This document shows positions 1 through 64,000 of a stretch of DNA of 64,000 bases, one piece after another; within the stretch, counting starts at the first letter, position 1; each line of letters opens with the position of its first letter. Under the pieces are notes generated by a model, which was not told where the DNA came from, ran no database searches, and saw only the letters and a list, made by a program, of their open reading frames with translations. Where the stretch lies: NCBI GenBank assembly GCA_949487135.1, contig CATAJQ010000002.1, positions 1-64,000 of the forward strand. The letters run 5' to 3'. The position numbers and the translations under genes are program-made. Source of the DNA: Cellvibrionales bacterium UBA7375. Its GTDB lineage: Bacteria; Pseudomonadota; Gammaproteobacteria; Pseudomonadales; Porticoccaceae.

Positions 1-76
1 GTCCCGTTCGTCTAGAGGCCTAGGACACCGCCCTTTCACGGCGGGAACAGGGGTTCGAACCCCCTACGGGACGCCA
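1..76 (+). tRNA. tRNA-Glu (TTC)
   Basis: A full cloverleaf is visible. The acceptor stem GTCCCGT pairs with ACGGGAC at 66-72, a G discriminator follows and CCA is encoded at 74-76. The anticodon stem CCGCC/GGCGG encloses a loop with TTC, which reads glutamate codons. The gene starts at the first base of the window, so a promoter or further tRNA genes may lie to the left. It is 29 bases from the following tRNA-Gly and probably shares its transcript. Confidence 0.96.
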
Positions 77-105
77 TTTGGTTATCGCAAGTCACTTCGG
101 TGTAT

Positions 106-181
106 GCGGGAATAGCTCAGTTGGTAGAGCGCAACCTTGCCAAGGTTGAGGTCGCCGGTTCGAACCCGGTTTCCCGCTCCA
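106..181 (+). tRNA. tRNA-Gly (GCC)
   Basis: The acceptor stem GCGGGAA pairs with TTCCCGC, with a T discriminator and an encoded CCA at 179-181. The anticodon stem CAACC/GGTTG holds the loop TTGCCAA, giving anticodon GCC for glycine. The D-arm (GCTCAGTTGGTAGAGC) and T-arm (CCGGTTCGAACCCGG) are standard. It follows tRNA-Glu closely in the same direction. Confidence 0.96.
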
Positions 182-235
182 ATTTTATCATCACTTTTAT
201 TCTTTTCGTTGATCAACTTTGTTGTAATCAGTTAG

Positions 236-2581
236 CTATAATTGAGTACCATTCACAAAAAGACTATCAAACTTAACGTCGGGGCTAGTCAACTGAATTT
301 TGACCGCTCTATCAAATGCTACAGGTGTCACTGTAATAATGTTATTACCCAATGCCAGTGCTTCTGCGTTTCCAAAGTAATCATTGCCATTGGCAGTTGT
401 TTTATAAACCCTATAGTTTGCACCCGTAGCAGGCAATTCGGTTATATTTATTGATAGTGTCTGGCTTGATTGGCTTGAAGTGCCATCAGAAGGGCGCGTC
501 AGAGTAATAACATTAGTCCATATTTCATTGTTGGTTGATGTAAATGCTGTGCTTTCACCCACTGATATTGGCGAAATTTGAATTATTTCTTCGGGATTGG
601 GCTCCGGATAACGTTGAGTTCCAGTGACAGAAAGAGCATTAAATCTTATATTAGGGCTAGAGATTTGAACTCTAACTGCTCTATCAAAACTTTCACCTTC
701 AACTGTAATAATATTGTTGCCTAGTACTAGTTCTTGGGGGTTTACACTAAACCAAAATCCATTGGCATTGGTCCTGATAACTCTATAGTTAGCGCCACTT
801 GGTGGTAGCTCAGTGATATTAATCGATAAAGTTTGCGCGCCTTGACTAGATGCGCCGTCAGACAAAAACGCCAAAGGAATCACATGAGTCCATGTGCTGT
901 CATCTCTGGGGATAAACGCTGTACTTTCACCTACCGTTATTTCAGGCGTTGAAACTGGCTCTGATAAGGTTTCAGGTGTTACCAATTTAACAGAGGTAAT
1001 TGCGGTATTTGAATCCGTTTCTATGCGAAGTGTTTTCTTACCTAAACCAAGTTCAAAAGCGTCAGACACAACAGTATGCCAGTTAGAAAGTGATCCTGTG
1101 TTTATTTGAATGGTTTGAAGGGACTCTTGTCCGGTTAAAAGTGTTAACGAAGTATTGGAAGAGGATGCTACTCGAATCTCTAGCTGATAGGTTTGTGATT
1201 CTTGAATATCAAAATCAAACTCTAAATAGCCAGTGCCTGAAGTATCACTAGTCACAGCAGTAATATTATCACTATCGGAAATTTCATTGTAAGTAAAGCC
1301 ATGCAAATTGGTTGCACCAACTGCTGGAATCTTGCTATTCGGCTGATATAAGTAACCGCTTCTGGGAATTGAGAAATACAGCTCACCTAAGGGTGTCGTC
1401 TCACCATTTGCCCCTAAAAGTCCGTTATGGGGAAAATTTCCCACGCCTTCCTTGTTGCGACCAACAAACCAAGCGTATCTGTAGATATTAGCCTCTGATT
1501 CAAGCCAGCGTGTTGTGTCCGCTAAATAATTCATATGTACATCGGGCGTCTCTGGCCAAATGGCACCTTGACCACCCGCATTACCAGCCCATTCAGTTAA
1601 CCAGACGGGTTTTCCATATTGATAAGCTTCCCTAATAAACTCTTTGAATCTTTCTTGATCTTTTCTGTAAACATGCACACCAATAAAATCAACTCGACAG
1701 TCAGTGCATGCGTCAAAAAAAGCATCGAGGTAATCCCATGCGCCATAAGTAGACGAATTGTTGACAGCAGGTCCTACTATTTTTAAGTTATAGTCATCAG
1801 CGATACTTTCTAATATCGGCCATGCGTTCGCTGCCTGCTGTGGTGTTAGGTTTGCCTGATTTTCAAAATTAGGTTCATTGAAGCCGAGCAAATACTTAAC
1901 ATCGGGATTGCTATCAAGATATTGCCGCATGTTATTTTCGTTAAAATTGAGACCCCACGCCATTGGCGTAAAATCAATTCCAAGAGATGGATAGACTTCT
2001 CTAACCGATTCGTTAGATGAAGGGCTCCAGTCATACCACCATGACATTCTTTCGCCAATTACTGCAAAATCTTGAGGTGAGAGTTCCTGTTGACCTCCCC
2101 CTGTTCCATAACCAATGCCTCGTTTTTCACTGAGTCGAGAACGTGGTAGATATTGTTCTATATAGTGTTGGATGTCAGAAGCTGAAGTACGTGAAGCATT
2201 ACTTGCAATTGCACCATTAATGAGGGGATCGCCTGAAATAGAAAACAAGTATCGCAAAAGGATAAGCCCATCAGTTAGTGCATCAATTTCTCCGTTGCCA
2301 TCAATATCTGCAATTTCTTGAATTGCATGCATTCTAGTTTCTACTTGAGTTGAAGTTAAGGTTGATTCTACTGATATGGCACCGTTGGTAAGGGAGTCAC
2401 CGGTCAGGCCGAAACTGAATCTTAATACAATCAGCCCATCTGTTAATGCATCAGTATTACCATCGTTATCGATATCCCAGCTCTGTGGACTACCATAGGC
2501 GAATGGAGCTGATAGGGTAATAACAACAAAAATTAAGAGGGGAGAGATAGTAAAATTGATTAACTTTGCCATAAATACCAA
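236..2581 (-). CDS. Secreted GH128-like beta-1,3-glucanase with dockerin-like module and CBM6/CBM56-like domains
   Basis: A secreted multidomain glycoside hydrolase of 781 residues. A signal peptide covers residues 1-30. Residues 34-146 are a dockerin-like module with two calcium-type loops, each ending in DALTDGL. Residues 153-410 match the Asl1-like/GH128 catalytic core: GFNEPN with E236 as likely acid/base and WLTEW with E330 as likely nucleophile. A CBM6-like beta-sandwich follows (about 430-535). Two homologous C-terminal repeats of about 110 residues (545-656, 667-781) end in FDRAV..Q..SP..., which resembles CBM56 beta-1,3-glucan-binding modules from memory. The predicted role is laminarin or other beta-1,3-glucan hydrolysis outside the cell. 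The start is a TTG at 2581 preceded by AGGAG at 5 bases; an ATG at 2572 is the alternative and also gives a signal peptide. The family call is good; the CBM names are less sure. Confidence 0.82.
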   Translation of the reverse strand: MVFMAKLINFTISPLLIFVVITLSAPFAYGSPQSWDIDNDGNTDALTDGLIVLRFSFGLTGDSLTNGAISVESTLTSTQVETRMHAIQEIADIDGNGEIDALTDGLILLRYLFSISGDPLINGAIASNASRTSASDIQHYIEQYLPRSRLSEKRGIGYGTGGGQQELSPQDFAVIGERMSWWYDWSPSSNESVREVYPSLGIDFTPMAWGLNFNENNMRQYLDSNPDVKYLLGFNEPNFENQANLTPQQAANAWPILESIADDYNLKIVGPAVNNSSTYGAWDYLDAFFDACTDCRVDFIGVHVYRKDQERFKEFIREAYQYGKPVWLTEWAGNAGGQGAIWPETPDVHMNYLADTTRWLESEANIYRYAWFVGRNKEGVGNFPHNGLLGANGETTPLGELYFSIPRSGYLYQPNSKIPAVGATNLHGFTYNEISDSDNITAVTSDTSGTGYLEFDFDIQESQTYQLEIRVASSSNTSLTLLTGQESLQTIQINTGSLSNWHTVVSDAFELGLGKKTLRIETDSNTAITSVKLVTPETLSEPVSTPEITVGESTAFIPRDDSTWTHVIPLAFLSDGASSQGAQTLSINITELPPSGANYRVIRTNANGFWFSVNPQELVLGNNIITVEGESFDRAVRVQISSPNIRFNALSVTGTQRYPEPNPEEIIQISPISVGESTAFTSTNNEIWTNVITLTRPSDGTSSQSSQTLSINITELPATGANYRVYKTTANGNDYFGNAEALALGNNIITVTPVAFDRAVKIQLTSPDVKFDSLFVNGTQL

Positions 2582-2613
2582 TTAAGCTCCTGCTCAATGA
2601 TAACAATTTATGT

Positions 2614-2627
2614 TTGATTATAATCAA
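2614..2627 (-). promoter_or_regulatory. Perfect 14-bp dyad at the glucanase promoter region
   Basis: TTGATTATAATCAA is a perfect palindrome 33 bases upstream of the glucanase start. It contains TATAAT, which could serve as the -10 element of the minus-strand gene. A regulator bound to the dyad would therefore overlap the promoter. No good -35 box at ideal spacing was found, so this is only a candidate operator/promoter. Confidence 0.3.
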
Positions 2628-3094
2628 CTTATAAAGAAGTTAACAGTTTGCAAGACAGGATTCAAATCAGTTAATACTGGCGCAATTTAGTATTCCTAGA
2701 AATAAAAGTGGCAGGGCATGTGCAACTGCAACTGTAGGTGTTAAGTTACCCTGCTAAAAATGGTCTACCGATTTAGCTTCAATCATTGAATAATTTTTTT
2801 AATTACATCCTTTAATATTTTTATATTTCTTAGCATTTTTACATTTTTTTCCATCATTTCCAGCTTTGCCTCCTCTTCCAGCCCAGGTTTTGTTGGAATT
2901 TGGCGAAAAACGTTCAAGAAAGGTAAATTCATAAAGTAGTTGAAATAGGAATTTTGCACAGCAGCATATGGCAACAGAATAGTTTGTGTTAAAGTTCTGA
3001 TCACAGAGCATCTATAGCTATTTTGGTTGGCCAAATATAGCTTTAGAGGGTGCAAATTATTTCAGGCTTGATTGTAGCCAATAAGAGCAAATAT
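2628..3094. other. Intergenic region between divergent glucanase and msbA
   Basis: An AT-rich stretch of about 470 bases between two divergently transcribed genes. It should hold the promoters of both. No convincing coding region, RNA gene, terminator or repeat is seen. The short open frames on the minus strand here have no recognisable protein features and poor start contexts. Confidence 0.5.
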
Positions 3095-4942
3095 ATGACA
3101 AAGAACATTAGTTCTTCAGGATTTCAGACGTATCTTCGCCTTCTGCGCTATGTGGGACGCTACTGGCTTGCCTTTGTTATTAGTGTGCTTGGTTTGTTTA
3201 TGCACTCTGCAGCGGAGATTGCATTTGTAGACTTACTTGGATATATCACTGATACCGTAGGGGCTATGAATTCTGAATCTGGCGCCACTTCTAGTCTGCC
3301 TTCTGCGGGTATTACTTCTTCAATAGCCAATGCTTTTTATGGTGATACCACTCTTATAAATGGCACCATTGTTATACCACTATTTTTGATTGCTATAAGT
3401 ATTGTTCGTGGCCTAGGTTATTTAATCGGTAGTTATGGCTTGGCTTATGTATCTAATTTCTTGGTCCATGCATTGCGAACCGATATCTTATCAAAGTACC
3501 TTCATTTGCCATCAGATTTTTTTAACCGGTCAATGTCTGGGCATCTTGTGTCGGTTGTTACCTTTAATGTACAACAGGTCACTGAAGCAGGCACAAGAGC
3601 GATTAAAACCCTATTACAGCAGGGTAGTTTGGTGTTGGGTTTAATGGGTTATTTGTTTTACATAAATTGGAAGTTAACGCTATTCTTTATTGCGGTAATG
3701 CCATTGATTGCCTTCCTTGTATCGGCAGTTAGCAAGCGCTTTCGTTTAATTAGTAAGCGTATTCAATCGGCTATGGGCGATGTTACCCATGTCACTCAAG
3801 AAGTGGTCAATGGTCATCAAGAGGTTCGTATGTTTGGCGGTGCTGAAGTCGAGCAGGCACGCATGGAGTTAGCGAGTCATAATAATCGTCTGCAAAATAT
3901 GAAAATGGCATTTACTGAGGGCTTGAGTAACCCCTTGGTAATGTTAATAGTATCCCTTGCATTTGCCGCTATAACCGCATTTATGTTGAGCCCTAGTATT
4001 TTATCTTCAATGACCGCAGGTAGTTTTATTACCTTTTTAGTAGCCTCGGGCATGTTGGTCAAACCGATTCGCCAGTTGACCGAGATTAACAGTGCTATTC
4101 AGCGCGGTATTGCGGCGGCACAATCTATCTTTGAGGTGCTAGATGCAGATTCAGAAATGGATACTGGCTCTATTGAGATTGAGTCTGCCAGAGGGCAATT
4201 TGAATTTTGCGATCTAAATTTTAACTATCAGGGTAGTGATAAGCAGGTTTTGTCGGGCATTAATTTTACTGTTGACGCTGGAGAAACTATCGCACTGGTG
4301 GGATCTTCAGGTAGTGGTAAATCCTCTTTGGTTAATCTTATTTCGCGATTTTATAACTTAAAGCAAGGTTCTATTTTGCTTGATGGTAAAAATATAAGTG
4401 ACTATTCGCTATCGAGTTTACGTCAGCAAATAGCCGTAGTAAGCCAAAAGGTGACTCTGTTTAATGGCAGTATCTATAGCAATATTGCATATGGAGATTT
4501 GGCCAATAAATCTGAACAACAGGTAAAAGCGGCGGCAACAATGGCTAATGCCGATAAGTTTATTAATAACTTACCTGATGGTTACGACACATTGATTGGC
4601 GATGACGGCGTAATGTTGTCGGGTGGTCAGAGGCAGCGAATAGCGATTGCTAGAGCCATTTTAAAAGATGCGCCCATACTTATCCTCGATGAGGCTACCT
4701 CGGCCTTAGATACAGATTCTGAGCGTTATATACAGGCTGCATTGGATGGTCTGATAAAAGATAGAACAACCTTTGTAATCGCTCATCGCCTGAGTACAGT
4801 TGAAAAAGCGGATCGAATATTGGTTATGGAGTCTGGTCGTATTATAGAGCAGGGCTCACATGCAGAACTTTTATCTGCCAACGGTCGCTATGCTCAACTC
4901 TATAATCAAGAGTTTGATAACGCTGATGACGCTGGAGTCTAA
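3095..4942 (+). CDS. msbA: Lipid A export ABC transporter, ATP-binding/permease protein MsbA
   Basis: An inner-membrane half-transporter that flips lipid A-core from the inner to the outer leaflet with ATP. The first 330 or so residues hold the six-helix membrane domain. The nucleotide-binding domain has Walker A (GSSGSGKSS, about residue 402), the signature LSGGQRQR (about 507) and Walker B (LILDEATSALD, about 528). The ATG at 3095 is chosen because AAGAG lies 7 bases upstream; an in-frame GTG at 3050 would add 15 residues but has no usable ribosome site. Length (615) fits MsbA. It is followed by lpxK 11 bases later, the usual gammaproteobacterial order, so the two are likely co-transcribed. 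Confidence 0.95.
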   Translation: MTKNISSSGFQTYLRLLRYVGRYWLAFVISVLGLFMHSAAEIAFVDLLGYITDTVGAMNSESGATSSLPSAGITSSIANAFYGDTTLINGTIVIPLFLIAISIVRGLGYLIGSYGLAYVSNFLVHALRTDILSKYLHLPSDFFNRSMSGHLVSVVTFNVQQVTEAGTRAIKTLLQQGSLVLGLMGYLFYINWKLTLFFIAVMPLIAFLVSAVSKRFRLISKRIQSAMGDVTHVTQEVVNGHQEVRMFGGAEVEQARMELASHNNRLQNMKMAFTEGLSNPLVMLIVSLAFAAITAFMLSPSILSSMTAGSFITFLVASGMLVKPIRQLTEINSAIQRGIAAAQSIFEVLDADSEMDTGSIEIESARGQFEFCDLNFNYQGSDKQVLSGINFTVDAGETIALVGSSGSGKSSLVNLISRFYNLKQGSILLDGKNISDYSLSSLRQQIAVVSQKVTLFNGSIYSNIAYGDLANKSEQQVKAAATMANADKFINNLPDGYDTLIGDDGVMLSGGQRQRIAIARAILKDAPILILDEATSALDTDSERYIQAALDGLIKDRTTFVIAHRLSTVEKADRILVMESGRIIEQGSHAELLSANGRYAQLYNQEFDNADDAGV

Positions 4943-4953
4943 TCGGGGCAAGT

Positions 4954-5970
4954 ATGGATAGCATACAGGCGCGAATAACAAGAGCATGGCATTCCAAATA
5001 CTCGTGGGTGCTTCTATTGTGGCCGCTTTCGGTTATCTTTCGGTTTTTAGCGTTCTTCCGTCGCCGTGTTCTTCGCTGTTTTTTTCAGGGTAAAAAGTTT
5101 TCCTCGCCCGTGGTGGTGGTAGGTAATATTTCTGTCGGTGGCAGTGGTAAAACGCCCTTAATTATTGCTTTAGCTAAGCAATTAATCGGCCGTGGCTTAA
5201 ATATTTCAATTGTTAGTAGGGGCTATGGAGCAAAAGCGCCGTTTTATCCAATGCCAGTTGAGATGGATACCTTGGTCAGTGACTGCGGTGATGAACCGTT
5301 ACTCATTAGGCACAGCTTGCCTCAAGGTAGTTGTCATGTGGTGATAGATCACAATCGCACCCGTGGTGTTGATTACGCCCTAGAGCACTTTAATGCCGAT
5401 TTAATTCTATGCGATGATGGGTTACAGCATTATCGATTGCATCGTGATATTGAAATAGCGGTTGTTGATGGTGCTAGGGGTTTTGGCAATCGACAATGCC
5501 TGCCTGCAGGGCCACTAAGAGAGCCAGTTGGGCGCTTAACAACGGTAGATTTTGTGGTTGTTAATGACGATTCTCAATGGCTCGATAATACGCCTGTAGA
5601 TACGGTATTTAACATCGTCCCATATCGGTTTCGCAATTTAACGACTGGCGAAGTTATTGCAATTGATGATTGGTCATACAGTAAAACTGTGCATGCATTA
5701 GCGGCTATTGGCAATCCTCAAAGATTTGCAGATACTTTGGTTTCATTGGGTTTTGAGCCTATTTTGCTCGGTTATGACGATCACGAGACAATGACCGAGT
5801 CGGATCTGACCTTTGATGATAATTTGCCGGTACTGATCACGGCAAAAGATGCTATTAAGTTGCGTAACAATGATTTAAAGCATGTCTGGGTGTTGGATGT
5901 CGAAGCTGAAGTTGCATCCGCTTTTGTAGATAATCTTTTAACGGCTGTTGATTTGAAGCAGTTCAACTAG
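4954..5970 (+). CDS. lpxK: Tetraacyldisaccharide 4'-kinase LpxK
   Basis: Adds the 4'-phosphate to the lipid A disaccharide precursor at the cytoplasmic face of the inner membrane. The 338-residue length is typical. A hydrophobic N-terminal anchor ([16 protein letters not shown]) is followed by a P-loop, [14 protein letters not shown], near residues 57-70. The downstream motifs SRGYG, GDEPLL and CDDGLQHY are characteristic of the family. It lies between msbA and kdsB with short gaps, so it belongs to a lipopolysaccharide operon. Confidence 0.95.
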
Positions 5971-5978
5971 GAATTTTT

Positions 5979-6725
5979 ATGCAGTTTATTGTTGTTATAC
6001 CTGCGCGCTACGCTTCTTCCCGGTTACCGGGAAAGCCATTGCGAGATATCAAGGGTAAGCCAATGATTCAGCGGGTCTGGGAGCAGGCATGCATGAGCTC
6101 AGCGAGTCGAGTTGTAATTGCTACCGATGACCAGCGCATTGAGGCGGCAGCGCTTAAATTTGGTGCTGAGGTGTGTATGACGCGAGTTGACCATCAATCA
6201 GGTACTGATCGGCTTCAAGAGGTAGCCAGTAAGCTAAAACTGGCATCAAACGAAATAGTGGTGAATGTGCAGGGCGATGAGCCAATGATTCCACCGCAGG
6301 TGATTGATCAGGTGGCAACTAATTTGTCGATTGCGGCTGATACTGGTGTGGCAACCCTATGTGAGCCAATTGATTCGATTGAGGACTTCTTAAACCCTAA
6401 TGTGGTAAAAGTTGTGGCAAATCTTAATCAGATAGCCTGCTATTTTAGCCGTGCGCCGATTCCGTGGCCTCGAGATGCATTCAATGTGGCGCAAGATTCT
6501 GTTCCCACTCCAGCTCGGCGGCATATAGGAATTTATGCCTACAAAGTGGATTGTCTCAATCAGTTTATCACATGGAATGCTGCTCCATTAGAATACTTAG
6601 AATCATTAGAGCAATTGCGATTCCTGCATAACAATATTGCTGTTCATGTGACCGATGCCTGTGCGCCTGTTCCATCGGGAATAGACACCGAGGATGATCT
6701 AAATAATTTAATTAATTATTTATAA
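5979..6725 (+). CDS. kdsB: 3-deoxy-manno-octulosonate cytidylyltransferase KdsB
   Basis: Activates Kdo as CMP-Kdo for the lipopolysaccharide inner core. The nucleotide-binding N-terminus [15 protein letters not shown] and the motif [11 protein letters not shown] are diagnostic. PWPRD and GIYAYK further support the call. Length is 248 residues, as usual. Only 8 bases separate it from lpxK, consistent with one transcript. Confidence 0.96.
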
Positions 6726-6770
6726 ACAATATGTTATAAGTATAATCTATAATTTATATTAAGAGTATAT

Positions 6771-7256
6771 ATGTCGAAAATTTCCGTTTTATTTGTTTGC
6801 CTTGGCAATATCTGTCGTTCACCAACCGCCCATGCGGTGTTTCAATCTATGGTCGATAAACAGGGTTTAACTGATAAAATCTTTGTCGATTCTTGTGGCA
6901 CGGGTGACTGGCATATAGGTCGCGCACCAGATCCACGATCTCAACAACATGCATTAGAGCGTGGTTATCAAATGGATAATCTTCGCGCCCGATTGGTCGA
7001 CGATAACGACTTTAATCAATTTGATTATATCTTGGCCATGGATAAACAGAATTTAGCTAATTTAAAGTCTATGAATTGTCAGGTCTATACCGGACAGCTT
7101 GGATTATTTCTAGATTTCTGTCGCAATTCAAACTATGCCGATTACTCGGAAGTTCCAGACCCTTATTATGGTGGGGATCAGGGCTTTTCGCTTGTGCTAA
7201 ATTTAATTGAGGATGCCTCTACAGAGTTATTGCGGCAGATTGTGGAGCGTCTATGA
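6771..7256 (+). CDS. Low-molecular-weight protein-tyrosine phosphatase
   Basis: A 161-residue cytoplasmic phosphatase. The active-site loop CLGNICRSP gives the C-x5-R signature with C10 as nucleophile and R16. The general acid lies in VPDPYYGG near residue 126. It is preceded by a very AT-rich 45-base gap containing TATAAT-like sequence and overlaps murB by 4 bases (ATGA), so it is translationally coupled to murB. A phosphatase in this place, between kdsB and murB, is common in related bacteria. The substrate cannot be inferred. Confidence 0.9.
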   Translation: MSKISVLFVCLGNICRSPTAHAVFQSMVDKQGLTDKIFVDSCGTGDWHIGRAPDPRSQQHALERGYQMDNLRARLVDDNDFNQFDYILAMDKQNLANLKSMNCQVYTGQLGLFLDFCRNSNYADYSEVPDPYYGGDQGFSLVLNLIEDASTELLRQIVERL

Positions 7257-8293
7257 TTGAGGCCGAGTCTACAGAGCTACAGATTAACCAATCTGTAGAT
7301 TTAAAGCCATATAATAGCCTAGCCATATCAGCTGTGGCAGAGTATTTCTGCTCGGTACAAAACATTAGTCAGCTTGAGTCTGCACTGGCGTTTGCCAATA
7401 ATAACAACCTTATATTAACGCCAATAGGTGGTGGTAGTAATCTGGTGATTGCCTCAGATCTTACTGGACTTGTACTGCATATTGATCTCAAAGGTATTGA
7501 GATTATTTCTTCTGATAAAGAAACTATCAATATTCGCTTTGCTGCTGGTGAAAACTGGCATTCTAGCGTGACCTATTGCCTTGAAAATGGTTGCTACGGC
7601 CTAGAGAATTTAGCCCTAATACCAGGCGATATGGGTGCGGCACCGATTCAGAATATTGGCGCCTATGGTGTTGAGTTATGTGACTTTGTTCACTCAGTTG
7701 AAGTAATTGAACGGGCTACCGGTAATTTAAAGCGTTTGTCTTGTGATGATTGTCAGTTTGGCTATAGAACCAGTGTGTTTAAACAGACCGCCAAGGATAG
7801 CTATGTTATTACGGCGGTTACGCTAACTCTTAACAAGACGCCGAAGGTCAATATAGATTATCCCTCTCTTCAGACCTCGTTAGAAACCGACAATCCATCC
7901 CCAGCTGATATTTATCAGGCTGTCTGTCATATTCGTCACAGTAAACTCCCCGATCCTCAAGATATTCCCAATGTTGGTAGTTTTTTTAAAAACCCTATTG
8001 TTAACAAAGATGTGGCTGACACCTTAGCTCAGAATCACCCTGAATTACCTATTTACGCCTATTCGCCATCACAGAGCAAATTAGCAGCGGCCTGGCTTAT
8101 TGAGCACTGTGGATTTAAAGGTTGTCGAAAAGGCGATGTAGGCGTGCACGATAAACAGGCGTTGGTTTTAGTTAATTATCAGGGCGATGGCGCCGCTGTT
8201 TTAGCTTTGGCTGAAGAGATAAAATCTGTGGTTTTGCAAACCTTTGCGGTTGAATTGCAGGTAGAGCCCAGAATCTACGGTAATTTAACCTAA
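7253..8293 (+). CDS. murB: UDP-N-acetylenolpyruvoylglucosamine reductase MurB
   Basis: The FAD- and NADPH-dependent second step of UDP-MurNAc synthesis for peptidoglycan. The FAD-binding motif IGGGSNLVI lies near residue 60. GAAPIQNIGAYG, FGYRTSVFK, NVGSFFKNP and the terminal EPRIYG are conserved MurB motifs. At 346 residues it matches the E. coli type. It overlaps the preceding phosphatase gene by 4 bases and is followed 4 bases later by an AlkB-like gene. Confidence 0.96.
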   Translation: MIEAESTELQINQSVDLKPYNSLAISAVAEYFCSVQNISQLESALAFANNNNLILTPIGGGSNLVIASDLTGLVLHIDLKGIEIISSDKETINIRFAAGENWHSSVTYCLENGCYGLENLALIPGDMGAAPIQNIGAYGVELCDFVHSVEVIERATGNLKRLSCDDCQFGYRTSVFKQTAKDSYVITAVTLTLNKTPKVNIDYPSLQTSLETDNPSPADIYQAVCHIRHSKLPDPQDIPNVGSFFKNPIVNKDVADTLAQNHPELPIYAYSPSQSKLAAAWLIEHCGFKGCRKGDVGVHDKQALVLVNYQGDGAAVLALAEEIKSVVLQTFAVELQVEPRIYGNLT

Positions 8294-8297
8294 GATC

Positions 8298-8942
8298 ATG
8301 GCCATGAGTTTATTTGATTATCAGGTTATTCCCTTGCCGTTATCGGATAATACTCATCAATCTGAATTGACCTTTTGGCCGCAATGGCTCGCCCCTATAC
8401 AGGCGGACGAACTATTATCGCAGTCTATACAATCGATACCTTGGCGACATGACACCATTAAAATGTTTGGCAAGCAGGTGCCGGTGCCAAGACTGCAAAA
8501 TTGGTTTGCCGATCATACTAATACCTCTTATACCTACTCGAATATATGTATGCAGGCGGTCAAATTCCCAGGTTGGATGGCAGATTTAGCTCAATCTGTT
8601 GCCAGTGAAACCGCGCATCCATTTAATAGAGCCTTAGTTAATTATTATCGGGATGGTAGCGATAGTGTTGACTGGCATGCGGATGACGAAACAGAGCTCG
8701 GCCCAGATCCCATTATTGCCTCAATTAGCTTGGGTGCTGAGCGGGTCTTTCAGCTTCGGCACAATATTACCGGTGAAATTACTTCACTTAGTCTACCCCA
8801 CGGGTCTCTGTTGTTAATGGGGTCAAAAATCCAACATTTTTATCAACACCGATTAGCTAAGGTAAAGCATTTAGATCAACCGCGGGTTAATTTTACCTTT
8901 CGCTATATGGATGATTCATCAGGAGTAGGGATAAACCCATGA
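8298..8942 (+). CDS. AlkB-like 2-oxoglutarate/Fe(II) dioxygenase
   Basis: A 214-residue member of the AlkB demethylase family, which oxidatively removes alkyl groups from DNA or RNA bases. NYYRDG is followed by the iron ligands H-x-D in DWHADDE. The distal histidine and the 2-oxoglutarate-binding RVNFTFR are near the C-terminus. It resembles the AlkB homologue 2/3-type repair enzymes more than E. coli AlkB. An ATG 6 bases downstream (8304) is an alternative start. It overlaps avtA by 4 bases, indicating coupling within an operon, though the two functions are unrelated. Confidence 0.88.
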   Translation: MAMSLFDYQVIPLPLSDNTHQSELTFWPQWLAPIQADELLSQSIQSIPWRHDTIKMFGKQVPVPRLQNWFADHTNTSYTYSNICMQAVKFPGWMADLAQSVASETAHPFNRALVNYYRDGSDSVDWHADDETELGPDPIIASISLGAERVFQLRHNITGEITSLSLPHGSLLLMGSKIQHFYQHRLAKVKHLDQPRVNFTFRYMDDSSGVGINP

Positions 8943-10195
8943 AACTCTCTTCTTTTGGACAAAAGCTGACCAGTGGTTCTGGCATTATAGAGCTAATGGA
9001 AGACTTGGGGTCTGCACTGAATGAAAACCCAGAAATGATTTTTATGGGCGGTGGTAACCCCGCAAGAATTCCTGAAATGGAAGCTGTTATTAACAGCCAA
9101 TATCAAAAGCTAGCCCAAGATAATGAACAGCTATATAGCACCACGGGTGTCTATCAGTCACCCCAGGGCGAGTTGGGCTACAGGCGCGATATTGCATCCA
9201 TGCTTAAAACACAATTTGGCTGGTCATTGTCTGAGGACAATATCGCAGTCTCCAATGGTAGCCAGTCGGCCTTTTATATCCTTTTTAATCTATTGGCAGG
9301 GCAGATGCCCGATGGCAGTGTTAAGTCTATTCATTTGCCGCTGACGCCAGAATATATTGGTTACAATGATTTGGGTTTATCTGAAGCATTTTTTACCGCT
9401 ACCAAGCCAGAAATAGAGCTTATTGGTGAACGCCAATTTAAATATCATGTAATTTTTGATGAGCTAAAACTATCCGAAGAAACAGCGGCGCTGTGTGTAT
9501 CTAGGCCCACTAATCCAACCGCCAATGTTCTCACCGATACTGAGATAAAACATCTAGACAACATCGCTCAGCAGGCTGATATACCGCTCATTATCGATGG
9601 TGCCTATGGTGTGCCATTTCCCAATATAAACTTTGTGGATGTAACCCCTCATTGGAATAACAATACAATCTTGGTTCTAAGCCTTTCTAAGCTAGGTTTA
9701 CCGGGGGTTAGGACTGGCATAATAGTCGCCAACCCAGAAATCATTCAGGCCTTTAGCAATGCCAATACGGTGATTAATCTCGCCAGTTGTAATATGGGGC
9801 CAGCATTGACCCGCGATCTATTTTCTTCGAGTGAGATTGTTGAGTTAAGTCAGCAAGTTGTTAAGCCTTTTTATCAGCAACGCTCACAGCAGGTGATGGC
9901 GCTATTTGAAAAGCAGATGCAAGATATACCCTGTCGTATCCATCTTTCAGAAGGGGCTATATTCCTGTGGTTGTGGTTTGAGGGTTTACCTATCACCAGT
10001 GAAGAGCTGTATCAGCGTCTAAAGCAACGCGGTGTTCTAGTGGTTTCTGGGCATCATTTCTTTGCCGGGATAGATCATCAATGGCCACACCAGCATCAAT
10101 GTATTAGGGTATCCTACGTACAGGATCTAAGTGACATTGAGCAGGGTATAAAAATAATAGCTGAGGAAGCAAAATTAGCGTATCAGCAAGGGTAG
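8939..10195 (+). CDS. avtA: Valine--pyruvate aminotransferase AvtA
   Basis: A PLP-dependent fold-type I aminotransferase that exchanges amino groups between valine and pyruvate/alanine. The N-terminus SFGQKLTSGSGIIELMEDLG and the following MGGGNPARIPEME are characteristic of AvtA. The PLP lysine sits in SLSKLGLPGVRTG and the phosphate-binding region in VSNGSQSAFY. The length of 418 residues fits. The start overlaps the stop of the AlkB-like gene (ATGA). Confidence 0.93.
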   Translation: MKLSSFGQKLTSGSGIIELMEDLGSALNENPEMIFMGGGNPARIPEMEAVINSQYQKLAQDNEQLYSTTGVYQSPQGELGYRRDIASMLKTQFGWSLSEDNIAVSNGSQSAFYILFNLLAGQMPDGSVKSIHLPLTPEYIGYNDLGLSEAFFTATKPEIELIGERQFKYHVIFDELKLSEETAALCVSRPTNPTANVLTDTEIKHLDNIAQQADIPLIIDGAYGVPFPNINFVDVTPHWNNNTILVLSLSKLGLPGVRTGIIVANPEIIQAFSNANTVINLASCNMGPALTRDLFSSSEIVELSQQVVKPFYQQRSQQVMALFEKQMQDIPCRIHLSEGAIFLWLWFEGLPITSEELYQRLKQRGVLVVSGHHFFAGIDHQWPHQHQCIRVSYVQDLSDIEQGIKIIAEEAKLAYQQG

Positions 10196-10204
10196 GGGAA
10201 TAGA

Positions 10205-10882
10205 GTGACTGCAGCGCGTTATTCTAAAATTATAGAGGTGCTTAATCAGAGGCAGCCAGATTTGGCCGTTGTTACTGATTCTGTGCACAAGGGAAAAAAC
10301 TTATCGGCGATTATTAGAACCTGCGATGCCGTGGGTGTTTTGGATCTTTATTCTGTCTCTGAAAATGACTTTTTTGGCGCTCATACCGGAACCACGGTCG
10401 GTGCCCATAAATGGCTTAATATTTCTTTATGCAAAACCATATCCGAGCCTCTGGAAAAACTAAAAAGCAGTGGTCATCAGATTGTTGCTGCAGAGGTTGC
10501 TGCCTGCAGTAAAGACTATCGAGAAGTCGATTATACATTGCCTACAGTGTTAATTATGGGCGCAGAAATAGAGGGTATTAGTCAACAAGCTCAACCCTAT
10601 ATTGATCACAGTATTACCGTGCCCATGATGGGGATGGTGGAGTCATTTAATGTGAGTGTAGCCGCGGCAATTATTTTATCGGAGGCGCGGCGCCAACGTG
10701 AAAACGCTGGTTATTATGATAACCGGCGATTAGATGATAAAACCTTTAACAAATATTTGTTTGAGTGGATGCAGCCAGTGTTGGCCCAATACTGCCAAAA
10801 GCATCAATTAGACTATCCTGAATTGGATGAAGAGGGCGATGTAGCAGACCCTAATTGGCATCAGCAGGCCATAGGTAGCTAG
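10205..10882 (+). CDS. trmH: tRNA (guanosine(18)-2'-O)-methyltransferase TrmH
   Basis: A SPOUT-class RNA methyltransferase of 225 residues that 2'-O-methylates G18 in the tRNA D-loop. The N-terminal segment includes KGKNLSAIIRTCDAVGV. The knot region has LIMGAEIEGISQQA and VPMMGMVESFNVSVAAAI, the SpoU signature. The start is a GTG at 10205 with purine-rich sequence upstream. Its stop overlaps the stop of convergent pabB by 4 bases, so no room remains for a separate terminator. Confidence 0.92.
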   Translation: MTAARYSKIIEVLNQRQPDLAVVTDSVHKGKNLSAIIRTCDAVGVLDLYSVSENDFFGAHTGTTVGAHKWLNISLCKTISEPLEKLKSSGHQIVAAEVAACSKDYREVDYTLPTVLIMGAEIEGISQQAQPYIDHSITVPMMGMVESFNVSVAAAIILSEARRQRENAGYYDNRRLDDKTFNKYLFEWMQPVLAQYCQKHQLDYPELDEEGDVADPNWHQQAIGS

Positions 10883-12273
10883 TCTAAAGTTGCTTCCAGC
10901 GTGTTTAAAATTAAACGAATTTTATTCATCGATTCTTCAAATTCACAGTCTGCGTCGGAGTCAGCAACAATACCACCACCGCCCCAACAGTGAAGTTTAG
11001 CGTTGTCAGCAATCACGGTGCGGATAGCAATATTGGTATCCATTTGGTTTGAGGCGCAAATATAGCCGATACTGCCGCAATACACCGACCGCTGAAGAGG
11101 CTCTAACTCGTCAATAATTTCCATGGATCGCTTTTTGGGGGCGCCGGTTATTGAGCCGCCGGGAAAGCACCCCTGTAAAAGATCCAAGGGCGTGCATTCA
11201 GGCTTTAAGATACCAGTTACGGTGCTGACAAGATGGTGCACATTAGGGAAGCTCTCGAGATCAAATAGTTTTGGCACCGTAATACTGCCAGCGACGCAGG
11301 TTTTGCCTAAATCATTGCGCAGAAGGTCAACGATCATTAAATTTTCAGCGCGATCTTTATCGCTATTCAGCAGTTTGATTGCGTTTTCTTGATCTTCTTC
11401 AAGGGTATTGCCTCGCAAAATAGTCCCTTTAATGGGTTTGGTTTGCGCCCTAATACAATCGTTATCAGCTTGGGTTTGAATAAAACGCTCGGGCGATAGG
11501 GACAAAATCGCCTGATTATCCCATTGCCAAAATGCCGCGTAAGGTGCGGGGTTAGCCTGTCTTAAACTGAGATAGGCTTGCCACAAATCACCCTTAAACT
11601 CAGCACAGTGGTGTTGAGCATAGTTCACCTGATAACAGTCGCCTTGAGCAATATACTGTTTTATATGCCCAATATCCTGAGTGTATTTATTCTTGGTTAC
11701 AGTGGATGTAAATTTAGACTGAAGCTGAAATTTATCGGAGTGGGGTGCAATGCACTCAATACTATCCTTGAGTCGATCACGAATTTGATTCATTAGGTCA
11801 TTTGGGCAAGACTCATGAAAATACAATGTAGTTTTTCTAAGCTCGTGATCTATGACCAAGCTCCACAGGTATAGGCTCAAACGCATATCCGCTAGCTGTG
11901 AGGCTGTCTCATTCTGCGATGCGATAGACTCGAAGTCGCGCCCAAGGTCATAGCCAAAATAACCGATTAAACCTGCAGTAAAAGGAGCATCAGATGGAGC
12001 GTCAATGGGCTGGATCTGGGCCAGTAATGCGCTGGCAGTAGCAAATGGTCCCTTATCTGAGTTTGTAGTTTTACCATCGGTGATAACCAAAGTTTGATTA
12101 TCAATGCTTTGTATTAAAGAGCTAGGACAGGCAGAAATAATATCAAAGCGCCCCTGAAGACTTCGCGGCTTGCCACTATCGAGCCAGATAGCATCAGGAA
12201 GATCTCGCAGGCAGTCGAACACTAGCTCGCTTTTAGCCTGATAGGGTATTTCTTCGCTGTGTATTTTAAACAT
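10879..12273 (-). CDS. pabB: Aminodeoxychorismate synthase component I PabB
   Basis: The chorismate-binding subunit that forms 4-amino-4-deoxychorismate for folate synthesis, with ammonia supplied by PabA. Conserved motifs of the chorismate-binding fold are YQVNYAQ, SLSPERFI, KPIKGT, AENLMIVDLLRNDLG and GGSITGAPKKRSMEII. It is 464 residues long, without a fused glutaminase or lyase domain. The matching lyase gene pabC is in this window at 38321-39208. It is a single minus-strand gene, convergent with trmH. Confidence 0.93.
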   Translation of the reverse strand: MFKIHSEEIPYQAKSELVFDCLRDLPDAIWLDSGKPRSLQGRFDIISACPSSLIQSIDNQTLVITDGKTTNSDKGPFATASALLAQIQPIDAPSDAPFTAGLIGYFGYDLGRDFESIASQNETASQLADMRLSLYLWSLVIDHELRKTTLYFHESCPNDLMNQIRDRLKDSIECIAPHSDKFQLQSKFTSTVTKNKYTQDIGHIKQYIAQGDCYQVNYAQHHCAEFKGDLWQAYLSLRQANPAPYAAFWQWDNQAILSLSPERFIQTQADNDCIRAQTKPIKGTILRGNTLEEDQENAIKLLNSDKDRAENLMIVDLLRNDLGKTCVAGSITVPKLFDLESFPNVHHLVSTVTGILKPECTPLDLLQGCFPGGSITGAPKKRSMEIIDELEPLQRSVYCGSIGYICASNQMDTNIAIRTVIADNAKLHCWGGGGIVADSDADCEFEESMNKIRLILNTLEATLD

Positions 12274-12453
12274 AAATAGACTGGCAGTTGAGAGACAAAT
12301 TATCGAGCGCCTACTCTAGAGGCTGAATTCTTAATACGCAATGTTTAATCATTTGTTTCATCCCTTTAGTCATCTGTAAAACTTAAAAACAGGTCGATTT
12401 GATTAAAATAGCCGTAATAACCGAGCATAAATAAGCGTCTTTTTGTCTTTAGA

Positions 12454-12482
12454 TTAAGAAACCCATAAAAACAGGGTATAAT
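12454..12482 (+). promoter_or_regulatory. Predicted sigma-70 promoter of ygiQ
   Basis: TTAAGA (4 of 6 matches to the -35 box) is followed after 17 bases by a perfect TATAAT at 12477-12482. The predicted transcript would begin about 50 bases before the ygiQ start. Confidence 0.5.
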
Positions 12483-12540
12483 GGCCACCTTCTAACAGAT
12501 ATTTAGCGGTTAACAACCTGAAATCTCTATAAGGTAATCA

Positions 12541-14706
12541 ATGAATCCTCAAGCAATGACTCCTACTGCACTTTACGATCATCCCAAATATTGGGCTGAG
12601 TGCTTATTGCCTGCGCCATTTTTACCCATGTCTCGGGAAGAAATGGATCAATTGGGCTGGGATAGCTGCGATGTGATTTTGGTTACCGGTGATGCCTACG
12701 TTGATCACCCAAGTTTTGGTATGGCTGTTATTGGTCGAGTACTTGAGGCACAGGGTTTCAGAGTAGGTATTATTTCGCAGCCCGATTGGCGTGATGCCGA
12801 GAGCTATAAGGTACTGGGTGAGCCCAATCTATATTTTGGTGTTACTGCCGGCAATATGGATTCAATGATTAACCGCTATACCGCCGACAGACGAATGCGT
12901 CATGACGATGCTTATACGCCCCATGATGAAGGCGGCAAACGTCCCGATAGGGCAGTCACGGTTTACACGCAAAAATGTCGCGAAGCCTATTCTCATGTGC
13001 CGGTAGTTGTTGGTGGTATTGAAGCCAGCCTTAGACGTTTAGCCCATTATGATTATTGGTCTGAATCGGTTAAGCGTTCAGTGCTTATTGATTCAACCGC
13101 CGATATGCTTTTGTACGGTAATTCTGAAAGGGCATTGGTTGATCTAACCCATAGACTAGCCAATGGTGAATCGATAAAACAAATTACTGACCTGCGTGGT
13201 ACCGCTTTTTTGCGTAAAAAAATACCTCAGGGTTGGCGTGAAATTGATTCAACCAGTGTTGATCAAGTAGGCGCTACTAAAAAGGCTAAAAACCCCTATG
13301 ATGCACCGCATCCTAGCAATTGTGATGATGCCAAAAAGATAAGAACTGAGGCTGAAGCGCCCAAAATTGATCAGCAAGAAACTCAGATCGTTTCTCTAGT
13401 GCCCGACACTCAAGCGATCAAAACAGATCCCAGTAGTACCTATATTCGCATGCCGTCTTTTGAGCAGGTAGAAAATGATCCGGTGCTCTATGCCCACTCA
13501 GATCGAATCTTCCATCGCGAAACTAACCCGGGTAATGCCAGACCTTTGGTTCAAAGTCAGGGCAGAAATGATATTTGGGTCAACCCGCCGCCAATTCCTC
13601 TAGAGACAGAAGAGTTGGATTGGGTGTTTGAACAACCCTACAAGCGCGTCCCTCATCCAACCTATGGCGATGCCAAAATTCCTGCTTATGAAATGATTCG
13701 CTTCTCGGTCAATATTATGCGCGGCTGTTTTGGTGGCTGTACTTTCTGCTCCATTACCGAGCATGAGGGAAGGATTATTCAGAGTCGTTCAGAAAAATCG
13801 ATTCTAAATGAAGTAGAGAATATACGTGATATGACTCCGGGTTTTACCGGAGTGATTTCTGATCTTGGTGGGCCCACCGCCAATATGTATCGTCTAAACT
13901 GTAAAGATAAAAAGATTGAAGAAACCTGCCGCAGACCCTCCTGTGTATACCCAAGTATCTGTGTCAATCTAGAGACTGATCACAAACATACTACCCAGTT
14001 GTATCGTAAAACCCGCAACCTAGACGGTATTAAAAAAGTCGTTGTCGCTTCAGGTTTGCGTTATGACCTTGCGGTTAAAGACCCAGAATATGTTAAAGAA
14101 TTGGTGACGCACCATGTGGGTGGCTACTTAAAAATTGCCCCAGAACATTCTGAAGATGGTCCGCTTTCTAAGATGATGAAACCGGGCATGGACAGCTATT
14201 ATGAATTTAAAGAGATGTTCGAGCGTTTCTCCAAAGAAGCGGGTAAAAAACAGTACCTAATACCGTACTTTATTTCAGCTCACCCAGGCTCGACCAATAA
14301 AGATATGATGCATCTATCGCTATGGTTAAAGCAGAATAAATTTAGGGTCGATCAGGTACAGAATTTCTACCCATCACCTATGGCATCGGCAACCACCATG
14401 TATTTTACCGGTAAAAACCCGTTAAAGCCGCTTAAGCGCAACGCCGATGACCCCATATTCAGTGCCAAAAGCAAAGAGCAGCGTACATTGCACAAAGCCT
14501 TCTTGCGTTACCATGACCCTGAAAACTGGCCAATGCTGCGCAAAGCACTGCGTCGTATGGGTAAAGCCGAGTTAATTGGGCATGGGGATGATTGTTTGGT
14601 GCCCGGTGAATCAAGACGCGAGAAAGAAATTCAGCGCCGTGAGTCGCGCAAGATAAAACAAAAGCCAAAAGCTAGGGGCGCACTTAACAAGCGCCGCAAT
14701 CGTTAA
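12541..14706 (+). CDS. ygiQ: YgiQ family radical SAM protein
   Basis: A 721-residue radical SAM enzyme of unknown substrate. The iron-sulfur motif CFGGCTFC puts cluster ligands at C396, C400 and C403, preceded by SVNIMRG. The N-terminal part ([11 protein letters not shown]-like region and [20 protein letters not shown]) and the C-terminal basic tail match the UPF0313/YgiQ family. The start has AAGG 6 bases upstream. Residues about 240-300 form a variable, charged insert. The gene stands alone between pabB (divergent) and rsmE (convergent, 2 bases apart). Confidence 0.93.
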
Positions 14707-14708
14707 TC

Positions 14709-15419
14709 CTAACCCGGGAATAAACGAGATATTAGCGTTGGCACCGCCGTTTCAACCCTAAGGATGCGCGGCCCGATGGTCACCGCCTCAACATTGACCT
14801 CTGCAAGTTTTTCAATTTCATAGGGGATAAACCCACCTTCAGGGCCTATAACCATTGTAGTCGGCTTATTGATATCAATAGGGCAGGGTTGAGAGCCACT
14901 GGGATGGGCCACAAAAGCATGGCTATCACCAATGATATCCCTTAGCTCATCTTCAACAAAAGGCTTAAAAAGTTTCCGTTGATAGACGTTTGGCACCATA
15001 GTGTCGCGAGCCTGCTCCAAGCCCAAAAGCAACTCATTCTGTAAAGCCTTATCAGCCAGAAAAGGCGTCTGCCAAAAGCTTTTCTCCACCCGTACCGAAT
15101 TTATCAAATAGATCTGTTTAACCCCAAGTGAGCTAATAGACTGCAAAGTACGGCGCAGCATTTTAGGTCTAGGCATCGCCAAAATAAGCGTCAGTGGTAA
15201 AGGCGGTGGCGGTGGTGTGTCTAATTCAATATCCAGTACCGCAAACTCTTTGTTAATTGATTTAACAATGCCAGAACCCATTAAGCCATTAATCTCACCC
15301 ACGCGCACCGATGAACCCTCATCTACTTGATGAACACTAATAAGATGCTCTAACTGACGGCCTGTAACCGTCGCTTGACTGCCGTTAATCTGGCTTGATT
15401 GGAGTAATAATAAATTCAT
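14709..15419 (-). CDS. rsmE: 16S rRNA (uracil(1498)-N3)-methyltransferase RsmE
   Basis: A SPOUT methyltransferase that modifies U1498 in the small subunit. The C-terminal motif VIGPEGGFIPYEIEKL and the final LGPRILRVETA-like segment (IGPRILRVETAVPT) are diagnostic. LAMPRPKMLRRTLQS and GVKQIYLINSVRVEKS support it. The ATG at 15419 is chosen because the protein then begins MNLLLLQSSQ, as family members do; an upstream TTG at 15446 would add nine residues without support. The product has 236 residues. Confidence 0.93.
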   Translation of the reverse strand: MNLLLLQSSQINGSQATVTGRQLEHLISVHQVDEGSSVRVGEINGLMGSGIVKSINKEFAVLDIELDTPPPPPLPLTLILAMPRPKMLRRTLQSISSLGVKQIYLINSVRVEKSFWQTPFLADKALQNELLLGLEQARDTMVPNVYQRKLFKPFVEDELRDIIGDSHAFVAHPSGSQPCPIDINKPTTMVIGPEGGFIPYEIEKLAEVNVEAVTIGPRILRVETAVPTLISRLFPG

Positions 15420-15517
15420 TGGCGAAATTGTAGCGGATTTAAACAACTAAGCTACAAAAACAGTGACTTTTTAGTGCTTGATGGAAATTACCTTAAGTGT
15501 GAATATAATAGAAGTGA

Positions 15518-15593
15518 GTCCGGTTCGATTAACAGGATAAATCCGTCGCCTCCTAAGCGACTGCTGGGGGTTCGAGTCCCTCACCGGACGCCA
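15518..15593 (+). tRNA. tRNA-Arg (CCT)
   Basis: The acceptor stem GTCCGGT pairs with ACCGGAC at 15583-15589, followed by G and an encoded CCA. The anticodon stem GTCGC/GCGAC encloses CTCCTAA, giving anticodon CCT for AGG codons. The T-arm is GGGGGTTCGAGTCCCTC. It lies just before the secreted-protein gene cluster, a location sometimes used by integrating elements, but no attachment-site repeat was found. Confidence 0.95.
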
Positions 15594-15716
15594 TTTATTA
15601 AGCCCAATTATGTCTTTTTTTCTAATAAAACTGCTTCTATGATACAGTTGAAGAAATAAGTAGTATAAAATTAAACATTTAAATTTTGTTCAAAGCACAT
15701 TTTGAGGGTTTATATC

Positions 15717-17216
15717 ATGGTTTTTCAAGGCACGATAAAGAGTTTATTTAAGCTAGTGGTCTTTGTTTTTGTATTACTAATTTCCCCAAGCTATTTGTTT
15801 GCTGACCAATACTCAAAGTCATGGCAAGATCTAGATAAGAATCAAGCATGGAATGATAAGACGTATTATGAAGAAAAATCTTCTGATTTCTATGATGACA
15901 AAGCGGATTATGAATACAAACATCATTACGACGATGATGGATCTAAACATAATCATGAAAAGCGATGGTCTGACTATGTAAAAGAAGCTCGGTCTCATTT
16001 TAGAACGAGGTTGCGTGATCTGTTTCAGTATCTTCGTAGAGTAAGAGCTGCTTTGAAAGACCCAGATACTGACTGGGACAATTTTGATTGGAGTTATTGG
16101 GGCGATAAAGATGAGGATCAAACAGAAGATGATTCTTCTAATGATAGCTCTGATGATGGCGATACTTCAGATGATAATACCTCAGATGAAGATGATGCTT
16201 CAGATAATGATACCTCCGATGAAGGTGATGCTTCAGATGATGATGCCTCCGATGAAGATGATGCTTCAGATGATAATACCTCCGATGAAGGTGATGCTTC
16301 AGATGATAATACCTCCGATGATGGCGATGCTTCAGATGATTCCTCGGGTGAGGACACTGTGGACGATTCAACTGGTGAAGATATTTCGCTGATTCAGTCG
16401 ATTACTGTTGCTAATGAGCCAATGGGTTTGCTCAACAATAATGTTGAATTTGAAATAGCTTACAGCTCAAGTGATAACGATAATGAATTGTCTGGTCTGG
16501 GTTTGCGAATACACTTTGACAGTCGCGCGCTAACTTATATTTCTTCGTCTGATGTATTTGCGCAAGATATTATAGTCAGCGGTGAAGGGCCGGCCATAGA
16601 TGCTGCCGATTTTGACAATGATCCAACCACAGACAGCTATGTTTCCTATGGTTGGGCATCACTGCTCAATAACTGGCCAGGTACCGAACTTCCAGCATCA
16701 TTGCTAAAAATTACCTTCGGCGTTAACGGTTCTGTTAATGTGGATGATATGCCTTCTACAGTATTAAGTTTTTCAGCAATTACTACGACGGTAGGCTACG
16801 ATTTTGTCGGTGAAAGCTATGTGCTCGAGCTCGCTGAAACTGACGCAAGTTGGGATTTTGATGGCAGCGGCGAAGCTGATGCTTTAACCGATGGATTAAT
16901 CATGTTGCGTTATTCGTTTGGTCTTCGTGGTGAATCAATGGCTGAGGGTGCTATGCACCCAGAATCAGTTATGTCAGCTGAGCAGGTAGAGCAAAGAATG
17001 GTCAGTGCCTCAAAAATCGCTGATATTGATAATGATGGTCAGATTGACGCGTTAACCGATGGTTTATTATTGTTGAGACATCTTTTTGCTGTGGGGGATG
17101 AGGGGTTAACTCATGGTGCTGTCGGATCAAAGGCCTCGAGAAAAACGGGTACAGCAATCAGGGGCCATCTAAAAAAATACATGCCTAAAAGATGGAAAGA
17201 GCGTCACAAAGAATAG
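15717..17216 (+). CDS. Secreted acidic protein with cohesin-like and dockerin-like modules (scaffold-like)
   Basis: A 499-residue exported protein with no recognisable catalytic domain. A signal peptide covers about 1-29. Residues 30-130 are charged and rich in Tyr, Asp, Lys and His. Six 11-residue Ser/Asp/Thr repeats (144-209) form a highly acidic linker. Residues 224-373 form a cohesin-like beta-sandwich (GLGLRIHFDSRALTYIS and YGWASLLNNWP). Residues 378-490 are a dockerin-like module, with loops DFDGSGEADALTDGL and DIDNDGQIDALTDGL. The C-terminus is basic. The ATG at 15717 has GAGGG 8 bases upstream; a TTG at 15702 is less likely. The same two modules occur in the same order in the GH16 protein at 21449-27145. 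An adaptor or scaffold role on the cell surface or in a secreted complex is inference. Confidence 0.75.
   Translation: MVFQGTIKSLFKLVVFVFVLLISPSYLFADQYSKSWQDLDKNQAWNDKTYYEEKSSDFYDDKADYEYKHHYDDDGSKHNHEKRWSDYVKEARSHFRTRLRDLFQYLRRVRAALKDPDTDWDNFDWSYWGDKDEDQTEDDSSNDSSDDGDTSDDNTSDEDDASDNDTSDEGDASDDDASDEDDASDDNTSDEGDASDDNTSDDGDASDDSSGEDTVDDSTGEDISLIQSITVANEPMGLLNNNVEFEIAYSSSDNDNELSGLGLRIHFDSRALTYISSSDVFAQDIIVSGEGPAIDAADFDNDPTTDSYVSYGWASLLNNWPGTELPASLLKITFGVNGSVNVDDMPSTVLSFSAITTTVGYDFVGESYVLELAETDASWDFDGSGEADALTDGLIMLRYSFGLRGESMAEGAMHPESVMSAEQVEQRMVSASKIADIDNDGQIDALTDGLLLLRHLFAVGDEGLTHGAVGSKASRKTGTAIRGHLKKYMPKRWKERHKE
16146..16343 (+). repeat. Six tandem 33-bp repeats coding an acidic Ser/Asp linker
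   Basis: Six in-frame copies of a 33-base unit encode the consensus TSDEGDASDDN. The copies differ mainly at the third, fourth and last residues. The repeat also creates long but meaningless open frames in other frames. The copy number may vary between strains, since tandem units of this kind expand and contract by slippage. Confidence 0.93.
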
Positions 17217-17240
17217 TCGTCCGCAAAACAGAAAGTTTAA

Positions 17241-17265
17241 AGGCTTCCATAGGGAAGCCTTTTTT
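17241..17265 (+). terminator. Rho-independent terminator after the acidic scaffold-like gene
   Basis: AGGCTTCC pairs with GGAAGCCT around a 4-base loop, followed by a run of T. It lies 24 bases after the stop codon, so the acidic protein gene probably ends its own transcript here and the next gene has its own promoter. Confidence 0.88.
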
Positions 17266-17368
17266 AATTAACGCTTACATCATGCATATGCTTATAAAAA
17301 GGGTACGAATTGAACCACTCGAACGACAGATACATATCTTTACGTGGACAATAACCTTTTAAAGTGGT

Positions 17369-17384
17369 GACTCCTGGGTCACTA
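17369..17384. promoter_or_regulatory. Dyad GTGAC-N6-GTCAC upstream of the di-haem oxidoreductase gene
   Basis: GTGACTCCTGGGTCAC is a near-perfect inverted repeat about 90 bases upstream of the next start codon. A perfect 10-base dyad, ACTAATTAGT, overlaps its right edge. The central spacing is too short for a stable RNA hairpin, so a protein-binding site is more likely. No identified regulator is assigned. Confidence 0.3.
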
Positions 17385-17473
17385 ATTAGTTTGATATTAA
17401 TGCCCAGAGTTACTCAAATAAAACCAAATATATTATTATTGTATTGTAATAAAAATAGATAAGAAGGGTTCGG

Positions 17474-20400
17474 ATGTCACAGTTAATAAGATTTTTCCAT
17501 GTTTTTTTATATGTTCTCACATTGGTTCTTGTATCAGTTCCGGTGAAGGCTAACTCAAATGGCTCCTACAGCTGGGATATAGATCTTGATGGTCGTGTTG
17601 ACGCGCTTACCGATGGTTTGATTATTTTAAGACATAGTTTTGGACTTCAAGGGGCCGCGCTGACTGCAGGTGCTGTCTCTCAAGATTCACCATTAAACAG
17701 CAGCGAAGTAGAGGCGCGGGTTAATTTGATTGCGGATATTGCTGATGTTGATAGCAACAATAAAGTGGATGCTTTGACCGATGGTTTGATATTGCTGCGT
17801 TATATGTTCGGCTTAACAAATGAATCCTTAATAGCTGGCGCTGTAGCGACAGATGCAACTCGCTCAAGCGCTTTAGAAATCACTCAGTATCTCGCTACCT
17901 ATGAACCCGGACAGGCACCTGCTGACAGTGATGGTGATGGTGTTGCTGATACTGTGGATGCGTTTCCTAGTGATCCCAATGAGACCCAAGATGCTGATGG
18001 TGATGGTGTAGGTGATAACGCCGATGCTTTCCCTAATGATCCCAATGAAACCCTTGATGTCAACGGCAATGGTGTAGGTGATAATGCTGATGCAGTAAAT
18101 AACAGCGGCCCTCAATCTGATTACTGCGCTACTCCTCTTTATCATCTTAATATGCAGGCTGATTCAATGAGTCTTGTTAATTTGACCGTTGAGAATGTTG
18201 GTAATAACCAGCTGCGTATTGCAATTACCTCTGCAGATACCAGTGCAGTTGATAATTTAGTGATTGAGAGTTCAACTGGCGCAAATGTTGCAACTGCCAG
18301 TTCACTAGCCGCTGGTGAGTTAGCTAAAATATTAAGCTGGTCAGGATCTACTCCGGCAACCGAAACTTTCACCATTCTTTGGAGTAAAATCACTATGGGT
18401 GGTGATTGGATTGCAAGAGATATTTCAGTTCCGACGGATGCTGTTTGTGGTGGTGGCAATAACAGTGGGAACACAGGCTCAACTCCGGATGATTCAGGTT
18501 CAAACACACCGAATCCAGATGGTTCTGCGCCAACACCAACCGAGCCAAGTACCAGTGTCCTTTCAATATTTAGCGACGAATATACGGATATTTCAGGTGT
18601 TAACTTAAACCCTGATTGGGGGCAGGCAACTTCTGTTACTGTCTCAAACGGTAAGATTAATTATCAAAACCTCAATTATCAGGGTACCACTTTTGGTGGT
18701 CCACGTGATGTGTCTGGGTATGGATACTTCCATGTTGAAATAAATCCGCAACAATCTGGTTCTTTGCAGCTTTACCTTATCAACTCTGGTGCTGTTACGG
18801 GTAATGGTCCAATAGAAACTTATTATGATCTTAATTTAACCGCTAATCAGTGGAATAGTTTCGATATCCCTCTTGCGTCGTTTACGTCAGTGGTTGATCT
18901 AACCAGAGTTGATGAAATTAAGATTGTTGGTAGCGGCGCCATGTCGCTCGACAATTTATATTTTGGTGGCGAATCTACTAATGACAATGGTGGTAATGAT
19001 GACTCCTATCAGGGTGATGACGCTGTGCCTACTGAGGAAATCGCTGTTGCAGATGGCTATCTAGTTGGTGGTGTTAATTCTTCCAAGCCACAGTTTGTAG
19101 TATATGTTTTTGATAGTGATCCTATTGCTGGCGGAGTTAGCAGCTGTTACGGAGGCTGTGCCTCTGCTTGGCCTCCGATATATGTTGAAGATGATTCACC
19201 CTCTGGTGTCTCGAATCTGTCGTCAATTACTCGAAGTGATGGAACTGAGCAGGTTACATATGAAGGTCGCCCATTGTATTTCTATGCGGGAGATCAGCAA
19301 CCAGGTGACAGAACCGGTGATACTGTCAGCGGTTGGCACTCAATTGAATATGGCAATATCGGGCAGGTTAATAAATTGTACAATGACAGTACACCCTTAG
19401 AGCCTGTGTCCTCCTTTGTCAGAGATGATGGGGTTATTGTCACCCGAATAGCAGATCGCGGTAGGGACCGACATGCCAAGGATTCGGGGTTTCAAGACCA
19501 TTATGATCATTATTTAGCTCATTACTGGCAATTTAGAACTATGCGTATGCAGCTAGAGGACTATGTGCCTTTGGGGCAGAGTAAAATTGCTGTTACTTGG
19601 ATTACTGAAGCCCAGTTAGGCGCTAAAGAGTTTAGGGTTTGGTATGCAGGGCAAAATACTTCGGGTCAGTTCTGGTTCAATCCACAACCACTTGGTCAGC
19701 AGGCTAACCCAAATGAACCTGCTGTGGTTTATCATGGGCGTGGAACTTGGAATGATGACTTTGTTAAGACCAGTAATCAAGGCGGTCAACACAAATATAC
19801 CCTCAACATTACAAGACGTTGGCAGTTGGGTGGTCAGATTCAGGAAACACTTGCCACTGGGATGAATATGGAATTTGAGGCGAGTATGTTCTTACTTAAT
19901 CCTCCTGCGGGTACTCGTTTGAATTATTATGGTACCAGTTTCGTCTATGTGATTGGGGAGCAGGGTGTTCACCCTTTTGAATGGCAAACTGGACAGCAGG
20001 ACGGTACACCAATTCCCCAGAAAGGTTTAAGTGGCGGTTATACCACTCTGGGTTATAACTACACCAATGAGCCTGCTGGACGCTTTATGCAAATGGCGAC
20101 CAATATGAGTCCAGGTAATGCCGAACCTTTTGTTAGAGGTCGTCGTGTGCATCATACAAGCTTTGTTAACGGTGTTCATGGTGAGCGCAATGATAACCCT
20201 GTTTGGATACAGCAGGCAGGCAAAGCAGGTACTCATTATATTAATGAATCATGCGCTGGTTGCCATGTCCGAAATGGTCGCGCCCTAGTAGCCGATGTCG
20301 GTGATTCTTTAGATCGATGGGTATTTAAAGTTGGGGATGTAAATGGTGAGCCCTTAAGTTCAATTGGAAGCGTTCTTCAGCCGCAAAAAATTGGTTCTGG

Positions 20401-21343
20401 TTCCTCAGAAGGAAACGTGACCCTTGGGACCTGGACAGAGTTATCTAATGGGCTACGATCACCAAATTATCAGTTCTCCAATGGCACACCGCCGCAATTT
20501 TCGGCACGAATAGCGCCGTCACTGGTCGGTATGGGGCTTCTAGAAGCTATTGACGAATCAACAATTATTTCTTGGGCAGACGAGAATGACGCTAACAATG
20601 ATGGTATTTCCGGACGTCCATCCTTGGTAGAAGATCCTGCTAGTGGGGTTACTCGTTTGGGTCGTTTCGGCTATAAAGCCGGAACTTTTAGTGTCAAGCA
20701 CCAAATTGCCTCGGCATTTAATACCGATATGGGTGTTATGACCTCAATGTTGCCAAATCCAGATTGTGGTAGCCAGCAGACTAATTGTGGTAATTCTGGT
20801 TCTGAAATATCAGATCAACATATCGACGACTTAGTTAAATACGTATCGCTTTTAGGCGTGGGCGCTAGACGTAACTACAATAATCAGACAGGTGAGGCAT
20901 TGTTTCAGTCTATTGGTTGTGCCGGCTGTCACCGTCCATCAGTCGTAACCAGTAATCAGCATCCATTAGCGGAATTACGAGGTCAGACCATTTACCCATA
21001 CACGGACCTGCTTCTACATGATATGGGGCCAGGGCTTGCTGATAATCTTGCAGAAGGTTCAGCCAGTGGTTCTGAATGGCGAACTGCACCTCTTTGGGGC
21101 TTAGGTTTAACTAAAAATGTGATGCTAGGTGATCTAAAAGGTAATGATGAAATTTCACTAGCAGATGCGCAGAAACGTACAGCTAATATGCAAAGAATTG
21201 GTTATTTACATGATGGTCGCGCGCGGACTATTGATGAGGCTATTCGCTGGCATGGTGGCGAAGCACTTGACTCTAAAAATGCTTATGAAGCGCTTTCTAG
21301 TGGCCAAAGAACTGCTGTTATTGATTTTCTAGAAAGTTTATAG
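17474..21343 (+). CDS. Secreted di-haem c-type oxidoreductase with dockerin-like, TSP3 and carbohydrate-binding modules
   Basis: A 1,289-residue exported redox protein. The signal peptide ends near residue 27. Residues 33-145 are a dockerin-like module with the shared 56-residue loop spacing. Thrombospondin type-3 calcium repeats follow (150-206). Residues 362-498 resemble a beta-sandwich glycan-binding domain found in GH16 enzymes (WGQATSVTVSNGKINYQNLNYQG, ending SLDNLYFGG). Residues 520-625 match the secreted Lipoprotein_15 repeat (VYVFDSDP, CYGGCASAWPP). Residues 640-880 are unassigned. The C-terminal part, about 890-1289, is a DUF1111/di-haem oxidoreductase domain with CAGCH motifs at 927-931 and 1149-1153. 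Two covalently bound haems imply periplasmic maturation and export. A role in peroxide reduction or electron supply during glycan breakdown is inference. Confidence 0.82.
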   Translation: MSQLIRFFHVFLYVLTLVLVSVPVKANSNGSYSWDIDLDGRVDALTDGLIILRHSFGLQGAALTAGAVSQDSPLNSSEVEARVNLIADIADVDSNNKVDALTDGLILLRYMFGLTNESLIAGAVATDATRSSALEITQYLATYEPGQAPADSDGDGVADTVDAFPSDPNETQDADGDGVGDNADAFPNDPNETLDVNGNGVGDNADAVNNSGPQSDYCATPLYHLNMQADSMSLVNLTVENVGNNQLRIAITSADTSAVDNLVIESSTGANVATASSLAAGELAKILSWSGSTPATETFTILWSKITMGGDWIARDISVPTDAVCGGGNNSGNTGSTPDDSGSNTPNPDGSAPTPTEPSTSVLSIFSDEYTDISGVNLNPDWGQATSVTVSNGKINYQNLNYQGTTFGGPRDVSGYGYFHVEINPQQSGSLQLYLINSGAVTGNGPIETYYDLNLTANQWNSFDIPLASFTSVVDLTRVDEIKIVGSGAMSLDNLYFGGESTNDNGGNDDSYQGDDAVPTEEIAVADGYLVGGVNSSKPQFVVYVFDSDPIAGGVSSCYGGCASAWPPIYVEDDSPSGVSNLSSITRSDGTEQVTYEGRPLYFYAGDQQPGDRTGDTVSGWHSIEYGNIGQVNKLYNDSTPLEPVSSFVRDDGVIVTRIADRGRDRHAKDSGFQDHYDHYLAHYWQFRTMRMQLEDYVPLGQSKIAVTWITEAQLGAKEFRVWYAGQNTSGQFWFNPQPLGQQANPNEPAVVYHGRGTWNDDFVKTSNQGGQHKYTLNITRRWQLGGQIQETLATGMNMEFEASMFLLNPPAGTRLNYYGTSFVYVIGEQGVHPFEWQTGQQDGTPIPQKGLSGGYTTLGYNYTNEPAGRFMQMATNMSPGNAEPFVRGRRVHHTSFVNGVHGERNDNPVWIQQAGKAGTHYINESCAGCHVRNGRALVADVGDSLDRWVFKVGDVNGEPLSSIGSVLQPQKIGSGSSEGNVTLGTWTELSNGLRSPNYQFSNGTPPQFSARIAPSLVGMGLLEAIDESTIISWADENDANNDGISGRPSLVEDPASGVTRLGRFGYKAGTFSVKHQIASAFNTDMGVMTSMLPNPDCGSQQTNCGNSGSEISDQHIDDLVKYVSLLGVGARRNYNNQTGEALFQSIGCAGCHRPSVVTSNQHPLAELRGQTIYPYTDLLLHDMGPGLADNLAEGSASGSEWRTAPLWGLGLTKNVMLGDLKGNDEISLADAQKRTANMQRIGYLHDGRARTIDEAIRWHGGEALDSKNAYEALSSGQRTAVIDFLESL

Positions 21344-21362
21344 CCACAAATAAGAATGGACT

Positions 21363-21382
21363 TTTACAGTTATAACTGTAAA
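21363..21382. promoter_or_regulatory. Perfect 20-bp palindrome upstream of the GH16/CotH gene
   Basis: TTTACAGTTA is followed directly by its reverse complement. It lies 66 bases before the start codon of the GH16 gene and 19 bases after the stop of the oxidoreductase gene. No T-run follows, so it is a poor terminator and a good candidate operator. It was not seen elsewhere in the window by eye. Confidence 0.5.
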
Positions 21383-21448
21383 TTCCTATAAGGTATGATC
21401 TGCGTAGGATTAATAGATTAAAAATATATAATAATAGGAATATTGGGT

Positions 21449-24400
21449 ATGAAAGTTTTTACTCTCTATAATGAAGACAAGATGGTTTCCATTTTTTGTA
21501 GAAACATCTTCAATCTGTTTGCCGCCTTTAAATTAGCTCTTTCCATGCTGGCTTTTACAGCCATTATGACAGTGTCCCTATCAGCTAATGCCAACGTTAC
21601 ATCCTGGACAGGCTTTGGTGGTGCGGTAATTGCAAACGATGTATTTGAATTCCCAACTTCCGCAGATAGTTGGGCAGGTTATGCAAATACCAATGAAAGT
21701 TTTTATCCTCTGAGTTTACCTAACGGTGGAATTATTACCTTTACTGGGGCATCGAATAGCCCGGTGGGTGTTCGTTTTCGCCTTGAATTTAACCCATATC
21801 CTGATGTCGAGCCTGCTTATAATACATCCTCGGTGACGGTCAATGGCGCGCTCGAATCTATCTACTCTATTGCAATACCCTCACAGGGTAATAGAACCTT
21901 TAGTTCTGTTATCTTATATTTGGATAATCGTAACATACCAGTAACTATCAAGGATGCTCAGGTAATTCCAAATAGTTCCCAAAGTGGTTGTGACGACTCT
22001 CCACAAGCTAATGGTGTAATTAAAGTTGAGGCTGAGTGTTACAGTTCTGAAGAGGGCACTAATCTTGAATCTACTACCGATACGGGCGGCGGTCAAAATG
22101 TAGGATGGATTGATGAATTTGACTCCATGACCTACGTGGTGAATGTTCCGAGTTCTGGTAATTATCAGCTAAGTTACCGAACAGCTAGCGATAATGGCAG
22201 TAGTCCAGGTTTTAGAGTGTTTGTAAATAATCAATATGCTGATTTGTTCTCAATACCATCAACAGGTGGTTGGCAAAACTGGCAAACAGAGCAGGGTCGT
22301 ACTATTGCGCTTAATTCAGGCTCTCATATTATAAAATTTGATGCTGCATCTGCCGGTATGAATCTAAATTGGTTTAGCCTTACACCCACCAGTTCTGTGG
22401 TAGATGAGCCGCCGCAGAATGGAGATAATAATGGTGTTGCTGGTGTTGCTGTTGACTCAACCAAATGGTTTCATCAAACAAAGCTGCCCAATGGCTCGAG
22501 TTGGTTTAACGGTGAAATTCAGCACTATACCAATCGTATTCAAAACTCTTATGTCAGTGATGGAACCCTTAAAATTGTTGCCAAAAAAGAGGCGTATACT
22601 GACCAAGGTGTGACCAAGCAATATACGTCTGCTAGGCTTAATTCAAAATTTGCATTTAAGTATGGTGTGGCCGAGTTTAGAGCAAAAATGCCTGTTGGTG
22701 TCGGTACATGGCCGGCTATATGGATGTTAGGCAAAAATATCAGTGAGTCGGGTACTTATTGGGCGACTCAGGGTTATGGAACAACTAGTTGGCCTGCGGT
22801 AGGTGAAATAGATATCTTAGAGCACTGGGGCAGCAATCAAAACTATGCTCAAAGTGCTATGCATACCACCTCCAGTAACGGCAACACTATTAATAAAGGG
22901 GGTCGGTACGTTCCGACAATATCCTCCGAATTTCACACCTATACCATGGATTGGAATGCCAATCGTATAATTTTTAAAATTGATGGTGTAGAGCATTATA
23001 CCTACAATCCCAGTGTTAAAAATGCTGACACATGGCCCTATGATTCGGAGTTTTTCTTTTTACTCAATGTTGCCATTGAGTCTAATATTGCCGGTGGGTT
23101 CACACAAAGTGATATGGAAGTTGATTACGTTCGCGTTTATCAATCGGGTAATTTAGTATGGTCCGACGAATTTAATACCATAACCGATAATGATTCTGAT
23201 GGCGATGGGGTCAATGATAATGTCGATGCTTTCCCTGATGACGCGTCCGAGACAACTGATTCAGATGGTGATGGCGTAGGGGATAATGCTGACTATGCAC
23301 CTAATGACCCCAGTGTTCAGACAGCGCCTGTAACGCCAACCAGCGTAGCTGTAACATTTCAGGTTGATATGTCCGCAGAAGCAACTAACCCCAATGGTGT
23401 CTATCTGGCGGGTGGCGACTTTGGCCAAGATGGCTTTTTAATGTCTGACAATGGCAATGATCTATGGTCGGTGACGGTTTCAGTTCCTCCAAACAGTCAG
23501 TATCTGTACAAATTCCGCAACCAACCCTCTTATGGCACATGGAACGGTTTCGAGAGTGATGTTGAGCTAATTGCCGGTGGTTGTAGTACCGGTCAATATA
23601 ATGACCGCTACTTTGATGTGGGAATTGTTGACATTGTGTTACCTGTTGTAGCCTATGGTAGCTGTACTGAAGGTTCTAATGTTTCAAATCCTTCAGCGGT
23701 TAGCTTTACTGTGACTGCTGAAGATGCAACCTCTGTCAAATTTCACTCCAGTGGCTTTGGTTGGAATTCTAATGCACAAGTGGACGCAATCTCTAATGGC
23801 GATGGAACATGGACAGCAACCATTGATTCTGGTTTTTCTAGTAATGTTGACTACAAGTGGATAATTGATGGTGTCGAAGAAGACCTTTCAGGCGCTTATC
23901 GCGCGGGTGAATGTGCTAATAGCAATGTTGCCGCCTACGATGATACATGGTTTAACCGAACATGGGCTGTTGGTTCAGGTAATGTAACCGGTGATATAGC
24001 CAATTCATGTGGTGGTTCAACTGTCACAGCTGTATCCGTTACCTTTCAGGTCGATATGTCAGCCATTGACACTCATGCTGAGGGTGTTTATCTAGCAGGT
24101 GGTGGTATTTTTGGTCAAAATGGCCTGTTAATGCTTAATAATGGCAATGACCTGTGGTCTGTAACTACTACGCTGAATGCTAATACACGAGTTCTCTACA
24201 AATTCCGCAATCAACCGTCCTATGGCACATGGGACGGCTTTGAAGCTTCTACTGGCCTAATTGCCGACGGCTGTAATACAGGTGATTACAATGAACGTTA
24301 TGTCGATGTAGCAGAATCTAACATCGTATTGCCTGTTGTAGCCTATGGTAGTTGTACTGCTCAGCCCTTTGGTACACCACCAGGTCCAATAGACTCGGAC

Positions 24401-27145
24401 GGTGACGGTGTTGCAGATGAATTAGATGCTTTCCCAAATGATGGAAATGAGTCTGCAGATACAGACGGTGATGGTGTTGGTAATAATGCTGATGCTTTCC
24501 CCAATGACCCTAGTGAAACCCTGGATTCTGATAATGATGGTGTTGGCAATAATGCCGATGCATTCCCAAATGATCCCAGTGAAACAGAGGACACAGACGG
24601 AGATGGCGTAGGTGATAATTCAGATACTAACCCTCTCGATCCTAATATTTCAGGGGATTCACAGCAGGTCAGTGTTAGCAATGATCCAGTAGCATCACGA
24701 GGAACCCAGTTTACACTTGATGTGGGTTATGACGTGACTTCAGATGAAAATAACCTCACTGGTCTGGGTCTTCGCGTTCATTACGATAGTTCAAAGCTCA
24801 GTTTTGTTCAGGTTAGTGATTTTATTGATAAAGATAATATTTTGAGTGGAACCTTTAGTGAACCCGATAGCGGTGATTTTGACAATAATCCCATTACCGA
24901 CAGATTTATTTCACTGGCATGGGCATCCGTAAACGGTGATTGGCCGGATGTATCACTTCCTGCGAAGCTACTAAGCATTGAATTTCTTGTGGCTGATAAC
25001 GTTGCCCTGCAAGGTACAGAATACACAACCATTGGCTTCTCTAAATCAAGTAATTCCCAGGGGTATGATTTTTCCGCTACGAATTATCAATTAGCCATCC
25101 AATCAGCGACGTGGGATTTTGATAAAAATGGTAAAGCCGATGCACTCACCGATGGTTTAATGATGTTACGTCATGCTTTTGGGATCTCGGGTGAAGCTCT
25201 AGTCAGTGGTGCAATTGCACAGGACTCACCCCTCTCTAATCTTGAGGTAGAGCAGTCTATTAACTCATCGATGGTTATCGCAGATATCGATAATAATGGT
25301 CGCGTAGATGCATTAACCGATGGTTTGCTTTTACTGCGTTATCTCTTTGGTATTACAGGTAATTCCTTGGTTAACGGCGCAATTGGCTTGGAATCTACAA
25401 GAATCACTCATTCCGAGGTGGAACAGTATCTTGAAGCCCATATGCCCATAGAAAATACGGTAGAGCCCGACACCACACCGCCACAAATAACACTCAATGG
25501 CGATCAGACCGTAGGATTGGCAATAGGTGATAATTATTTGGAAGCTGGTGCTACAGCCACAGATATTACTGATGGTGATGTTGTAGTCACAATCTCTGGT
25601 TCAATCGGAAGCGAAATAGGTACTTACATCATAACTTATTCTGCTGTTGATGCGGCAGGCAATAGCTCCTCTGTGACACGAACTGTCGTCGTAGATCAAC
25701 CCCCAAATATTAGCAGCTTTAAGTTTTTACGATCTAATAATCCAAGCCTTTCCAATGACGTTACCCTTGATGTTAAAAGCAATACCATTTCCGGTCGAAT
25801 TCCCGAGAATGTTTCTGTTAAATCGTTGGTTGCAAGTTACGTTCATAATGGATCTGAAGTAAGGGTTTCGTCCGCAGTTCAGGCAGAGGGTTCCTCGGGC
25901 AATGACTTTACTCAACCGGTTGAATATAAAATTTCTAAAGCTTCTGGTGTCAGTAAAACTTATTCAGTGGACGTAACTAAATTCACTGGTTTACCTATTG
26001 TCTACATTAACACTACAAACTATGTGGGTATTGATTCGAAAGAGGAATATGTAACAGGTACTATCAGTGTTGATGGCGGTAGACATGTTCCAGACATGCC
26101 ATCAACCGCTATTGAAATTAGAGGTAGGGGTAATTCCACATGGGATCTCCACCCCAAAAAACCTTATCAAATGAAATTCTCCTCTAAGGAGGAATTTCTT
26201 GGTATGCCGGAGGACAAAAAATGGCTCTTTTTAGCTGAGTATTCAGACAAGACCCTATTGCGAAATACTACTGTGTTTGAAATGGGTTATATCAGTGACC
26301 TAGACTGGACACCACAAAGCGAATTTGCCGAGGTTTACCTAAATAATCAGTATCAAGGGACTTACAATATCACCCAAAAAGTTGAAGAAACTAATAGACG
26401 GGTGGCAATTACTAATGATGGGTTCTTATTAGAGATTGATCAAATATTCCGTCTTGATCCTGATGATGTTTATTTTTCAACAGGTCAGTTTAGTGTCATT
26501 GCAATTAAAGAACCTAATATTGAGCAGGTTGATGAAAACGGCTTATCATTCAGTCAAGATTCACGCTATATTTATATCAACAATTTTGTTAATCAATTTG
26601 AAGATGTTTTATTCAGCAGTAACTTTGCCAATTCCGTTTCTGGCTATGCTGCCTACATCGATGTTGATAGCTTTGTCGATTGGTTTTTAATTAACGAAAT
26701 CATCAAAAATGTTGATGCAAGATGGTTTTCAAGCATTTTCTTTCACCTTATACCGGGTGAAAAAATTAAAATGGGACCTCTGTGGGATCATGACCTAGTC
26801 TTTGGAAATACTGACTATGCAGATAGCCAGTACGCAAATGGTTGGTGGATACAACAAAATCCATGGATTAACAGATTGCTTGATGATCCTAATTTTGTGG
26901 CAAAAGTTAGAACGAGATTTGATTATTACCGAAATAATGAACAGTTTATTCTTGATAAAATTGATGCTTATGCAGAAAAGTTACAATGGGCTCAGCAGGA
27001 GAATGATGATAGATGGCAAACCCTAGGTCAGTATGTTTGGCCTAACCCCGTTGTATTCGAAACCTATCAAGAAGAAGTTGACCATATGAAGCAATGGTAC
27101 CAAACTCGCATGAACTGGTTGGATAACGCAATAGACTCACTATAA
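21449..27145 (+). CDS. Giant secreted GH16 beta-1,3-glucanase with CBM6, cohesin-like, dockerin-like and CotH domains
   Basis: A 1,898-residue exported protein. The signal peptide ends near residue 48. A beta-rich N-terminal domain (49-175) precedes a CBM6 (190-314). The GH16 catalytic domain spans about 330-575; GEIDILEHWG gives nucleophile E453 and acid/base E458. TSP3 repeats (580-620, 980-1062) bracket two homologous domains (633-740, 862-970) with a third beta domain between. A cohesin-like domain (1072-1218) is followed by a dockerin-like module (1221-1333). An Ig-like domain of the DUF5011 kind lies at 1344-1416. A CotH kinase-like domain fills about 1515-1898, with GRGNSTWDLHPKKPYQMKF and GPLWDHDLVFGN. 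The ATG at 21449 has AGGA upstream; TTG at 21443 is possible. Laminarin hydrolysis is well supported; the role of CotH here is unknown. Confidence 0.85.
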   Translation: MKVFTLYNEDKMVSIFCRNIFNLFAAFKLALSMLAFTAIMTVSLSANANVTSWTGFGGAVIANDVFEFPTSADSWAGYANTNESFYPLSLPNGGIITFTGASNSPVGVRFRLEFNPYPDVEPAYNTSSVTVNGALESIYSIAIPSQGNRTFSSVILYLDNRNIPVTIKDAQVIPNSSQSGCDDSPQANGVIKVEAECYSSEEGTNLESTTDTGGGQNVGWIDEFDSMTYVVNVPSSGNYQLSYRTASDNGSSPGFRVFVNNQYADLFSIPSTGGWQNWQTEQGRTIALNSGSHIIKFDAASAGMNLNWFSLTPTSSVVDEPPQNGDNNGVAGVAVDSTKWFHQTKLPNGSSWFNGEIQHYTNRIQNSYVSDGTLKIVAKKEAYTDQGVTKQYTSARLNSKFAFKYGVAEFRAKMPVGVGTWPAIWMLGKNISESGTYWATQGYGTTSWPAVGEIDILEHWGSNQNYAQSAMHTTSSNGNTINKGGRYVPTISSEFHTYTMDWNANRIIFKIDGVEHYTYNPSVKNADTWPYDSEFFFLLNVAIESNIAGGFTQSDMEVDYVRVYQSGNLVWSDEFNTITDNDSDGDGVNDNVDAFPDDASETTDSDGDGVGDNADYAPNDPSVQTAPVTPTSVAVTFQVDMSAEATNPNGVYLAGGDFGQDGFLMSDNGNDLWSVTVSVPPNSQYLYKFRNQPSYGTWNGFESDVELIAGGCSTGQYNDRYFDVGIVDIVLPVVAYGSCTEGSNVSNPSAVSFTVTAEDATSVKFHSSGFGWNSNAQVDAISNGDGTWTATIDSGFSSNVDYKWIIDGVEEDLSGAYRAGECANSNVAAYDDTWFNRTWAVGSGNVTGDIANSCGGSTVTAVSVTFQVDMSAIDTHAEGVYLAGGGIFGQNGLLMLNNGNDLWSVTTTLNANTRVLYKFRNQPSYGTWDGFEASTGLIADGCNTGDYNERYVDVAESNIVLPVVAYGSCTAQPFGTPPGPIDSDGDGVADELDAFPNDGNESADTDGDGVGNNADAFPNDPSETLDSDNDGVGNNADAFPNDPSETEDTDGDGVGDNSDTNPLDPNISGDSQQVSVSNDPVASRGTQFTLDVGYDVTSDENNLTGLGLRVHYDSSKLSFVQVSDFIDKDNILSGTFSEPDSGDFDNNPITDRFISLAWASVNGDWPDVSLPAKLLSIEFLVADNVALQGTEYTTIGFSKSSNSQGYDFSATNYQLAIQSATWDFDKNGKADALTDGLMMLRHAFGISGEALVSGAIAQDSPLSNLEVEQSINSSMVIADIDNNGRVDALTDGLLLLRYLFGITGNSLVNGAIGLESTRITHSEVEQYLEAHMPIENTVEPDTTPPQITLNGDQTVGLAIGDNYLEAGATATDITDGDVVVTISGSIGSEIGTYIITYSAVDAAGNSSSVTRTVVVDQPPNISSFKFLRSNNPSLSNDVTLDVKSNTISGRIPENVSVKSLVASYVHNGSEVRVSSAVQAEGSSGNDFTQPVEYKISKASGVSKTYSVDVTKFTGLPIVYINTTNYVGIDSKEEYVTGTISVDGGRHVPDMPSTAIEIRGRGNSTWDLHPKKPYQMKFSSKEEFLGMPEDKKWLFLAEYSDKTLLRNTTVFEMGYISDLDWTPQSEFAEVYLNNQYQGTYNITQKVEETNRRVAITNDGFLLEIDQIFRLDPDDVYFSTGQFSVIAIKEPNIEQVDENGLSFSQDSRYIYINNFVNQFEDVLFSSNFANSVSGYAAYIDVDSFVDWFLINEIIKNVDARWFSSIFFHLIPGEKIKMGPLWDHDLVFGNTDYADSQYANGWWIQQNPWINRLLDDPNFVAKVRTRFDYYRNNEQFILDKIDAYAEKLQWAQQENDDRWQTLGQYVWPNPVVFETYQEEVDHMKQWYQTRMNWLDNAIDSL
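23345..24358 (+). repeat. Duplicated VTFQVDMS domain within the GH16 gene
   Basis: Two diverged copies of one domain are encoded at 23345-23668 and 24032-24358. Both run from VTFQVDMS through YLYK/VLYK-FRNQPSYGTW to IVLPVVAYGSCT. A different beta domain sits between them. The near-identical FRNQPSYGTW segments suggest a recent internal duplication. They are likely accessory glycan-binding domains, but no family is assigned with confidence. Confidence 0.75.
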
Positions 27146-27173
27146 TCTTAATAGCGTTAAGGTTAATAACTTA

Positions 27174-27201
27174 TTCACAATCATTAGGTTTTGGCTATAA
27201 T
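27174..27201 (+). promoter_or_regulatory. Strong sigma-70 promoter of the YccA-type gene
   Basis: TTCACA (5 of 6) at 27174-27179 is followed after 16 bases by a perfect TATAAT at 27196-27201. Transcription would begin just before the hairpin at 27212, giving a leader of about 60 bases. Confidence 0.65.
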
Positions 27202-27211
27202 TCCTAAATCA

Positions 27212-27230
27212 GAGGGCTCTAGCCGCCCTC
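27212..27230 (+). other. Hairpin in the leader of the YccA-type gene
   Basis: GAGGGC pairs with GCCCTC around a 7-base loop and is followed by AATTT. It could be the 5' hairpin of the downstream mRNA, or a weak terminator for the long GH16 gene, whose stop is 67 bases upstream. The position just after the predicted promoter favours the leader reading. Confidence 0.4.
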
Positions 27231-27267
27231 AATTTAACTATAATTCGTTAACTTTAGGGTAACTATT

Positions 27268-28059
27268 ATGTCTAATCACAAAGCTTTGAATATGTTTGGT
27301 CGTTCAGGCAACCCATCATTAAACGCACAAACTTTTTCTGACAGCGCTAGGGATGCAACTTTTAGCTCACGGGCGCCAGCATCAACCATGACGCTTGAGG
27401 GCACGGTTAACAAAACCGGTATATTACTCGCGTTAGTAGTTATCTCAGCTTTTTATACATGGTCGCTATTCTTTTCCTCAGGCAGCCCAGCCGCGGTTAT
27501 GCCTATTGCCATTGGTGGTGCTATTGTTGGCTTTATATTAGCCCTAGTAACCATTTTTAAAAAGCAGTGGGCGGGCACAACTGCACCTTTATATGCCATT
27601 GCTGAGGGCTTATTTCTTGGTGCAATTTCCGCTATTTTTGAAGCACAATACCCCGGCATTGTCATTCAGGCGGTAGGGCTAACACTAGGGACTCTCGCTT
27701 CATTATTGTTCCTGTATAAAACCGGTATCGTAAAGCCCACAGAAAACTTTCGGTTAATGGTAACCTCAGCTACTATGGGGATAGCATTGCTTTATTTAGT
27801 TAGCATGTTTATGAACATGTTCGGTAGCGGTGGGATTGGATTTATTCATTCAAACGGCCTGTTTGGCATTGGCTTTAGCCTGTTTGTTGTAGGTATAGCT
27901 GCCTTAAACCTAGTGCTAGATTTCGATTTTATTGAGCAGGGCTCAGAGATGGGTGCGCCTAAGTATATGGAATGGTTTGGTGCCTTCTCACTTATGGTGA
28001 CATTGATTTGGTTGTATCTCGAAATGCTACGCCTACTAGCAAAATTGAGAAGCCGTTAA
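27268..28059 (+). CDS. Bax inhibitor-1/YccA family membrane protein
   Basis: A 263-residue inner-membrane protein with about seven hydrophobic helices after a 50-residue soluble N-terminus. GLFLGAIS, MGIALLYLVSMFMNMFG and the terminal DFDFIEQG...EWFGAFSLMVTLIWLYLEMLRLL match the YbhL/YccA branch of the BI-1 family. The pair of aspartates in LDFDFIEQG is the conserved family signature. Family members are linked to calcium leak and protease control, but no specific role can be given here. It overlaps the following small gene by one base. Confidence 0.9.
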   Translation: MSNHKALNMFGRSGNPSLNAQTFSDSARDATFSSRAPASTMTLEGTVNKTGILLALVVISAFYTWSLFFSSGSPAAVMPIAIGGAIVGFILALVTIFKKQWAGTTAPLYAIAEGLFLGAISAIFEAQYPGIVIQAVGLTLGTLASLLFLYKTGIVKPTENFRLMVTSATMGIALLYLVSMFMNMFGSGGIGFIHSNGLFGIGFSLFVVGIAALNLVLDFDFIEQGSEMGAPKYMEWFGAFSLMVTLIWLYLEMLRLLAKLRSR

Positions 28060-28265
28060 TGGATGCCAATACCATTATCTTCGGCGGCATATCACTAATA
28101 TCCCTAGCCATATTCTTCTATCTTGGACGATTTAGAGCCTCATCAAAACAAAGAAATAGAGAAGACCGTATTGACTGGTCTTCTCGAAAGTTTTCCCTAT
28201 GGAAGATGTTTCTATATTGCTTAGTAGCGATGGGCGGCATAGTGTTGCTGACGCAGTTTATTTAA
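28059..28265 (+). CDS. Small two-helix membrane protein, unknown function
   Basis: A 68-residue product beginning MDANTIIFGG. The start codon overlaps the preceding stop as TAATG, so translation is probably coupled to the YccA-type gene. Two hydrophobic segments (about 5-22 and 52-68) flank a charged middle (ASSKQRNREDRIDWSSRK). A terminator follows 56 bases later. No family is recognised. Gene status is supported by coupling and sensible membrane topology rather than by homology. Confidence 0.65.
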   Translation: MDANTIIFGGISLISLAIFFYLGRFRASSKQRNREDRIDWSSRKFSLWKMFLYCLVAMGGIVLLTQFI

Positions 28266-28320
28266 AAGAAACGCAGCCACCAAAATATTACTTCAACTTA
28301 ACTTTAATCCTAGCCATAAA

Positions 28321-28343
28321 AAAACCTCCCGAAGGAGGTTTTT
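28321..28343. terminator. Terminator between the small membrane gene and tRNA-Ser
   Basis: AAAACCTCC pairs with GGAGGTTTT around CGAA, with A-runs on the left and T-runs on the right. It can therefore stop transcription from both sides: the YccA operon on the plus strand and tRNA-Ser on the minus strand. Confidence 0.88.
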
Positions 28344-28349
28344 CTAATA

Positions 28350-28440
28350 TGGCGGTGGGATAGGGATTCGAACCCTAGATAGGCTATTAACCTATGCCAG
28401 TTTTCAAGACTGGTGCATTCAACCGCTCTGCCATCCCACC
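28350..28440 (-). tRNA. tRNA-Ser (TGA)
   Basis: Read on the minus strand, the acceptor stem GGTGGGA pairs with TCCCACC, with a G discriminator and encoded CCA. The anticodon stem CCAGT/ACTGG encloses a loop containing TGA for UCA codons. The long variable arm (CATAGGTTAATAGCCTATC) marks a class II tRNA, as expected for serine. Confidence 0.95.
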
Positions 28441-28516
28441 TAATTTTTTCTTTCAAAGTCCAACTTTGAAACTAGGCGCAGATTATACCGCGCCAATTTC
28501 CTGAGACAAGCACGAA

Positions 28517-31303
28517 TTAGCCTTCTGAAGGTTTTTCTTCAGTTTTTTCTGCTGCGCGCTTTTGTCGTGGATCATTTGAGGCGCGTTTTAAGGGCGCCGA
28601 TTGTTTAGCCGCAACTTCTATGGGGCTATCAGACGTTGTTGGCGTGCCTTTTTTGGAGGTACGTCCCTCTGAGCTGGTTTCTACCTCTGAAGCTAGCTTT
28701 GGCTTGCTTCTTGGGTCGTTACTAGCTCTTGTGGTTGCAGCGGCTGGCTTAGCCTCTACTTTTACCTCAGATTCAGCTTTAGCCTCAGTTTTAGGTTCGG
28801 CCTTGGCTTTGGGTTTTGCTTTAGCCTTTGGTTTAGCTTTTGCTTTGGCTTTAGCTTTTGGTTTTGGCTCAGCTGTACCTTCAGCTTTGCTTTCATCTGC
28901 ATTTGGCTTAGCAGTATCTTTTGTCTCTGCCGGAGCTTTGTCAGCCTCTGCTGTTTGCTTTGGCTTTGTAGCTCTTCGTTTGCGCTTTGGCTTTTCCGCA
29001 GTGTCTACAGTATCAACTGTGGCATTTTTTTCAGTGCTTGGTGACTCAGATGCCTTTTGCGCTGTCCTATCTGCGTTGGCCTTTGAAGAGGAAGTAGTTT
29101 CACTTGTCTTAGCGGCAGAAGGGCGCTTGCTAAGTTTTGGCGTAGCATCTTTGTCAGTTTTAGCTGTCTCTTTTGGCGCTTCTTGTTTGGCAGTGTCAAC
29201 TGTGTCTGTATTTGACGTATCTACGGTATTCTCAAGCATTTCTTGAGGAACATCTTGTCTGCGACGACGTCTACGCGGCCCACGCTTACGATCATCTGGG
29301 CGACGCTTGATACCTGATTCATCTTTCTGCTTGGTATCAGTTTTAGAAGCGTTCTCAGTGCTATTTTTATCACTTTTAGCTTGATCATTGCGTTGGTTAC
29401 GTTGATTGCGATTTTTGGAGCGATTGTCATTTTGACGTTGATCGTTCTTTGAGTCGCGTTTTTGGTTGTTGTCACTCTGGCCTTGAGGTGACTTTTCTCC
29501 GCGACGTGATCTACTGTCATTGTTGCGGTTGCGCTGATTATTTTGCTTGCCACGTCTTTGCGAACCGCGCTGATTTCTATTGCGCGAGTTCTTTTTAGGT
29601 GTTTTTTCTTTTTCTTCAGGCTCGCCAAACATACTGTTCCATAGTCGCTGAACAAGGCTTGGTGTTTTCTTTTCTACAACTTCAACCTGTGGCGCTGGTG
29701 TGTTGGGAACAATTGTCTTAACAGCTGGAGTAGGTAGGGTTTGTATCGACTGGCTACCATCGGTTTCTACTGTTAAATCGGGCTTGCTTAGCTCGTTTGC
29801 CATTTTATAGCTGAAATCTGAGTTGTCCTCATCCTGTGTGCGAATTCTCACCACATCAAAATTAGGCGTTTGCATTTCAGAGTTTGGTAGCACTGTGATC
29901 TTGATGTTGTTTCTTGACTCAATGCTGGTGATTTCACTGCGTTTTTCATTTAGTAGAAAAGTGGCAACAGAAATCGGCACAATGGCTCTGATTTCACGGC
30001 TGTATTCTTTTTGTGCTTCTTCTTCAACCAGTCTAAGAATAGAGAGTGCAAGTGATCTAGTGCCGCGGATTGTACCTTGGCCATTACATCTTGGGCATAC
30101 TCTAGACATGGTTTCTTCAAGAGAAGGACGCAATCTTTGGCGCGACATCTCCATAAGACCAAAGCGCGATATACGACCAACTTGGACGCGAGCGCGATCT
30201 ATCTCAAGTGCTTCGCGCATTTTGGTTTCAATCGACTTCTGATGGCGGTTGTTCAGCATATCGATAAAGTCGATAACAATGAGTCCACCGACATCGCGCA
30301 AGCGCAATTGGCGAGCAATTTCTTCCGCTGCTTCGAGGTTAATTGTATAGGCTGTCTCTTCGATATCCCCGCCTTTGGTTGCTCGTGAGGAGTTGATATC
30401 AATCGATACCATTGCTTCAGTGATATCGATAACTATAGAGCCGCCAGAGGGCAATGAAACTTCACGCTCAAAGGCCGTTTGGATTTGGTTTTCAATTTGA
30501 TAGCGATTAAATAGCGGAATTTCGTCCTGATAAAATTTAATCTTGCTTTTGAAGTCAGGCATAACAGTGCCGATAAATGCAGCTGCTAGGGCATAGGCGT
30601 CTTCGTTATCAACAATAACTTCACCGACATCTTGTCGCAGATAGTCGCGAATGGCGCGAACAATAACATTGCTTTCTTGGAATAAGAAATGCGGTGCTTT
30701 GCTATTGTCTGACTCTTGGGTGATGGTGCCCCATAGTTGTGATAAATAATCTAGATCCCACTGCAGTTCTTGTGCCGCACGACCAATACCCGCTGTACGA
30801 ACAATAACGCCCATACCGTCGGGAATTTCCAGTGTGCGCATAGCATCGCGTAACTGAGCGCGGTCTTCACCTTCGATTCTTCTTGAAATACCACCGGCGC
30901 GAGGATTGTTTGGCATCAAAACCAAATAGCGTCCTGCAAGGCTGATAAACGTTGTTAGTGCCGCACCTTTTTGCCCACGTTCTTCTTTTTCAACCTGAAC
31001 AACAACTTCTTGACCTTCTTTGACTGCGTCTACAATACGGACACGGCCGTTGTTGGAGGATTTTTTATTGAAGTATTCTCTAGAAATTTCTTTGAGAGGA
31101 AGGAATCCGTGTCTCTCAGCACCAAAGTCGACAAATGCGGCTTCAAGGCTTGGCTCAACTCGGGTGACTTTGCCTTTGTAAATATTGGATTTTTTTTGTT
31201 CTCTTGTTCTGTTTTCGATATCGAGATCGTAAAGTCTCTGTCCATCGACCATTGCTACACGCATCTCCTCAGTATGGGATGCATTAATTAACATACGCTT
31301 CAT
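28517..31303 (-). CDS. rne: Ribonuclease E
   Basis: The essential endoribonuclease and degradosome scaffold, here 928 residues. The N-terminal catalytic half starts [28 protein letters not shown]. It has an S1 domain (about 36-120), the DNase I-like catalytic region with DINSSRA and VIDFIDM, and the zinc-link CPRC at 403-406. The C-terminal half is low-complexity: an Arg/Asn/Gln-rich RNA-binding region, then Ala/Lys/Pro repeats ([15 protein letters not shown]), and finally a basic tail. The ATG at 31303 is chosen by homology and by AGGTG upstream; a GTG at 31312 adds three residues. A long leader and the RNase E family's habit of autoregulation suggest feedback control. Confidence 0.96.
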
Positions 31304-32047
31304 ATATAACACCTTAAATGTTCAAAGTGATAAAGCTGAAGTTAGAGATACAAGACAGAGATAGGAGAGAAGTAAAGCCTGTACCAGCATTGTGTGGCAT
31401 AAAGCTTTCAGGGCGTGATCCATCTGAAAACCTAAAGGATATATGGGTCCATTTAGGGTGCCAATAATCCTTTAAAAAGCGTATAAATACGCTATACAGG
31501 TCATCTTAATCAGATGTAACCATACCGGGAAGGGTTGCAAATCCATTCCATTGGGTTTTTGAGGTAACAGGGTCTCAACTGGAGATTGTAACCATCAAAA
31601 ACACATTTCTCATGCTGTGATACTGCCGTTATGAGTCGCAATGCTCTAGTTTTTCGGCCTATTAAATCACAATCTTTTATCTGTACTTGATGTAATCTAA
31701 CTGAGCTTTCTCAGTTTTACTTTTTGCTGTCTCCCGCGCTATGGGCGGCAAACAGCTACAAATTCTTTCATAAATAATAATATTTCTTTCGGTTTTGTGC
31801 GGTTTATTTGCACTTCATTTAACCCGAAATCATCTGTATTGTAGCAACGATGGGGCTTATCTACAATTTATTAAGCGAATAATAGAGGTTTATGCCTAAA
31901 AAGCGGTTTAAATATAACTTATTTTCTGTGTGTTTTGTGTTTTGGCAGGTTTTTTTAAGTTTTAGTATTTTTAAGTTCTATTGTTTTTATGAATTATCCG
32001 TGAAGCATGGTTATAATTGCCGCTTATTACTAAGAGTTGTAAAAATC
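31304..32047. other. Long divergent intergenic region between rne and rluC
   Basis: About 740 bases separate the two divergent starts. The left half is expected to be the untranslated leader of rne, with the hairpin listed separately and a second small inverted repeat, GCGTAT/ATACGC, near 31480. The right part, 31800-32047, is AT-rich and contains an open frame continuous with rluC, but its predicted residues (rich in Phe, Cys and Tyr) do not look like protein. No other gene is seen. Confidence 0.55.
31431..31457 (-). promoter_or_regulatory. Hairpin in the rne leader, candidate autoregulatory element
   Basis: CCTAAAGGA pairs with TCC-A-TTTAGG, giving a nine-pair stem with one bulge, about 130 bases upstream of the rne start. 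ATCCTTT at 31467-31473 can pair with the same AAAGGAT in a competing fold. In E. coli the rne 5' leader carries hairpins that RNase E recognises to control its own mRNA; this is the matching position. No sequence identity to that element is claimed. Confidence 0.4.
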
Positions 32048-33004
32048 TTGTCAGATATCCAGCGAATTAACCCCTTCGAAGCCGTTACTTTTCATACTGT
32101 TGATACTGAGTATGAGGGGCAGAGGCTTGATAATTTTTTAATTAGAATACTAAAAGGCGTGCCTAAGTCACGTATCTATCGGCTGTTGCGTAAGGGTGAG
32201 GTTCGGGTCAATAAGGGTCGAGTTAAAGCGGATACAAGGCTTAAAACTGGCGATATTATTCGCGTAGCGCCAATACGCACGGCGCAACAACAGTCAACTG
32301 AAATGCTCGGCAGTCAGATGCGCAAGCGTCTGAATGACAGCATTGTGTTTGAAGATGACGCCATGCTTGTTATCGATAAGCCTAGTGGTACAGCTGTTCA
32401 TGGTGGCAGCGGTGTTTCTTTTGGTGTTATCGAAGGTTTAAGAGCAGACCGGCCCGAAAGCAAGTTTCTTGAGCTTGTTCACCGTCTCGATCGTGACACC
32501 TCAGGTTGTCTAATGCTCGCTAAAAGCCGAGCTTGCTTGGTGCATTTACAGCAACAGATGCAAAAAAATCACATTAAAAAGACTTATCAGGCACTGGCAA
32601 TGGGTCGTTGGCCCAAAGGCAAGTCGACCATTAACGCGCCTTTAAAGAAAAATACGCTGTCATCGGGCGAGCGTATGGTCAGAGTTGATGCGGACGGTAA
32701 GGCTTCAGTAACACATTTTAAGATTGCGCAGTCATTTGAGCAGGCAACATTGTTGGATATTAGGCTTGAAACCGGCAGAACCCACCAGATCCGTGTCCAC
32801 TGCCAGTTTTCAGGTCAAGCAATTGCGGGTGATCCCAAATATGGCGATGCTATGTTTAACCAGAATATGCGTGGGCTAGGCCTAAAGCGATTGTTCTTGC
32901 ATGCTAATTCCCTAGAGTTTAAGCACCCAATTTCTGAAGAAAAGATATTTGTTAGTGCGCCGTTGCCGAATGACCTAAAAAATATTTTAAATCAGCTAAA
33001 ATAA
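32048..33004 (+). CDS. rluC: 23S rRNA pseudouridine synthase RluC
   Basis: Isomerises U955, U2504 and U2580 of 23S rRNA in E. coli. An N-terminal S4 RNA-binding domain (GQRLDNFLIRILKGVPKSRIYRLLRKGEVRVNKGR, split over two segments) precedes the catalytic domain with the aspartate in HRLDRDTSG. TGRTHQIRVH and RLFLHA are also conserved. The TTG at 32048 is preferred: it gives 318 residues and an N-terminus of family length. An in-frame ATG at 31892 with AGAGG upstream would add 52 improbable hydrophobic residues. The rne-rluC divergent pairing is standard in gammaproteobacteria. Confidence 0.92.
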   Translation: MSDIQRINPFEAVTFHTVDTEYEGQRLDNFLIRILKGVPKSRIYRLLRKGEVRVNKGRVKADTRLKTGDIIRVAPIRTAQQQSTEMLGSQMRKRLNDSIVFEDDAMLVIDKPSGTAVHGGSGVSFGVIEGLRADRPESKFLELVHRLDRDTSGCLMLAKSRACLVHLQQQMQKNHIKKTYQALAMGRWPKGKSTINAPLKKNTLSSGERMVRVDADGKASVTHFKIAQSFEQATLLDIRLETGRTHQIRVHCQFSGQAIAGDPKYGDAMFNQNMRGLGLKRLFLHANSLEFKHPISEEKIFVSAPLPNDLKNILNQLK

Positions 33005-33009
33005 TTATT

Positions 33010-33657
33010 ATGAACCACCAGTATAAATTACTAATATTCGATTGGGATGGCACTCTGTGCGATTCTGTAACCACCATTTCTAACTGCATCCAGCATGCTG
33101 CTAAACAGCAGGGGCTACCTATACCCAGCTTTTCTGAGGCATCAAATATTATTGGTTTAGGCCTAAAAGAGGCGGTTACCTATTTGTTTCCCAATGCCGA
33201 TGATGAGGTTATTGCCGCTGTGGTACAGAGTTATTCTAGCTATTATCGCGAGAAAAATGCCGGTCCAACGGATTTCTTTCCCCAGGTGTTAGAAGTGCTT
33301 GCTGAAATTAAACAGTCTGGATATCTTATTGCTGTTGCCACTGGAAAAAGCCGGGCAGGTCTGAATAGGGCGTTTGCCGCTTCAGATATCGAAGATTTGT
33401 TTCATGATTCTCGCTGTGCTGATGAAACCGCCTCTAAACCCAACCCCCTTATGCTGACTGAGTTACTTGAGAAGTTTGATGTATCTGCAGGTCAGGCGTT
33501 AATGGTAGGTGATACGGAGTTTGATTTAGATATGGCGCAGCAAATTAATATGCCACGACTTGGCGTTACCTATGGTGCACATGCTAAAGATAGGTTGCTT
33601 AAATTTGAGCCTATTGCCTGTATAGATTGCTTTTCTGATTTGTTAAAATATATATAA
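33010..33657 (+). CDS. HAD-IA family hydrolase, phosphoglycolate phosphatase-like
   Basis: A 215-residue haloacid dehalogenase-type phosphatase. Motif I is FDWDGTLCDS, motif II includes AVATGKSRAG, and motif IV is GDTEFDLDMA. The cap domain lies in the first third. The gene starts 6 bases after rluC and is probably co-transcribed, as in many relatives. The substrate is not determined; phosphoglycolate or a similar small phosphate ester is the usual guess. Confidence 0.88.
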   Translation: MNHQYKLLIFDWDGTLCDSVTTISNCIQHAAKQQGLPIPSFSEASNIIGLGLKEAVTYLFPNADDEVIAAVVQSYSSYYREKNAGPTDFFPQVLEVLAEIKQSGYLIAVATGKSRAGLNRAFAASDIEDLFHDSRCADETASKPNPLMLTELLEKFDVSAGQALMVGDTEFDLDMAQQINMPRLGVTYGAHAKDRLLKFEPIACIDCFSDLLKYI

Positions 33658-33685
33658 ATCAATAAATTAAAATAACATATTAAAT

Positions 33686-34282
33686 TCATACATTAGGTAT
33701 TTCTACGTCGTAACTTTCAAGAATTGAGCAAAGATCAATAAGTGGCAAACCGATAAGTGATGTGGGGTCATCGCTGTTAATGCTGCTAAATAAACTGATG
33801 CCCAAACCTTCGGATATAAAGCTACCGGCACAGTCGTAAGGCTGTTCTACTTTAAGGTATTGCTTAATTTGCTGCTGATTAAGTGTTTTAAAATGTACTT
33901 CAGTGGTATTTATTTTCGATTGATGGCTAATGTCCCCCATTTTATTCTGCATAACAACGCATATGGCAGAGTGAAAGTAGACCTTCTGCCCCGATTGATT
34001 GGTGATTTGCGCAACAGCCTTGTCGAATGTACCTGGTTTGCCTAATATCTTGCCTTTGATCTCGCCGACTTGGTCTGACCCTATGATGATGGAATCAGGG
34101 TAATGGGCCAATACGGCTAAAGCTTTTTCCTTGGCAAGTCTAATCGCCAATGATTGTGCGGTTTCATTAGGCATAGCCTGTTCTTTAGTGTTTGGTGCAA
34201 CGCATGTAAACGGTATTTTTAATCGTTCCATCAACATTTTTTTGTAGGCAGATGTTGATGCTAATATTAAATGATGGGCCAT
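33686..34282 (-). CDS. Maf family nucleotide pyrophosphatase (YceF type)
   Basis: A 198-residue Maf protein that hydrolyses non-canonical nucleotides. The N-terminal LILASTSAYKKMLMERLKIPF is the Maf signature, and SDQVGEIKGKILGKPG and SLIGLPL follow. The neighbouring yceD and rpmF genes fit the YceF branch, whose E. coli member prefers 7-methyl-GTP. It is encoded opposite to yceD, as in E. coli. Confidence 0.9.
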   Translation of the reverse strand: MAHHLILASTSAYKKMLMERLKIPFTCVAPNTKEQAMPNETAQSLAIRLAKEKALAVLAHYPDSIIIGSDQVGEIKGKILGKPGTFDKAVAQITNQSGQKVYFHSAICVVMQNKMGDISHQSKINTTEVHFKTLNQQQIKQYLKVEQPYDCAGSFISEGLGISLFSSINSDDPTSLIGLPLIDLCSILESYDVEIPNV

Positions 34283-34339
34283 TAGCTTGTTTCTCTGTGG
34301 GTTTTAATGCTTGTATTGGTCTATTTTAAGCAATTTTCT

Positions 34340-34368
34340 TTGACTATTCACAGTCTTATCCCTATTAT
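34340..34368 (+). promoter_or_regulatory. Sigma-70 promoter of the yceD-rpmF-plsX-fab operon
   Basis: TTGACT (5 of 6) at 34340-34345 is followed by a 17-base spacer and TATTAT (5 of 6) at 34363-34368. The predicted start leaves a leader of only about 20-25 bases before yceD. This is the best promoter match on the plus strand here and would drive the ribosomal protein and fatty-acid genes. Confidence 0.65.
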
Positions 34369-34397
34369 GCCCGCCTAACTTGATACCGTCGTAAACT

Positions 34398-34904
34398 ATG
34401 TCATTGCCGACTCAAATAGATCCGCGGAAATTAGCACTTCAGGGTTTAGCCCTTGAAGGTGAGCTTGCGGCTAAGGGTTTAACTAGGTTGGGCGAATCGG
34501 TAGAGGCTATTACTGGCCCTTTGAAGGCATCTCTTCAGTTCTCGTTGGATGAGTCTCGTCAGCCAATGGTGACCGGTAAAGCTAGTGTCTGTGTTGATGT
34601 GATTTGTCAGCGCTGCTTAGACATAATGAATATAGAGGTTAAGGCTGCTATAGCGCTACAGGTTGTTTGGTCTGAGGATCATATAGCCAATGTTGCCCCA
34701 GACTACGAACCTTGGATTGTAGTTGATAAAATAGCAGATTTAGATGTGGTGATTGAAGATGAGATACTTTTGGCTTTGCCGATCGTTAATTATCACAAGA
34801 TTGGAGAATGCACTGGTAGCGCCTTGTATCGAAAGGCTGATATCAATTTGGAAGAGGCTACAGTTGATAGTCCCTTTAGTGTTTTACAACAGCTCAAGAG
34901 TTAG
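34398..34904 (+). CDS. yceD: YceD/DUF177 family protein, 23S rRNA accumulation protein
   Basis: A 168-residue protein of the DUF177 family, linked to 23S rRNA accumulation. CQRCLDIMNIEV contains the conserved C-x-x-C, and the C-terminal part has the family motif with DLDVVIEDEILLALPIV. It lies directly upstream of rpmF, a pairing conserved across bacteria and chloroplasts. Only 32 bases separate the two. Confidence 0.92.
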   Translation: MSLPTQIDPRKLALQGLALEGELAAKGLTRLGESVEAITGPLKASLQFSLDESRQPMVTGKASVCVDVICQRCLDIMNIEVKAAIALQVVWSEDHIANVAPDYEPWIVVDKIADLDVVIEDEILLALPIVNYHKIGECTGSALYRKADINLEEATVDSPFSVLQQLKS

Positions 34905-34936
34905 TAGCTGTTAATAATTTTTAAGGAGTGTAACCC

Positions 34937-35116
34937 ATGGCTGTTCAAAAAAGTCGAAAAACTCGTTCAAGACGTGGCATGCGTCGTTCACACGATGCCT
35001 TAACTGCTTCAACTGTATCTACAGATGCAACTAGCGGTGAGAAGCATCTTCGTCACCATGTGACTGCTGATGGTTTTTATCGTGGTCGCAAAGTTGTTGA
35101 GACTAACGCAGAATAA
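34937..35116 (+). CDS. rpmF: 50S ribosomal protein L32
   Basis: A 59-residue ribosomal protein. It reads [20 protein letters not shown] at the N-terminus, then the conserved [26 protein letters not shown] lies 9 bases upstream of the ATG. It sits between yceD and plsX, its invariant place in gammaproteobacteria. The zinc-binding cysteines of some L32 forms are absent, as in E. coli. Confidence 0.97.
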
Positions 35117-35134
35117 TAAGCCGGTCTTTTGACC

Positions 35135-36124
35135 ATGACTGTTAATATCTCCATAGATGCAATGGGCGGTGACTTTGGTCCCAATGTAACTATGGAGGCT
35201 GTTACCCGCGTATTGGCTAATCATCCTGATGTCAGTGTGCTAATCTTCGGCGATAGATCTATTCTAATGCGTTCTGTCGGTGAAGATTTAGACTCAAATA
35301 TTCGTTCTCGCCTGGAAATTTGTCATTGTGAATCACAGGTTGATTGTGATGAAAAACCCTCTAATGCCGTTCGCTCAAAACAAGATTCATCTATGGCTCT
35401 CGCGCTTAAGTCTATTAAAGACGACGAGGCGCAAGCCTGTATCAGTGCCGGTAATACCGGCGTTTTAATGGCTCTTAGCCTGTTTACTTTAGGTACATTG
35501 CCGGGTATTTCACGGCCTGCTATTTGCGCCGAAATTCCTACTAATAATGGCAATAAGCTAATGCTTGATTTGGGGGCTAATGTTGATTGCTCTCCTCAAC
35601 AGCTCTATCAATTTGCTGTTTTAGGTACACATACTGCCAAATTGGCGCTCGGCATTGCTAAACCTAGTGTACGGCTTTTAAATGTTGGTTCTGAGGCCGG
35701 TAAGGGCAATAATCTGGTGCAGGCCACAGCTGCGATGCTTGAGCATGATGATTCTTTAAATTATCAGGGTTTTATCGAGGGTGATGGCATTTTTCAGGGG
35801 CGTGCAGATGTTATTGTGTGTGAGGGCTTTAGCGGTAATGTCGCGCTTAAAGCGGGTGAGGGGGTTGCTCGATATATTTATCAAAAGCTGTCTAAGCTTT
35901 CCGCTGGTCAAGAGCAACAGTTTGCTGATCTTAAATCCTCTATTCAACCATCCTTATTTAATGGCGCCTACCTGTTGGGTATTAACGGTGTCGTGGTAAA
36001 AAGTCATGGCGGTGCTGATGTGCAGGGTTTTGGTAATGCTTTGGAAAGAGCCATCAATGCCGCTCGTCAGCAATTGCCAAGTGCATTGGCACCCGAATTA
36101 GAAAAAACAATTAAAGTTAACTAG
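35135..36124 (+). CDS. plsX: Phosphate acyltransferase PlsX
   Basis: Makes acyl-phosphate from acyl-ACP for phospholipid synthesis. SIDAMGGDFGPN at the start, then SAGNTGVLMALSLFTLG, LMLDLGANVDC and CEGFSGNVALKAGEG are PlsX motifs. The length is 329 residues with ATG at 35135; an in-frame TTG two codons earlier is unlikely. It lies 18 bases after rpmF and 10 bases before fabD. Confidence 0.95.
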   Translation: MTVNISIDAMGGDFGPNVTMEAVTRVLANHPDVSVLIFGDRSILMRSVGEDLDSNIRSRLEICHCESQVDCDEKPSNAVRSKQDSSMALALKSIKDDEAQACISAGNTGVLMALSLFTLGTLPGISRPAICAEIPTNNGNKLMLDLGANVDCSPQQLYQFAVLGTHTAKLALGIAKPSVRLLNVGSEAGKGNNLVQATAAMLEHDDSLNYQGFIEGDGIFQGRADVIVCEGFSGNVALKAGEGVARYIYQKLSKLSAGQEQQFADLKSSIQPSLFNGAYLLGINGVVVKSHGGADVQGFGNALERAINAARQQLPSALAPELEKTIKVN

Positions 36125-36134
36125 TGAGTAATTT

Positions 36135-37064
36135 ATGAGCAATTTAGCATTTGTTTTTCCCGGTCAGGGCTCTCAGAAAATAGGTATGCTAGCTGAACTA
36201 GCGGAACAAAACCCTATTATTGAAACGACGTTTAACGAGGCATCTGAGGGGCTTGGTTATGATATGTGGCAATTAATACAGCAGGGTACGCAAGAGGATA
36301 TTAATCTTACCCAGCGCACGCAGCCAATTCTTTTAACCTGTAGTGTCGCTATATGGCGTTTGTGGAACCAAAAACAGGGTGCTTCACCGAGCCAGATGGC
36401 GGGGCATAGCCTGGGTGAATGGTCGGCATTGGTCTGTGCTAATGTGATCGACTTTGCTGATGGTCTCAAAATAGTTGAAGCGCGTGGCAAATATATGCAG
36501 CAGGCAGTTCCTGTGGGTCAGGGTGCTATGGCGGCTATTATTGGGTTGGATGATCAAGCTATCTTAGAGGCCTGTAATGAAGCTAGTGTTTTGGGTGTTG
36601 TTGATGCAGTGAACTTTAACGCACCTGGACAGGTGGTTATAGCTGGTTCTAATGAGGCGGTTGAACGCGCTATGGAAATTTGTAAGGTTGCAGGTGCTAA
36701 ACGTGCACTGCCATTGCCTGTCAGTGCGCCGTTTCACACTTCATTGATGAAGCCTGCGGTGGATAATCTTGCCGACATGGTTAACGCTGTTACATTTAGG
36801 TCGCCAGAAGTGCCTATAATGCATAATGTTCATGCGCAAAATGAACAGGATCCACAAGCTATCAAGGCGTTGATGATTGAGCAGATATATAGCCCAGTGA
36901 AATGGGTGGACTGCGTTAGGCAGTTAAAACAAAGTGGTGTTAGCACCTTGGTTGAGTGTGGACCCGGAAAAGTGTTAAGTGGCTTAGTTAAGCGAATTGA
37001 TCGTGAATTAACCGCGGTAGCCACTGAAAGCGCAGCTGATTTTGACGCTGCACTTAGTCTATAA
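36135..37064 (+). CDS. fabD: Malonyl-CoA:ACP transacylase FabD
   Basis: Loads malonyl groups onto acyl carrier protein. AFVFPGQGSQ starts the protein; the nucleophilic serine is in GHSLGEWSAL and the histidine in SAPFHTSLM. VECGPGKVLSGL is near the C-terminus. At 309 residues it is normal size. It is part of the plsX-fabD-fabG-acpP block. Confidence 0.96.
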   Translation: MSNLAFVFPGQGSQKIGMLAELAEQNPIIETTFNEASEGLGYDMWQLIQQGTQEDINLTQRTQPILLTCSVAIWRLWNQKQGASPSQMAGHSLGEWSALVCANVIDFADGLKIVEARGKYMQQAVPVGQGAMAAIIGLDDQAILEACNEASVLGVVDAVNFNAPGQVVIAGSNEAVERAMEICKVAGAKRALPLPVSAPFHTSLMKPAVDNLADMVNAVTFRSPEVPIMHNVHAQNEQDPQAIKALMIEQIYSPVKWVDCVRQLKQSGVSTLVECGPGKVLSGLVKRIDRELTAVATESAADFDAALSL

Positions 37065-37086
37065 TAGTCACTCACAGGAGTAGAGC

Positions 37087-37830
37087 ATGACAACAGAACA
37101 AAAAGTTTGCCTTGTTACAGGTGCGAGTCGCGGTATTGGTGAGGCCATTTCAGATCAATTGGGCAATCAAGGGTACACCGTTATTGGTACTGCCACATCA
37201 GCTTCTGGTGCTGAAAAAATTGATCAGCGCTTTAAGGATCAAGGGATCAACGGCGCTGGTATGGTACTTAATGTTACTGACAGTCAATCAATTAGCGATT
37301 TGCTAGAGCAAGTGGGTGAAAAGTTTGGAGCACCTATGGTACTTGTTAACAATGCAGGTATTACTAAGGATAACCTTTTATTGCGCATGAAAGATGATGA
37401 GTGGTTCGATGTTATCGATACTAATCTTTCATCTATCTTCCGTTTATCAAAAGCTTGTTTAAAGCCTATGACTAGAGCGCGTTGGGGCCGTATTGTGAAT
37501 ATTAGTTCGGTGGTTGGCTCTATGGGTAATGGCGGCCAGACGAATTATTCGGCAACTAAAGCTGGCGTCGCTGGTTTTGCTCGGTCTCTGGCTAAAGAAA
37601 TTGGTTCTAGAGGAATCACAGTTAACACTGTGGCACCAGGGTTTATTGCGACTGATATGACAAAAGATTTAACCGATGCCCATAAAGAGACTATGCTTAG
37701 TCAGGTGCCGCTGGGTAGATTGGGCGATCCCAACGAAATTGCCTCAGTAGTGGCTTTCTTGGTAAGTGATTCAGCTGGTTACATTACCGGTGAAACTATC
37801 CACGTAAATGGTGGTATGTACATGGGTTAA
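37087..37830 (+). CDS. fabG: 3-oxoacyl-ACP reductase FabG
   Basis: NADPH-dependent short-chain dehydrogenase for the first reduction of fatty-acid elongation. The cofactor motif is TGASRGIG; NNAG, the catalytic serine in NISSVVGS and Y-x-x-x-K in YSATKAG are all present. Length is 247. AGGAG precedes the start by 7 bases, and fabD ends 22 bases upstream. Confidence 0.96.
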   Translation: MTTEQKVCLVTGASRGIGEAISDQLGNQGYTVIGTATSASGAEKIDQRFKDQGINGAGMVLNVTDSQSISDLLEQVGEKFGAPMVLVNNAGITKDNLLLRMKDDEWFDVIDTNLSSIFRLSKACLKPMTRARWGRIVNISSVVGSMGNGGQTNYSATKAGVAGFARSLAKEIGSRGITVNTVAPGFIATDMTKDLTDAHKETMLSQVPLGRLGDPNEIASVVAFLVSDSAGYITGETIHVNGGMYMG

Positions 37831-37992
37831 GCGTCATTTTGACGTAAAAAACCCATTTTTTTGTGTTCTGGACTAGTATTTTAATATTTGTGCGGTAAAA
37901 TGCCCGCCTTGGACAAAACGTTATTTAATAAAGGAAGGTCTAGATCTTCTTTTTAATAAGACATCTGATTCCTTGAAAGGAGATATACAACG

Positions 37993-38226
37993 ATGAGTAA
38001 CATTGAAGAACGCGTAATTAAAATGGTCGCCGAGCAACTAGGCGTTAAAGAAGATGATATCCAGTCAACTTCATCTTTTGTTGAAGACCTAGGGGCGGAT
38101 TCTCTGGATACTGTTGAATTGATTATGGCCCTTGAAGAGGAATTTGATGCTGAGATTCCCGACGAAGATGCTGAAAAGATCGCTACTGTTAAAGATGCGG
38201 TTGATTATATTCAAGCAAACGGGTAA
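37993..38226 (+). CDS. acpP: Acyl carrier protein
   Basis: A 77-residue acidic carrier protein. The phosphopantetheine attachment serine is S37 in [10 protein letters not shown] strong AAGGAGA lies ahead of the ATG. The 160-base gap after fabG probably holds its own promoter, as in E. coli. Unlike E. coli, the next gene is pabC and not fabF. A strong terminator follows. Confidence 0.97.
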
Positions 38227-38240
38227 TTCCATATTCGAAA

Positions 38241-38268
38241 AAACCGCTCCCAACAGGGGGCGGTTTTT
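38241..38268 (+). terminator. Rho-independent terminator after acpP
   Basis: AACCGCTCCC pairs with GGGGGCGGTT (one G-T pair) around a short loop, followed by seven T. It lies 15 bases after the acpP stop and would cap the abundant acpP transcript. Confidence 0.92.
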
Positions 38269-38320
38269 TTATGCGTCAAATTTGTCATAATAGCTACAAT
38301 AACATTTACTTTTGGCCCTT

Positions 38321-39208
38321 ATGCTCAATTCCAGTTCTTATTTCAGTCTCAATGGACAGTTTATCACTGATAACTTACCCTTAAATTTGCTTAATGATCG
38401 TGGGCTTGCCTATGGTCATGGTTTGTTTGAAAGTATATTGCTTAATGATTCAAGGCTTGGGTTAATTGATCGTCACCTTGCAAGGCTTTGTGAGGGCGCA
38501 AAAATCCTGAGTATCCCGCTCGATTCTTCGCTTGTTTTAAAATTCATTAATCTTTTTATTGACCAGTTACATGCTGCATCTGTCACTGATGGAGTAGTTA
38601 AAATTATTGTAACTGCAGGTGAAGGAGGGCGTGGCTATCAATCACCCGCTGATATAAAGCCAACTATTATCTGTAGTTATTCCAATTTACCTGCGGGCTT
38701 CTCTGATTATAGGGCTCAGCCTCTATCGGTGAGATATTGCCAGCATAGGTTATCTGACAATCAAGCTCTTGCCGGTATTAAACATTTAAATCGTCTCGAT
38801 CAGATTATGGCTCGCAATGAGTGGAATTGTGGGCGCTATCAAGAGGGGCTGATGTTTAGCGCTTCAGATCATTTGCTTGAGGCCATATCTGCGAATGTAT
38901 TGGTCAAAAATAGAGCGGGCGATTGGCTTACACCTGATCTTAAGAGGGCTGGTATTAAGGGTGTTATGCGATCGGTGATGATTGAAGAGATATTTCCAGC
39001 CTGTAATATCGCCATTTCTATTGCTGAGGTTAGTGGCGACCAGCTAGCTCAGTGTCAGGTTTTACTGCTATGTAATTCAGTTAAAGGACTAGCCTCGGTG
39101 GGCTCATTATATGATGGCCAAAATCAATTAGTTAAGTCTTTGCCAATAGATCAGCAAACTCTTATGCTGTATCAAAAGTTAATTGAGTTATATCCACAAT
39201 ATAAATGA
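38321..39208 (+). CDS. pabC: Aminodeoxychorismate lyase PabC
   Basis: PLP enzyme that releases pyruvate to give 4-aminobenzoate, completing the step started by PabB. RGLAYGHGLFES, the PLP lysine in GIKHLNRLDQIMARNEW, and DHLLEAISANVLVK are typical. The ATG at 38321 gives 295 residues; a TTG at 38312 is less likely. It overlaps mltG by 4 bases (ATGA), matching the usual pabC-mltG-tmk-holB order. Confidence 0.92.
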   Translation: MLNSSSYFSLNGQFITDNLPLNLLNDRGLAYGHGLFESILLNDSRLGLIDRHLARLCEGAKILSIPLDSSLVLKFINLFIDQLHAASVTDGVVKIIVTAGEGGRGYQSPADIKPTIICSYSNLPAGFSDYRAQPLSVRYCQHRLSDNQALAGIKHLNRLDQIMARNEWNCGRYQEGLMFSASDHLLEAISANVLVKNRAGDWLTPDLKRAGIKGVMRSVMIEEIFPACNIAISIAEVSGDQLAQCQVLLLCNSVKGLASVGSLYDGQNQLVKSLPIDQQTLMLYQKLIELYPQYK

Positions 39209-40263
39209 AAAAATTACATTGTCGCTCGCTGATAGTATTTGCTCTTTTCGCCCTTATTTTTTCTGGGGTGGCTTATATATTTGTGTGCGATACCTTAGAT
39301 CAACCGGTTAATTTATCAAATTCCCTCAATTTAGATTCTCAAGGCAGGTATCTGTTTACCATAGAAAGGGGCAGTAATCTTAAGCAGGTTAGTAACAGAT
39401 TAGATCAAAAGCAGATTTATGATTACCCACTATTAGTAACAACTTGGGCCAGACTTAACAACAAGGATCAAGTACAGGCCGGTGACTATTGGATTACCTC
39501 TGCAGATACCCCAGCTTTGCTTGTCACTAAATTTTACAATGGTGATATTGCCCAGCACAGTATTACATTTCCGGAAGGATGGTCATTTAAGCAGTGGCTA
39601 TCTAGGCTATCACAGATCCCGCAATTTGCATTTCTCAATAATATGTCTGTTACTGAATTACTCAATAAAGCCGGTATTGATATACAGCATCCCGAGGGTT
39701 GGTTTTACCCCGATACCTATAATTACAGTAAAAACGATAATGTCTTTGCTATCTTAAAGCAGGCACACCAACGTATGCTTTTAGAGCTCGACAGTGCTTG
39801 GCAGACTAGGGATAAACAATTGCCCTACCAATCTGCCTATGAGGCTCTAATTATGGCTTCCATTGTCGAAAAAGAAACCGGTCTAGCGTCTGAGCGTCGA
39901 ACCATTGCCGGTGTATTTGTACGACGCTTACAGCAAGGCATGCGATTACAAACCGATCCAACGGTAATCTATGGTATGGGTGATAAGTATCAGGGCAATA
40001 TTCGTCGCAGTGATTTAAGACAATTCACGCCCTACAATACCTATAAGATCGATGGTTTGCCGCCAACACCCATAGCTATGCCCGGTTTGGCCTCAATTGA
40101 GGCGGCTCTGCACCCTGAATCTGGTTCGAGTTTATATTTTGTCGCTAGAGGTGATGGTAGTCATCAATTTTCTGATACTATGAGTCAGCATATTGAGGCG
40201 GTAAGAAAATTTCAGATTGAACAGCGTGTTAAAGACTATCAGTCAGCACCTAAAAAACCATAA
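39205..40263 (+). CDS. mltG: Endolytic peptidoglycan transglycosylase MltG
   Basis: A 352-residue inner-membrane enzyme that cleaves nascent glycan strands and sets their length. One N-terminal membrane helix (about 8-28) is followed by a LysM-like region and the YceG domain. The catalytic glutamate is in ASIVEKETG, and LQTDPTVIYG and TPYNTYKIDGLPPTPI are conserved. It is coupled to pabC by overlap and followed by tmk after 19 bases. Confidence 0.94.
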   Translation: MKKLHCRSLIVFALFALIFSGVAYIFVCDTLDQPVNLSNSLNLDSQGRYLFTIERGSNLKQVSNRLDQKQIYDYPLLVTTWARLNNKDQVQAGDYWITSADTPALLVTKFYNGDIAQHSITFPEGWSFKQWLSRLSQIPQFAFLNNMSVTELLNKAGIDIQHPEGWFYPDTYNYSKNDNVFAILKQAHQRMLLELDSAWQTRDKQLPYQSAYEALIMASIVEKETGLASERRTIAGVFVRRLQQGMRLQTDPTVIYGMGDKYQGNIRRSDLRQFTPYNTYKIDGLPPTPIAMPGLASIEAALHPESGSSLYFVARGDGSHQFSDTMSQHIEAVRKFQIEQRVKDYQSAPKKP

Positions 40264-40282
40264 TTCTTAGAGTTAAGTATCT

Positions 40283-40918
40283 ATGAGAGGTAAATTTATA
40301 ACCATTGAAGGCACTGAGGGTGTCGGAAAAACCACTAATATTGCTTTTATAAAGCAGTGGTTAGATGATAATGGTATCTCGTTTATAAATACCCGCGAGC
40401 CGGGGGGAACCCCACTAGCTGAGGAAATTAGGCAGGTTCTTCTCTCTAATCGAGATGAAAAGGTGTGTAGCAAAGCTGAATTACTAATGATGTTTGCTGG
40501 CAGAGCTCAGCATATTGATCAAGTTATCGAGCCACAGTTGGCACAGGGTAACTGGGTGCTATGCGATCGCTTTACTGATGCCACCTACGCTTATCAAGGT
40601 GCAGGTCGTGAAATGGGCGATGACCTAATAAAGGACCTTGAGACTATGGTTCAAGGCGATATGCGGCCTGATCTGACGCTGATACTTGATGTGCCGGTTG
40701 AGTTAGGTTTAGAGCGGGCAGGAAAGCGCAGTGAGCCGGATCGTTTCGAGCTTGAGAAAACTGATTTCTTTAACCGGGTCCGTCATGCCTATCTGTCTAT
40801 AGCGACTAATAATCCTCAGCGATATAAGATTATTGATGCCTCTCAAGCTTTAGAGCATGTCCAGTTGCAAATTGCCGATACTTTAAATAGTTTTTTACAA
40901 AAAGATCACAACGGGTAA
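40283..40918 (+). CDS. tmk: Thymidylate kinase
   Basis: Phosphorylates dTMP to dTDP. The P-loop EGTEGVGKTT begins at residue 9, and the DR-x motif is in CDRFTDATYAYQGAGR. The lid follows RSEPDRFE. At 211 residues it is of standard length. It lies between mltG and holB in a conserved replication-linked operon. Confidence 0.95.
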   Translation: MRGKFITIEGTEGVGKTTNIAFIKQWLDDNGISFINTREPGGTPLAEEIRQVLLSNRDEKVCSKAELLMMFAGRAQHIDQVIEPQLAQGNWVLCDRFTDATYAYQGAGREMGDDLIKDLETMVQGDMRPDLTLILDVPVELGLERAGKRSEPDRFELEKTDFFNRVRHAYLSIATNNPQRYKIIDASQALEHVQLQIADTLNSFLQKDHNG

Positions 40919-40925
40919 ATGTTCG

Positions 40926-41891
40926 GTGACTGAGCCTACTAGTGCATTAAAAGACTGCTTGTTACCACTGCCATGGCATAGCGAGCAGTGGCAATCTCTT
41001 AATGATCTTATTGATAATAAGCGTCTTCCTCACGCCATTATAGTCAATGCACTTGAGGGAGTTGGGGCAGAGCATTTGGCGCACGCTTTGTCTTACAGAA
41101 TGCTCTGTAGTCAAGTTGAGAATGGTGTTCCTTGCGGTCAGTGCAGTGGTTGCCTTACCCTTAAAGCGGGTTCTCATCCAGATTTCTATCAGATTACACC
41201 TGAAGAAAAAAGTAAGGTTATTAAGGTTGATCAGATTCGATCGCTGTGTGAATCAGTGGCAAAAACATCTCAGCAGGGTGGTTGGAAAGTTGCGATTATT
41301 TCGCCAGCAGAGGTGATGCATACAGCAGCGGCAAACGCACTGCTTAAAAGTTTAGAAGAGCCTGAGTCAAATACGCTTATCCTGATGGTTTCATGTAGAC
41401 TCAGTGCAATACCTATGACAATTCGCAGTCGATGCCAAATTGAATCGTTGGCGATTCCTGATGCATCAATCGCTGAGCAGTGGTTGTCGCAACAGATAGA
41501 GGACAAGCAGGTTAATTTTTCTGAGTTATTAAGCATGGCTAATGGGCAACCCTTACTCGCTCTTGACTATCTTGCTGGCAACGGCTTTGAGAGTCGAAAA
41601 CATGTTGAGTCGCTGCTCGATGCGATGAGGAATTCTACTGAAACACCTTTTGCTGCGGCACAGGCTTGTCAGAAGTATTCACCAGAGGAGCTTATTGCGT
41701 GGATGCTCAGTTATGTGCATCGATTAATGGTTGGTGAATTGCAAAATAACCCAATGCCAGCACTCTTTGTTTTTTTAGATAAGTTAATAAAAGCGCGCGA
41801 ATGGCTTTTATCGGGTTCGCCATTAAATACTCAGTTACTGTGGGAAGAGTTATTTATAGAATGGACGCAAATTTTTCAGATTAATAAATAG
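40926..41891 (+). CDS. holB: DNA polymerase III subunit delta'
   Basis: A clamp-loader subunit of 321 residues with a GTG start. LPHAIIVNALEGVGAEHLA is the degenerate P-loop region of delta'. The zinc module has cysteines in CSQVENGVPCGQCSGC. SLEEPESNTLILMVS and TIRSRCQ are the sensor and SRC motifs. It is 7 bases after tmk. The pilZ gene that follows holB in many pseudomonads is absent. Confidence 0.93.
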   Translation: MTEPTSALKDCLLPLPWHSEQWQSLNDLIDNKRLPHAIIVNALEGVGAEHLAHALSYRMLCSQVENGVPCGQCSGCLTLKAGSHPDFYQITPEEKSKVIKVDQIRSLCESVAKTSQQGGWKVAIISPAEVMHTAAANALLKSLEEPESNTLILMVSCRLSAIPMTIRSRCQIESLAIPDASIAEQWLSQQIEDKQVNFSELLSMANGQPLLALDYLAGNGFESRKHVESLLDAMRNSTETPFAAAQACQKYSPEELIAWMLSYVHRLMVGELQNNPMPALFVFLDKLIKAREWLLSGSPLNTQLLWEELFIEWTQIFQINK

Positions 41892-41925
41892 TAATGCTTC
41901 AACGCTTATAGGATTTCTAAGTATT

Positions 41926-42702
41926 ATGTTAATTGATTCTCACTGCCATCTTGATCGTTTAGATCTCTCTGAAAGAGAGGGTGGACTCGAAGGTGTTATT
42001 GCTGATGCTCAGGCGCGTGGTATCTCACAATTATTGACCGTTGCAGTTGATCTTGAGAGCTCTAAATCTTTAACTGAACTAACGGCGAAATATGATCATA
42101 TTTATTCCTCGGTAGGCGTTCATCCACTGCAGGATGAAGAATTGCCATTGCCCACTGTTGAGCAAATTACAGAGTTGGCTAAATTACCCAAGGTGATTGC
42201 TGTGGGTGAAACGGGTCTGGATAATTTTTACAGTGCGGATAGTTATGAATGGCAGCACGAGAGTTTTACGCGGCATTTAATCGCCTCAAAGGAGGTTGAA
42301 AAACCGTTAATTGTACATACGCGCGATGCGCGTGATGAGACAATTAAGTTGCTCAAACAGCATCAATCCAATGCTGCGGGTGTACTCCATTGCTTTACTG
42401 AGACCTGGGAGATGGCTAAGGCGGCTATGGAGTTTGGTTATTACATCTCCTTTTCCGGTATTGTTACATTTAAAAACGCTGGCGAATTGAGAGAGGTTGT
42501 TAAAAAAATTCCACTTGATAGGATACTGGTTGAAACTGACTCTCCGTGGTTGGCCCCAGTGCCATACCGCGGACAGCAAAATGAGCCAAAAAATGTGTAT
42601 GAAGTTGCACAGTGCGTCGCCGAGCTTAAAGGTATAAGCATCGAAGAGTTGGCAGAGGTTACCACGCATAACTTCTTTAATTTATTTAATATCAGCCAAT
42701 AA
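41926..42702 (+). CDS. TatD family metal-dependent hydrolase
   Basis: A 258-residue TIM-barrel nuclease-like hydrolase of the YcfH/TatD type. Metal ligands are in DSHCHLDRLD, GETGLDNF, PLIVHTRDA and the final ETDSPWLAP. It follows holB, as ycfH does in E. coli. The exact substrate is not shown by sequence; DNase activity is known for relatives. Confidence 0.92.
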   Translation: MLIDSHCHLDRLDLSEREGGLEGVIADAQARGISQLLTVAVDLESSKSLTELTAKYDHIYSSVGVHPLQDEELPLPTVEQITELAKLPKVIAVGETGLDNFYSADSYEWQHESFTRHLIASKEVEKPLIVHTRDARDETIKLLKQHQSNAAGVLHCFTETWEMAKAAMEFGYYISFSGIVTFKNAGELREVVKKIPLDRILVETDSPWLAPVPYRGQQNEPKNVYEVAQCVAELKGISIEELAEVTTHNFFNLFNISQ

Positions 42703-42714
42703 CGGTGTTTTAAT

Positions 42715-43368
42715 ATGACCGATAAGCCCCAAGCGCAGTCACAATTTATTATAAGGACTTTTCCTGTTGGTCCCTTGCAGTGCAATTGCTCTGTGATTGG
42801 CGATTCTTTGTCCGGCAAAGCCTTGGTGATTGATCCCGGTGGTGATGCAGATCAGATATTGGCTTTAGTTAAAGAGCTTAATTTAACCGTGGTTGCTATT
42901 ATTCATACTCATGCGCATCTGGACCATATACTAGCGGCGGGGGAAATTAAAAAAGCTACTGGAGCGCCAATATTACTTCACGAGTCAGATCAATTCTTAT
43001 GGGATATTGTGGAACAGCAATGTGCTATGTTTGGTGTCCCTAAAGTTTCTTTGCCCGACCCTGATCATTATTTATACGATGATCATGCCTTGGACTGCTG
43101 TGGTGGTGTGGCTATCCATACGCCAGGGCATACGCCGGGTTCTGTAAGCTTTTGGTTTGAGCAATACAAAACATTAATAGCGGGTGATACACTGTTTTTA
43201 GGAAGCATTGGGCGAACAGATTTGCCAGGTGGTAATTTTGATCAGATAGTGACATCTATAAAAGAACGAATCTACAGTCTCGATGATGAGGCAATAGTCG
43301 TCACTGGGCATGGACCCAACACAACAATTGGCAGTGAGAAAGCCGCAAATGGCTTTGTGCGAGCCTAA
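42715..43368 (+). CDS. MBL-fold metallo-hydrolase (glyoxalase II-like, YcbL type)
   Basis: A 217-residue metallo-beta-lactamase fold hydrolase. The metal site HTHAHLDH, the second-site HTPGHTPGS, the bridging aspartate in AGDTLFLGSIGRTD and the terminal GHGP are all present. It lacks the C-terminal glutathione-binding domain of classical glyoxalase II. It lies 12 bases after tatD, likely in the same transcript. Confidence 0.9.
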   Translation: MTDKPQAQSQFIIRTFPVGPLQCNCSVIGDSLSGKALVIDPGGDADQILALVKELNLTVVAIIHTHAHLDHILAAGEIKKATGAPILLHESDQFLWDIVEQQCAMFGVPKVSLPDPDHYLYDDHALDCCGGVAIHTPGHTPGSVSFWFEQYKTLIAGDTLFLGSIGRTDLPGGNFDQIVTSIKERIYSLDDEAIVVTGHGPNTTIGSEKAANGFVRA

Positions 43369-43377
43369 GGATTTATT

Positions 43378-43998
43378 ATGAAGCAACAAATTGCAACTAT
43401 GCTTGAGCTACAGGACAGCATGAATTCAAAAGTGAGAGAAGATTGGCGCGAGCAGAACTTTGAGTGGTATCGAGCTATCTGGATTGAATGCGCGGAATTA
43501 CTTGATCATCACGGCTGGAAATGGTGGAAAAAACAACAGCCAGATGTCAATCAAATTGCCCTTGAACTTGTTGATATATGGCACTTTGGTCTAAGTCTTT
43601 TGTTGCTCAAGGATCAATCGCATGAGGTTATTTCTGAATCCGTTGTCAAAGCCTTTGACCATGTTGAAGCGTCAGGTGATTTTGCCATCAACCTTGAAGA
43701 ATTTACCAAGAATACCCTTGTAACCAAAGATTTTGATATCTATGGTTTTGTGGGTCTGGTCAAAGGCATTGGTATGCAATTTGATCAGTTGTACATTGCC
43801 TATGTGGGCAAGAACGTGCTTAACTTTTTCCGTCAGGATCATGGTTATCAAGACGGCAGTTACCACAAGCAGTGGGGCGGTAAGGAAGACAATGAACACC
43901 TAGTTGAAATTGTGGGAAAATTAGATACAAACTTACCTACATTTAAAGATGACTTGTATTCTGAGATGAAAGCTGTTTATCAGCAGCTCTGTGCTTAA
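43378..43998 (+). CDS. Dimeric (all-alpha) dUTP diphosphatase
   Basis: A 206-residue member of the dimeric dUTPase family related to MazG, unlike the trimeric Dut of E. coli. The metal-binding helices show E-x-x-E pattern in WIECAELLDHHGWKWWKK and ELVDIWHFGLS. NFFRQDHGYQDGSY is the conserved C-terminal motif. It converts dUTP to dUMP and keeps uracil out of DNA. It lies 9 bases after the MBL hydrolase gene. Confidence 0.9.
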   Translation: MKQQIATMLELQDSMNSKVREDWREQNFEWYRAIWIECAELLDHHGWKWWKKQQPDVNQIALELVDIWHFGLSLLLLKDQSHEVISESVVKAFDHVEASGDFAINLEEFTKNTLVTKDFDIYGFVGLVKGIGMQFDQLYIAYVGKNVLNFFRQDHGYQDGSYHKQWGGKEDNEHLVEIVGKLDTNLPTFKDDLYSEMKAVYQQLCA

Positions 43999-44123
43999 TT
44001 TTTTAATTAGTTAGCTATTGTCCAATCAAAAGCTGGGTTTTATGGTGCTTTTTTTAAATCAGCACTATAATATTCAGCGTTTAATAGCCTCGTTTAAGAT
44101 TAATATTTTTTTGGAGATATACT

Positions 44124-45104
44124 TTGAATTCACCCGTTCGCGTTACCGTTACCGGTGCTGCAGGGCAGATTAGTTATTCGCTATTATTTCGTATTGCTGC
44201 AGGCGAAATGTTAGGTCCTAATCAACCTGTTATTTTACAAATGCTAGAAATTACCCCAGCCCTAGATGCCCTTAAAGGTGTTGCTATGGAGCTAGAAGAC
44301 TGTGCCTTTCCATTAGTTGAAGGTATCGTATGTACTGATCAAGCTGATATAGCATTTAAAGATACTGATTATGCTTTACTTGTGGGTGCACGTCCTCGCG
44401 GGCCCGGTATGGAACGCAAGGATCTGTTAGAAGCCAATGCGGCCATTTTCTCAGCACAGGGTAAAGCCATCAATGATAATGCCAGTCGTGACATTAAGGT
44501 ACTAGTGGTGGGTAACCCTGCCAATACCAATGCGCTAATTACTCAGCGCAATGCCCCTGATATAGATGCGCGCCAATTTACCGCCATGACAAGACTCGAC
44601 CACAACCGTGCTATGAGTCAAATTGCGGATAAAGCCGGCAAGACCATCAATGATGTTAAGAATATGACGATTTGGGGTAATCACTCGGCTACTCAGTACC
44701 CAGATTTACATCATGCCAAAGTTGACGGCCAGTTAGCTATCGATATGGTTGATCAAAGTTGGTACGAGGATGAATTTATTCCTACAGTACAACAGCGCGG
44801 TGCTGCTATTATTAAAGCACGAGGTGCATCAAGTGCTGCATCAGCAGCTAACGCTGCGATTGCCCATATGCGTACATGGGTTCAGGGCACTGAAGCGGAC
44901 GATTGGGTCAGCATGGGCGTATATAGTGATGGCAGCTATGGTATTACTGAAGGACTTATCTACTCCTTCCCCTGTACCTGTGAAGCAGGTGATTGGAAAA
45001 TTGTCCAAGGTTTAGAGATTAATGAATTCTCTCGCGGCAAAATGTCAGCTACCGAACAAGAGCTTACAGAAGAGAAAGAGGGTGTTGCTCATCTTCTTCC
45101 GTAA
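44124..45104 (+). CDS. mdh: Malate dehydrogenase
   Basis: NAD-dependent TCA-cycle enzyme of 326 residues. The Rossmann motif [17 protein letters not shown], the substrate loop [25 protein letters not shown] and the catalytic histidine in [12 protein letters not shown] place it in the cytosolic-type (group 2) MDH rather than the E. coli type. The start is a TTG at 44124 with GGAG 7 bases upstream; no better ATG exists in this frame before conserved sequence. Confidence 0.95.
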
Positions 45105-45146
45105 GTGCTGTTATTAATTTAGATTTTTTAAAGCAGAGGTAATTAA

Positions 45147-45626
45147 GTGGGATTTGCAAAAGTTGGAACCGTAGCTCCGTCATTCACTCTTTTAGACCAA
45201 AGAGGTAGCCGTGTTTCTTTGGCTGATTACGTTGGTGATAAGAATGTAGTTGTCTACTTTTATCCAAAAGCAATGACCCCGGGATGTACCGTTCAAGCCT
45301 GTGGTATTCGTGATACCTATGCTGAATTTGAAGCACTGGATACAGTGGTACTAGCGGTTAGCCCAGATTCTGTCGATCGTTTAGTAAAGTTTGAAGACAA
45401 GCAGGAGCTTAATTTTAAACTGCTATCAGATGAGGATCATGCGGTGACAGAATCCTTTGGTGCTTGGGGCCTAAAGAAGTTTATGGGTCGCGAGTATATG
45501 GGTGTTATACGCTCTACCTTTGTTATTGATAAACAGAGCAATATTGTTATGGTGATGGAAAAAGTTAAAACAAAAACTCACCATGATGACCTATTGGATT
45601 GGATAAAAAACAATCTTAATTCTTAA
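45147..45626 (+). CDS. Thioredoxin-dependent peroxiredoxin (Bcp/PrxQ type)
   Basis: A 159-residue atypical peroxiredoxin that reduces hydrogen peroxide and organic hydroperoxides. TPGCTVQACGIRD holds the peroxidatic cysteine and, five residues on, the resolving cysteine, as in the PrxQ class. YFYPKAMTPGCT is the family motif. It has a GTG start with AGAGG upstream. Confidence 0.92.
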   Translation: MGFAKVGTVAPSFTLLDQRGSRVSLADYVGDKNVVVYFYPKAMTPGCTVQACGIRDTYAEFEALDTVVLAVSPDSVDRLVKFEDKQELNFKLLSDEDHAVTESFGAWGLKKFMGREYMGVIRSTFVIDKQSNIVMVMEKVKTKTHHDDLLDWIKNNLNS

Positions 45627-45654
45627 TATTTAATTTTTTTAAAGGATGTTTATT

Positions 45655-45981
45655 ATGTTATTCGCTTCAAATGCTTATGCAGATGCTGCTGCCCAAGCCG
45701 AGCCGAACCCACTTTTTACTTTTATTATGTTTGGTGGTCTTTTTATCTTTATGTACTTCATAATGATAAGACCGCAACAAAAGCGCCAGAAAGAGCACAA
45801 CAACCTAATTGCCTCAATATCAAAGGGTGATGAGGTTGTTTTAACTAGTGGCATGCTAGGAAAAGTTACAAAACTAGAATCAGAATATATGATTCTTGAA
45901 GTAGGTAGTGGTCAAGAGCTTAAGTTTCAAAAGGTCGCTGTTCACGCAGTTTTGCCTAAAGGAACTATTAAAGCAATCTAA
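45655..45981 (+). CDS. yajC: Preprotein translocase subunit YajC
   Basis: A 108-residue inner-membrane protein with one helix (about 20-38), FTFIMFGGLFIFMYFIMIRP, followed by QQKRQKEHNN, the YajC signature. The ATG at 45655 has AAAGGA 8 bases upstream; ATG at 45646 overlaps that site. In most bacteria yajC is followed by secD and secF. Here a terminator and an unrelated symporter follow, so the sec genes must lie elsewhere or are missing from this locus. Confidence 0.93.
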   Translation: MLFASNAYADAAAQAEPNPLFTFIMFGGLFIFMYFIMIRPQQKRQKEHNNLIASISKGDEVVLTSGMLGKVTKLESEYMILEVGSGQELKFQKVAVHAVLPKGTIKAI

Positions 45982-46038
45982 TATCTACTGTTAGCGCTAT
46001 AAAGTAACCGGTCTATTTTTAGGCTGGTCTCCTCGTAA

Positions 46039-46075
46039 AATGCTCATATCAGTTTTCGATATGGGCATTTTTTTT
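46039..46075 (+). terminator. Rho-independent terminator after yajC
   Basis: AATGCTCATATC pairs with GATATGGGCATT (one G-T pair) around a 7-base loop, followed by eight T. It separates yajC from the symporter gene. Confidence 0.92.
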
Positions 46076-46218
46076 ATATACCCTTTAAAATATTTCTCAG
46101 ACGATTTTGACAGTAAAAAAATACTCGATTTCATTAGGTTAGTGGCATAGTATTTAATCATTCATTGCGCGTTTTTTGTTCTAAAGCCAAAAATAACAGT
46201 ACATAGGAAATATTAATT

Positions 46219-47574
46219 ATGTTTGAGCGTGTCATTGATTCGGTAAATAGTGTTGTATGGGGGCCAGTAATGTTAATTTTGTTACTGGGTACAGGTGTAT
46301 TTCTAACCATTGGCTTGCGCGGTATGACTATTACCCGTATTCCCTATGCCTTTGGGCAGCTATTGAAAGGGCGCAAAGGTTCTGGTGAGGGTGAGATTAG
46401 CCCATTTAATGCATTGATGACAGCGCTTTCATCTACCGTTGGTACTGGTAATATTGCTGGTGTAGCCACGGCTATAGGTATAGGTGGTCCCGGTGCGCTA
46501 TTTTGGATGTGGTGCACCGCCCTGGTGGGAATGGCGACTAAATATGCCGAGGCTGTTCTTGCCGTTAATTATCGTGAGACCGATGCTGCCGGTAAAAAAG
46601 TCGGTGGTCCTATGTACTATATAAAAAATGGCTTAAGTAAGCGTTGGCGCCCCCTAGCTTTTTTGTTTGCACTGTTTGGCAGTCTTGCCGGTTTCGGTTT
46701 GGCCAATACCGTACAATCAAATACTGTATCCCAAGTATTGCTCAATAATTTTGATGTTCCCACATTAGTGAGTGGTTTGGTTATGGCGATAATGGTGGCA
46801 TTGGTATTACTCGGAGGCATTGTTCGTATCGCCAAAGTAGCTGGTAAGTTAGTGCCGCTGATGACCATTATATATCTGGTTGCTACCTTTGTTATTCTAA
46901 TAATGCATCTGTCTGAAATTCCAGCGGCACTAGTGCTTATTGTTGATAGCGCCTTTAATGGTACTGCGGCAACCGGTGGTTTTGCTGGGGCTACAGTAAT
47001 GCTTGCACTAAGAATGGGTGTATCTAGAGGTATTTTTTCCAATGAATCTGGTTTGGGTTCAGCGCCGATTGCTCACGCGGCAGCAGAAACAAATAGCCCC
47101 GTCAGGCAGGGCACTATTGCTATGTTGGGAACCTTTATTGATACACTAATTATTTGCACCATGACAGGGTTGGTGTTGATTGTCTCTGGCGTTTGGAATT
47201 CTGATCTTCAGGGTGCTGCTATGACACTGATGGTGTTTGATTCAACATTGCCATTTGGTGGCAATATATTATCTCTATGTATAGCTTTGTTTGCGTTTAC
47301 TACGATGCTGGGTTGGAGTTATTACGGCGAGCGTTGTGCGCAGTTTTTGTTAGGACCAAAGGTGGTTATGCCGTTTAGAATATTATGGGTTATAGGCGTT
47401 TTTATAGGCACTCAGATGAGTCTTGGTTTGGTGTGGAAAATGTCCGATGCCCTTAATGGTATGATGGCAATACCCAATCTATTGGCACTATTGTTGCTAT
47501 CACCGGTTGTATTCAAGCTAACAAAACAGTATTTTCAGCAACAAGATAATCAACCAGAAGAGAAAGCTAATTAA
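46219..47574 (+). CDS. Sodium:alanine symporter family protein (AGCS)
   Basis: A 451-residue inner-membrane carrier with about eleven helices. The signature GEISPFNALMTALSSTVGTGNIAGVATAI is typical of the AgcS/AlsT family, as are GGPMYYIKNGL and GIFSNESGLGSAPIAHAAA. It imports alanine or glycine with sodium. It is followed 3 bases later by a nucleotidase gene, probably on the same transcript. Confidence 0.94.
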   Translation: MFERVIDSVNSVVWGPVMLILLLGTGVFLTIGLRGMTITRIPYAFGQLLKGRKGSGEGEISPFNALMTALSSTVGTGNIAGVATAIGIGGPGALFWMWCTALVGMATKYAEAVLAVNYRETDAAGKKVGGPMYYIKNGLSKRWRPLAFLFALFGSLAGFGLANTVQSNTVSQVLLNNFDVPTLVSGLVMAIMVALVLLGGIVRIAKVAGKLVPLMTIIYLVATFVILIMHLSEIPAALVLIVDSAFNGTAATGGFAGATVMLALRMGVSRGIFSNESGLGSAPIAHAAAETNSPVRQGTIAMLGTFIDTLIICTMTGLVLIVSGVWNSDLQGAAMTLMVFDSTLPFGGNILSLCIALFAFTTMLGWSYYGERCAQFLLGPKVVMPFRILWVIGVFIGTQMSLGLVWKMSDALNGMMAIPNLLALLLLSPVVFKLTKQYFQQQDNQPEEKAN

Positions 47575-47577
47575 TTT

Positions 47578-48498
47578 ATGCCAAAGACCTCGTCACCCAA
47601 GTTAGTTATCGCTATTTCTTCGACTGCGTTATTTGATATGCGCGATAGCCATGATATCTATGAAAAGCAGGGCGTTGCCGCTTTTGCCGAATACCAGCGC
47701 CAACATGAAGACGATATTCTTGAGCCGGGCGAGGCTTTTCCTTTAGCGTCTAAATTATTGCGTATCAATGAAAAGCTTGGTGGCGAGCCCAAGGTCGAGA
47801 TTATTCTTCTTTCAAGAAACTCAGCAGATACCGGCTTGCGTGTGTTTAACTCGATTGAGCACCATGGGTTAAAAATCACCAGAGCGGCTTTTTCTGGTGG
47901 TGATAGTCCTTATAGGTATGTATCTGCTTTTGCCTGCCATCTATTCCTTTCAACTAACGCGGGTGACGTTAGAAATGCCTTGGATAATGGTATGGCGGCA
48001 GCGACATTATTACCCTCGCAAGGAGTAACCAAAGCTTCTGACGAATTGCGCTTCGCATTCGATGGTGATGCCGTTTTGTTCAGTGATGCCTCTGAGCGTA
48101 TCTTTAAAGAGCAGGGCCTCGATGCCTTCACAGAAAATGAAAAGAACTCAGCTCATAAGCCGATGGATGCAGGCCCCTTTAAGAGCTTCCTAGAGGCATT
48201 GCAGGGTCTTCAGGCAGAGTTCCCCAGTGGTGAATGCCCGATTCGCACTGCACTTGTGACTGCTAGAGCCGCGCCTACTCACGAGCGTGTGGTAAGAACA
48301 CTGCGAGACTGGAATGTACGAATCGATGAAAGTTTATTTTTGGGCGGGCTTAGCAAGGGTGACTTCTTAAAATCCTTCGGCGCCGATGTGTTTTTTGATG
48401 ATCAGCAAGTACACTGCACATCAGCCAGTGAGTATGTGGCTACTGGGCATGTGCCACACGGTGTTGCCAACGAAAAATCAGACCCGACTAAACAGTAA
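47578..48498 (+). CDS. Cytosolic 5'-nucleotidase
   Basis: A 306-residue member of the bacterial/eukaryotic 5'-nucleotidase family with a HAD-like fold. It starts with KLVIAISSTALFDM, then LLSRNSADTGLRVFNSIEHHGL, FSGGDSPYRYVSAF and AFDGDAVLFSDASE. FLGGLSKGDFLKSFGADVFFDDQ is the last conserved block. It removes phosphate from nucleoside monophosphates. It adjoins the symporter gene upstream and converges on the TauE-like gene. Confidence 0.9.
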   Translation: MPKTSSPKLVIAISSTALFDMRDSHDIYEKQGVAAFAEYQRQHEDDILEPGEAFPLASKLLRINEKLGGEPKVEIILLSRNSADTGLRVFNSIEHHGLKITRAAFSGGDSPYRYVSAFACHLFLSTNAGDVRNALDNGMAAATLLPSQGVTKASDELRFAFDGDAVLFSDASERIFKEQGLDAFTENEKNSAHKPMDAGPFKSFLEALQGLQAEFPSGECPIRTALVTARAAPTHERVVRTLRDWNVRIDESLFLGGLSKGDFLKSFGADVFFDDQQVHCTSASEYVATGHVPHGVANEKSDPTKQ

Positions 48499-48500
48499 AC

Positions 48501-49277
48501 CTAGCCGACAATAAACTTTGTTCCCAATCCCAGTAATATCAGAGCTATAAATGTTTGTAATAGATCACTGGGCATACGTTTGGCCAATTTGGTGCCAAAA
48601 TGTATAGCTGGAAGTGACCCTATTAATAGGCTCCCAAGCAACACCAAATCTACATTACCCAAGACAATAAAATGACCCAAGCCAGCTATTAAGGTTAATG
48701 GCACTGCGTGCGCAATATCGGTGCCAATAATTTTGATGGTTTTTAAATAGGGGTATAGCAACATTAAAATGGCAGCGCCAAAAGCACCGGCACCCACCGA
48801 AGAAAGTGTTACAAAGAAACCCAAAAATAAACCAGCTAATAAAACAATAATATCGGAATATTTTTTCGGTTTAGGATTGTCTTGAGCTTCTTCAGGGCTA
48901 AGCCTGCCGCGAAAAATAATAACCATAGAGGTTAAAACTAACATAATGCCGAGGCTAAATGTGAGTATTGATTCATAGCCAGATGAATCGGTAAATACCT
49001 TAGCTAAAAAATAGGTTGTGAGTAAGGACGCAGGGATGCTGCCGAGAGCAAGAAGCCCCATAATGCGCCATTCTATAGTCTTTTGGCGGGCGTGAGTAAC
49101 CATGCCGCCAGCTTTTGTAATAGCTGCATATAACAGATCTGTGCCAATCGCGACATGATAGGGGATGCCAAATAGGATTAAAAAAGGCGTCATTAAAGAG
49201 CCACCGCCAACACCGGTTAATCCAACTGCAAGACCTACAACTGCCCCAGCAAAAATAAAGTAGAGTAATTCCATCAT
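48501..49277 (-). CDS. TauE/SafE family sulfite exporter-like permease
   Basis: A 258-residue inner-membrane protein with about eight helices. GLAVGLTGVGGGSLMTPFLILFG at the N-terminus and GFFVTLSSVGAGAFGAAIL in the middle are the repeated TauE signature. It is divergent from cysB, and cysH lies nearby, which supports transport of sulfite or another sulfur compound. That assignment is inference from context. Confidence 0.9.
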   Translation of the reverse strand: MMELLYFIFAGAVVGLAVGLTGVGGGSLMTPFLILFGIPYHVAIGTDLLYAAITKAGGMVTHARQKTIEWRIMGLLALGSIPASLLTTYFLAKVFTDSSGYESILTFSLGIMLVLTSMVIIFRGRLSPEEAQDNPKPKKYSDIIVLLAGLFLGFFVTLSSVGAGAFGAAILMLLYPYLKTIKIIGTDIAHAVPLTLIAGLGHFIVLGNVDLVLLGSLLIGSLPAIHFGTKLAKRMPSDLLQTFIALILLGLGTKFIVG

Positions 49278-49374
49278 AAAAAAATATATATCCTCACAAT
49301 TGCCGCTACTTTAACAATTGGCTACTATTCAAAGAAAGAATAAAATTATATAGTTTTATAGCTTAAACGAATAA

Positions 49375-50382
<1,008 letters not shown>

Positions 50383-50397
50383 TGATCAAATGTGACT

Positions 50398-50428
50398 AAA
50401 AAGATCTAGCGGCCATGGCCGCTAGATC
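50398..50428 (-). terminator. Terminator of cysH formed by a 26-bp perfect palindrome
   Basis: A perfect 26-base palindrome occupies 50403-50428 (half-site GATCTAGCGGCCA). Read on the minus strand it folds into a GC-rich hairpin followed by TTTTT, just after the cysH stop. On the plus strand no T-run follows, so it is weaker for cysB, which ends at 50385. Confidence 0.8.
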
Positions 50429-50439
50429 ACAGCGATCAA

Positions 50440-51189
50440 TTAACTGTCTGATTGAATATTTACGGCGTGTAAACCACATTCTTTCTTAGTGGCTTCTTCC
50501 CACCACCAACGGCCTTCGCGCTCGTGTTGACCGGGCCCTGTAGGACGGGTACAGGGCTCACAGCCAATGCTGACAAAGCCGCTATCATGCAGTTCGTTGT
50601 ATGGTACTTCGAAAGCGCGTATATAGTCCCATACCTGTTGTGATGACCAATTAGATAGAGGATTAAACTTGGTTAAAACACTGCCTTCTTTTGCAAAGAA
50701 TTTATCATCCTGAATAACCGGTACATTAGTTCTAGTCCCCGGGCTTTGATCTTTACGCTGGCCAGTCACCCATGCGTCAAGGGTCAATAGGTGGCGACGT
50801 AGTGGTGATATCTTTCTAATGCCACAGCATTCTTTGTGATCATCTTTATAAAAGCTAAACAGACCTTTTTCTTTGACTAGGGCTTCGACCTTGTCGTTCT
50901 CAGGCATAATAATATCTATATCAATATTATAGTGATTGCACACACGATCGATAAATCTATAGGTCTCTGCATGCAATCTACCAGTATCTAGGGAGAATAC
51001 TTTGATGTCTGAGCGAATTTTATGCGCCATATCGATTAATACAACATCTTCAGCACCACTAAAAGATACCGCAATATTATTGTGGTTTTCTAATGCATAA
51101 CGTAGTATTTGTTGCGGTGCTTTGGTGGCTAGTTCGCTTTCTATATCTGTAATATTAATTGAATCATTCATAGTTATTGTGGGCTTCAT
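50440..51189 (-). CDS. cysH: Assimilatory adenylyl-sulfate (APS/PAPS) reductase CysH
   Basis: Reduces activated sulfate to sulfite. The PP-loop [13 protein letters not shown] is near residue 40. [14 protein letters not shown] and [13 protein letters not shown] provide the CC and C-x-x-C pairs that bind a [4Fe-4S] cluster, and the terminal KKECGLH carries the catalytic cysteine. The cluster ligands point to the APS-reducing branch found in pseudomonads rather than E. coli PAPS reductase. Length is 249 from the ATG at 51189; an ATG six codons on is possible. Confidence 0.93.
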
Positions 51190-51206
51190 TTGGCGGAAAT
51201 TTTAAA

Positions 51207-51248
51207 TTCGGAGATTTCTTCCGAAAACTATTTTTGCTAATCGCAAAA
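51207..51248. promoter_or_regulatory. Two inverted repeats in the cysH upstream region
   Basis: TTCGGA/TCCGAA (51207-51225) and TTTTGC/GCAAAA (51232-51248) lie 18 to 59 bases upstream of the cysH start. Either could be a binding site for CysB, whose gene is adjacent, or a leader hairpin. CysB sites are poorly conserved, so the link is only positional. Confidence 0.35.
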
Positions 51249-51391
51249 TTATATCAAAAACCATGATCAATCGATAGAACATCTAAACGTTATATCTTAG
51301 GATCTCGATATAGATGAATGATTTGCAATGGTCTATTGCAGGTAAAAACTATTTTAAGTAGAGTATCTACTAATTTTTTTGAGGATTTGTT

Positions 51392-52009
51392 GTGGAAATT
51401 GCTTGTTTAGACCTTGAAGGTGTACTGGTTCCCGAAATTTGGATAGCGTTTGCCGAAAAAACCGGTATTGAAGAACTTAAGAAAACAACCAGAGATGAAC
51501 CAGATTACGACGTGCTAATGCAGTATCGTCTCGATCTTCTGCGTCAACATAAATTGGGTTTAAACGAAATCCAAGAAGTTATTGCTACCCTATCGCCATT
51601 AGAGGGTGCTGCTGATTTTGTCGATTGGTTGCGGGAGCGTTTCCAAGTGGTCATTTTATCTGATACTTTCTATGAATTTGCTAGTCCGTTAATGAAGCAA
51701 TTAGGCTATCCAACGCTTCTATGTCATAAGCTTGAAACTGATAATAGTGGCAACGTGGTTAACTACCGACTTCGTCAGGCCAACCCAAAGCGTCAGGCTA
51801 TTGTTGGCTTCAAAAGTATGTATTACAGAACCATTGCCGCCGGTGACTCCTACAATGATACTACTATGTTGGCAGAGGCAGATGCGGGAATTTTATTCCA
51901 TGCGCCTGACAATGTGATCAATGAGTTTCCGCAGTTTCCGGCTGTTCAAACTTTTGCTGATCTCAAGCAAGAGTTTATAAAAGCCAGTAACCGTAATCTC
52001 ATCTTATAA
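51392..52009 (+). CDS. thrH: Bifunctional phosphoserine/homoserine phosphotransferase ThrH
   Basis: A 205-residue HAD enzyme that acts on phosphoserine and can transfer phosphate to homoserine. EIACLDLEGVLVPEIWIAFAEKTGI is nearly identical to the Pseudomonas ThrH start (split here for reading: DLEGVLVPEIW is the key motif). SDTFYEFASPLMKQLG and AAGDSYNDTTML are motifs II and IV. The start is GTG at 51392 with GAGGA upstream. It is divergent from cysH and 24 bases ahead of the TetR gene. Confidence 0.94.
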   Translation: MEIACLDLEGVLVPEIWIAFAEKTGIEELKKTTRDEPDYDVLMQYRLDLLRQHKLGLNEIQEVIATLSPLEGAADFVDWLRERFQVVILSDTFYEFASPLMKQLGYPTLLCHKLETDNSGNVVNYRLRQANPKRQAIVGFKSMYYRTIAAGDSYNDTTMLAEADAGILFHAPDNVINEFPQFPAVQTFADLKQEFIKASNRNLIL

Positions 52010-52033
52010 CTATGTTTATCTCTATCTAATCTA

Positions 52034-52720
52034 ATGCAAAATAATAGTTCTAGCGCTGATCGAATACGTGAGAAAAAGAAACTGTTTCTCGCGCGGGAGC
52101 AGAGAATTATTGATGCTGCGGTCGAACTCTTTCTCGAAGAGAGTATCGATCGTATAACAGTGTCAAAAATTGCCGTTAGAGCTGGCATTGGTAAGGGTAC
52201 GGTGTACAAGCATTTCCTTACTAAAAATGAAATTTTAATTCGCATTATTTTGGACTATGAACACAACATTACTAAAAGCATTACCGATGGCATTCAACGC
52301 GCCGATGCAGGTGATTCTGGTGCGGCGGCCAAGTCCTATTTTGAAGCTCGATTAGAAAACCCAAAGCTCGATAGATTGGTTCAGCAGTTAGAGGATCGAC
52401 TTGTTGAGTCAGGTGATGTTGCAGATCAGGCTGAAGAGTTATATCAGCTTCGTCGGTCCAATGAGGATGCGCTTACGGGTCTTACCACAAAGTTGATTGA
52501 TCGCGGTGTATTGGAAGATGTTCCGCCACATTTTCACTATCTTGCCTGTTGGGCACTAGCTCAGGGTGCGGTTGAGCTGTGTTTTAATAAAACATGGAAT
52601 TACAGAACTGATACTACCGAGCTGATGGAGTTTATTTCTAATATTGGCGTTACTATGGGTAATCAGGGGCAGTACCATCCTGATGACAGTCCCTCCATAA
52701 AAAAAAGTAAATCTAAGTGA
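52034..52720 (+). CDS. TetR/AcrR family transcriptional regulator
   Basis: A 228-residue regulator. The DNA-binding domain occupies about 15-65: IIDAAVELFLEESIDRITVSKIAVRAGIGKGTVYKHF. The ligand-binding half is not similar to any named regulator. It is coupled to the DUF1285 gene by a 4-base overlap. The nearby electron-transfer flavoprotein genes make a role in fatty-acid or amino-acid oxidation possible, but this is a guess. Confidence 0.88.
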   Translation: MQNNSSSADRIREKKKLFLAREQRIIDAAVELFLEESIDRITVSKIAVRAGIGKGTVYKHFLTKNEILIRIILDYEHNITKSITDGIQRADAGDSGAAAKSYFEARLENPKLDRLVQQLEDRLVESGDVADQAEELYQLRRSNEDALTGLTTKLIDRGVLEDVPPHFHYLACWALAQGAVELCFNKTWNYRTDTTELMEFISNIGVTMGNQGQYHPDDSPSIKKSKSK

Positions 52721-53292
52721 CAACAGAGGTCAGCTTAGACAAATTATTTGCTGATCTTATTGAGCAAACTAGTCAGCATACAAAAAAACCACCTCCAGTG
52801 CATTTATGGGATCCAGAAAAAACAGGCGATATGGATCTGCGTATTGATAGAGAGGGCAGGTGGCTACATGAATCCATAGAAATTAAAAAACCCGCTATAG
52901 TTAAACTTTTTGCGTCACTGCTAAAAGTGGAAGGGCGTGATTATTATTTAGTGTCTCCGACTGAAAAATGGCAAATTCAAGTTGATATTGCCCCATTGTA
53001 TATTGTTAATGCAGAGCGAATAATCAGAGATGGCGCGCAGGTAATTTCACTAGCTACTAGTACTGATGATCATATTCTTTTAGATATCGACCATCCTTTA
53101 TCTATGCAGCAATTCAATGGGGTTGATATGCCCATAGTCACTGTTAGGAATAATTTGAGAGGGCTGCTTAGCCGCGCTGTTTTTTACCAATTGGTGGAAT
53201 GGGGCATTACCCGATCAAAGCTTGATGGCAAGTGTGAGCATATTATAGAGAGTTTAGGTTGCGAGTTTTCACTGGGACATTTCACGCCCTAA
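52717..53292 (+). CDS. DUF1285 family protein
   Basis: A 191-residue cytoplasmic protein of unknown function. PPPVHLWDPEKTGDMDLRIDREGRWLHES is the family's conserved start region, followed by FASLLKVEGRDYYLVSPTEKWQIQVDIAPL. It begins with GTG overlapping the TetR stop. It converges on the ETF-ubiquinone oxidoreductase gene, 7 bases away. No function is proposed. Confidence 0.85.
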   Translation: MTTEVSLDKLFADLIEQTSQHTKKPPPVHLWDPEKTGDMDLRIDREGRWLHESIEIKKPAIVKLFASLLKVEGRDYYLVSPTEKWQIQVDIAPLYIVNAERIIRDGAQVISLATSTDDHILLDIDHPLSMQQFNGVDMPIVTVRNNLRGLLSRAVFYQLVEWGITRSKLDGKCEHIIESLGCEFSLGHFTP

Positions 53293-53299
53293 TTACTCC

Positions 53300-54940
53300 T
53301 TACATATTAGGGTAATTGGGACCACCAGCGCCCTCAGGTGTAACCCAATTAATATTCTGACTGGGTTCTTTTATGTCGCAGGTTTTACAATGCACACAAT
53401 TTTGCGCATTAATTTGGAATTTTGAGCTACCATCGGATTCTTTCACTACCTCATAAACACCCGCAGGGCAGTAGCGCTGTGCCGCTTCATTGTAGACACT
53501 TATATTATGTTTGATTGGAAGATCTTCATCTTTAAGCTGTAAGTGACAAGGCTGATCTTCTTCATGGTTGGTGTTGGATAAAAATACCGATGATGGCTTA
53601 TCAAAGCTTAATATGCCGTCATATTTTGGGTAGTTAATTTCAGCACATTGATCAGCTGGTTTCATGGTTTGATGGTCTGCTACTGGATCTCTGAGAGTCC
53701 AAGGTAGGCGCCCATTAAATATATTTATATCAATAAATGCGTAGGCAGAACCCAGTAAATAACCATATTTATGCTGTGCAGGGCCAAAGTTTCTCTGCAT
53801 ATGTAATTCTTTATAAGCCCATGAATCTTTGTATGCATCTGCAAACTCAACAATGTCAGTTTGAGCTTGTTGATTGGATAGTGCTAAAGCAACGGACTCT
53901 GCAGCGACTATACCGGATTTCATAGCAGTATGGCTGCCTTTAATTTTAGCGAAGTTTAGGGTGCCAGCATCATCACCTATCAATAAACCGCCAGGAAAGG
54001 ACATTTTTGGCTGAGACTGTAAGCCGCCTTTGGTAATAGCTCTAGCACCATAGGTTAAACGTTCTCCGCCGGCTAAATGTTTTTTGATCGCAGGATGGTG
54101 TTTGTAGCGTTGAAATTCGTCATAGGGGCTTAGGTGTGGGTTGCTATAGGAGAGATTAGTAATTAAACCTACGGCCACCTGATTGTCTTCTAAATGATAA
54201 AGAAAGCCACCTCCAAGAGTGTTGCTTTCGCTTAGAGGCCAGCCGGCTGTATGAACCACGAGCCCCGACTTGTGTTGCTCTGCGGGGATCTTCCACAACT
54301 CCTTGATGCCAATACCGTAGTGCTGAGGGTCTTTATCTTTATCTAAATTGTATTTTTTAATTATTTGTTTGCCTAGATGACCGCGGCAACCCTCAGAAAA
54401 GAGAGTGTATTTGGCATGAATTTCCATTCCCTGCATGTAGATATCTTTTTTCTCATTGCTGCGGTTTAAGCCCATATCACCAGTAGCAATGCCACATACC
54501 TGATTGTTATCACCATAGAGAATTTCTGCGGCGGCAAAACCAGGGAAAATATCAACGCCTAGGGATTCAGCTTGAGTGGCAAGCCAGCGGGAAAATTTAC
54601 CGAGGCTTATAATATAGTTGCCATGATTTTGCATGGTTTTAGGCGCTAATATACCTGGTACTTTGACCTGCTTGTTATCACTCGTTAAAAGCAAAATGTG
54701 ATCATCAGTGACTTCAGTTAAAAGGGGTGCTGCCAAAGATTGCCAGTCTGGTATAAGTTCATTTAATGCAGTGGGTTCGAATACAGCCCCTGACAAAATA
54801 TGTGCGCCAACCTCAGAGCCTTTCTCAACCACGCATACCGAATGCTCAGGATTGATTTGTTTGAGTCTGCAGGCGGCAGATAGGCCGGCGGGACCGGCGC
54901 CGACGATAACAACATCATATTGAATAGACTCTCGAGTCAA
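53300..54940 (-). CDS. Electron transfer flavoprotein-ubiquinone oxidoreductase
   Basis: A 546-residue membrane-associated enzyme that passes electrons from ETF to ubiquinone. The FAD-binding motif VVIVGAGPAGLSAACRL is near the start. GAHILSGAVFEP and the ubiquinone-site region GGLQSQPKMSFPGGLLIGDDAGTLN (in two segments) are conserved. The C-terminal [4Fe-4S] site is in CPAGVYEV and NCVHCKTCDIK. It is divergent from etfBA, its electron donor, so the promoters share the 235-base gap. Confidence 0.95.
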   Translation of the reverse strand: MTRESIQYDVVIVGAGPAGLSAACRLKQINPEHSVCVVEKGSEVGAHILSGAVFEPTALNELIPDWQSLAAPLLTEVTDDHILLLTSDNKQVKVPGILAPKTMQNHGNYIISLGKFSRWLATQAESLGVDIFPGFAAAEILYGDNNQVCGIATGDMGLNRSNEKKDIYMQGMEIHAKYTLFSEGCRGHLGKQIIKKYNLDKDKDPQHYGIGIKELWKIPAEQHKSGLVVHTAGWPLSESNTLGGGFLYHLEDNQVAVGLITNLSYSNPHLSPYDEFQRYKHHPAIKKHLAGGERLTYGARAITKGGLQSQPKMSFPGGLLIGDDAGTLNFAKIKGSHTAMKSGIVAAESVALALSNQQAQTDIVEFADAYKDSWAYKELHMQRNFGPAQHKYGYLLGSAYAFIDINIFNGRLPWTLRDPVADHQTMKPADQCAEINYPKYDGILSFDKPSSVFLSNTNHEEDQPCHLQLKDEDLPIKHNISVYNEAAQRYCPAGVYEVVKESDGSSKFQINAQNCVHCKTCDIKEPSQNINWVTPEGAGGPNYPNM

Positions 54941-55175
54941 AGTTAAGCCCCTTGGTAATTAGATTTTTCTACATTAAATACTTTTTAAAGCGCGGTAACA
55001 ATAATTTATATTACGTCGAAAAACCTGTTTGAAGTACCTTTTTAATGTGACTGATGGGTCGCAATGAAGCCAGTAGTTGTTTGATTTATAGCTTTGGCTT
55101 GGGCAAACTTAAGTTAAATAAATGCCCGATGGAATTTGTGCCAGGCGCAAAAAAGATATTTAAAATGGAGTTCAA

Positions 55176-55928
55176 ATGAAAGCATTAGTAGCAATTAAGA
55201 GAGTGGTTGATTACAACGTTAAGGTTCGTGCTAACTCAGATAACTCAGATGTTGAGTTGGCCAATGTAAAAATGTCGATGAATCCCTTTTGTGAAATAGC
55301 AGTTGAAGAAGCTGTTCGACTCAAAGAGAAGGGCGTAGTTAGTGAAATAGTTACGGTCAGTATAGGCACTCAACAGTCTCAGGAACAGTTGCGGACGTCG
55401 CTAGCACTCGGCGCCGATAGATCTATCTTAGTGCAAGTAGACCAACCACTTGAGCCCTTGGCTGTCGCTAAGTGTTTAAAGGCTGTATGTGACGATGAAA
55501 AGCCTGATTTGATATTGATGGGAAAGCAGGCGATTGATGGCGATAACAACCAAACGGGCCAAATGTTGGCTAGTTTACTTGGTTGTGCTCAGGGTACCTT
55601 TGCCTCTGATGTGACGGTCGAAGATGGCAAGGTAGCGGTTACCCGCGAAATAGATGGTGGTTTGCAAACTCTGTCATTGTCTTTGCCCGCAGTGGTCACT
55701 TCCGATTTGCGACTTAATAAACCTCGCTATGCTTCTCTGCCAAATATTATGAAATCAAAGTCGAAGCCTTTGGCTACAGTTAATACAGATGAACTTGGTA
55801 TTGATATAAGTCCCAGAACCAAACAGCTTGGTGTAGAGCCTCCGGCTCAGCGTCAAGCGGGTATTATGGTTGGCGATGTAACTCAGTTAGTCGATAAGCT
55901 TAAAAATGAAGCTAAGGTGATCTCATGA
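55176..55928 (+). CDS. etfB: Electron transfer flavoprotein subunit beta
   Basis: The AMP-binding subunit of ETF, which accepts electrons from acyl-CoA and other dehydrogenases. [35 protein letters not shown] and the adenine-binding [17 protein letters not shown] are typical. The 250-residue length fits. Its stop overlaps the etfA start by 4 bases (ATGA), matching the one-to-one stoichiometry of the dimer. Confidence 0.96.
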
Positions 55929-56857
55929 GTATTTTAGTGGTAGCTGAACACAATAATCAGCAGTTAAGTCCAGCAACTCTAAGTGCGCTATCAGCGGCAA
56001 CTCAAATCGGTGATGTTATCGATATCTTAGTCGTTGGCTGTGATTGTCAGATTGTTGCTGAGCAAGCTGCAGTTATACCTGCTGTTAATAAGGTCATAGT
56101 TGCCGATAATGCCGCCTATGCTCATTTTATCGCAGAGAACATAGCACCTTTAATTGCTGCAGTTGCCGATGGTTATAGCCATATTCTTGCTACAGCAACT
56201 ACAACGGCGAAAAATACGATGCCGCGTGTTGCTGCGTTGCTCGATGTGCAGGCTATATCAGATATCAGTGGAGTAGTGTCAGAGGATACCTTTAAGCGGC
56301 CAATCTATGCCGGCAATCTAATTGCTACAGTGCAGTCATCGGATGCTGTGAAAGTTATTACTGTGCGAGGTACAGCGTTTGATGCGTTTGCCAACGAGGG
56401 CGGTTCTGCACCCATTGAAGTGATAGATCAGGTGCATGATTTAGGCATTTCCAGTTTTGTCGATGAGCAGTTGGCACAATCTGATCGTCCAGAGCTTACA
56501 GCCGCTAGTATTGTTATTTCCGGTGGAAGAGGCATGGCCAGTGGCGAAAACTTTGATTTGCTATATAAGATCGCTGACAAATTAGGTGCGGCAGTAGGGG
56601 CATCAAGAGCAGCAGTTGACGCAGATTTTGTGCCCAATGATATGCAGGTAGGTCAAACAGGAAAAATAGTTGCCCCAGATTTGTATATTGCCGTGGGTAT
56701 CTCTGGTGCCATTCAGCACTTGGCAGGTATGAAAGATAGCAAGGTTATTGTTGCTATCAATAAGGACGAAGAGGCACCCATCTTCTCTGTTGCCGATTAT
56801 GGGTTATCCGCCGATTTATTTACCGCATTGCCAGAGTTAGAGTCTAAACTCTCTTAG
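55925..56857 (+). CDS. etfA: Electron transfer flavoprotein subunit alpha
   Basis: The FAD-binding subunit of ETF, 310 residues. The C-terminal FAD domain shows [48 protein letters not shown] and [16 protein letters not shown], all diagnostic. It is translationally coupled to etfB and converges on xthA. Confidence 0.96.
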
Positions 56858-56866
56858 CGGACGCTT

Positions 56867-57688
56867 TTAGGCATTTAAATCGATCCAAATAGGGCAGTGA
56901 TCAGAGGGTTTTTCGTGACCTCTGGCTTGCAAGTCTATACCGGCATCAGTGCAAAGCGCCATAGCGGCTGGTGATGCTAGCAAGAGGTCTATTCTTAGGC
57001 CTCTTTTGGGCTCTTGGTCAAAGCCACGACTTCTATAGTCAAACCAGCTGTAAGTTTCGTTGTTAGGGTTGGCAGCTCTGAAGGTATCGATAAGACCCCA
57101 GTCTAAAAGCATTTGTAGCCATTCTCGCTCTTCTGGTAAAAATGCACTTTTACCAGTCTTTAGCCATCGTCTAGCATTTTCTGGTTTAATGCCTACGTCA
57201 GCGTCTGTGTGGGCTACGTTCATATCGCCCATAACAATTACAGCGTCATCAGTCGTAAATTCGCGCTTTAAATAATCTAATAAGTCGGCATAAAACTTCT
57301 TTTTAGCAGGGAATTTAGTAGGGTGGGCGCGTCCTTCCCCCTGTGGGAAATAGCCATTTATAAGGTGAATAATTTGTCCATTGAGATCAAATTGCCCATA
57401 AATAAATCGACATTGGCTGTCAGCATTGTCATGGGGAAATCCACATTGAATGTTTGATGCAATAATTTTACTTAAAAATGCTACGCCATAATGACCTTTT
57501 TGACCGTGGATATGTGCGTTATATCCAAGTGGTTGTATATCGTCAAATGGGAATTCTTCATTAGAAACCTTAGTTTCTTGAAGGCCGATGATATCTGGAT
57601 TATGTTGCTTTATAACTTCAGATAATTGATTAATTCTTGACCTTAAGCCATTGACATTAAATGATATTATTTTTAATTTTTGGGTCAT
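56867..57688 (-). CDS. xthA: Exodeoxyribonuclease III
   Basis: AP endonuclease and 3'-exonuclease of base-excision repair, 273 residues. SFNVNGLRSR, the metal ligand in GLQETKV, GDMNVAHTDADVG and the terminal SDHCPIW are the EEP-nuclease motifs. RRWLKTGKSAFLPEEREWL matches the XthA branch. It lies 11 bases downstream of prc on the same strand, so it may share its transcript. Confidence 0.94.
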   Translation of the reverse strand: MTQKLKIISFNVNGLRSRINQLSEVIKQHNPDIIGLQETKVSNEEFPFDDIQPLGYNAHIHGQKGHYGVAFLSKIIASNIQCGFPHDNADSQCRFIYGQFDLNGQIIHLINGYFPQGEGRAHPTKFPAKKKFYADLLDYLKREFTTDDAVIVMGDMNVAHTDADVGIKPENARRWLKTGKSAFLPEEREWLQMLLDWGLIDTFRAANPNNETYSWFDYRSRGFDQEPKRGLRIDLLLASPAAMALCTDAGIDLQARGHEKPSDHCPIWIDLNA

Positions 57689-57699
57689 TATAATTGATT

Positions 57700-59790
57700 C
57701 TAATTATTGATATGGCTAATTATTTTATTATTTTTAACCTTTGCAGTATTGGACTGCAATAGTGAGATTTGATCGCTTAAGATAAAACCAGTCTCGAAAA
57801 GCATAGGATCGCTTTCGGCGCTGACTGTATCGTCGCTATCTTCATTCTCTTGGGCTAATTCCCAGGCTTCAATATCTGTATATGCTTTAAGCTTTTGGCT
57901 AAGTCGACGTTTATTTTCGATAGCTAAAAGTGATAGATCTAGATTGTTATCACGCAATTTACGTTGTTCTAGATTCAAATTAATGCTTTTTTCTTCTTTC
58001 CACTCTTGGGTCAAAGCGAGCTGCTTGGCCATACTGGAAAAATTTACATCGGAATAGGCGCGTTGTTTATGGGCCGCCTGTAGAGGTTCGATAAGATCGC
58101 TAATTTTGTTTGAATATTGATGAGGCGCTGAATCTATCTGGTCCCAGGGCAAGGCGCTGTCTAAGTGGCTCTCGCCAATCTCATCGGCATTAAATGCAGA
58201 AGGGTAAGCAATATCTGGTATTATGCCGCGATGCTGGGTGCTGCCGCCAGACACTCTATAAAATTTAGATACGGTAAGCTTTAGCAAGCCGCTGCTGAGC
58301 TCAGACATAGTTTGCACAGTTCCCTTGCCATAGCTTTGACTGCCGACGATAAGACCGCGCCCATAATCCTGTATAGCGCCAGCAAATATCTCCGAGGCTG
58401 AGGCGCTGAGGCGATTGATTAAAACAACCATGGGACCATCGTAATAAGCCTTAGATGTTGCACGTTGATTGCGGTATATTTTTTGATTGGCATCACGAAT
58501 TTGAACCACTGGACCGTAATCGATAAATAAGTCAGTCAGTGCGGTGGCTTCATATAGGGAGCCGCCACCATTATTTCTAAGATCAAGCACGACACCATCA
58601 ACGGACTGCGCCTTAAGGTCACTAAGCAGCTTACGCACATCGCGCGAGGTGCTTTTGTAGTTGGGGTCACGCTTTCTATAGGCTTCGAAGTCCATATAAA
58701 AAGTCGGTATCTCGATAACCCCAAGCTTATAGTTTTTACCTTTATTGGTAATGTTAATTATTGAGCTTTGAGCCGATTTTTCCTCAAGCTTAACAGTGTC
58801 TCTAACAATAGATATGATCTTGTCGCTGCTACCACCAGAATCGATCTGCAGTCGAACAATTGAGCCTTTTTCACCTCTAATTAAATCAACGACATCATCA
58901 ATTCGCCAGCCAATAACGTCAACGATATCGTTGTCACCTTGACCCACGCCAATAATTTTATCTTTTGGCTTAAGGATGCCTTGTATATCGGCTGGCCCGC
59001 CGCTAATGACATCAACTACTTCGGTAAATTCATCCTCAGTGGTAAGCTGAGCACCAATACCTTCAAGAGATAAAGACATATTGATTTGAAAATTTTTCGA
59101 CGAGCGGGGTGTGAAATAGGAAGAATGGGGGTCGTAGAGAGAAGCAAAAGCATTGGCGTATTGCTCAAACACATCCTTGCTGTTCCGTTGTGTATAGCGA
59201 TTTAATAGCGCCTGATAACGCTTAATAAGAAGCATGTTAGCTTCGTCTGGATCCTTTCCACTGATTAATAAGCGAATCATTGAATCTTTCATGGCTTTAC
59301 GCCAGAAATCATCAGCTATAGTAGTATCTGCAAACCAAGATCGCTGCTCTGAATCAATTAAGATTGTTTCGTTAAGGGTGAAATCAAATTGTTTCTTGTT
59401 GCTCTCAAGAAATGCAATGTTTCTAGTGAGTTGATCTACAGCTCGTTCACGTAGGCGATTGAAGATAAAAAAGGCTGCTGAAACATCACCGCGCTTCGCG
59501 AAATCATCTAACTTGTATTGCCATTGTTGAAATTCTTCAATATCAGCAGCGAGAAAAAAACGTTTTGGCGAATCAAGCCTATCTAAATAGGTGTCTAATA
59601 GCTTTTGTGAAAGTTGGTCATCAATCGTTTGGTTTGAATAATGTGTTGTAGCGAGTTCTGTGAGTATTTCGCGAAAAAGCTTAGGGTGTTGAGATTCAGG
59701 GGCTAAGGCAGTTAGCTCCTCAGTATTCGAAGATACAAGAGTAACGAAAAGGGTAGATACCAAAATTGTTAGAGCTGTTAGCTGGCGCAT
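57700..59790 (-). CDS. prc: Carboxy-terminal processing (tail-specific) protease Prc
   Basis: A 696-residue periplasmic serine protease that trims C-termini and degrades SsrA-tagged or misfolded envelope proteins. A signal peptide covers about 1-22. A PDZ domain (about 235-320) includes LEGIGAQLT and GGPADIQG. The catalytic Ser is in RLSASASEIFAGA and the Lys in SYGKGTVQ. The C-terminal DUF3340 region completes the long gammaproteobacterial form. Confidence 0.94.
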   Translation of the reverse strand: MRQLTALTILVSTLFVTLVSSNTEELTALAPESQHPKLFREILTELATTHYSNQTIDDQLSQKLLDTYLDRLDSPKRFFLAADIEEFQQWQYKLDDFAKRGDVSAAFFIFNRLRERAVDQLTRNIAFLESNKKQFDFTLNETILIDSEQRSWFADTTIADDFWRKAMKDSMIRLLISGKDPDEANMLLIKRYQALLNRYTQRNSKDVFEQYANAFASLYDPHSSYFTPRSSKNFQINMSLSLEGIGAQLTTEDEFTEVVDVISGGPADIQGILKPKDKIIGVGQGDNDIVDVIGWRIDDVVDLIRGEKGSIVRLQIDSGGSSDKIISIVRDTVKLEEKSAQSSIINITNKGKNYKLGVIEIPTFYMDFEAYRKRDPNYKSTSRDVRKLLSDLKAQSVDGVVLDLRNNGGGSLYEATALTDLFIDYGPVVQIRDANQKIYRNQRATSKAYYDGPMVVLINRLSASASEIFAGAIQDYGRGLIVGSQSYGKGTVQTMSELSSGLLKLTVSKFYRVSGGSTQHRGIIPDIAYPSAFNADEIGESHLDSALPWDQIDSAPHQYSNKISDLIEPLQAAHKQRAYSDVNFSSMAKQLALTQEWKEEKSINLNLEQRKLRDNNLDLSLLAIENKRRLSQKLKAYTDIEAWELAQENEDSDDTVSAESDPMLFETGFILSDQISLLQSNTAKVKNNKIISHINN

Positions 59791-60121
59791 GATTTCCTAT
59801 TGATGCGATTGCATGGTTTTGATTATACGAAATTAACCAGAGATTGATACCAATCATATTAATCATAGTTGCTTTTATTTTTGCAGGGAATTTAAAGTTG
59901 TTTGTAGTTTTATTAAGTCTGGGGTTATTTGATTTTAATTTCATGGCATAAATACTTAATTCACTGTCTAGCAAAAGGGGTGTAGTTATATTATATTTCT
60001 AGTTCCTCTAATCTCAATTAGTGGACATAGCTGGACAGGAGAGATTTGCCTTGCTACAGTGAATATCAGTCAAAATAAACAGTTAAGCTGCGTGTTATGG
60101 TTTGTGATCGAGAGTTAAGTT
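59791..60121. other. Intergenic region between prc and the recombinase gene
   Basis: An AT-rich divergent gap of about 330 bases. It must hold promoters for both genes. No tRNA, repeat, terminator or plausible small gene was recognised. Confidence 0.5.
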
Positions 60122-61396
60122 ATGTCAAAATTTAAAGCAACACCACTATTTGATGCGCATAAAACCTTTGTGCGCTTACCTATGGGTATGGCAATGCTTA
60201 ATGATTATCCAGATTCAGCCTTATTTATTACTGAGTTGGTTAAGCAAAATGCTGAAGTGAGGCAGGACTTTTTACAGACTCAGGCTTTCCTCAAAAGTTA
60301 TAGCCGAAAAAGCGAAGCCACCTATCGTAGCTATCGAAACGAAGTTGAACGGCTTTTACTATGGTCTTGGACCGTTGCTGAAAAAAGTATTATTCAGCTT
60401 AGACGTCCAGATTTAGAGGTATTCTTTGATTTTGTTCATCACCCGCATTTTTCATGGGTGGGAGATTCTGTGCAGGATAGGTTTAAGCAAATCGGCGGAG
60501 AGTGGCTTCAAAATGAAAATTGGCGGCCATTTGTCGCTAAAATCAGCAAGGAAGACCGCAAAAAGGCACAAGCAGGGGGTTTGGATGTAAAACCTGATAC
60601 AAAGGGCCATACGCTGTCTGGCGAGGCTATAAAGATATGTTTCTCGGCAATTTCATGTTTTTACGACTATCTATCTGACGAGGGCTATGCCTTTGGCAAC
60701 CCTATTCCCGCTATACGCAAGCAGTCACCCTACTTATTTAAAGGTGCTACGCAAAAAAATATTAAGCGACTATCCGATTTGCAGTGGGATTATGTGTTGA
60801 GTTGCTCTGAAGATAAAGCTAACAGTGATCCGGCTTATGAGCGTATGCTGTTCGTTATCGCATTAATCAAAACCCTTTATCTACGAGTATCAGAACTTTC
60901 TGATAGAGCTAATTGGCAGCCTGTGTGGCAGCATTTTTGGCAGGATTCCGATGGCAATCAATGGTTAAAAGTATTAGGTAAGGGCAATAAGCTGCGTGAT
61001 ATATCAGTTCCAAGCTCCCTATCGCCCTATATTAAGCGTTATCAGGCACACAGAGCCGAGAAAAATAGTAATTTTAATAATAATGCCCCACTGGTAGCTA
61101 AAAATCGTGGTTCTGGTGGTATGACTTCTCGCCAGATACGTCGAATTGTCCAGGAGGCCTTTGATTTAGCTTATGACAAGATGCTGTTGGAGACCTTTGC
61201 TGAAGAGGCTCAGGCTCTTCGAGAGGCTACAACGCACTGGTTGCGCCATACTGGGGCTTCACAGGATATATCTACGCGCCCGTTAAAACATATGGCCGAC
61301 GATCTTGGCCATGCTAGCATGGGAACTACTGACCAAGTTTATATACAATCTGATATGAAAGAACGTGCCAGAACTGGAAAGAATAGAGATGTTTAA
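60122..61396 (+). CDS. Tyrosine-type site-specific recombinase/integrase
   Basis: A 424-residue recombinase. An N-terminal core-binding domain (about 45-210) is followed by the catalytic domain. Catalytic residues appear as R in LRVSELSD, K in VLGKGNKLRD, H-x-x-R in THWLRHTGAS, and H plus the tyrosine in LGHASMGTTDQVYIQ. All are present, so it should be active. It is longer than XerC/XerD and belongs to another branch. No phage, plasmid or transposon genes flank it. Confidence 0.88.
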   Translation: MSKFKATPLFDAHKTFVRLPMGMAMLNDYPDSALFITELVKQNAEVRQDFLQTQAFLKSYSRKSEATYRSYRNEVERLLLWSWTVAEKSIIQLRRPDLEVFFDFVHHPHFSWVGDSVQDRFKQIGGEWLQNENWRPFVAKISKEDRKKAQAGGLDVKPDTKGHTLSGEAIKICFSAISCFYDYLSDEGYAFGNPIPAIRKQSPYLFKGATQKNIKRLSDLQWDYVLSCSEDKANSDPAYERMLFVIALIKTLYLRVSELSDRANWQPVWQHFWQDSDGNQWLKVLGKGNKLRDISVPSSLSPYIKRYQAHRAEKNSNFNNNAPLVAKNRGSGGMTSRQIRRIVQEAFDLAYDKMLLETFAEEAQALREATTHWLRHTGASQDISTRPLKHMADDLGHASMGTTDQVYIQSDMKERARTGKNRDV

Positions 61397-61435
61397 AATT
61401 AATAAACAGTTATTTATATATCAAAATTAATAAAC
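61395..61435. repeat. Two 13-bp direct repeats after the recombinase gene
   Basis: AAAATTAATAAAC occurs at 61395-61407 and 61423-61435, 28 bases apart start to start. The first copy overlaps the recombinase stop codon. The low GC content makes chance repetition plausible, but arm-type recombinase sites can look like this. Confidence 0.4.
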
Positions 61436-61457
61436 TACATTAAGTTTAAGTATCTTG

Positions 61458-62636
61458 TTAAATTCTTATTTGAACTCTAAGAGATAAAGCCGAGCCTGTA
61501 TTTCCATTCTCTAAACCAATTGTCTTTGTGTCTATTGAGTTAAGCATAAACTTAAGGTTTTTATTGTGATAATAGTTTAGCCCCAAGACTGTGCTCGCTA
61601 CTCGAATATCACTGTTATTATTTTCAATACCGATATCGACTGATTTCAGGTTGCCCTTTCTTAAGGTCACTTCCCATGAACCCTTAGCAGAGGATGGTTT
61701 TACTTTACTAAAGCGCCCTTTTTTGTAGGGTCGATAATCATTAGTTAAAAAATAAGATAGCTGGCCATAATAGCCTTCATAGGTAGCATTTTCTAAAGCA
61801 TTTGTTGCATTGAGTTGCAGTCGTTGAAGTTCGCTTTGCAGGGATAATGGCCCCCTGACCCATGCAAGTTCAAGGCCGTACTTTTCAATAGTATCCGTCG
61901 CTATATTTTTGGTATCTACAAAATTAATAGCATTATCAACCCCACCATTGGTTTTAATTTCATATTCAGCGCCCTGTAAATCTCTTTTTGAATAAGCCAG
62001 TCCGATATGATGATAGTTAGCAATAGTATTAGTTGGGCTAAACGTCGCTCTAGCAGTATAGGCTTTATTACCACCTGCTTTTACCTTACCGTTCTTTTGT
62101 ATGTCGTAGGCGCCTACATTCCAGCTGTATTTGCTGTTTGCTTTAGATAAACTAATCCCCTTATTTCGGCCAATAGCTAAGGTCGAGAGGCTTCTTTCTG
62201 TGAATAAATGATTGGCTGAGCTGGTTAAGTTCTCGAGACCGAACGGCTCTTTGAATTTTCCCACTTTGATATCAGCAATATCAAATCCTCGGTAGCGTAA
62301 ATAAAGGTCTTTAATTTCATAGGTATCATCGCCTTCATTTATGGCAACCCCTAGTTTGCTAGACCAATTTTTAATAATGGGTACCTTGAAGGTTAATCTC
62401 GCCCTGCGTAACTGCGAATCATATGTGTAGTCATCTTGCTGAACATTATCATATATTCCCTTAAACCGATTGGCATCGAGATTGATTTTTAGAGAGGCAT
62501 CTACGCTTTGTGCAAAATGTGTGAGAGCCTTTACACCTGTATACGTATATTTAGTCTCGAGTGAACATGTCGAAGCTGCATAAAACCCAGAGAACAATGT
62601 TGCTGAAATGGTGATTGCAGCTGATCGTTTACACAT
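61458..62636 (-). CDS. Outer-membrane porin of the phosphate-selective O/P family
   Basis: A 392-residue outer-membrane beta-barrel. The signal peptide ends near residue 28. WSSKLGVAINEGDDTYEIKDLYLRYRGFDIADIKVGKFKEPFGLENLTSS (spread over two strands) contains the KVGKFKEPFGLE motif typical of OprP/OprO porins. It ends ALSLRVQIRI, an alternating barrel strand with a C-terminal hydrophobic pattern. It lies 22 bases downstream of a DUF4956 gene and probably shares its transcript. Confidence 0.85.
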   Translation of the reverse strand: MCKRSAAITISATLFSGFYAASTCSLETKYTYTGVKALTHFAQSVDASLKINLDANRFKGIYDNVQQDDYTYDSQLRRARLTFKVPIIKNWSSKLGVAINEGDDTYEIKDLYLRYRGFDIADIKVGKFKEPFGLENLTSSANHLFTERSLSTLAIGRNKGISLSKANSKYSWNVGAYDIQKNGKVKAGGNKAYTARATFSPTNTIANYHHIGLAYSKRDLQGAEYEIKTNGGVDNAINFVDTKNIATDTIEKYGLELAWVRGPLSLQSELQRLQLNATNALENATYEGYYGQLSYFLTNDYRPYKKGRFSKVKPSSAKGSWEVTLRKGNLKSVDIGIENNNSDIRVASTVLGLNYYHNKNLKFMLNSIDTKTIGLENGNTGSALSLRVQIRI

Positions 62637-62658
62637 TATTTTTGTTCTCGGTAATGAT

Positions 62659-63252
62659 TTAATCAGACTGTTTTGATTCTCTGTAAGAAATTTGTAGATT
62701 TGCTACATCGCTGAGAAAGTCTATATCTGTGATCTCAATACTGGCTACATTTAAACCCGTTCTTTGGGTAATATCTGCAACTAATAAGTGGTAATTTTCT
62801 GGTCGTATATTGTTTATATTTTCATAGCGAATTTTCTTATCAAATATTCTTGGTGCGAATAGACTAGTTTCGCCGATGGCTACAATTATACATAAAATAG
62901 CATTGACAAATGCTGCAGCTACTGGGGTTAAAGGTCCTACTCCGTTAAGAAGAGAAATTACTATCACTAGAAAAAGGTAAGTCATGTGGCGAATTGAAAT
63001 AGTTTCTGTTCGGTAACGCAGCATTGCAAAGATAGCAAAAAGTCCAAATGCAAACCCCATTGATATTTCAACACCTTGAAGTAGGTGTGTTACCAAGAAA
63101 ACTCCTGTTCCGAACATAAAAAAACCGAACAAGAAATTTCTTTTTGGCGAATAACGAAAGAAAATACCACGTAATAAAACGGCTAAAAATACTGTATTGA
63201 TTAGTAATAGTGGAAAAAATTCACCGTTTAGCAGTCCAAAAATGTCTTTCAT
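62659..63252 (-). CDS. DUF4956 family membrane protein
   Basis: A 197-residue protein with about four membrane helices in the first 130 residues (LLLINTVFLAVLLRGIFF, FFMFGTGVFLVTHLL, MGFAFGLFAIFAMLRYRTE and VAAAFVNAILCIIVAIG). The motif FAMLRYRTETISIRHMTYLF is the family signature. The soluble C-terminus may be regulatory. It overlaps the VTC-domain gene by 4 bases, and these two families usually travel together. The biochemical function is unknown. Confidence 0.85.
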   Translation of the reverse strand: MKDIFGLLNGEFFPLLLINTVFLAVLLRGIFFRYSPKRNFLFGFFMFGTGVFLVTHLLQGVEISMGFAFGLFAIFAMLRYRTETISIRHMTYLFLVIVISLLNGVGPLTPVAAAFVNAILCIIVAIGETSLFAPRIFDKKIRYENINNIRPENYHLLVADITQRTGLNVASIEITDIDFLSDVANLQISYRESKQSD

Positions 63253-63950
63253 TGATTAGCTCCATTTTTTAATTTAATTACATTCGCTTTAAAGCGATTA
63301 GATTTTATAGGTTGATTATTAGTAAGTGCATGGCCCATGCAGTACTTACTGAAACCATTAGACCTTATACTCATCTTGCGCATTAAACGATAAAATGGTG
63401 ATTGTCGGTCAAGTTTTTCTTGTTTTAACTCTGCTATATAAAAGTTCGAAAGAGTATAGTTATTTTCAGGTTTTGACTGTTCAAGTGTATTTGCAAAGTT
63501 AACATTGAGATCCAGAGTTAATCTTTCTCTCTGTGCGTCATTGGCAAGGCTTATACGCTGATAACCAACTTCCTGTGTCGCAATTAGTGAATTTGGGCAA
63601 TCAATACCATTATTTTTTAAAAAATCGTGGTTGCTCGATAATGCAATATCTCCATCTCTTTCAGCTATGCGGCGATTCTTGATGGTTCGCCCCTTATTAT
63701 TTTTAAATTTTACTTCTAAATAGCTTGTTCCAACATCCGCATAATGTCTATGTCTTACCTTATATCGATTAAGTTTGCGATTGTGGTGGTGGTTGTAAAA
63801 ATTAAGCTGAGTGGTATCAAAGTAAATATTGTCATATTGAAAGACACTAACACCATCAATTTTTAGTAATGAGTAATAGGATTTACAGGCATTTAAAACT
63901 TGTATCAATGAATCGACAGGTAGTAAAAACTTGCTATCTATACGGTTCAT
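63249..63950 (-). CDS. VTC domain (polyphosphate polymerase-like) protein
   Basis: A 233-residue protein of the VTC/triphosphate-tunnel family, whose eukaryotic members make polyphosphate. The tunnel residues appear in RIDSKFLLP, YFDTTQLNFYNHHHNRKLNRYKVRHRHY (read as two strands), YLEVKFKNNKGRTIK, and the terminal FSKYCMGHAL. The gene overlaps DUF4956 and heads the porin operon. Whether bacterial members make polyphosphate or modify another phosphate compound is not known. Confidence 0.87.
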   Translation of the reverse strand: MNRIDSKFLLPVDSLIQVLNACKSYYSLLKIDGVSVFQYDNIYFDTTQLNFYNHHHNRKLNRYKVRHRHYADVGTSYLEVKFKNNKGRTIKNRRIAERDGDIALSSNHDFLKNNGIDCPNSLIATQEVGYQRISLANDAQRERLTLDLNVNFANTLEQSKPENNYTLSNFYIAELKQEKLDRQSPFYRLMRKMSIRSNGFSKYCMGHALTNNQPIKSNRFKANVIKLKNGANQ

Positions 63951-64000
63951 TAATGATGAATTGGCTATGCCCGTAAGATCATGGCTAGAGTAGCCTTTAA

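Follow-up and report, generated by a model that had tools for sequence, protein, structure and literature searches.

The window, a stretch of 64,000 nucleotides, encodes four proteins that carry the same 113-residue module. A GH128-type glucanase at 236-2581 on the minus strand is organized as signal sequence, N-terminal dockerin-like module (2144-2482, minus strand, found by protein search), catalytic core, and CBM6-like module. Pfam matched the core to PF11790 (Glyco_hydro_cc/GH128-type; E = 1.1e-59), and the CBM_6 match had an E value of 9.2e-6, yet at 26.4 bits it stayed below the cutoff of 28.9. The other three genes lie together on the plus strand. At 15702-17216 we found an acidic secreted protein with a signal sequence, an acidic repeat linker, a cohesin (16386-16835; E = 3.9e-55 with a profile containing this domain), and a dockerin-like module (16848-17186) that starts 4 residues past the cohesin. 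It has no Pfam domain at E ≤ 1 and no recognized catalytic domain, and its two profile matches give it a predicted adaptor architecture. The protein at 17474-21343 combines a dockerin-like module (17570-17908; E = 7.1e-39), Lipoprotein_15 repeats (E = 5.6e-17), and a di-haem oxidoreductase (DHOR) domain (E = 2.1e-64) with acidic calcium-type repeats recognized by eye. The last protein (21443-27145, 1,900 residues) reads CBM6 (E = 1.4e-18), GH16 (4.3e-18), weak CBM20/48-like repeats (CBM_20, 1.4e-5; CBM_48, 0.0028), cohesin (24662-25102, profile search), dockerin-like module (25109-25447, starting 2 residues past the cohesin), Ig-like domain (Bact_surface_Ig-like, 8.9e-14), and CotH kinase (5.5e-44). 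All four proteins appear to be secreted, with signal sequences judged by eye.

A preliminary description of this DNA had placed the four modules and two cohesin-like domains here and named their partners as GH128, GH16, a di-haem oxidoreductase, and an acidic protein without catalysis. A protein search returned the four modules at exactly the same positions, a profile built with both cohesins among its members returned these at 16386-16832 and 24659-25102, and Pfam confirmed the GH128-type, DHOR, and GH16 partner domains. The CotH kinase domain that ends the GH16 protein and the Lipoprotein_15 repeats of the DHOR protein are additions to it, and the module set reaches far outside the 64-kb window.

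The GH128-type gene adjoins tRNA-Glu and tRNA-Gly (1-181), and the cluster at 15.7 to 27.1 kb is flanked by tRNA-Arg (15518-15593) and tRNA-Ser (28350-28440). The Gly/Glu and Ser neighbors are kept in the relatives L121 and L115, and a tRNA was present in 4 of 22 loci scanned. We saw no composition anomaly indicative of recent transfer in the first 32 kb (G+C, 0.39 to 0.46).

We found that the four window modules share 46 to 58% pairwise identity. Their pair scores (270 to 341, against a maximum of 62 in 1,800 shuffles) rule out chance similarity. Each module is an internal duplication, with halves 29 to 43% identical, and contains two loops of 13 residues. The first D, the D at position 3, and the terminal D of the loop are conserved in 39/39, and position 5 is N, D, or S in 39/39. 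Type I dockerins have two F-hand calcium loops of 12 residues with the pattern D-x-D-x-[DN]-G-...-D. The Pfam dockerin model PF00404 (cutoff, 22.9 bits) was passed by only 1 of 13 copies in the genome that holds the window, the one on contig C6 (24.3 bits). Among 10 copies scanned singly, the best after C6 reached 20.2 bits, and the window copies gave 14.9 and 15.2 bits, with one unreported. The copy at 25109-25447 scored 13.2 bits, and the remaining two dockerin proteins of this genome had no Dockerin_1 match at E ≤ 0.01. With the isolated module, Foldseek returned no significant match and 24 weak ones, none of them a dockerin, compared with 6 of 7 for VIA. We think it likely, in one judgment with the network proposed below, that the module is an enlarged calcium-binding dockerin.

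The two window cohesins are also clearly related to each other (pair score of 289 versus a maximum of 68 in 2,000 shuffles). In the same genome, two domains on contig C42 passed the PF00963 cutoff of 24.1 bits (353-688, 33.1 bits; 5345-5710, 27.4 bits), and as isolated domains they scored 34.2 and 28.4 bits. These were the only 2 of 8 domains to pass when scanned singly; the window domain at 24662-25102 reached 19.6 bits, and five, including the one at 16386-16835, were unreported at E ≤ 0.05. We classify these five as cohesins by homology to the passing copies. The window cohesin profiles had no sequence-level match among PDB chains at E ≤ 10, nor did a single window tandem in a PDB sequence search. 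The cohesin domain has the beta-sandwich cohesin fold, which rules out for this family the unrelated folds that would have told against the preliminary description. For the other module, a dockerin fold is a candidate.

Three proteins, namely, a GH5-type lipoprotein, its relative in genome G235, and a protein on contig C5, have C-terminal cohesins that lack the last strands, and a matching strand pair precedes the domain (L040, 8075-14137, minus strand; L041, 1-1521, plus strand; L201, 2415-7925, plus strand). The preceding pair scored 22 to 23 bits in two of the proteins and 17.6 bits in the C5 protein. These cohesins are apparently circularly permuted.

The genome itself is small (1.44 Mb in 47 contigs, 92% complete). 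Because its nearest named module-bearing records are metagenome-assembled genomes labeled Porticoccaceae, SAR92 clade, Cellvibrionales, and Pseudomonadales, we regard the organism as probably a marine gammaproteobacterium of the SAR92 clade. It holds 14 dockerin-like matches (13 about full length and one half) and 10 cohesin-like matches, two of which are cut short where a contig stops; several module genes likewise run into the end of a contig, and open-frame lengths were counted from stop to stop. Pfam glycoside hydrolases occur in 4 of the 14 dockerin proteins (GH128-type, two GH16 with CBM6, and GH5 with CBM6). A fragment on C43 looks by eye like the start of a GH3, which Pfam does not list, and the others include a beta-propeller protein and a lipoprotein with CotH and lamin-tail domains. 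Cohesins without a dockerin are found on a 358-residue lipoprotein (C42), a 746-residue cadherin-repeat fragment with two cohesins (C30), a fragment (C5), and a 2,021-residue lipoprotein with GH5-type and CBM6 domains (C38). The gene for the last adjoins two GH17 genes and a sugar transporter. Of the 38 genomes in the family that hold at least one of the two modules, those no larger than 1.7 Mb (10 genomes) average 6.6 modules per Mb, versus 1.9 in larger ones, a heavy investment for small genomes.

We then compared the distributions of the two modules. Among 112 genomes of the family, 37 have a dockerin, 23 have a cohesin, and 22 have both (Fisher P = 1.5e-12; within the genus, P = 2.8e-5; both statistics ignore relatedness). 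In an evenly drawn sample of 369 genomes of the class, with scoring limited to 12 or 10 candidates per genome, a dockerin was found in four genomes and a cohesin in three, all three of which have both: the genome of the window, G371, and G536. The latter two are distant relatives, and their cohesin and dockerin genes lie on one contig, about 2 to 3 kb apart in G371 and about 9 kb apart in G536. Across 194 genomes of the order, the counts were three and two, respectively. A cohesin was also present in 21 of 33 genomes picked solely for a dockerin locus (drawn from the 40 behind named loci, omitting the 7 closest to the window), although at least 8 of these 21 were apparently already counted in the family, having identical match places. 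Module counts correlate across the 38 genomes with either module (Spearman, 0.56), and with a broader profile, nine genus members without a dockerin had no cohesin either. Only one family genome, G219, has a cohesin and no dockerin; its cohesin match is interrupted by stop codons, which may reflect an assembly error.

The converse does not hold. Even with the broader profile, 15 of the 37 dockerin-positive family genomes have no detectable cohesin, which rules out an obligate pair as stated. One genome, G196, has 11 dockerin-like modules and no detectable cohesin. PF00963 likewise finds none there, but the same model misses 4 of 7 cohesin-positive genomes. In the dockerin-only genomes, the partner may be more divergent, or the module may have another role.

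We collected 174 nonredundant module-bearing proteins, some cut by contig or locus ends: 36 with cohesin only, 108 with dockerin only, and 30 with both. When we applied our own pattern search to complete N termini, a lipobox turned up in 7 of the 30 proteins with a cohesin alone, in 7 of the 88 with a dockerin alone, and in none of the 17 that have both (7/30 versus 7/105 for the rest; P = 0.015, relatedness ignored). In SAR92 relatives, the cohesin protein ends by eye in a sorting-type tail (GGGC followed by an R/K-rich stretch) in 6 of 10 loci. Of three such tails scanned, two scored above the JDVT-CTERM cutoff and one below it (25.5 versus 27), and all three proteins have a choice-of-anchor U domain above the cutoff. 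The cohesin protein of G371 ends in IPTL-CTERM (22.7 versus a cutoff of 20.5), and that of G536 has an N-terminal lipobox pattern. Large repeat proteins hold up to four cohesins (L198) and have ends that look by eye like type I secretion signals; the only one scanned, that on C30, matched no NCBIfam secretion or anchor model.

Two proteins of 551 and 576 residues (L119 and L204) have the order cohesin, acidic calcium-type repeats, cohesin, dockerin, again a predicted adaptor architecture. In 28 distinct tandems, the dockerin stands close behind the cohesin, with a gap of 2 residues between profile matches in 21. A structural model of the tandem had a pTM of 0.82 and high confidence nearly throughout, which suggests that the two modules hold a fixed relation. 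In a tree built from 70 cohesins, the copies from tandems and those from cohesin-only proteins formed clusters, with 4 and 5 label changes, respectively, versus about 22 and 23 in shuffles; near-copies contribute to this.

The dockerin-bearing cargo is diverse. We scanned 72 of the 89 complete dockerin proteins, with near-duplicates removed; for 62 of them, cargo families are taken from the 25 commonest of 54. The families listed include proteases, a peroxidase, propellers, CotH, LRR, and FG-GAP. Exclusive action on beta-glucan is therefore unsupported; the glucanases, CBM6 modules, and neighboring GH17 genes suggest beta-glucan (e.g., laminarin) as one substrate. The wider cargo is suggestive of a tethering system with general use.

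CotH kinase domains recur on module proteins (21443-27145 in the window; L042, 7881-11204; L219, 776-6784, by eye), including 5 of the 72 scanned dockerin proteins among the matches listed, and share a chain with GH16 or a lamin tail domain. In some SAR92 genomes, the anchored cohesin gene has a neighbor on the opposite strand that encodes a secreted protein, collagen-like (GPKGETGPKGE) or related, with a half-length dockerin module (L045, 1312-2463; L217, 67-1443).

The module families, architectures, anchor signals, and co-occurrence that we observed point to a non-cellulosomal, surface-anchored cohesin-dockerin network that serves partly for beta-glucan breakdown, and we consider this reading probable. 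According to this model, dockerins are carried by secreted GH128-type, GH16 (two), GH5, di-haem oxidoreductase, CotH, and other proteins. Cohesins that lack a dockerin are found on lipoproteins, large cadherin-repeat proteins, and, among relatives, proteins with JDVT-CTERM or IPTL-CTERM; tandems occupy predicted adaptors such as the acidic window protein, as well as the GH16-CotH protein. The dockerin of a secreted enzyme would bind the cohesin of an anchor or adaptor, tandem units would lengthen the chain, and enzymes would thereby be held to the cell surface or gathered into a complex on the algal glucan. We infer the binding, its calcium dependence, partner specificity, and beta-glucan as a main target. 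The interpretation given in the preliminary description, of secreted proteins that associate while degrading laminarin, is thus partly supported.

If the 113-residue module were instead a calcium-stabilized secretion or folding module, or bound some other partner, the two families would merely share secreted multidomain proteins. The dockerin-positive genomes without a detectable cohesin, one of them with 11 modules, are consistent with this, as is the isolated module's lack of a significant Foldseek match. Against it stand a cohesin that is nearly always accompanied by a dockerin (22 of 23 family genomes and 3 of 3 in the class sample), the short gene distances in distant G371 and G536, and 28 distinct tandem fusions, and we judge this explanation quite unlikely. 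The tandems raise another possibility, namely, that the two modules pair inside a single chain and act as a rigid spacer, with little or no assembly between proteins. Their linker of about 2 residues and the confident tandem model would fit such a spacer, but 108 nonredundant dockerin proteins lack their own cohesin, against 30 with one, 36 cohesin proteins lack a dockerin (some of these proteins being cut by contig or locus ends), and cohesins from proteins without a dockerin mostly fall in clusters separate from the tandem ones. We regard a pure spacer as highly improbable.

A network could also form and be chiefly adhesive, serving cell-cell, matrix, or particle attachment with the enzymes as passengers and no digestive complex. 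This is unlikely in our view: glycoside hydrolases make up 4 of the 14 dockerin proteins in this genome, and one lipoprotein cohesin carries GH5-type and CBM6 domains and adjoins the GH17 and transporter genes. Beyond the tethering network that we prefer, we offer more tentatively, as a possibility that we would not bet on, that small-genome (1.2 to 1.7 Mb) and other SAR92 bacteria build an outer-membrane-tethered, chain-extensible "glucanosome" on algal beta-glucan. It would use a new dockerin class and its cohesins, including the permuted cohesin on the GH5 lipoprotein, and CotH kinases may regulate its assembly.

If the network exists, small plankton rely on modular assembly to keep glucanases on the cell surface, and this would matter for the question of which organisms obtain the sugars of algal glucan; a glucanosome would amount to a large cellulosome-like machine among oceanic plankton. 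The system would also provide a cohesin-dockerin pair that is new and possibly orthogonal, and the defined anchor, adaptor, and client genes make the role of non-cellulosomal cohesins and dockerins, an old question, directly testable. In a North Sea bloom, the SAR92 clade reportedly made up as much as about 12% (PMC10108472).

The tethering of enzymes by cohesins and dockerins is known mainly from anaerobic lignocellulose degraders. In the cellulosome, a primary scaffoldin with a cohesin array and a CBM binds dockerin-bearing enzymes, and anchors are of the S-layer or sortase type. Like the clostridial cellulosome (type I, Clostridium thermocellum and relatives), the set described here has the cohesin fold, calcium-type loops that are duplicated within the dockerin-like module, glycoside hydrolases that combine this module with CBMs, proteins with several cohesins, anchor signals, predicted adaptors with both modules, and CotH proteins. 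In contrast, the host is Gram negative and marine, the anchors are lipobox, JDVT-CTERM, or IPTL-CTERM types, and cohesin and dockerin are often fused in tandem. The module has 113 residues and 13-residue loops, whereas PDB-matched dockerin chains have 60 to 88 residues and a loop one shorter (an alignment gap). We found no long cohesin array in this genome (92% complete, 47 contigs, with some module genes cut); multi-cohesin proteins have two (C30), four (L198), or two plus a dockerin (L119 and L204), and we saw no CBM-bearing array. The window cohesin profiles also had no PDB sequence-level match (E ≤ 10) to the non-cellulosomal cohesin of Archaeoglobus fulgidus (2xdh) or the cohesin modules of Clostridium perfringens (2vo8, 2jh2, and 2w1n). 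CotH-like domains have been noted in some cellulosomes, according to the accessible part of a review (PMC12484212).

Two further systems are comparable. For Saccharophagus degradans 2-40, likewise a marine polysaccharide degrader, dockerin-like motifs have been reported in two open reading frames and cohesin-like modules in six, with binding left to future study (PMC2386152). Unlike Saccharophagus as described there, the present genome has its 14 dockerin-like and 10 cohesin-like matches in 1.44 Mb, tandems, and anchor signals on some cohesin partners. The "planctosome" of freshwater Planctomycetes is a hypothetical non-cellulosomal complex proposed for peptide degradation, which the available text describes as an anchor (LTD, TSP3, and cohesin), an adaptor (dockerin, HYR, and cohesin), and dockerin-bearing enzymes (peptidases) (PMC6461901). 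Our set shares the anchor, adaptor, and dockerin-bearing enzymes and differs from that description in its prominent CBM6 glucanases. In the open-licence PMC literature, we found no SAR92 cohesin-dockerin system, including in the accessible portions of PMC6461901, PMC2386152, PMC12915301, PMC12484212, PMC10066038, and PMC10108472, and nothing on noncanonical dockerin loops. We concluded that the kind of system is already known, with Saccharophagus and the planctosome as precedents. As far as our literature search reaches, the new elements are the scale of the system in a small marine genome, the larger dockerin and its 13-residue loops, the tandems carried by enzymes, and the sorting-signal anchors.
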